This document shows positions 1 through 18,601 of a stretch of 18,601 nt of DNA, piece by piece. Numbering within the stretch: position 1 is the stretch's first letter; each line of letters begins with the position of its first letter. The stretch lies in the NCBI GenBank assembly GCA_029777145.1, contig JAKOSS010000013.1, forward strand, positions 1-18,601, written 5' to 3'. The position numbers and the translations under genes are program-made. The stretch is from Acidobacteriota bacterium (GTDB taxonomy: Bacteria; Acidobacteriota; Blastocatellia; Pyrinomonadales; Pyrinomonadaceae). The notes below the pieces were generated by a model. The model saw only the letters and a program-made list of their open reading frames with translations, searched no databases and was not told the origin of the DNA.

Positions 1-119
1 AACAACCGCGGGCCCGGATGATTGCGTCCGTCGGTCACTTGACACCGAAACCGTCTTTATAGATGCGCTCCAGTCGGAAATTCCAATTCCCAGATCCCGC
101 AATGAGTCCGCCCCATTCG

Positions 120-133
120 CCGCCTGAAGGCGG
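120..133. repeat. REP-like hairpin CCGCC-TGAA-GGCGG
   Basis: A perfect 5-bp stem with a TGAA loop, followed by AACTCCAAACA. The same hairpin with the same right flank (AACTCCGAACA) is at 2411-2424, so this is a dispersed unit and not a chance palindrome. It is not next to a stop codon. Confidence 0.7.
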
Positions 134-163
134 AACTCCAAACAGTTCGCGCTTTGCGCTCAT

Positions 164-180
164 GCAAGCGGGACGCTTGC
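164..180. repeat. Hairpin GCAAGCG-GGA-CGCTTGC
   Basis: A perfect 7-bp inverted repeat with a 3-base loop, followed directly by the 13-mer GCGCTCCAGTCGG, which overlaps it at 179-180. The 13-mer also occurs at 65-77 without the hairpin, so the first copy looks like a truncated element. I cannot assign a family. Confidence 0.65.
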
Positions 181-264
181 GCTCCAGTCGGATCCTAAAT
201 TCGTCGATTCCAAATCAGATATCTCAGATATCTCAGATTTCAAATCTGAAATTTCAAAATAAAT

Positions 265-307
265 CCCAAATCCCAATTCCAAATCCCAAATCCCAATTCC
301 CAAATCC
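265..307 (-). repeat. G-rich heptad array downstream of lexA
   Basis: On the plus strand five CCC runs start at 265, 272, 285, 292 and 299, with CC runs at 279 and 306. They are separated by AAAT or AATT, giving a nearly regular 7-base period. On the minus strand, the sense strand of lexA, this reads GGGAATTGGGATTTGGG and could in principle fold as a G-quadruplex, with one longer loop where the middle run has only two Gs. It begins about 27 bases past the lexA stop. Confidence 0.75.
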
Positions 308-333
308 GCAATGCGAAATCACAACTCCCGAAT

Positions 334-939
334 CTACGAGCCGAAATACCGCAATAATCCGACCACGACTCCCTGGACGGTGACCCGTTCCGCATCGACG
401 ACGATCGTTTCATACCGGCTGTTGGCCGGGATCAGGTGAACCTTGTCGCCGACGACCTTGAATGTCTTCACCGTCGCGTCCCGTCCGTCCACGAGCGCGA
501 CGACGATGTCGCCGTTGTTCGCCGTCGGCGCCGCGCGGACGACGATCCGGTCGCCCTCGAGGATCTTTTCGTCGATCATGCTGTCGCCGATGACGCGCAG
601 TGCAAAGTGATCGCTTCCCGGCCGGAGCATATCGCGCGGAGCGTTCAGATATTCCGGCACGAGCACCGCCTCGATCGGGTTACCGGCGGCGACCAGACCG
701 AGCAGCGGGATCTGCGTCGTCGATTCCGAAGCGTCCGCGTCGTATTCGCCGGCAAGCTCGATTCCGCGCCAGCCTTTTCGCCGCCTGATGTAACCCTCCG
801 CCTCGAGCACGTCGAGATTCCGGTAAAGCGCTGATTTGGAGTTCAGCCCAAGCGCCTTCGTCATCTCGTCGACCGTCGGCGATTCGCCGTGGCGTTCGAT
901 CGTTTCCTTGATGAACTTGTAAAGTTGCTTTTCTCTCAT
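334..939 (-). CDS. lexA: LexA repressor
   Basis: SOS-response transcriptional repressor and self-cleaving S24-family protease, 201 aa, close to the usual length (E. coli 202 aa). The N-terminal winged helix covers about residues 1-65. The cleavage site is Ala85-Gly86 (LVAAGNP). The catalytic Ser120 lies in GDSM and Lys158 in TVKTF, matching E. coli Ala84-Gly85, Ser119 and Lys156. I chose the ATG at 939 (MREKQLYKFI), which aligns with normal LexA N-termini. The upstream in-frame ATG at 969 would put the operator and transcription start inside the coding region. The recognition-helix region (NSKSALYRNL) differs from E. coli, consistent with a non-canonical operator. It is divergent from rarA and ends just before a G-rich repeat array. 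Confidence 0.95.
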   Translation of the reverse strand: MREKQLYKFIKETIERHGESPTVDEMTKALGLNSKSALYRNLDVLEAEGYIRRRKGWRGIELAGEYDADASESTTQIPLLGLVAAGNPIEAVLVPEYLNAPRDMLRPGSDHFALRVIGDSMIDEKILEGDRIVVRAAPTANNGDIVVALVDGRDATVKTFKVVGDKVHLIPANSRYETIVVDAERVTVQGVVVGLLRYFGS

Positions 940-945
940 CTTGGA

Positions 946-976
946 CCAAAATGGACTGTTTTGGAACATTTTGGAA
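946..976. promoter_or_regulatory. Candidate LexA operator
   Basis: CCAAAATGGACTGTTTTGG (946-964) is an inverted repeat with CCAAAA/TTTTGG arms and a 7-base spacer. A second TTTTGGAA at 969-976 repeats the right arm (959-966) exactly 10 bp on, so three half-sites lie on about the same helix face. The site sits between the predicted lexA -10 box and its start codon, where a repressor would block transcription. No E. coli CTGT-N8-ACAG or Bacillus GAAC-N4-GTTC box is present in this intergenic region. Assignment to LexA is inferred from position and symmetry. Confidence 0.6.
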
Positions 977-1003
977 TATATCAGGAAAATTTGGGGAAAT
1001 CAA
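975..1003 (-). promoter_or_regulatory. lexA promoter
   Basis: On the minus strand, TTGATT (-35, 998-1003) and TATATT (-10, 975-980) are separated by exactly 17 bp, a good housekeeping sigma-70 match. The predicted transcript starts near 968, inside the palindromic site, and gives a leader of about 30 bases before the ATG at 939. This also argues against translation starting at 969. Confidence 0.65.
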
Positions 1004-1042
1004 GCCTTGCCCTCGGGATTTTTCGGAACTAACATAGACCGC

Positions 1043-2164
1043 ATGCAGCCGCTCGCAGACAGGATCCGACCCGCGACGCTCGACGACTTTGTCGGCCAGC
1101 AACACCTCGTCGGCGCAGATATGCCGTTGCGCCGCGCGATCGAGCAACAGCACCTCTTCTCGTTCGTGCTGTGGGGCGGGCCCGGCACCGGAAAGACGTC
1201 GCTCGCCCGCATCTACGCCCACGCGCTCGACGCTGAATTCCACGAACTCTCGGCCGTTTCGGCGGGCAAGGACGCGATCCGCAAGATCGTCGACACGCCG
1301 TCGGATCGGCCGCGCGTGCTTTTCCTCGACGAGATCCACCGGTTCAACAAGGCGCAGCAGGATTTTCTTTTGCCGTACGTCGAAAACGGCGTCTTAACGC
1401 TGATCGGCGCGACGACCGAGAATCCGAGCTTTGAGGTCATCGCCGCGCTGCTCTCGCGGATGCGCGTCTTCGTCCTCAAGGAACACGGCACGGCGGAGAT
1501 GCGGCAGATCATCGCCAGAACCGGTGTCGGCATGGACGACGAGGCCCGCGAATGGCTCGTCGAAATGGCCAACGGCGATGCGCGGCAGGCGGTGACGATG
1601 ATCGAAAACACGATCCAACTCTACGATCACGTCACGGTCGAAACTCTCAAACAGGCGGCGCAATCCTATCTCCGCTACGACAAGAAGGGCGAAGAGCACT
1701 ACAACACGATCAGCGCGTTCATCAAGTCAATGCGCGCCAGCCAGGCGGACGCCGCGATGTATTACCTCGCGCGGATGATCGAGTCGGGCGAGGACCCGAA
1801 GTTCATCGCGCGGCGGATGGTGATCTTCGCCTCGGAAGACATCGGGCTCGCGGTGCCGACCGCGCTCGTCGTCGCCAACGCCGTGTTCCGCGCGGTCGAG
1901 ACGGTCGGATTGCCCGAAGCGGCGATCAACCTCGCGCACGGAGTCGCGTATCTCGCCAACTGCAAAAAGGACCGCAGTGCGTACAACGCACTCCGCGAGG
2001 CCGCTGAAGATGTGAAGAAATTTGGCAACCTGCCGATTCCGCTCCAGATACGCAACGCGCCGACGAAGTTGATGAAGGAACTCAAATACGGTGAGAATTA
2101 CGATCCTTACACCGACGAAAGCCTGCTGCCGGAGAAACTCAAGGGAAAGAAGTACCTAAAGTGA
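1043..2164 (+). CDS. rarA: Replication-associated recombination protein A (RarA/MgsA), short C-terminus
   Basis: AAA+ ATPase of the RarA/MgsA/WRNIP1 family, which acts at stalled replication forks and binds single-stranded DNA ends and SSB. It has Walker A GGPGTGKTS at about 45-53, Walker B VLFLDEIHR at 92-100, the family motif GATTENPSF at 122-130 and GDARQAV at 168-174. The C-terminal oligomerisation domain is recognisable (SEDIGLA, RNAPTKLMKE). The start MQPLADRIRP matches family N-termini; the longer frame from 941 adds operator sequence and was rejected. At 373 aa it is shorter than usual (E. coli 447). It stops at about the point where relatives continue with a YYxP-containing tail, and the stop lies at the edge of a G-rich repeat. 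The ribosome binding site is weak. Divergent from lexA, so SOS control is plausible. Confidence 0.93.
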   Translation: MQPLADRIRPATLDDFVGQQHLVGADMPLRRAIEQQHLFSFVLWGGPGTGKTSLARIYAHALDAEFHELSAVSAGKDAIRKIVDTPSDRPRVLFLDEIHRFNKAQQDFLLPYVENGVLTLIGATTENPSFEVIAALLSRMRVFVLKEHGTAEMRQIIARTGVGMDDEAREWLVEMANGDARQAVTMIENTIQLYDHVTVETLKQAAQSYLRYDKKGEEHYNTISAFIKSMRASQADAAMYYLARMIESGEDPKFIARRMVIFASEDIGLAVPTALVVANAVFRAVETVGLPEAAINLAHGVAYLANCKKDRSAYNALREAAEDVKKFGNLPIPLQIRNAPTKLMKELKYGENYDPYTDESLLPEKLKGKKYLK

Positions 2165-2167
2165 TTT

Positions 2168-2191
2168 GGGAATTGGGATTTGGGAATGCGG
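2168..2191 (+). repeat. G-rich heptad array downstream of rarA
   Basis: GGG runs at 2168, 2175 and 2182 and a GG at 2190 are spaced at about 7 bases by AATT, ATTT and AATGC. The array begins 4 bases after the rarA stop codon and is G-rich in the rarA transcript, the same relation as at lexA and the 14016-14621 gene. Confidence 0.75.
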
Positions 2192-2410
2192 ATTCGGATT
2201 CAAGATCCAAGGAATTCAAAATTCAAGAGATAGCCGATGTAAGCTTCGCGACTTGGCGCCTTTGCGGGAAAACAATCGTGAGAACGTTCCGAGCAGTATT
2301 CCAGACAGATATTCGGATTTGGGGGATTCAAAATTCAAATGATCCAAAATTCAATGTTCCGTCATTGGAATTTGGAACAGCAATTCAGGGATTTGGATTT
2401 TACGAAAAGG

Positions 2411-2424
2411 CCGCCTGAAGGCGG
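2411..2424. repeat. REP-like hairpin CCGCC-TGAA-GGCGG, second copy
   Basis: Identical 14-base hairpin to 120-133 with the same right flank apart from one base (AACTCC then G or A). It is embedded among other intergenic repeats and not next to a coding end. Confidence 0.7.
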
Positions 2425-2515
2425 AACTCCGAACAACATCAGCGAACGAAATCCGCAATCCGAAATCCGAATTCCCAAATGCGATGTCCTTTTTCTTGAT
2501 CGTCGTTCGTCATAT

Positions 2516-2543
2516 TGTCGGAACCGCCCGGACGGCGGACCGA
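2516..2543 (+). promoter_or_regulatory. Candidate ECF42-type promoter
   Basis: TGTCGG at 2516-2521 resembles the TGTCGA -35 element I recall for ECF42 promoters. It is followed after 16 bases by GACCGA (2538-2543), which could serve as the -10. The spacer contains an inverted repeat CCGCC-CGGAC-GGCGG. Location just upstream of the DGPF gene fits the known habit of ECF42 factors controlling their DGPF partner. The -10 match is imperfect. Confidence 0.4.
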
Positions 2544-2571
2544 AATCAAGAAATATAGGAGAAATAACGAG

Positions 2572-2925
2572 ATGCCTGATTACCTGTTGATACTTCATGA
2601 ATCCCCGACCGGGGCGATGGAAATGTCGCCCGCCGAGATCGAGAAGATCATTCTCGAATACAAATCCTGGAGCCGGAGCGTCGCCGAAGCGGGAAAACTC
2701 GCCGGCGGACAGAAGCTCCGCGACGAAGGCGGCCGCATGCTGACGAACACGAACGGTGATTTTCGAGTGACGGACGGTCCGTTCGCCGAAGCCAAAGAGG
2801 TCATCGGCGGCTTTTTCATGATCAAGGCGGCCGATTACGACGAGGCCGTCGAGATCTCGAGAACCTGTCCGCATCTGACCTACGGAGGACGAATTGAGCT
2901 CCGCGAAGTCGAACCCACACCATGA
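2572..2925 (+). CDS. YCII-related DGPF-domain protein
   Basis: Small cytoplasmic protein of the YCII-related (PF03795) family, 117 aa, with the diagnostic segment TDGPFAEAKEVIGGF at about residues 67-81. Its biochemical role is unknown; DGPF proteins are the hallmark genomic partners of ECF42 sigma factors. The start MPDYLLILHE is chosen because AGGAGA (2557-2562) lies 9 bases upstream and the family begins at this residue; the longer frame from 2515 runs through the presumed promoter. It overlaps the sigma-factor gene by 32 bases, so the two are co-transcribed and probably translationally coupled. Confidence 0.9.
   Translation: MPDYLLILHESPTGAMEMSPAEIEKIILEYKSWSRSVAEAGKLAGGQKLRDEGGRMLTNTNGDFRVTDGPFAEAKEVIGGFFMIKAADYDEAVEISRTCPHLTYGGRIELREVEPTP
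2884..2888 (+). promoter_or_regulatory. Ribosome binding site fixing a TTG start
   Basis: GGAGG lies 5 bases before the TTG at 2894, inside the 3' end of the DGPF gene. No ATG or GTG is available in frame until Met29, which is already inside sigma region 2, so this site decides the start of the sigma-factor gene. Confidence 0.75.
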
Positions 2926-4150
2926 TCCGGTCGCGAACGAATCGGTCGATCATCTTTTCCGGCGCAGTTCGGGGAAGATGACGGCCATTCTGGCGCATTC
3001 GTTCGGGCTCGGGAAGATCGATCTCATCGAGGACGCGATCCAGGATTCGATGATCAAAGCGCTCAAGGTCTGGCCATTTCACGGCGTTCCCGAAAAACCC
3101 GAGGCGTGGCTCATCAAAGTCGCCCGCAATGCGCTGATCGATCGGCTCCGGCGCGACATCCGATCGGCGGAAATCGAAGATCTCGGACTTGTTTCCGACG
3201 AAACGATCGAGATCAGATTTGCCGACGAACTCGACGAAGACGTGGTGCGGATGATGTTCGCGTGCTGCGATCCGCGGATCTCACCCGACTCGCGCGTCGC
3301 GCTCACACTGCGGGAAATAGGCGGCTTCTCGGTCAACGAGATCGCGGCCGCATTTTTGGCCAAACCGGAAGCGATCGCAAAACTATTGACGCGCGCCAAG
3401 AGCCGTCTGCGCGGGACCCGGCTCGAAATACCGTCGCCGGTTGAGATTCCGGAACGGCTCGAATCGGTCCTGAAGTCCGTTTATCTCATGTTCAACGAAG
3501 GTTACAGCACCACGCATGGAGAACTGCCGATCCGCAATGACCTGTGCTTCGAGGCGATCAGGCTTGCCGGAATTCTCGTGAATCACCCGATCACGGGAGT
3601 ACCGAGATCGCATGCGTTGCTCGCGCTCTTTCTGCTGCAGACCGCTCGATCGCCATCGAGATTTGATGAGAACGGCGACGTGCTGCGACTCGAAGAACAG
3701 GACCGAACGCGTTGGGATCGGCGACTCATGGCCGCCGGATTGCGGCAACTTGCGAGATCGGCATCCGGTGATCAGCTGTCCGAATATCACATCGAGGCCG
3801 AGATCGCGTCGATTCACACCGTCAGCCCGTCATTCGCGGAAACCGACTGGGACCGACTCGTCGAATGCTACGATCGCCTCCTCGAACTGCGGCCGTCTTC
3901 GATCGTCGCTCTGAACCGGGCGATCGCGATCTGGAAGGTGCGCGGCCCGCGGGCAGCGATCGCCGAGATCGAACAGCTCCACATTTCGCTCGCGGATTAT
4001 CCGCATTTCCACATAACCTCGGGTGAACTTGAACTCGAGATCGGGGAGAGAGACCGTGCCGAACGATCGTTCGCGCGGGCGATGGAACTATGCCGGACAA
4101 CCGCAATGTATCGATTCTTGCGGCGGAGGCTCGAAGAAGAAATCAATTGA
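2894..4150 (+). CDS. ECF42-type RNA polymerase sigma factor with TPR-like C-terminal extension
   Basis: Extracytoplasmic-function sigma factor, 418 aa, about twice a minimal ECF. Region 2 spans about residues 18-87 (DAIQDSMIKALKVWP, AWLIKVARNALIDRLRR) and region 4 about 115-170 (LTLREIGGFSVNEIAAAF, LTRAKSRLRG). The long extension begins with the conserved VYLMFNEGY (196-204) and ends in helical, TPR-like sequence from about 300. This matches COG4941/ECF42 factors, whose extension is needed for activity and which lack an obvious anti-sigma partner. None is visible here. The start is TTG with GGAGG 5 bases upstream, overlapping the DGPF gene by 32 bases. Likely targets are the DGPF gene and perhaps genes downstream, but that is inference. 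Confidence 0.92.
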   Translation: MSSAKSNPHHDPVANESVDHLFRRSSGKMTAILAHSFGLGKIDLIEDAIQDSMIKALKVWPFHGVPEKPEAWLIKVARNALIDRLRRDIRSAEIEDLGLVSDETIEIRFADELDEDVVRMMFACCDPRISPDSRVALTLREIGGFSVNEIAAAFLAKPEAIAKLLTRAKSRLRGTRLEIPSPVEIPERLESVLKSVYLMFNEGYSTTHGELPIRNDLCFEAIRLAGILVNHPITGVPRSHALLALFLLQTARSPSRFDENGDVLRLEEQDRTRWDRRLMAAGLRQLARSASGDQLSEYHIEAEIASIHTVSPSFAETDWDRLVECYDRLLELRPSSIVALNRAIAIWKVRGPRAAIAEIEQLHISLADYPHFHITSGELELEIGERDRAERSFARAMELCRTTAMYRFLRRRLEEEIN

Positions 4151-4175
4151 CAAGGCGCGTATATTGGTATACTTT
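4147..4175 (+). promoter_or_regulatory. Sigma-70-type promoter for the 4240 membrane gene
   Basis: A perfect TTGACA (4147-4152) overlaps the sigma-factor stop codon. TATACT at 4168-4173, preceded by TGG to make an extended -10, is 15 bp away; TACTTT at 4170-4175 gives the ideal 17-bp spacing. A strong promoter here separates the downstream gene from the ECF operon. Confidence 0.6.
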
Positions 4176-4239
4176 TGCCCAGTTCAGCCCACAATCAGCC
4201 GTTCTGAAGTTCGATCTCTGGATTCAAGGAGGATTCGAA

Positions 4240-4674
4240 ATGATTACCCGACTTTTGGTCGCCGCCGTTGCGGGCGGTGTCGCAATGTTCGTATTCGGCT
4301 TTTTGATCTACGGACTCGTGCTCGATCCGTTGCTCATGCGTCCCAATATGTTCACCTATACCGGTTTGATGAACGATCCGCCGGGGTTCGTCCCGCTTGC
4401 CTTGGGAAACTTCGTGTCCGGTTTCTTGCTGGCCTATATCTTTGAGAAATGGGCGGGGATCAGGACATTCATCACCGGAATGCAGGCCGGCGCGATCATC
4501 TGGTTCTTGTTCGCCCTGAGCATGCAATTGATGTTCATGGCGTTCATGAACCTGCACAAGAACTTTATTCCGCCGCTCTCGGATGTCGTCGGCTCGACGG
4601 TGCTCGGTGGGATCGCCGGCGGCGTTGTCGGATATGTTCTCGGCCTGATGAACAAATCGGCGGCAACGGAATAA
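4240..4674 (+). CDS. Small multi-pass membrane protein
   Basis: A 144-aa inner-membrane protein with about four hydrophobic segments: residues 3-28, about 50-70, about 78-105 and about 118-138. I do not recognise a named family with certainty. It resembles short uncharacterised membrane proteins, and its N-terminus is loosely like the proteins at 6126 and 11906. The ATG at 4240 is supported by AAGGAGGA at 4226-4233, 6 bases upstream; the longer frame from 4090 starts inside the sigma gene. A good promoter precedes it at 4147-4175. Function unknown. Confidence 0.8.
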   Translation: MITRLLVAAVAGGVAMFVFGFLIYGLVLDPLLMRPNMFTYTGLMNDPPGFVPLALGNFVSGFLLAYIFEKWAGIRTFITGMQAGAIIWFLFALSMQLMFMAFMNLHKNFIPPLSDVVGSTVLGGIAGGVVGYVLGLMNKSAATE

Positions 4675-4740
4675 GGCGAATTGGTCCGAGATCTTGTAAA
4701 GAATCCGCGGCGTTTGCGGGAAGGTGGAAGTCTGCGAAAT

Positions 4741-5169
4741 ATGAAGAACTTCAAATTCTGGACGAAAGTCTCTGCGGTTTTCATGCTGCTGACCGGGATC
4801 TTTCATTCGATCAGCCTTTTCGTCAGCAGTGCGCCGCGCAATGAGACGGAGAGACAGTTGGACGATCTGGTAACGAACTATCGGATCGATGCCGGCGCGG
4901 GTTTTCATCCGAGCTATTCGAACCTGTTCACTGCGCTCAGTTCGTGCTTTACGCTCCTCTGCTTGTTGGGCGGAATCACGCTTTTCTATCTTTTGCGGAA
5001 ACGGACCGCCGACGAGACGGTCGCGGGCATTATCAACATCAATCTCGTCATTTTCGGGATCTGTTTTGCGATGATGGGCTATTTCACGTTTCTGCCGCCG
5101 ATCGTCTGCACGGCGCTGATCTTCGTATCATTGCTGGCGGCACGGTTTACGGTTCCTTCTAACCGGTAA
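4741..5169 (+). CDS. Small membrane protein, unknown family
   Basis: A 142-aa protein with about four hydrophobic segments (MKNFKFWTKVSAVFMLLTG; a central segment LFTALSSCFTLLCLLGGI; then FGICFAMMGYF and VCTALIFVSLLAA). The predicted topology suggests an inner-membrane protein with one loop of about 35 residues after helix 1. I place the start at the ATG at 4741, directly before the first hydrophobic helix; a TTG at 4681 would add 20 charged residues and has no better ribosome site. It lies 66 bases after the previous membrane gene and probably shares its transcript. Its stop overlaps the 3' end of the convergent VOC gene by 11 bases. Confidence 0.72.
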   Translation: MKNFKFWTKVSAVFMLLTGIFHSISLFVSSAPRNETERQLDDLVTNYRIDAGAGFHPSYSNLFTALSSCFTLLCLLGGITLFYLLRKRTADETVAGIININLVIFGICFAMMGYFTFLPPIVCTALIFVSLLAARFTVPSNR

Positions 5170-5533
5170 ACAGCGTCGAGGAATCGGCGAAGCAGAGTCG
5201 GTTTCCGAACGGATCGACCGCATAGAAACTGAGTTCGCCCCATGGCCGGCGAACGATCGCTCCGCCCGGTTCGCCGTGGATCGATTCAGTAGAAAGACAG
5301 CCGAGCGACGAGGCCCGTTCAAATACGGCATCGAGGTCATCGACCGCGAAATAGACGATCTCCGAAAGCGGCGGTTTGCCGGATTGAACCAGTGCGACGA
5401 TCACGCCGCCGCAGTCGAAGTAGGAACGTACGCCGCGGACATCGCGACCGGCAACGCCGAGAAGGGTTTCGTAGAATTGCGCGGCGGCGTTGATGTCGCT
5501 GACAGGAACGGCGATCCGGAAAAGCTTCATCAT
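5159..5533 (-). CDS. VOC-fold (glyoxalase/bleomycin-resistance-like) protein
   Basis: A 124-aa single-domain VOC-superfamily protein. The N-terminal module (FRIAVPVSDINAAAQFYETL) and the C-terminal module (IVYFAVDDLDAVFERASSLG, followed by WGELSFYAVDPFGNRLCF) show the paired beta-alpha-beta-beta-beta pattern and the typical DPFGN motif. VOC proteins are usually metal-dependent enzymes or small-molecule binders; the substrate cannot be told here. Start codon ATG at 5533 or the adjacent ATG at 5530. It follows the DUF1569 gene with a 2-base gap, so coupled translation is likely. The 3' end overlaps the convergent membrane gene by 11 bases. Confidence 0.85.
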   Translation of the reverse strand: MMKLFRIAVPVSDINAAAQFYETLLGVAGRDVRGVRSYFDCGGVIVALVQSGKPPLSEIVYFAVDDLDAVFERASSLGCLSTESIHGEPGGAIVRRPWGELSFYAVDPFGNRLCFADSSTLFTG

Positions 5534-5535
5534 GT

Positions 5536-5985
5536 TCAACTCGAGAATTGACGAAGATGATGATCGATATGTTTGTACTGGGTCACGCCCCATTCGCGTC
5601 CCGTCAATCGACCGAAGAAGCCGTGAATGTTGCCGTCGACGCCGTGTTCGCCGAGCTCGTGGAAATCGACCACGAGCTTTCTCAGGCGGGCTCTCGTCGG
5701 TTCGAACTCGGGGTCGTCCTTGATGATGAAATCAGGTCCGGTCGGCGCGCTTTTCGGGAACGGCTTCTCGCCAATAAAGTCGTTCCTGAACATCCAGCCG
5801 ATCAGTTTGCCGAGCATTCTTTGCGGTTGCGGGTTGATTCCGGCGGCCATTTCGAGCGCCCTCGCGGTGTGTTCGAGCATTTGCGAATGGGACATTTTTC
5901 CCCACTGGCGCTCGGCGTCGGCGCTGAACGCGTCGAGCCGCGAAAGGATCTCGTTGTAGCCATCGTCTTCGAAAATGGATTTCAT
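5536..5985 (-). CDS. DUF1569 (DinB-like fold) protein
   Basis: A 149-aa cytoplasmic protein of the DUF1569 type, related to the DinB/YfiT four-helix fold. The family-like features are WGKMSHSQMLEHTARAL at about 28-44 and HGFFGRLTGREWGVTQYKHIDHHL near the C-terminus. The histidines at His33, His39 and in HIDHH resemble the three-His metal site of DinB-like proteins. Function unknown; related folds include thiol-dependent transferases. The start ATG at 5985 has AAGGAA about 11 bases upstream on the coding strand. It is the first gene of a two-gene unit with the VOC gene, transcribed away from the 6126 operon. Confidence 0.85.
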   Translation of the reverse strand: MKSIFEDDGYNEILSRLDAFSADAERQWGKMSHSQMLEHTARALEMAAGINPQPQRMLGKLIGWMFRNDFIGEKPFPKSAPTGPDFIIKDDPEFEPTRARLRKLVVDFHELGEHGVDGNIHGFFGRLTGREWGVTQYKHIDHHLRQFSS

Positions 5986-6075
5986 GGGCGTCGTGTTCCT
6001 TTGAAAAATTTGATTAGAAAACTACGCGAAATCGTCAATTCTGTAAAGCGAAAGAAATTTGCGGCAGGCGCAAAC

Positions 6076-6084
6076 TGGTATAAC
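6076..6084 (+). promoter_or_regulatory. Extended -10 promoter for the 6126 operon
   Basis: TGGTATAAC is an extended -10 element (TGN followed by TATAAC). The -35 region at about 6056-6061 (AATTTG) is weak, as is usual for extended -10 promoters. The gene starts 41 bases downstream. The same TGGTATA core occurs in the promoter before the 4240 membrane gene. Confidence 0.5.
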
Positions 6085-6125
6085 ATGAGGGCGCTCCAGA
6101 CAAACGCATACACGGAGGATTTCCG

Positions 6126-6560
6126 ATGGTAAGAAACATTCTCGCCGTGATAATCGGATACGTCGGCTATTTCATACTGGTCTTCGTCACCTTTTCGGCG
6201 CTCTATCTCGTCCTCGGTCCCGAACAAACGTTTGTGCCGGGCAAATTCGACGTGACGATGACGTGGGTCGTTCCGAGCGTCGCATTAATGATCGTTTGCG
6301 GGATCGCCGGCGGGTTCGTTGCCGCGATGGTCGGCACCGATTCCCGCGTCGGAATGGGACTTGCGATCACCATCTTGGTTCTCGGGATCGCGATGACATT
6401 GCCGGACATGCTCGCCGCGCCGCCGACAGGTGCGCGTGATCCCAACCTGGGCAATTGGGACGCGATGCTCCAGGCGCGAACGCCGCTCTGGGTCCTGATC
6501 GCGAATCCCGTGGTTGCCGCCCTCGGAGCGTTGATCGGCTCGAGCCTGCGCCGGAAATAA
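6126..6560 (+). CDS. Small multi-pass membrane protein (MVRNIL type)
   Basis: A 144-aa predicted inner-membrane protein with about four hydrophobic segments: residues 3-30, about 47-67, about 76-95 and about 120-140. It begins MVRNILAVIIGYV, very like MVRNILSVVLAFV of the 11906 protein, so the two are probably paralogues. No named family is assigned. The start is supported by GGAGG at 6114-6118, 7 bases upstream. The stop is followed after a single base by the MmcQ/YjbR gene, so they form an operon with the downstream AraC regulator. Confidence 0.8.
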   Translation: MVRNILAVIIGYVGYFILVFVTFSALYLVLGPEQTFVPGKFDVTMTWVVPSVALMIVCGIAGGFVAAMVGTDSRVGMGLAITILVLGIAMTLPDMLAAPPTGARDPNLGNWDAMLQARTPLWVLIANPVVAALGALIGSSLRRK

Positions 6561-6561
6561 T

Positions 6562-6903
6562 ATGGAGATCACGAAACTGAGGGAGTTCTGCCTGTCTTTG
6601 CCCGGCGCGGACGAGGACGTCAAATGGGGGAATGACCTGTGCTTCATCGTCGGCGGGAAAATGTTTTGCGTTACGGGCTTCGAACCGGGCTCCGGAATCA
6701 CGATCAAGGTATCGGACGAAGAGTTTGAAACGATGTGCGAATTGCCCGGCGTCGCTCCGGCGCATTACGTCGGGCGCTACAAATGGGTCACGGTATCGGA
6801 CCGAAAACGGTTCAGTGACGAAGATTGGAAGCGCTTGATCGGCCGGAGTTACGAATTGATCGCGGCGAAACTGCCAAAGAAGCTTCGTCCGTCGGTCGAC
6901 TGA
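6562..6903 (+). CDS. MmcQ/YjbR family protein
   Basis: A 113-aa protein of the MmcQ/YjbR (CyaY-like fold) family, small cytoplasmic proteins often annotated as DNA-binding but without established function. The family signature is clear: LREFCLSLPGADEDVKWGND, then CFIVGGKMFCVTG, and a C-terminal WKRLIGRSYELIAAKLPKK helix. Length is normal. It starts one base after the preceding membrane gene and ends 18 bases before the AraC gene, so all three are likely on one transcript. Confidence 0.9.
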   Translation: MEITKLREFCLSLPGADEDVKWGNDLCFIVGGKMFCVTGFEPGSGITIKVSDEEFETMCELPGVAPAHYVGRYKWVTVSDRKRFSDEDWKRLIGRSYELIAAKLPKKLRPSVD

Positions 6904-6921
6904 ACCGACTCTTTTCGACAA

Positions 6922-7740
6922 ATGATTTTGGAAACTTACATCCCGGGTCCGCCGCTCGACCGATTCGTCGAATTCATGATCTTTCATGAGTCGTACAATC
7001 CCGGCCACAACTGGGAGCGGTTTCTGCCCGACGGGAACGTCGAACTCGTCATCGACCTTCACGACGAACCCAAATTCATCTTTGACAACGATTCGCTGAC
7101 CGAGGTCCAGGCGTGCCGGAAGATGTGGTTTTCCGGGTTGCGAACGGCGCCGATAACGATCCCGACCGGCGGCGATGCGTCGATGATGGTGATCAACTTC
7201 AAGCGCGGGATGGCGTATCCGTTCCTGCCGTTTCCGATGACGGAGATCGCGGACCGGGTCGTCGACGTCGGACTCGTTTGGGGCGACGCGTTCGGCGAAT
7301 TGCGCGAAAAGGTGATCGAGCACCGGCTTTCGCGTGAGAAGTTCTTATCGGCCGAAGCCTTTCTCGTCCGGTTTCTGAGGTCGAACATCGGACTGAACCC
7401 GTGCGTCGAATACGCCATCACAACGATCGCGCGTGCGCCGCATCAGGCGTCGATGCAATCGCTGAGCGCAAAGATCGGCTACTCGCAGAAACATTTCATT
7501 TCGATGTTCAAGCGACATGTCGGTGTCACGCCGAAGCGTTACATGAAGTTGATGAGGTTTCAACGTGCCGTGAATCTGATCGAGGCAGCTCCCGTACAAA
7601 ATTGGACCGATCTTTCGCTCGAATGCGGGTTCTTCGACCAGTCGCACCTGATCAACGATTTCAAGTCATTCTCGGGGTTCACGCCCGAAGACTACGTGCG
7701 ACGGCGCGGCGATTTTCTGAACTATGTTCCCGTGGGATAG
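6922..7740 (+). CDS. AraC-family transcriptional regulator
   Basis: A 272-aa AraC/XylS-type regulator. The N-terminal ligand/effector region (about 1-160) looks like the DUF6597 type (FLPDGNVELVIDLHDEP). The two C-terminal helix-turn-helix units are at about 177-197 (LSAKIGYSQKHFISMFKRHV) and 227-250 (DLSLECGFFDQSHLINDFK), followed by the conserved GFTPEDYVR. This domain type usually binds upstream of nearby genes and is controlled by a small ligand, here unknown. It is the third gene of the 6126 operon and lies next to the run of small enzymes, so a local role is plausible. No clear ribosome binding site is seen before the ATG at 6922. Confidence 0.92.
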   Translation: MILETYIPGPPLDRFVEFMIFHESYNPGHNWERFLPDGNVELVIDLHDEPKFIFDNDSLTEVQACRKMWFSGLRTAPITIPTGGDASMMVINFKRGMAYPFLPFPMTEIADRVVDVGLVWGDAFGELREKVIEHRLSREKFLSAEAFLVRFLRSNIGLNPCVEYAITTIARAPHQASMQSLSAKIGYSQKHFISMFKRHVGVTPKRYMKLMRFQRAVNLIEAAPVQNWTDLSLECGFFDQSHLINDFKSFSGFTPEDYVRRRGDFLNYVPVG

Positions 7741-7786
7741 GCGCACGTAAAATTCTTCCAATCAAAAAACGGAGATACGCGACATA

Positions 7787-8272
7787 ATGAACCGCAAACT
7801 GATTGTCCCGATCCTGATCTTGCTCTCGCTCGCCGGTCCGGCGTTCGCCCAGAATAATGCGGCGAACGACCTCGGGACGGCCCGAAAGATCCTCGCCGGC
7901 GACTGGAAGGTCAACGGCAAAGACATCTACGAATCGTGGTCGGCCGACGGGCAGAGTTTCTTCGGCCGCGGCTTTCGGCTTAAAGAAGGCGCAGAAGTCG
8001 TGACCGAGCGACTTGAGATCCGCGAGATCGAAGGCGCCGTTTATTATCTCGCGACGGTCGCGGACCAGAACAACGGCGCGACGATCCGGTTCAAACTGAC
8101 GGAATCGACCGAAAACAGGATCCGGTTTGAAAATCCGGAGCACGATTTTCCAAAGAAGCTGATCTATACGAAGACGGGTACCGACGAACTGACGGTAAAC
8201 GTGCTCGGCGCCGGCGATAAGGGATTCACTTTGGTGATGTCGCGGCTGAAAGCGGTGAAGAAGCCGGAGTGA
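7787..8272 (+). CDS. Exported DUF6265-type protein
   Basis: A 161-aa precursor with a clear Sec signal peptide (MNRKLIVPILILLSLAGPAFA, cleavage likely after AFA at residue 21), so the mature protein is periplasmic or secreted. The rest matches the DUF6265 pattern: DIYESWSADGQSFFGRGF, then FENPEHDFPKKLIY, near-invariant in this family. Function is unknown; a lipocalin-like beta barrel is likely. GGAG at 7771-7774 lies 12 bases before the ATG, so the ribosome site is loose. It stands 46 bases after the AraC gene. Confidence 0.82.
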   Translation: MNRKLIVPILILLSLAGPAFAQNNAANDLGTARKILAGDWKVNGKDIYESWSADGQSFFGRGFRLKEGAEVVTERLEIREIEGAVYYLATVADQNNGATIRFKLTESTENRIRFENPEHDFPKKLIYTKTGTDELTVNVLGAGDKGFTLVMSRLKAVKKPE

Positions 8273-8308
8273 AACCAATCAGAATCGAAAGCGTAGTATC
8301 TGAAAAAC

Positions 8309-8665
8309 ATGTACGATCCGGTTCTTGAACAACGCGTGGCAGCGCGACTCGAAGCCTCAGGTGCCGCTTTTGAAACGAAGCGCATGTTCGGCGGGATCTG
8401 CTTTCTCGTCGATGACAAGATGTGCGTCGGGATCGTCGACGATGCGCTGATGGTCCGATTCGATCCGGCGCAGAACGACGAGATCATGGCACGCGACGAC
8501 GTGCGCGAGATGGATTTTACGAAGCGCACGATGCGCGGATTCGCGTTCGTCGACGGCGAGCATATCGACAACGACGGCCGGCTCTCGTACTGGATCGAAC
8601 TCGCGCTCGAATACAATCCGCGGGCGAAGCGGTCTTCAAAAAAGGAGAAGAAACAAAATGGATGA
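8309..8665 (+). CDS. TfoX/Sxy N-terminal-domain protein
   Basis: A 118-aa protein made only of the TfoX N-terminal domain (RMFGGICFLVDDKMCVGI at about 25-42). The motifs LMVRFDP and RGFAFVDG follow. Full TfoX/Sxy competence regulators have an additional C-terminal domain that is absent here; standalone TfoX-N proteins are common and of unknown function. The C-terminus is lysine-rich (KRSSKKEKKQNG) and the last eight coding bases overlap the following VOC gene, implying coupled translation. Confidence 0.88.
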   Translation: MYDPVLEQRVAARLEASGAAFETKRMFGGICFLVDDKMCVGIVDDALMVRFDPAQNDEIMARDDVREMDFTKRTMRGFAFVDGEHIDNDGRLSYWIELALEYNPRAKRSSKKEKKQNG

Positions 8666-9083
8666 AGGAAATCAGGGAATGCCGAAACACGGTCAGTTCT
8701 GTTGGACCGAGATCGCGGTCGCAGATCTTGAGACGGCGCGGAAGTTTTTCGCGAACGTCTTAGGCTGGCACATGCACGAGAGCCACGATCCGAACCCGGC
8801 AATGGAATATCAGGAATACAGCTCCGACGGCGGCTATCCGATGGGCGGAATGTATCAGATCGATCCGAAATTTTTTGGCGGCAATCCGCCTCCGCCGCAT
8901 TTCTTGAATTACATCGCGGTCGACGACGTCGACGCGACGGCAACGAGAGCCGTTGAACTCGGGGCGAAGATCATCAACGGGCCGATGGACATTCCGAACG
9001 TCGGCCGATTTGCGGTGATTCAGGATCCGGTCGGTGCGATGTTCGCCGCAATCACTTTGAACGCAGGAGGGGCAAATGGCTGA
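8658..9083 (+). CDS. VOC-fold protein, first of a tandem set
   Basis: A 141-aa VOC protein of the glyoxalase-like type. N-terminal half FCWTEIAVADLETARKFFANVLGW; C-terminal half NYIAVDDVDATATRAVELGAKI followed by DIPNVGRFAVIQDPVGAMFA. The pattern resembles Cfp30B-like actinobacterial proteins. Substrate unknown. The ATG at 8658 is supported by AGGAGA at 8643-8648; a second ATG at 8679 is possible. It overlaps the TfoX gene by 8 bases and the next VOC gene by 8 bases. Confidence 0.88.
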   Translation: MDEGNQGMPKHGQFCWTEIAVADLETARKFFANVLGWHMHESHDPNPAMEYQEYSSDGGYPMGGMYQIDPKFFGGNPPPPHFLNYIAVDDVDATATRAVELGAKIINGPMDIPNVGRFAVIQDPVGAMFAAITLNAGGANG

Positions 9084-9483
9084 TTTCAATCCGGGAAAAT
9101 ACGGCACGCCATGCTGGTACGAGCTGACGTCAGCAAACATAGACGCGGTGAAGGACTTCTACAAGGAACTCTTCGGTTGGCAGCTCGAACAAAGCGCACT
9201 CTCGCCAGTTCCATATGACGAGATCCATCTCGACGGTCGCGCGTTCGGCGGCATGATGAAGATCGACGAGAACTGGGGACCCGACTGGGACAAGATCCCG
9301 GCTCACTGGATGACGTACATCAGCGTCGAGGACTGCGACGCGACCGTTGAAGCGATCAAGGCGAACGACGGCACCGTCTGCGTTCCGCCGTTTGATATTC
9401 CGAACATCGGAAGGATGTCGGTCTGCAGTGAACCGTCCGGAGCAACGTTCACAGTTATCCGTTTCGTGTCACCCGAGGCGTAG
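9076..9483 (+). CDS. VOC-fold protein, second of a tandem set
   Basis: A 135-aa VOC protein that is similar in plan to its upstream neighbour (CWYELTSANIDAVKDFYKELFGW; TYISVEDCDATVEAIKANDG; PPFDIPNIGRMSVCSEPSGATF). The shared DIPN(V/I)GR motif marks the pair as close paralogues, probably a tandem duplication, possibly acting as halves of a heteromer. The ATG overlaps the upstream stop by 8 bases (ATGGCTGA), with AGGAGGGG a few bases before it. Confidence 0.88.
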   Translation: MADFNPGKYGTPCWYELTSANIDAVKDFYKELFGWQLEQSALSPVPYDEIHLDGRAFGGMMKIDENWGPDWDKIPAHWMTYISVEDCDATVEAIKANDGTVCVPPFDIPNIGRMSVCSEPSGATFTVIRFVSPEA

Positions 9484-9487
9484 AAAT

Positions 9488-9865
9488 ATGGACAAGAATA
9501 CCAATGCAATTAATTGGTTCGAGATCCCGGCGACGGATATCCAACGCGCGAAGACGTTCTACGAGACGATCTTTCAGATCGAAATGCAGGCAACGCCGCT
9601 TCCGATGCTCTTTACGTTTCCATACGAACCCGGAAGCGGAAAAGCGAGCGGCGGAATCATGCAGCACGAGATGTATGTTCCGTCAGAGACGGGCGTCACG
9701 ATCTACCTGAACGCCAATCCGAACATTCAGTCGGTGATCGACCGTATCGAGCCGGCCGGCGGCCAGATCATCATTCCGAAGACGATGATCAGCCCCGAGA
9801 TCGGATATATGTGCTTTTTCCGCGATACGGAAGGCAACCGTCTGGCGCTGATGGCGCAGGGGTGA
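9488..9865 (+). CDS. VOC-fold protein, third of a tandem set
   Basis: A 125-aa VOC protein (INWFEIPATDIQRAKTFYETIF; then IYLNANPNIQSVIDRIEPAGGQI; CFFRDTEGNRLALMAQG). It is less similar to the first two: it lacks the DIPNVGR motif and has IGYMCFFRDTEGN instead. The ATG lies 4 bases after the previous stop. Role unknown; three consecutive VOC genes suggest subunits of one enzyme or duplicated detoxification functions. Confidence 0.88.
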   Translation: MDKNTNAINWFEIPATDIQRAKTFYETIFQIEMQATPLPMLFTFPYEPGSGKASGGIMQHEMYVPSETGVTIYLNANPNIQSVIDRIEPAGGQIIIPKTMISPEIGYMCFFRDTEGNRLALMAQG

Positions 9866-9869
9866 CGAT

Positions 9870-10457
9870 ATGATCAAAGCAAAGAACGCGGACGAGTTCT
9901 TCGCGAAAGCCAAGGGATACAACGACGAACTTCGTTCGCTGCGCACGATCGCCTTGTCGACCGGATTGGTCGAAACCGTGAAATGGGGGCATCCGGTCTA
10001 CACGTTCGACGGCAAGAACATCGTCGGACTCGGAAGTTTCAAAAGCTACTTCGGACTCTGGTTCTTTCAAGGCGCGTTGTTGAAGGATCCGGCGAAGCGG
10101 CTCGTGAATGCGCAGGAAGGCGTGACGAACGCGCAACGCCAGATGCGTTTCAACTCGGCTGACGAGATCGACCGCGGACTGATCGTGTCATACATCGAAG
10201 AGGCGGTCGCGAACGAGCGCGCCGGGAAAAAGATCAAACCGCAGAGCAAACCGCTTGTAATCCCGCCCGAGTTGCAGGCGGCGTTCGATTCGGACTCGTC
10301 GCTGGCTGAGGCCTTCGACGGTCTCGGCCTGACGAAAAAGCGCGACTATTGCGAGTATGTCGAGGTTGCGAAACGCGCCGAGACGAAACAACAAAGGCTT
10401 GAGAAGATCATTCCGATGATCCGCGAAGGCCTCGGAATGAACGACAAATACAGGTAA
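9870..10457 (+). CDS. DUF1801-YdeI/OmpD-associated family protein
   Basis: A 195-aa cytoplasmic protein. The N-terminal part (residues about 8-110) has the DUF1801/YdhG pattern (ALSTGLVETVKWGHPVYTFDGKNIVGL, then GLWFFQGALL), which has been linked to iron binding in some members. The C-terminal part (about 125-195) has the YdeI/OmpD-associated pattern (LVIPPELQAAFDSDSSLAEAFDGLGLTKKRDYCEYV). Function not established. It lies 4 bases after the third VOC gene and 2 bases before the exported fusion gene, so it belongs to the same transcript. Confidence 0.88.
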   Translation: MIKAKNADEFFAKAKGYNDELRSLRTIALSTGLVETVKWGHPVYTFDGKNIVGLGSFKSYFGLWFFQGALLKDPAKRLVNAQEGVTNAQRQMRFNSADEIDRGLIVSYIEEAVANERAGKKIKPQSKPLVIPPELQAAFDSDSSLAEAFDGLGLTKKRDYCEYVEVAKRAETKQQRLEKIIPMIREGLGMNDKYR

Positions 10458-10459
10458 AT

Positions 10460-11266
10460 ATGAATCGAACAGTGCTTCTCCTTTTTATCCTCGCGGCTGC
10501 CGCAACGGCGTTTGGGCAGTCCGCCAAAAAGCCGGACGCGGTGGTTCGGGATTTCATCGCGGCGTTCAACGCACAGGACGTCGACCGGTCGATCGCCCTG
10601 ACGTCCAAGGATATGAAATGGTTCACCGTTTCCGGAGCGACGATCATGACTGAAACGGCGAATCAGGATGAGTTGCGCACGTTTCTCGTCGACTATTTCA
10701 AAAATTGTCCTTCGTGCCGGTCAAAGGTCTCGAATCTGATGGTTGCCGGTCCGCGAGTATCGTTTACCGACACATCGTCGTGGAAGACCGACAAAGGTAC
10801 CGAATTCAAAGACAACTTCGCGGTCTATGAGGTCGAAAACGGATTGATCGTCCGTGCTTATTATTACGAAGCGCCGGGTCCGAACGGTTACAACCAGCGG
10901 CTCGCCAAGAAGCTCGGGGCCGATGATCTCGGGATGAAAACCTATGTGTTCGTTCTGCTCAAGTCCGGCCCGAAGACGTTTCCGAAAGAAGAGCGCGACA
11001 AACTCGTCGCGGGCCACTTGCAGAACATCGGACGCCTCGCGAGACAAGGAACGCTGGTGCTCGCCGGGCCGTTCGGCGAGAACGACGCGATCCGCGGGAT
11101 CTATGTCTTCGACGTCCGTTCGAAAGACGAAGCGAAGAAGTTGGTGGAGACCGATCCGGCGGTCGCGGCCGGCGTCTTCGAGTGCGAATTCCGGCTTTGG
11201 TACGGGTCGGCGGGACTCCTGGAACTGAACGGCATCCACAACGCGATCAGTAAGAACAAATTGTAA
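10460..11266 (+). CDS. Exported SnoaL-like/YciI fusion protein
   Basis: A 268-aa protein with a probable signal peptide (MNRTVLLLFILAAAATAFG, cleavage near residue 19). Domain 1, about 24-150, is NTF2/SnoaL-like (VVRDFIAAFNAQDVDRSIAL, then FAVYEVENGLIVRAYYYE). Domain 2, about 160-250, is YciI-like (YVFVLLKSGP, then HLQNIGRLARQGTLVLAGPF, and GIYVFDVRSKDEAKKLVETD). YciI domains are normally cytoplasmic, so an exported fusion is unusual. The function is unknown. It starts 2 bases after the YdeI-family stop, so it is co-transcribed with it. Confidence 0.82.
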   Translation: MNRTVLLLFILAAAATAFGQSAKKPDAVVRDFIAAFNAQDVDRSIALTSKDMKWFTVSGATIMTETANQDELRTFLVDYFKNCPSCRSKVSNLMVAGPRVSFTDTSSWKTDKGTEFKDNFAVYEVENGLIVRAYYYEAPGPNGYNQRLAKKLGADDLGMKTYVFVLLKSGPKTFPKEERDKLVAGHLQNIGRLARQGTLVLAGPFGENDAIRGIYVFDVRSKDEAKKLVETDPAVAAGVFECEFRLWYGSAGLLELNGIHNAISKNKL

Positions 11267-11290
11267 ATATCGGGTTTGGACGGTCATGAA

Positions 11291-11320
11291 TTGACCGATG
11301 AACCAAATCGGACTTATCGG
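11291..11320 (+). promoter_or_regulatory. Possible promoter for the SRPBCC operon
   Basis: TTGACC (11291-11296) and TATCGG (11315-11320) are 18 bp apart, a weak sigma-70 match. The same region has ACCGAT (11294-11299) facing two ATCGG copies (11307-11311 and 11316-11320), which could be a regulator site. Both readings are tentative. Confidence 0.3.
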
Positions 11321-11352
11321 TAGTACGAATTTAATTCTTCGGAGGGAACGGA

Positions 11353-11904
11353 ATGAAGATCTTGAAGATTTTGGGCGGATTGGTGTTGTTGGTCGTGATC
11401 GCGGTCGCGGCCTTGATTTTCCTGGTGCCGGCAGACTACAAGGTTGAACGTGAAGTAACGATCAACAAGCCGCGCGCCGAGGTTTTCGCGTACGCGAAGA
11501 TGCTCAAGAACCAGAACGATTGGGGGCCGTGGGTCAAGCGCGATCCGAACATCAAACTCAACTACAAGGGGAACGACGGCGAGCCCGGATTCGTATCATC
11601 TTGGGAGAGTGAAAAACAAGACGTCGGAACCGGCGAACAGGAGATCAAGAAGATCGACGACGGCAAACGCATCGAAACCGAGTTGAGGTTCAAAAAGCCG
11701 TTCGAATCCAAAAGCGATGCCTACATGACGATGGAGGATGCCGGGCCGGATCAGACGAAGGTCAAGTGGGGATTTACCGGCACGATGCCGCGGCCGCTCA
11801 ACCTGATGCTGCTTTTCATGGATATGGATAAAGAGGTCGGAAAGGATTTTGATGCCGGACTCGGGACCCTGAAAACTATCGTCGAGAAAGGCGGGGGAAA
11901 CTAA
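11353..11904 (+). CDS. Membrane-anchored SRPBCC-family protein
   Basis: A 183-aa protein with an N-terminal hydrophobic segment (about 4-27, ILGGLVLLVVIAVAALIFLV) that is probably a membrane anchor. An SRPBCC (polyketide cyclase/START-like) domain follows (VEREVTINKPRAEVFAYAKML, WGPWVKRDPN, KVKWGFTG). The family binds hydrophobic ligands; the anchor suggests a role at the membrane face. GGAGGG at 11341-11346 is about 6 bases before the ATG. It is followed after one base by the 11906 membrane gene. Confidence 0.86.
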   Translation: MKILKILGGLVLLVVIAVAALIFLVPADYKVEREVTINKPRAEVFAYAKMLKNQNDWGPWVKRDPNIKLNYKGNDGEPGFVSSWESEKQDVGTGEQEIKKIDDGKRIETELRFKKPFESKSDAYMTMEDAGPDQTKVKWGFTGTMPRPLNLMLLFMDMDKEVGKDFDAGLGTLKTIVEKGGGN

Positions 11905-11905
11905 G

Positions 11906-12313
11906 ATGGTTCGAAACATTCTGTCGGTCGTACTGGCATTCGTCATTGGCGGACTGGCCGTCTTCGCGGTTGAAAAGATCGGCCATACCGTCTATCCGGT
12001 ACCTGCCGGTCTCGATGCCAACAATCTTGAAGGACTCGCGGAGTACGTGAAATCGATGTCGATCGGCGCGTTCCTGTTCGTGCTTGCGGCCCAAAGCGCG
12101 GGATCGCTGATCGGCGGACTCGTGACCGGATTCGTGTCCGTCGCGAAGTTCCCGACGGCGCTTATCTACGGCATCCTGGCCCTGATCATGGCGGCGCTGA
12201 ACGCGTTTGCGATACCGCACCCGATCTGGTTCACGATCGTGTCATTGGTGCTCCCGATCCCGCTGGCGCTCCTCGGATCGCGGATCGGCCAGTCGCTTTG
12301 GGTGAAGTCGTAA
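11906..12313 (+). CDS. Small multi-pass membrane protein (MVRNIL type)
   Basis: A 135-aa predicted inner-membrane protein with about four hydrophobic segments (3-24, about 51-73, about 80-100, about 104-125). Its N-terminus MVRNILSVVLAFV is nearly the same as that of the protein at 6126, so they are probable paralogues. No named family assigned. It is one base after the SRPBCC stop and abuts the next gene (stop at 12311-12313, ATG at 12314), so three genes share one transcript. Confidence 0.8.
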   Translation: MVRNILSVVLAFVIGGLAVFAVEKIGHTVYPVPAGLDANNLEGLAEYVKSMSIGAFLFVLAAQSAGSLIGGLVTGFVSVAKFPTALIYGILALIMAALNAFAIPHPIWFTIVSLVLPIPLALLGSRIGQSLWVKS

Positions 12314-12676
12314 ATGGCCGGGATCCTCGGGATCGTTCCCGTTCTGCCGTCTCAGGACATCGCGCGTGACATCGAATGGTACCGCGACTACGCCGGGTTC
12401 GATCCGCTTTGGTTCGATTCGATGTACGCGGTACTGCGCCGCGATGATTTCTGGCTGCACCTGCAATGGCATGACGACACGGACGACGACCCTTTGCTCG
12501 GCGGTTCGGTGATCAGGATCTTTGTTGACGAGATCGGTCCGTGGTTCGAGGAGTTCGTCGGCCGCGGAACCGTTCCTCAGGATAAACTCCGGCGCGATAC
12601 GCCCTGGGGAACGCACGAATTCGGCTTTTTCGATCTGAACCGGAACGCGGTCTTTGTTGTGCAGGACGCGGGATAG
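12314..12676 (+). CDS. VOC-fold, bleomycin-resistance-type protein
   Basis: A 120-aa VOC-fold protein resembling the bleomycin-binding group (GIVPVLPSQDIARDIEWYRDYAGF; FWLHLQWHDDTD; IRIFVDEIGPWFEEFV; WGTHEFGFFDLNRNAVFVV). Drug binding is not shown by the sequence. It abuts the membrane gene directly with no gap. It is convergent with the ASCH gene, with 2 bases between the stops and no visible hairpin terminator. Confidence 0.86.
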   Translation: MAGILGIVPVLPSQDIARDIEWYRDYAGFDPLWFDSMYAVLRRDDFWLHLQWHDDTDDDPLLGGSVIRIFVDEIGPWFEEFVGRGTVPQDKLRRDTPWGTHEFGFFDLNRNAVFVVQDAG

Positions 12677-12678
12677 AT

Positions 12679-13221
12679 CTACAGCATTTTGACGAGCGCT
12701 TCGCCGCGCGGCGAGAGTTTGTAGCCGGGGCGGAGAGATTCCGTCAGTCCGAGCGCTTTCAGGCGTCTCACGCGCGCCTTGAACTTCAGTTTTTCGAGTC
12801 CAAAATCATCGGCCAGGATCTGCGCGTGAATGTTCGGGCGCCGTCCGATCTCACGCAAATATTCGGGCGCCCAGTCTCCCATCCCAAGAACTTTTTCCCT
12901 GATCTTGGCGAGTTCGACCGCGTCAAGATTCTGCCGCATCGCGACGCGCGGGTCCGCGCCGACGTATCGAACCGTGATCCTGTAAAAATCACCTTCGCGA
13001 TCGATCTCGCAAAGGTCGTCGCGCGACGCGAGCCCGGCGTTGCGAATATCCTCGTCGGTGACGAGATCACGATCGATCTGTTCGACGTTCTCGATCGCCA
13101 GGACGCCCTTGCGAGTTTTCAAGGTTCCGCCGGCTTTTACGGTCGGTCGTTTCCAGACACGGAAGACCACCGAGACTTCGCCGGCGATGATTCGATCAAG
13201 AGTCGCATTGTTCAGAAGCAT
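12679..13221 (-). CDS. ASCH-domain protein with C-terminal helical domain
   Basis: A 180-aa protein. The N-terminal half has the ASCH/PUA-like pattern (LDRIIAGEVSVVFRVWKRPTVKAGG, then GVLAIENVEQIDRDLVTDEDIRNAG). ASCH domains are thought to bind RNA or modified nucleotides. The C-terminal half (about 110-180) is helical and looks like a winged-helix unit (ILADDFGLEKLKFKARVRRLKALGLTESLRPGYKLSPRGEALVKML). The start at 13221 (MLLNNATLDR) is chosen because the longer frame from 13356 runs through the promoter. A TGCTAGAAT extended -10 lies at 13268-13276. Function unknown. Confidence 0.85.
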   Translation of the reverse strand: MLLNNATLDRIIAGEVSVVFRVWKRPTVKAGGTLKTRKGVLAIENVEQIDRDLVTDEDIRNAGLASRDDLCEIDREGDFYRITVRYVGADPRVAMRQNLDAVELAKIREKVLGMGDWAPEYLREIGRRPNIHAQILADDFGLEKLKFKARVRRLKALGLTESLRPGYKLSPRGEALVKML

Positions 13222-13267
13222 GATTTCACACCCGTCCGTTTGATAGACGATCAAGACAAACGCTAAG

Positions 13268-13276
13268 ATTCTAGCA
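13268..13276 (-). promoter_or_regulatory. Extended -10 promoter for the ASCH gene
   Basis: On the minus strand TGCTAGAAT is an extended -10 element, 46 bases upstream of the ATG at 13221. The -35 region (GGCAGA on that strand, 17 bp away) is poor. The site lies in the 103-bp divergent gap with the 13325 gene. Confidence 0.4.
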
Positions 13277-13324
13277 GGTTTCCTTTGCGATCTGCCGACT
13301 GGATCGTGCCCCCCAATCAAAGAT

Positions 13325-13687
13325 ATGGCATCGACCGCTCTGACAATCATCAGCAACGGCGAGGGTAAAACCGTCGCCAGATTCCTTCGAAAAAGCTTTG
13401 GGCACGTATCCGGCTACAGTCACACGCTGCTTGCGTTCATGTCCGGCGCCGAGATTCGAAGCGACCGTCCGCCTGACGCCAAAACCTATCACGCAATGGG
13501 GTTCCTGGCGACGTCACTGATCGCGCATCTGACGCCGGCGAATGGCGACACATTCCTTGTTCCGACGGATTCGGAAGTTTCCGCCGATTTCACTTTCAAT
13601 ATCTACGAAAAAGAAGGCGAAATAATCGTCCGGTGCGAGGACAAAGCCGGGGTGATCTTCGAGACGAACGCGACGAGATCCTCTTGA
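13325..13687 (+). CDS. Orphan small protein
   Basis: A 120-aa predicted cytoplasmic protein that I do not recognise. It starts MASTALTIISNGEGKT, has a central hydrophobic stretch (HTLLAFMSGAEI) and a C-terminal strand pattern (FTFNIYEKEGEIIVRCEDKAGVIFE). No signal peptide or clear motif. Codon use looks like its neighbours. It is divergent from the ASCH gene, so a functional link is possible but unproven. Downstream is the duplicated repeat region. It may be lineage specific. Confidence 0.6.
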   Translation: MASTALTIISNGEGKTVARFLRKSFGHVSGYSHTLLAFMSGAEIRSDRPPDAKTYHAMGFLATSLIAHLTPANGDTFLVPTDSEVSADFTFNIYEKEGEIIVRCEDKAGVIFETNATRSS

Positions 13688-13732
13688 TCCAAGGACCAAG
13701 ATTCAGGAGCTTCGTTTGAGACCGGGGTACGC

Positions 13733-13837
13733 GATCTATCAATTCTCAATTGACCGTTAGTTGAAACTTGAGATTTGAGAGTTGAAAGATTCGAGAACAT
13801 TTGCGAAATAACCAATCCGAAATCCCAAATCCCAATT
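13733..13837. repeat. 105-bp direct repeat, copy 1
   Basis: Matches 13900-14004 at 102 of 105 positions by my reading (three substitutions, no gaps); period 167 bases. It contains TCAATTCTCAA and, 25 bases on, TTGAGAGTTGA, which is the inverted repeat of copy 2 with one mismatch that would still be a G-U pair in RNA. Confidence 0.85.
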
Positions 13838-13899
13838 ATTCAGGATTCAAAATTCAAGAGCGCCATTCACGGTAGAATGCGCCGAATCGTCCGAAGTTC

Positions 13900-14004
13900 G
13901 ATCTATCAATTCTCAATTGACCGTTAGTCGAAACTTGAGATTTGAGAATTGAAAGATTCGAGAACATTTGCGAGATAACCAATCCGAAATCCCAAATCCC
14001 AATT
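13900..14004. repeat. 105-bp direct repeat, copy 2
   Basis: Contains a perfect 11-bp inverted repeat, TCAATTCTCAA at 13906-13916 and TTGAGAATTGA at 13942-13952, with a 25-base loop. The C-rich heptads at its right end (CCC at 13991, 13998, 14005) lead up to the stop of the 14016 gene, in whose transcript they read as G-rich. Confidence 0.85.
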
Positions 14005-14015
14005 CCCAAATGGCC

Positions 14016-14621
14016 TCACATCATCTCGAAATCGAGTTCGTCCTCGGATTCTTCGTCGGCGTCTTCAAATGCCGCGGCGGCGTCCTGGAAGCCGACGAAG
14101 TTGATGTTCGCCGGTGTCGTCAGGATCATGAACGGCTGATTTTCTGCGTTTGAAAGAAGAAATGCGGTGTCGGGCATGATGCCGCCGCGGTAGCTGAACT
14201 GAAACTTGTAGATCGCGCCCTCGGAAAGGCGATCGCCGATCGCAACTGCCTCGTCGCCCGTGAGCGCGTAAACCGACTTCACAAGGTGGGAAAGATAATC
14301 CTCGATCGTCGCGCGTTCGAATACCTTGATCGGGGCGTCGAATGACGACGGAACCGTTTCGAGCGGCTCACCGTCGACCGAATAGGCGGTCAGCGATTCG
14401 CGTTTTATCGGATCGTCATCATGAGAAAGCGTCGCGAACGCGGTTCCGCCGATCCCGAACAGCGTTTGCCCGTCAGACGCGAGCGAGATCATTTCGGCCT
14501 TATTGCCGTCCTCGTCAAATGCCTCGATCGTTGTCGTTCCGTAAAGCTTCGACCGGTCAACCTTCTCGATGCCCGCCGTCAGTTCGATCCCGTCAATTTC
14601 GAAAACCAAGTTTCGCGCCAT
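14016..14621 (-). CDS. Unrecognised partner of the Panacea protein, acidic C-terminus
   Basis: A 201-aa predicted cytoplasmic protein that I cannot assign to a named family. Mostly beta-like N-terminal half (NLVFEIDGIELTAGIEKVDR, then TTTIEAFDEDGNKAEMISL, and LFGIGGTAFATLSHDDD), a helical middle (EDYLSHLVKSVYALTG), and a strongly acidic tail ending ELDFEMM. The tail suggests a flexible interaction segment. Its ATG shares one base with the stop of the upstream Panacea gene (TAATG), so the two are translationally coupled. It is therefore a candidate toxin or effector partner, but it lacks any toxin motif I know. Its stop is followed within 6 bases by the G-rich heptad repeat. Confidence 0.75.
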   Translation of the reverse strand: MARNLVFEIDGIELTAGIEKVDRSKLYGTTTIEAFDEDGNKAEMISLASDGQTLFGIGGTAFATLSHDDDPIKRESLTAYSVDGEPLETVPSSFDAPIKVFERATIEDYLSHLVKSVYALTGDEAVAIGDRLSEGAIYKFQFSYRGGIMPDTAFLLSNAENQPFMILTTPANINFVGFQDAAAAFEDADEESEDELDFEMM

Positions 14622-15340
14622 TACCGCTCGCCGAGTTCCGGCATGAATTTCGAATAGGGATACGCGATCTCCTCGCCAGTCCGCGTGTCCTTCCAGGCCC
14701 GTTCCGCGTGCGAGATCTCAGAGATCTCTTCGGCACTGAGTTTGCCGAAGACGGATGCGACCGCATCAAGTGTCTTGTTTTCAGAGTCCGAAAGTGCAAT
14801 TGACGACTTGCCGCCGGCGCGGATCACTTCGCGCACGCCGTGACGCGTCTGGACGGTTTCGATCGAGATAACGTCGTGCTGTTCGAGGTATGCGATGACC
14901 TCCTCATAGCCGTCGACGACCGGGCCATAAGGCAGATGACGGTAGGTCGTCCCTGTGATCGATCGGCCGGTCGCCTTGTAATGGTAAAAATCGGAGTAAA
15001 ACGCGAGTTTGTTGAGCTTGGTCCGCGTCATCATTTTCACGCCGGCGCGCATGATAAAAAACAGCAGGACCGCCGAGAACTTCTCAAGCGAGAATTCGCG
15101 GTAGCCATTGAAGACGCTGCCTTTCGGCAGCGCATCGCGGAGCGCTTGGTGCGCTTTGGCCTGCGGATCGTATAGCGACTGGTCCAAGTCTTCAACGAAT
15201 TCGTCTACAAATCGCTCGAACATCCCGACGAGAGCCGCATCCATCTGCTCGCGAGTCAGGTTTTGTTCGTACTGCGCTTTGAAGAACTTCAGGAGGCCCG
15301 GCGTGTGTCGGGTCAGCTTTTTCCGGATTCGGTCGTTCAT
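14621..15340 (-). CDS. Panacea (DUF4065/SocA-like) domain protein
   Basis: A 239-aa protein. The Panacea domain is recognised at about 85-230 by MTRTKLNKLAFYSDFYHYKATG and TYRHLPYGPV. Panacea domains are promiscuous antitoxin modules, and SocA of Caulobacter is a proteolytic adaptor for its toxin. The N-terminal 80 residues (helical, MNDRIRKKLTRHTPGLLKFF) are an extra region of unknown role, possibly for target binding. Start at 15340 is set by GGAGG at 15345-15349, 4 bases upstream; an upstream TTG at 15394 would run through the promoter. First gene of a two-gene unit with the 14016-14621 protein. Antitoxin function is inferred from the domain only. Confidence 0.85.
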   Translation of the reverse strand: MNDRIRKKLTRHTPGLLKFFKAQYEQNLTREQMDAALVGMFERFVDEFVEDLDQSLYDPQAKAHQALRDALPKGSVFNGYREFSLEKFSAVLLFFIMRAGVKMMTRTKLNKLAFYSDFYHYKATGRSITGTTYRHLPYGPVVDGYEEVIAYLEQHDVISIETVQTRHGVREVIRAGGKSSIALSDSENKTLDAVASVFGKLSAEEISEISHAERAWKDTRTGEEIAYPYSKFMPELGER

Positions 15341-15370
15341 TATGCCTCCGCGACGAAAAGTCGGACTTGC

Positions 15371-15401
15371 ATGATAACACAACCCTAAAATCAAGATTCA
15401 A
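15371..15401 (-). promoter_or_regulatory. Candidate promoter of the Panacea operon
   Basis: On the minus strand TGTTATCAT (15371-15379) is an extended -10. TTGAAT (15396-15401) lies 19 bp upstream as a suboptimal -35 and is formed by the first bases of the left arm of the inverted-repeat element. The leader would be about 25 bases. An autoregulatory site, as expected for an antitoxin operon, was not identified. Confidence 0.35.
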
Positions 15402-15493
15402 GACTCAAAATTCAAGATAGGTGACCGGTTACTCAAGTCCCGTAACTCACGACCCGTGATTCAACGGTCGCCCTTGAATTTTGAATCTTGAAT
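15396..15493. repeat. MITE-like inverted-repeat element
   Basis: The 21-base arms 15396-15416 and 15473-15493 are inverted copies with 20 of 21 positions complementary, enclosing 56 bases. The arm contains TCAAAATTCAAG, the core of the dispersed AATTCAAAATTCAAG motif found at 2213-2229 and 13845-13860. It fills most of the gap between the Panacea gene start and the stop of the 15500 gene. No transposase or clear target duplication is visible. Confidence 0.65.
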
Positions 15494-15499
15494 TCTGGA

Positions 15500-16270
15500 T
15501 TACGAATATATGAGTTCGTCGGCTTCGATGACGTGAGAGGTCGGCGCGTTGAAATCACGTGGGATCTGCAAAAGGATCAGCGCGACGTTCGGATTTATCG
15601 GAAGGCTGTCGGGTCCAAGCTCGGTCCGCGCGATCAAGAATAGCCTCGTCACACCTGCGGCTTCAGCCTCGCCAATGATGTCCTGGACGAAATCGTACTC
15701 GAGTTCGCAAGCAGGTCGCCAGACGATCACCGGTGCGGAATCGATCAGCGCGTCGTACTCAAATCCGTTGATCTCGCCGGGCTCGGCCGGGATCTTGAAG
15801 TAATCGAGGAACGGATCGCCAATCTCGGCCGGTTCAACGGCATGGGACTGCTCCGACTCTTCGGCCGACGGCTCGCGGGTCGCGTCTGCATGCGACTCAG
15901 TCAGATCCGCAAAAGCAGCCGAACACAGCGGGTTGCCGTTCGAAACGGGCATATTGCAAACAGTGCATTTTCCGTTTTTCTGGCGGCAAAAATAGCGATC
16001 CTCGAACGCGCTCAGGGCAGTCTCGACCGCAGCGAACTCGGCTGACGCGCGGATCTTCCGGTCGACCGTGACGAAAGCCGCCCGATCGGTCGGCCGTCCG
16101 CCAAGCCGGGAATTCACCGTTTCCAATTCCGATTCCTTAAGTTTAGAAATGATTGAAGTTACAAGTGGCAACCAAATTCCTGAAGGATAAGCGCCCGGCA
16201 AATCTACGGCAAAAAAGTGCCGCAGAAAACCGGCCTGATCGAATCCGTTTGGAACAGAAAACTTATCCAA
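15500..16270 (-). CDS. Unrecognised protein with a four-cysteine cluster
   Basis: A predicted 256-aa cytoplasmic protein of no family I can name. Four cysteines in C-x6-C-x2-C-x10-C arrangement (about residues 95, 102, 105, 116) suggest a zinc-binding module. After an acidic linker (about 120-160) comes a mixed alpha/beta domain (VIVWRPACELEYDFVQDIIGEAEAAGVTRLFLIARTELG). The start is uncertain: no ATG occurs in frame before about residue 108, so I use TTG at 16270, which has GGGAG about 5 bases upstream; TTG at 16363 would overlap the divergent gene. The first 50 codons have T/A-rich third positions, unlike neighbouring genes. It is divergent from the ligase operon and may belong to the same module. 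Confidence 0.6.
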   Translation of the reverse strand: MDKFSVPNGFDQAGFLRHFFAVDLPGAYPSGIWLPLVTSIISKLKESELETVNSRLGGRPTDRAAFVTVDRKIRASAEFAAVETALSAFEDRYFCRQKNGKCTVCNMPVSNGNPLCSAAFADLTESHADATREPSAEESEQSHAVEPAEIGDPFLDYFKIPAEPGEINGFEYDALIDSAPVIVWRPACELEYDFVQDIIGEAEAAGVTRLFLIARTELGPDSLPINPNVALILLQIPRDFNAPTSHVIEADELIYS

Positions 16271-16340
16271 AGTTCTCCCGGTTATGCTAGGATGAGAAGG
16301 CAAAAACGAGAGTAATTCAAAAGCATTTCGAACGCAAATT

Positions 16341-17057
16341 ATGCCTATCAACCTGGCAAACAAGAATCGTCGGGACGCGCGCGTGTCGCTGCTGGGCGTG
16401 CGTCCGAAACGTGATGTCCGATGGCTCGACGACAGCCGCCGCGAGACGAAGACCGTGCGGCTTCTTCAATGCGACGTCAAACACTCGACCGACAGTCTGC
16501 TCAGGGAATTCGAAGGCGACCTCGACGAACTCGGCCAGGCGATCGCGGATTCCGATCCGGAGATCGATCTCGAACTATTCGGCAAACTTCTGACTGAGAC
16601 GTCGAGGGTTTACGCGGTCGACGGCGAGATCGCCTACCATGTCGAAGAATTCGAAGTGATCACCGACCCGGAAGGAAACCTAAAGGAACGGCGACAGCGC
16701 AGGATCGAACCACAGAACATCAACTCCGACATTCCGTTGATTTGGACCGGCAAGTTTATCCCGAAATCGGAAGCGGTCCGCAAATTCGTTTTCACCGGGA
16801 TGAAGCAGATCACTCATATCAACGGGCTCACGTACGACTTTCTATACGACATTGCGAAAGAACTCGACGAGCGCGACTCGTTCATGCTCCTGGGCGCCGG
16901 GAAGGGCAACCAGCCGTTGATCTTTCAGCGCGGCGGAAAGCCGTACCGAGGATTTCTCGAGGGCCGCGTCGATGGTGATAAATACCTGTTGCTGCTTCAT
17001 TTATCGAACATGGAATTCAAGGCTCCGAAGCCGAAGACGGAGGACGCCGGCGAATGA
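16341..17057 (+). CDS. Unrecognised protein, first gene of the ligase operon
   Basis: A 238-aa predicted cytoplasmic protein without a family I can name. Features: a basic N-terminus (NLANKNRRDARVSLLGVRPKR), an acidic helical stretch (REFEGDLDELGQAIADSDPEIDLELF), then beta-rich sequence ending in KPYRGFLEGRVDGDKYLLLLHLSNMEF. It has no signal peptide or membrane segment. No ribosome binding site precedes the ATG at 16341, so translation may be leaderless or weak. Its stop overlaps the ligase start in ATGA (17054-17057), which indicates tight coupling and a shared role. The basic N-terminus would suit nucleic-acid binding; that is only inference. Confidence 0.72.
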   Translation: MPINLANKNRRDARVSLLGVRPKRDVRWLDDSRRETKTVRLLQCDVKHSTDSLLREFEGDLDELGQAIADSDPEIDLELFGKLLTETSRVYAVDGEIAYHVEEFEVITDPEGNLKERRQRRIEPQNINSDIPLIWTGKFIPKSEAVRKFVFTGMKQITHINGLTYDFLYDIAKELDERDSFMLLGAGKGNQPLIFQRGGKPYRGFLEGRVDGDKYLLLLHLSNMEFKAPKPKTEDAGE

Positions 17058-18520
17058 TCGCGCTCAACTACGACATCGCGCAGTTCTCGCCTAAACTCGG
17101 CGGCTACATGGTCGGACCGGCGACTGCGCTCGAGAATTTCAGTCTTCAGGTCAAAGCCCAGGACTTCAAGCGGCGGATCAGCGGATTGCTTTATCCGACA
17201 AACGGCGACGAGATCGGCGAGAAGCTGCCAAAGAGCGGAAAATATGTTGTCAGCCGAAAGATCGACGGCGAGTTTTCGCTCCTCTGTTTCGATGAAGGAA
17301 AAGCACTGACGGTCAATCCCGGCGGGACCGTTCGGGCCGGACTTCCGTGCATTGCTGAAGCCGCCGAGACGCTGCGCTCGTCCGGCATCCGATCCGCGCT
17401 GATCGCGTGCGAATTGTTCCATCGAAAGCGGCAGGACGGACGCGAGCGCGTTCACGATGCGATCCGCGTCATCCGCAATCCGCGTGACGAAAAGGAACTC
17501 AACGACATTTCGCTCGCGCCGTTCGCGATCCTCGAACTCGACGACGCGATCGTCACCGATTGGGGCGCCGGGCTTGAAAAATTGTCAAAGATCTTCGAAA
17601 ACGGATCGCTCGTGAAGCCGGTCGAGTTCGAACGCGTCGAATCGAACGGCGACGTCATCCGCATTTACGACAGATGGGTTCTCGACGAAGGCTCCGAAGG
17701 CCTCGTCGTGTGGGGCGACCAGGGTGGCTGGAAGATCAAGCCGACGCACACGTTCGACACCGCGGTGATCGGTTTCAGCGAGAGCGTAGAGGATCGCAAA
17801 GGAATGCTCCACGATCTTCTTGTCGGAGTGAAGCGCCCGGACGAGACTTATCACATCCTGACGCGCGTCGGCGGCGGATTCACCGAAAAACTGCGGAAAG
17901 ATCTGTTCGCCGAACTAAAGGAAAGCGTTGCGCCGTCGAACTACACCGAGGTCAATTCGGATCACGTCGCGTATGAAATGGTCCGGCCGAAATACGTGAT
18001 CGAGATGAAATGTCTCGACATCATTTCGGAGAAGGCGCGCGGGGGCGAGATCAACCGAATGGTCATCGACTGGCAGCCAGACGATGCGCGCTGGGTCGCC
18101 TGCCGCCGATTGCCGTTCGTCAGCATCATTTCCCCGCAGTTCGTCCGAGTCCGGGAAGACAAACGGGCGTCGCTCGCCGACATCAACATCCGGCAGATCG
18201 ACAGCATCGTTCCCGTTCCGGACGTCGATCTCAAGGTCGAGGACATTCAACTTCCCAAGTCCGAGGTCGTCGAGCGGATCGTTTACGCGAAAACGCAGGG
18301 CGACAAGAAGATGGTCCGCAAGTTCATGCTCTGGAAGACGAACAAGGAAGCGTCGCGCGAGTATCTGCCGTTCGTCGTCTATTACACCGATTTCAGTTCC
18401 GGACGCGCCGAACCGATCGCGCGCAACATCATGCCCGCCAACACCGTCGAACAGGCGAACGCGATGTTCGCCGAGATGATCGAAAAGAACGTCAAGAAAG
18501 GCTGGGAGAAGGTCGCGTGA
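17054..18520 (+). CDS. ATP-dependent DNA-ligase-like protein
   Basis: A 488-aa nucleotidyltransferase with the covalent-ligase motif order. Motif I is KIDGE with Lys69 as predicted AMP-accepting nucleophile. Glu120 in CELF is motif-III-like, PFAILELDD (156-164) IIIa-like, EGLVVW (215-220) motif IV and WKIKP (226-230) motif V. An OB-fold-like region follows (TRVGGGFTEKL, 270-280) with FVRVREDK (363-370) matching DNA-ligase motif VI. All catalytic elements appear intact. About 65 residues precede motif I and about 118 follow motif VI, without the large DNA-binding domain of eukaryotic/archaeal ligases, and neither extension is recognised. It is distinct from NAD-dependent LigA and from Ku-linked LigD; no Ku, polymerase or nuclease is nearby. 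It sits between two coupled genes by ATGA and GTGA overlaps. Substrate (DNA, RNA or hybrid) unknown. Confidence 0.85.
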   Translation: MIALNYDIAQFSPKLGGYMVGPATALENFSLQVKAQDFKRRISGLLYPTNGDEIGEKLPKSGKYVVSRKIDGEFSLLCFDEGKALTVNPGGTVRAGLPCIAEAAETLRSSGIRSALIACELFHRKRQDGRERVHDAIRVIRNPRDEKELNDISLAPFAILELDDAIVTDWGAGLEKLSKIFENGSLVKPVEFERVESNGDVIRIYDRWVLDEGSEGLVVWGDQGGWKIKPTHTFDTAVIGFSESVEDRKGMLHDLLVGVKRPDETYHILTRVGGGFTEKLRKDLFAELKESVAPSNYTEVNSDHVAYEMVRPKYVIEMKCLDIISEKARGGEINRMVIDWQPDDARWVACRRLPFVSIISPQFVRVREDKRASLADINIRQIDSIVPVPDVDLKVEDIQLPKSEVVERIVYAKTQGDKKMVRKFMLWKTNKEASREYLPFVVYYTDFSSGRAEPIARNIMPANTVEQANAMFAEMIEKNVKKGWEKVA

Positions 18521-18601
18521 TCGATGAGATCTTCAACGATCCGCACCTGAAATGGATCGCCGCCGAGTGGCGCGAGAACGCGGACCGGCTCGCCGATTGG
18601 G
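18517..18601 (+). CDS. Partial gene, start of third ligase-operon protein
   Basis: A GTG at 18517 overlaps the ligase stop (GTGA). An open frame runs to the window edge and encodes MIDEIFNDPHLKWIAAEWRE and further residues. Only 28 codons are visible, so no family call is possible. The helical, tryptophan-containing N-terminus has no signal peptide. The four-base overlap makes co-translation with the ligase likely. Confidence 0.6.
   Translation, partial: MIDEIFNDPHLKWIAAEWRENADRLADW

Follow-up and report, generated by a model that had tools for sequence, protein, structure and literature searches.

The window analyzed here, an 18,601-nucleotide stretch of Acidobacteriota DNA, ends in three genes on the forward strand: gene 1 (16341-17057), encoding a 238-residue protein with a predicted Ku fold (putative subunit A) and no known sequence family; the gene for a 488-residue ATP-dependent DNA ligase (17054-18520), comprising a nucleotidyltransferase domain, an OB fold and a new C-terminal domain; and gene 3, represented by its initial 28 codons (18517-18601), a frame that opens at the GTG at 18517, extends past the window end and encodes an AEP-TOTE primase-polymerase fused to a HAD phosphatase. 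As the original prediction had read them, the three genes run in one direction and overlap at ATGA (17054-17057, gene 1 and ligase) and at GTGA (18517-18520, ligase and gene 3), both of which are present in the sequence. It had overlooked a fourth member of the cluster, gene 0 (14016-14621), which lies on the minus strand 1.7 kb upstream of gene 1 and codes for a 201-residue protein, likewise predicted to adopt a Ku fold (putative subunit B). The same order is found in a close relative, the Acidobacteriota MAG contig JAKQII010000355.1, whose ligase is 94% identical to that of the window: gene 1 (9288-10004) and the ligase (10001-11467) are followed there by a complete gene 3 (11464-12624) for a protein of 386 residues, with which the 28 residues encoded in the window agree, start codon excepted. 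A promoter scan found none, and a terminator scan gave no excess over shuffles. Between gene 0 and gene 1 lie two further minus-strand genes. The first (14621-15394; counterpart in the relative at 7502-8305) codes for a SocA/Panacea antitoxin-type domain protein (PF13274, 9e-22) and is possibly cotranslated with gene 0, as its stop overlaps the gene 0 start by one base; the second (15500-16363; conserved at 8447-9310) codes for a 287-residue protein with a Cys-containing stretch and no family match, and, if begun at a TTG, it would share 23 bases with the start of gene 1 in a head-to-head arrangement. Farther upstream, on the plus strand, the window carries a RarA/MgsA-type AAA+ protein (941-2164; PF12002, 4.8e-48) and an ECF-type sigma factor with Sigma-70 regions 2 and 4 plus a DUF6596 domain (2894-4150).

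The window ligase matches DNA_ligase_A_C in Pfam at 1.8e-9 and DNA_ligase_A_M at 0.0077, the latter below its cut-off; among 22 homologs, PF04679 matches all and PF01068 matches 19 (Pfam, E up to 1), and a profile built from them retrieves archaeal and eukaryotic DNA ligases from the PDB with E-values down to 7.7e-16. The family is large, with at least 1091 homologs at E up to 0.001, the best 120 of which cover 87-100% of the query. The motifs proposed in the original prediction bear scrutiny: motif I, KIDGE (residues 69-73; 17258-17272, plus strand), with K69 as the predicted AMP-binding lysine, as well as EGLVVW (215-220), WKIKP (226-230) and FVRVREDK (363-370), are all present, and the motif residues are invariant across the 22-sequence alignment. 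In a second comparison of 19 ligases (the window and 18 of the 25 contexts described below, seven truncated, split or of unclear start being excluded), no variation is seen at 13 of the 15 catalytic-type positions (K69, D71, G72, E73, E120, F157, E215, G216, K227, K229, R367, D369 and K370), while N88 and R94 differ in a single ligase, the most distant one. As judged from sequence, the nucleotidyltransferase motifs and the OB domain thus place the protein in the ATP-dependent DNA ligase superfamily. The long unrecognized extensions attributed to it reduce to the last ~105-115 residues, for which no family was found. This C-terminal domain (about residues 385-488; 18206-18517, plus strand) is conserved, with 20 invariant columns, many of them basic, in a 12-row alignment, and gave neither a meaningful Pfam match among 10 members nor a match to PDB sequences. 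A WGR domain, suggested by eye, was supported neither by Pfam (E up to 10, 10 members) nor by PDB sequences.

By its family matches, gene 3 encodes an AEP-TOTE primase-polymerase domain joined to a HAD phosphatase, so that the third gene is not the unknown protein it had been taken for. The protein of the relative matches PF22548 (AEP-TOTE) at 5.5e-7, as do all four family members examined, one of which also matches LigD_Prim-Pol, at 0.07. A four-sequence profile finds 7nqd and 7nqf in the PDB at 7e-7 and the HAD-like 1xpj at 3.7e-6; the former two are labeled as TPR-region proteins, and we take them to be CRISPR-associated primase-polymerases. Such structures (7nqd, 7nqf and 7p9j), together with the TOTE AEP, come nearest to the AEP domain among solved relatives; it differs from them in its fusion to a HAD phosphatase and its link with a ligase. 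CRISPR-associated primase-polymerases are treated in PMC8211822, as far as the available part of that article goes. Both domains appear catalytically intact: among 18 complete proteins (21 contexts carry the gene; three truncated copies were omitted), D107, D109, H153 and E188 of the AEP domain are invariant, as are D270, D272, K351, D359 and D360 of the HAD domain. These correspond to the AEP DxD, H and EhFP residues, presumably catalytic, and to DxD, Lys and DD, which we take to be the HAD catalytic motifs. The sole exception among the catalytic-type residues is one glycine, replaced by serine in two proteins. The HAD part has mixed affinities, namely phrog_1238 (labeled phosphoheptose isomerase, 8.7e-11) followed by polynucleotide kinase (9e-4) in PHROGs, and, in NCBIfam, a capsule phosphatase at 0.0015 and HAD-IIIA at 0.0024, neither reaching the cut-off, and we therefore infer its substrate from the company the gene keeps rather than from its family. 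A single Vibrio phage record matches the HAD part alone (27% of the query, 37.7% identity). A phosphatase next to a ligase could also mend cleaved RNA, and PF09414 RNA_ligase indeed matches nine of the 22 ligases (best 1.6e-6), with HAD_SAK_2, an RNA-repair HAD, weakly matching one of four AEP-HAD proteins (0.068). We consider such an RNA-repair cluster highly improbable, as DNA_ligase_A_C is found in every one of the 22 ligases, the best profile matches are DNA-ligase structures, and DNA ends are better suited to a template-dependent polymerase and to Ku folds.

Structure modeling predicts a Ku core fold for gene 0 and, less securely, a Ku fold for gene 1, which does not support the claims that the first gene of the array codes for an unknown protein and that Ku and LigD are missing from the locus. 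Neither protein matches Ku (PF02735) in Pfam at E up to 1, and the same holds for 44 members of the gene 0 family; hhalign comparisons of gene 0 and gene 1 with Ku, using 21 of 30 Ku sequences, were not significant. NCBIfam returned nothing for either protein and PHROGs nothing for gene 0 and a match at 0.077 for gene 1, a protein with 3079 homologs at E up to 0.001. Profile searches of the three genes, which the original prediction had proposed, thus assigned the ligase and gene 3 and left gene 1 without a known sequence family. The model of gene 1 has a pLDDT of 57.9, and Ku is nearly tied with SPOC domains in the structure comparison; SPOC and Integrator barrels rank below Ku in this comparison, which was confined to folds ranked high by Foldseek. 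The low pLDDT, the near-tie and the negative profile comparison are what would be expected if the Ku match were a modeling artifact and one or both small proteins were accessories of another fold in a ligase-polymerase repair operon. This appears unlikely, given that the same Ku answer comes from two independent families, beside both types of enzyme that partner Ku. A shared ancestor for gene 0 and gene 1, and kinship of gene 1 to the ligase profile, were each considered and dropped, the respective profile comparisons not being significant. The gene 1 match in one genome (G341, contig C45) falls into two parts, covering profile positions 1-182 and 189-234, which suggests a broken or misassembled frame.

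The C-terminal tail of gene 0 (14019-14060, minus strand), which ends in ELDFEMM, has a common form in all 74 aligned proteins, with an acidic stretch preceding a hydrophobic-[DEGSN]-[FY] motif and one to four final residues (EDELDFEMM in the window); acidic residues number 7.7 per 12 positions there, where the composition of the rest of the protein would predict 2.0. It resembles the acidic tip of bacterial SSB and is a possible docking point. Canonical bacterial Ku binds LigD via its C-terminus (PMC9638933, in the portion available).

The four genes are linked. In a sample of 297 genomes of Acidobacteriota, the family of the ligase (at E 4e-119 or better), gene 1 and gene 0 each occur in five, and these are the identical five; each of them yields just one hit to the ligase profile at E up to 0.001, and matches of 1.3e-16 or weaker in 28 further genomes represent other ATP ligases. 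Full-length AEP-HAD occurs in four of the five and in no other genome of the sample, with 12 others matching one of its domains only, at 3.8e-13 or weaker. The picture is similar in the order of the relative (G001), where, among 119 genomes, the ligase (E up to 1e-30) is found in 24, gene 1 in 25 and gene 0 in 24; gene 1 is present in all 24 ligase genomes and gene 0 in 22, and in each of the four mismatched genomes (G339, G343, G360 and G363) the cluster sits at a contig end, where G339 retains the last 24 residues of gene 0. We compared gene order in 25 contexts, 24 from the order plus G199. In 24 of 25 genomes gene 1 immediately precedes the ligase: in 23 contexts, and in G352, where the ligase is divided between two contigs and its N-terminal part adjoins gene 0 and gene 1. 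G359 departs from this, with gene 0 and gene 1 together on a contig other than that of the ligase. AEP-HAD follows the ligase in 21 of 25, at distances from touching to about 2.2 kb; of the four others, three have a contig that stops within the ligase or shortly past it, and the fourth is G199, in whose genome it was not found. The cluster of G199 is the most distant (gene 1 37% and ligase 33% identical) and has both Ku-like genes and the ligase. The otherwise conserved cluster of G339 has its ligase match divided between two frames, pointing to a pseudogene or an assembly error. Protein names place the ligase and gene 1 families in Planctomycetota as well.

The cluster is a real, conserved repair system: a lack of joint conservation, which would have refuted the original prediction, was not seen, the gene order being kept in the Acidobacteriota relatives. 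It is probably chromosomal, since the ligase has no plasmid match and the largest related contig measures 1.27 Mb; a phage or plasmid origin was rejected, the ligase having no match among viral contigs either. The idea of a dedicated sealing system serving repair or phage conflict accordingly survives in its conservation and repair flavor, with nothing pointing to phage conflict. TOTE conflict systems combine an AEP with associated helicase or nuclease effectors, and the assignment of the AEP domain to AEP-TOTE in all four members could indicate a related defense system in which the primase-like domain and the end-binding proteins sense invading ends. This reading is very unlikely in our view: no nuclease is seen among the conserved members, PADLOC gave no match in a scan of gene 1, the ligase and the 28-residue gene 3 start, and the eight flanking proteins scanned, taken from three loci of relatives, have metabolic, regulatory or peptidase roles (2-oxoglutarate dehydrogenase, an HD-domain protein, LysR, RelA/SpoT, ExbD, two peptidases and a PD40-repeat regulator). 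A helicase is likewise not seen among the conserved members.

Profile searches found no canonical Ku in the genomes that carry the cluster. PF02735 occurs in 97 of the 297 genomes of the phylum sample and in none of the five with the cluster (the chance of none in five being 0.14), and direct searches of 25 cluster genomes found no canonical Ku (0/5 and 0/20), with a positive B. subtilis control. Within the order, 21 of 119 genomes have PF02735 and none of these is among the 24 with the ligase (Fisher 0.007, uncorrected for relatedness). Mutual exclusion of canonical Ku and the cluster is only suggestive, as these statistics ignore relatedness. In the order, at least three Ku matches occur in 15 of the 21 canonical-Ku genomes, and two adjacent Ku genes lie on one contig in many, a canonical tandem pair in sister lineages.

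A Ku-fold pair, a ligase, an AEP polymerase and a phosphatase together make up the parts list of NHEJ, and we consider it likely that the cluster encodes a divergent bacterial machine for Ku-fold-based end joining, a confidence lowered very slightly by the SPOC near-tie of gene 1 and by the HAD family matches. In the mechanism we propose, gene 0 and gene 1 would form a DNA-end-encircling ring, most likely as a heterodimer, which would recruit the two separate enzymes, perhaps via the gene 0 acidic tip and the new domain at the ligase C-terminus; gene 3 would use its HAD domain to strip 3'-phosphates, or other blocking phosphates, from the broken ends, its AEP domain would fill short gaps or extend overhangs after annealing, and the ATP-dependent ligase would seal the nick last. 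The cluster would in this way replace the homodimeric Ku and multi-domain LigD of textbook bacterial NHEJ. That the heterodimer is obligate is a proposition on which we are about evenly divided. Eukaryotic NHEJ employs Ku70/Ku80, DNA ligase IV, polymerases mu and lambda, and PNKP, and if the pair is indeed a heterodimer the two systems would share, without implying direct descent, a two-subunit Ku, a separate ligase and polymerase, a HAD-type phosphatase and a similar division of labor; the 200-240-residue proteins of the cluster are too small for vWA or SAP domains. With the bacterial Ku homodimer and LigD (PMC12784961, as far as its available text goes) the cluster has in common the Ku fold, here predicted, an ATP-dependent ligase, an AEP-family polymerase and a phosphatase; it differs in having two distinct Ku-like proteins, both undetected by PF02735, in ligase and polymerase being separate ORFs rather than a LigD-type fusion, in an AEP domain of the PF22548 rather than the LigD_Prim-Pol family, and in having as its phosphatase a HAD domain within the polymerase protein.

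Among systems lacking Ku, the mycobacterial LigC/Prim-PolC system is functionally the closest; in the part of PMC5663958 available, it combines an independent ligase and a separate primase-polymerase in a single operon, the arrangement seen here, and requires removal of 3'-phosphates before filling, a step that the fused HAD phosphatase could provide. The cluster could accordingly be imagined as a gap- or excision-repair complex in which the polymerase fills gaps of 1-3 nucleotides before the ligase seals, with the Ku-like proteins as scaffolds rather than end-binding rings. We regard this as rather improbable, because gene 0 and gene 1, with their predicted Ku folds, co-occur as tightly as the ligase, and because the FPG glycosylase that LigC/Prim-PolC operons carry in three species (PMC5663958, same portion) is absent among the eight flanking proteins scanned at the three loci, the cluster having instead the predicted Ku-fold pair and the fused phosphatase.

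Returning to Ku-fold-based end joining, we found no description of the cluster, of a profile-invisible Ku pair in Acidobacteriota or of an AEP-HAD fusion with a ligase among the titles and abstract openings searched, which come from the open literature and a few subscription papers, bioRxiv not included. The NHEJ-like genes of Streptomyces and the Ku heterodimers of Sinorhizobium belong to the canonical Ku family. Several such genes are reported for Streptomyces in the accessible part of PMC5124664. A survey of bacterial NHEJ searched 5,973 genomes with Ku and LigD HMMs at E 1e-4 (PMC7719229), and the words planctomycetes and heterodimer do not occur in its available text; in that of a Ku phylogeny (PMC11936186) the former does not occur and the latter occurs seven times, referring to eukaryotic Ku in the passages viewed.

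In its widest form, to which we give even chances, the proposal is that the cluster represents a second, independent lineage of bacterial NHEJ, with an obligate Ku-like heterodimer, a separate ligase and a polymerase-phosphatase, present in genomes of one Acidobacteriota order that are scored as Ku-negative and overlooked because both Ku-like subunits are invisible to sequence profiles. If so, bacteria scored as NHEJ-negative would own an end-joining kit, and the distribution and ancestry of NHEJ would need redrawing. A bacterial two-subunit Ku with separate enzymes would also give a compact system, open to reconstitution, with which to compare the eukaryotic machine, and the ligase, the polymerase-phosphatase and the end-binding pair may be of use in DNA editing.
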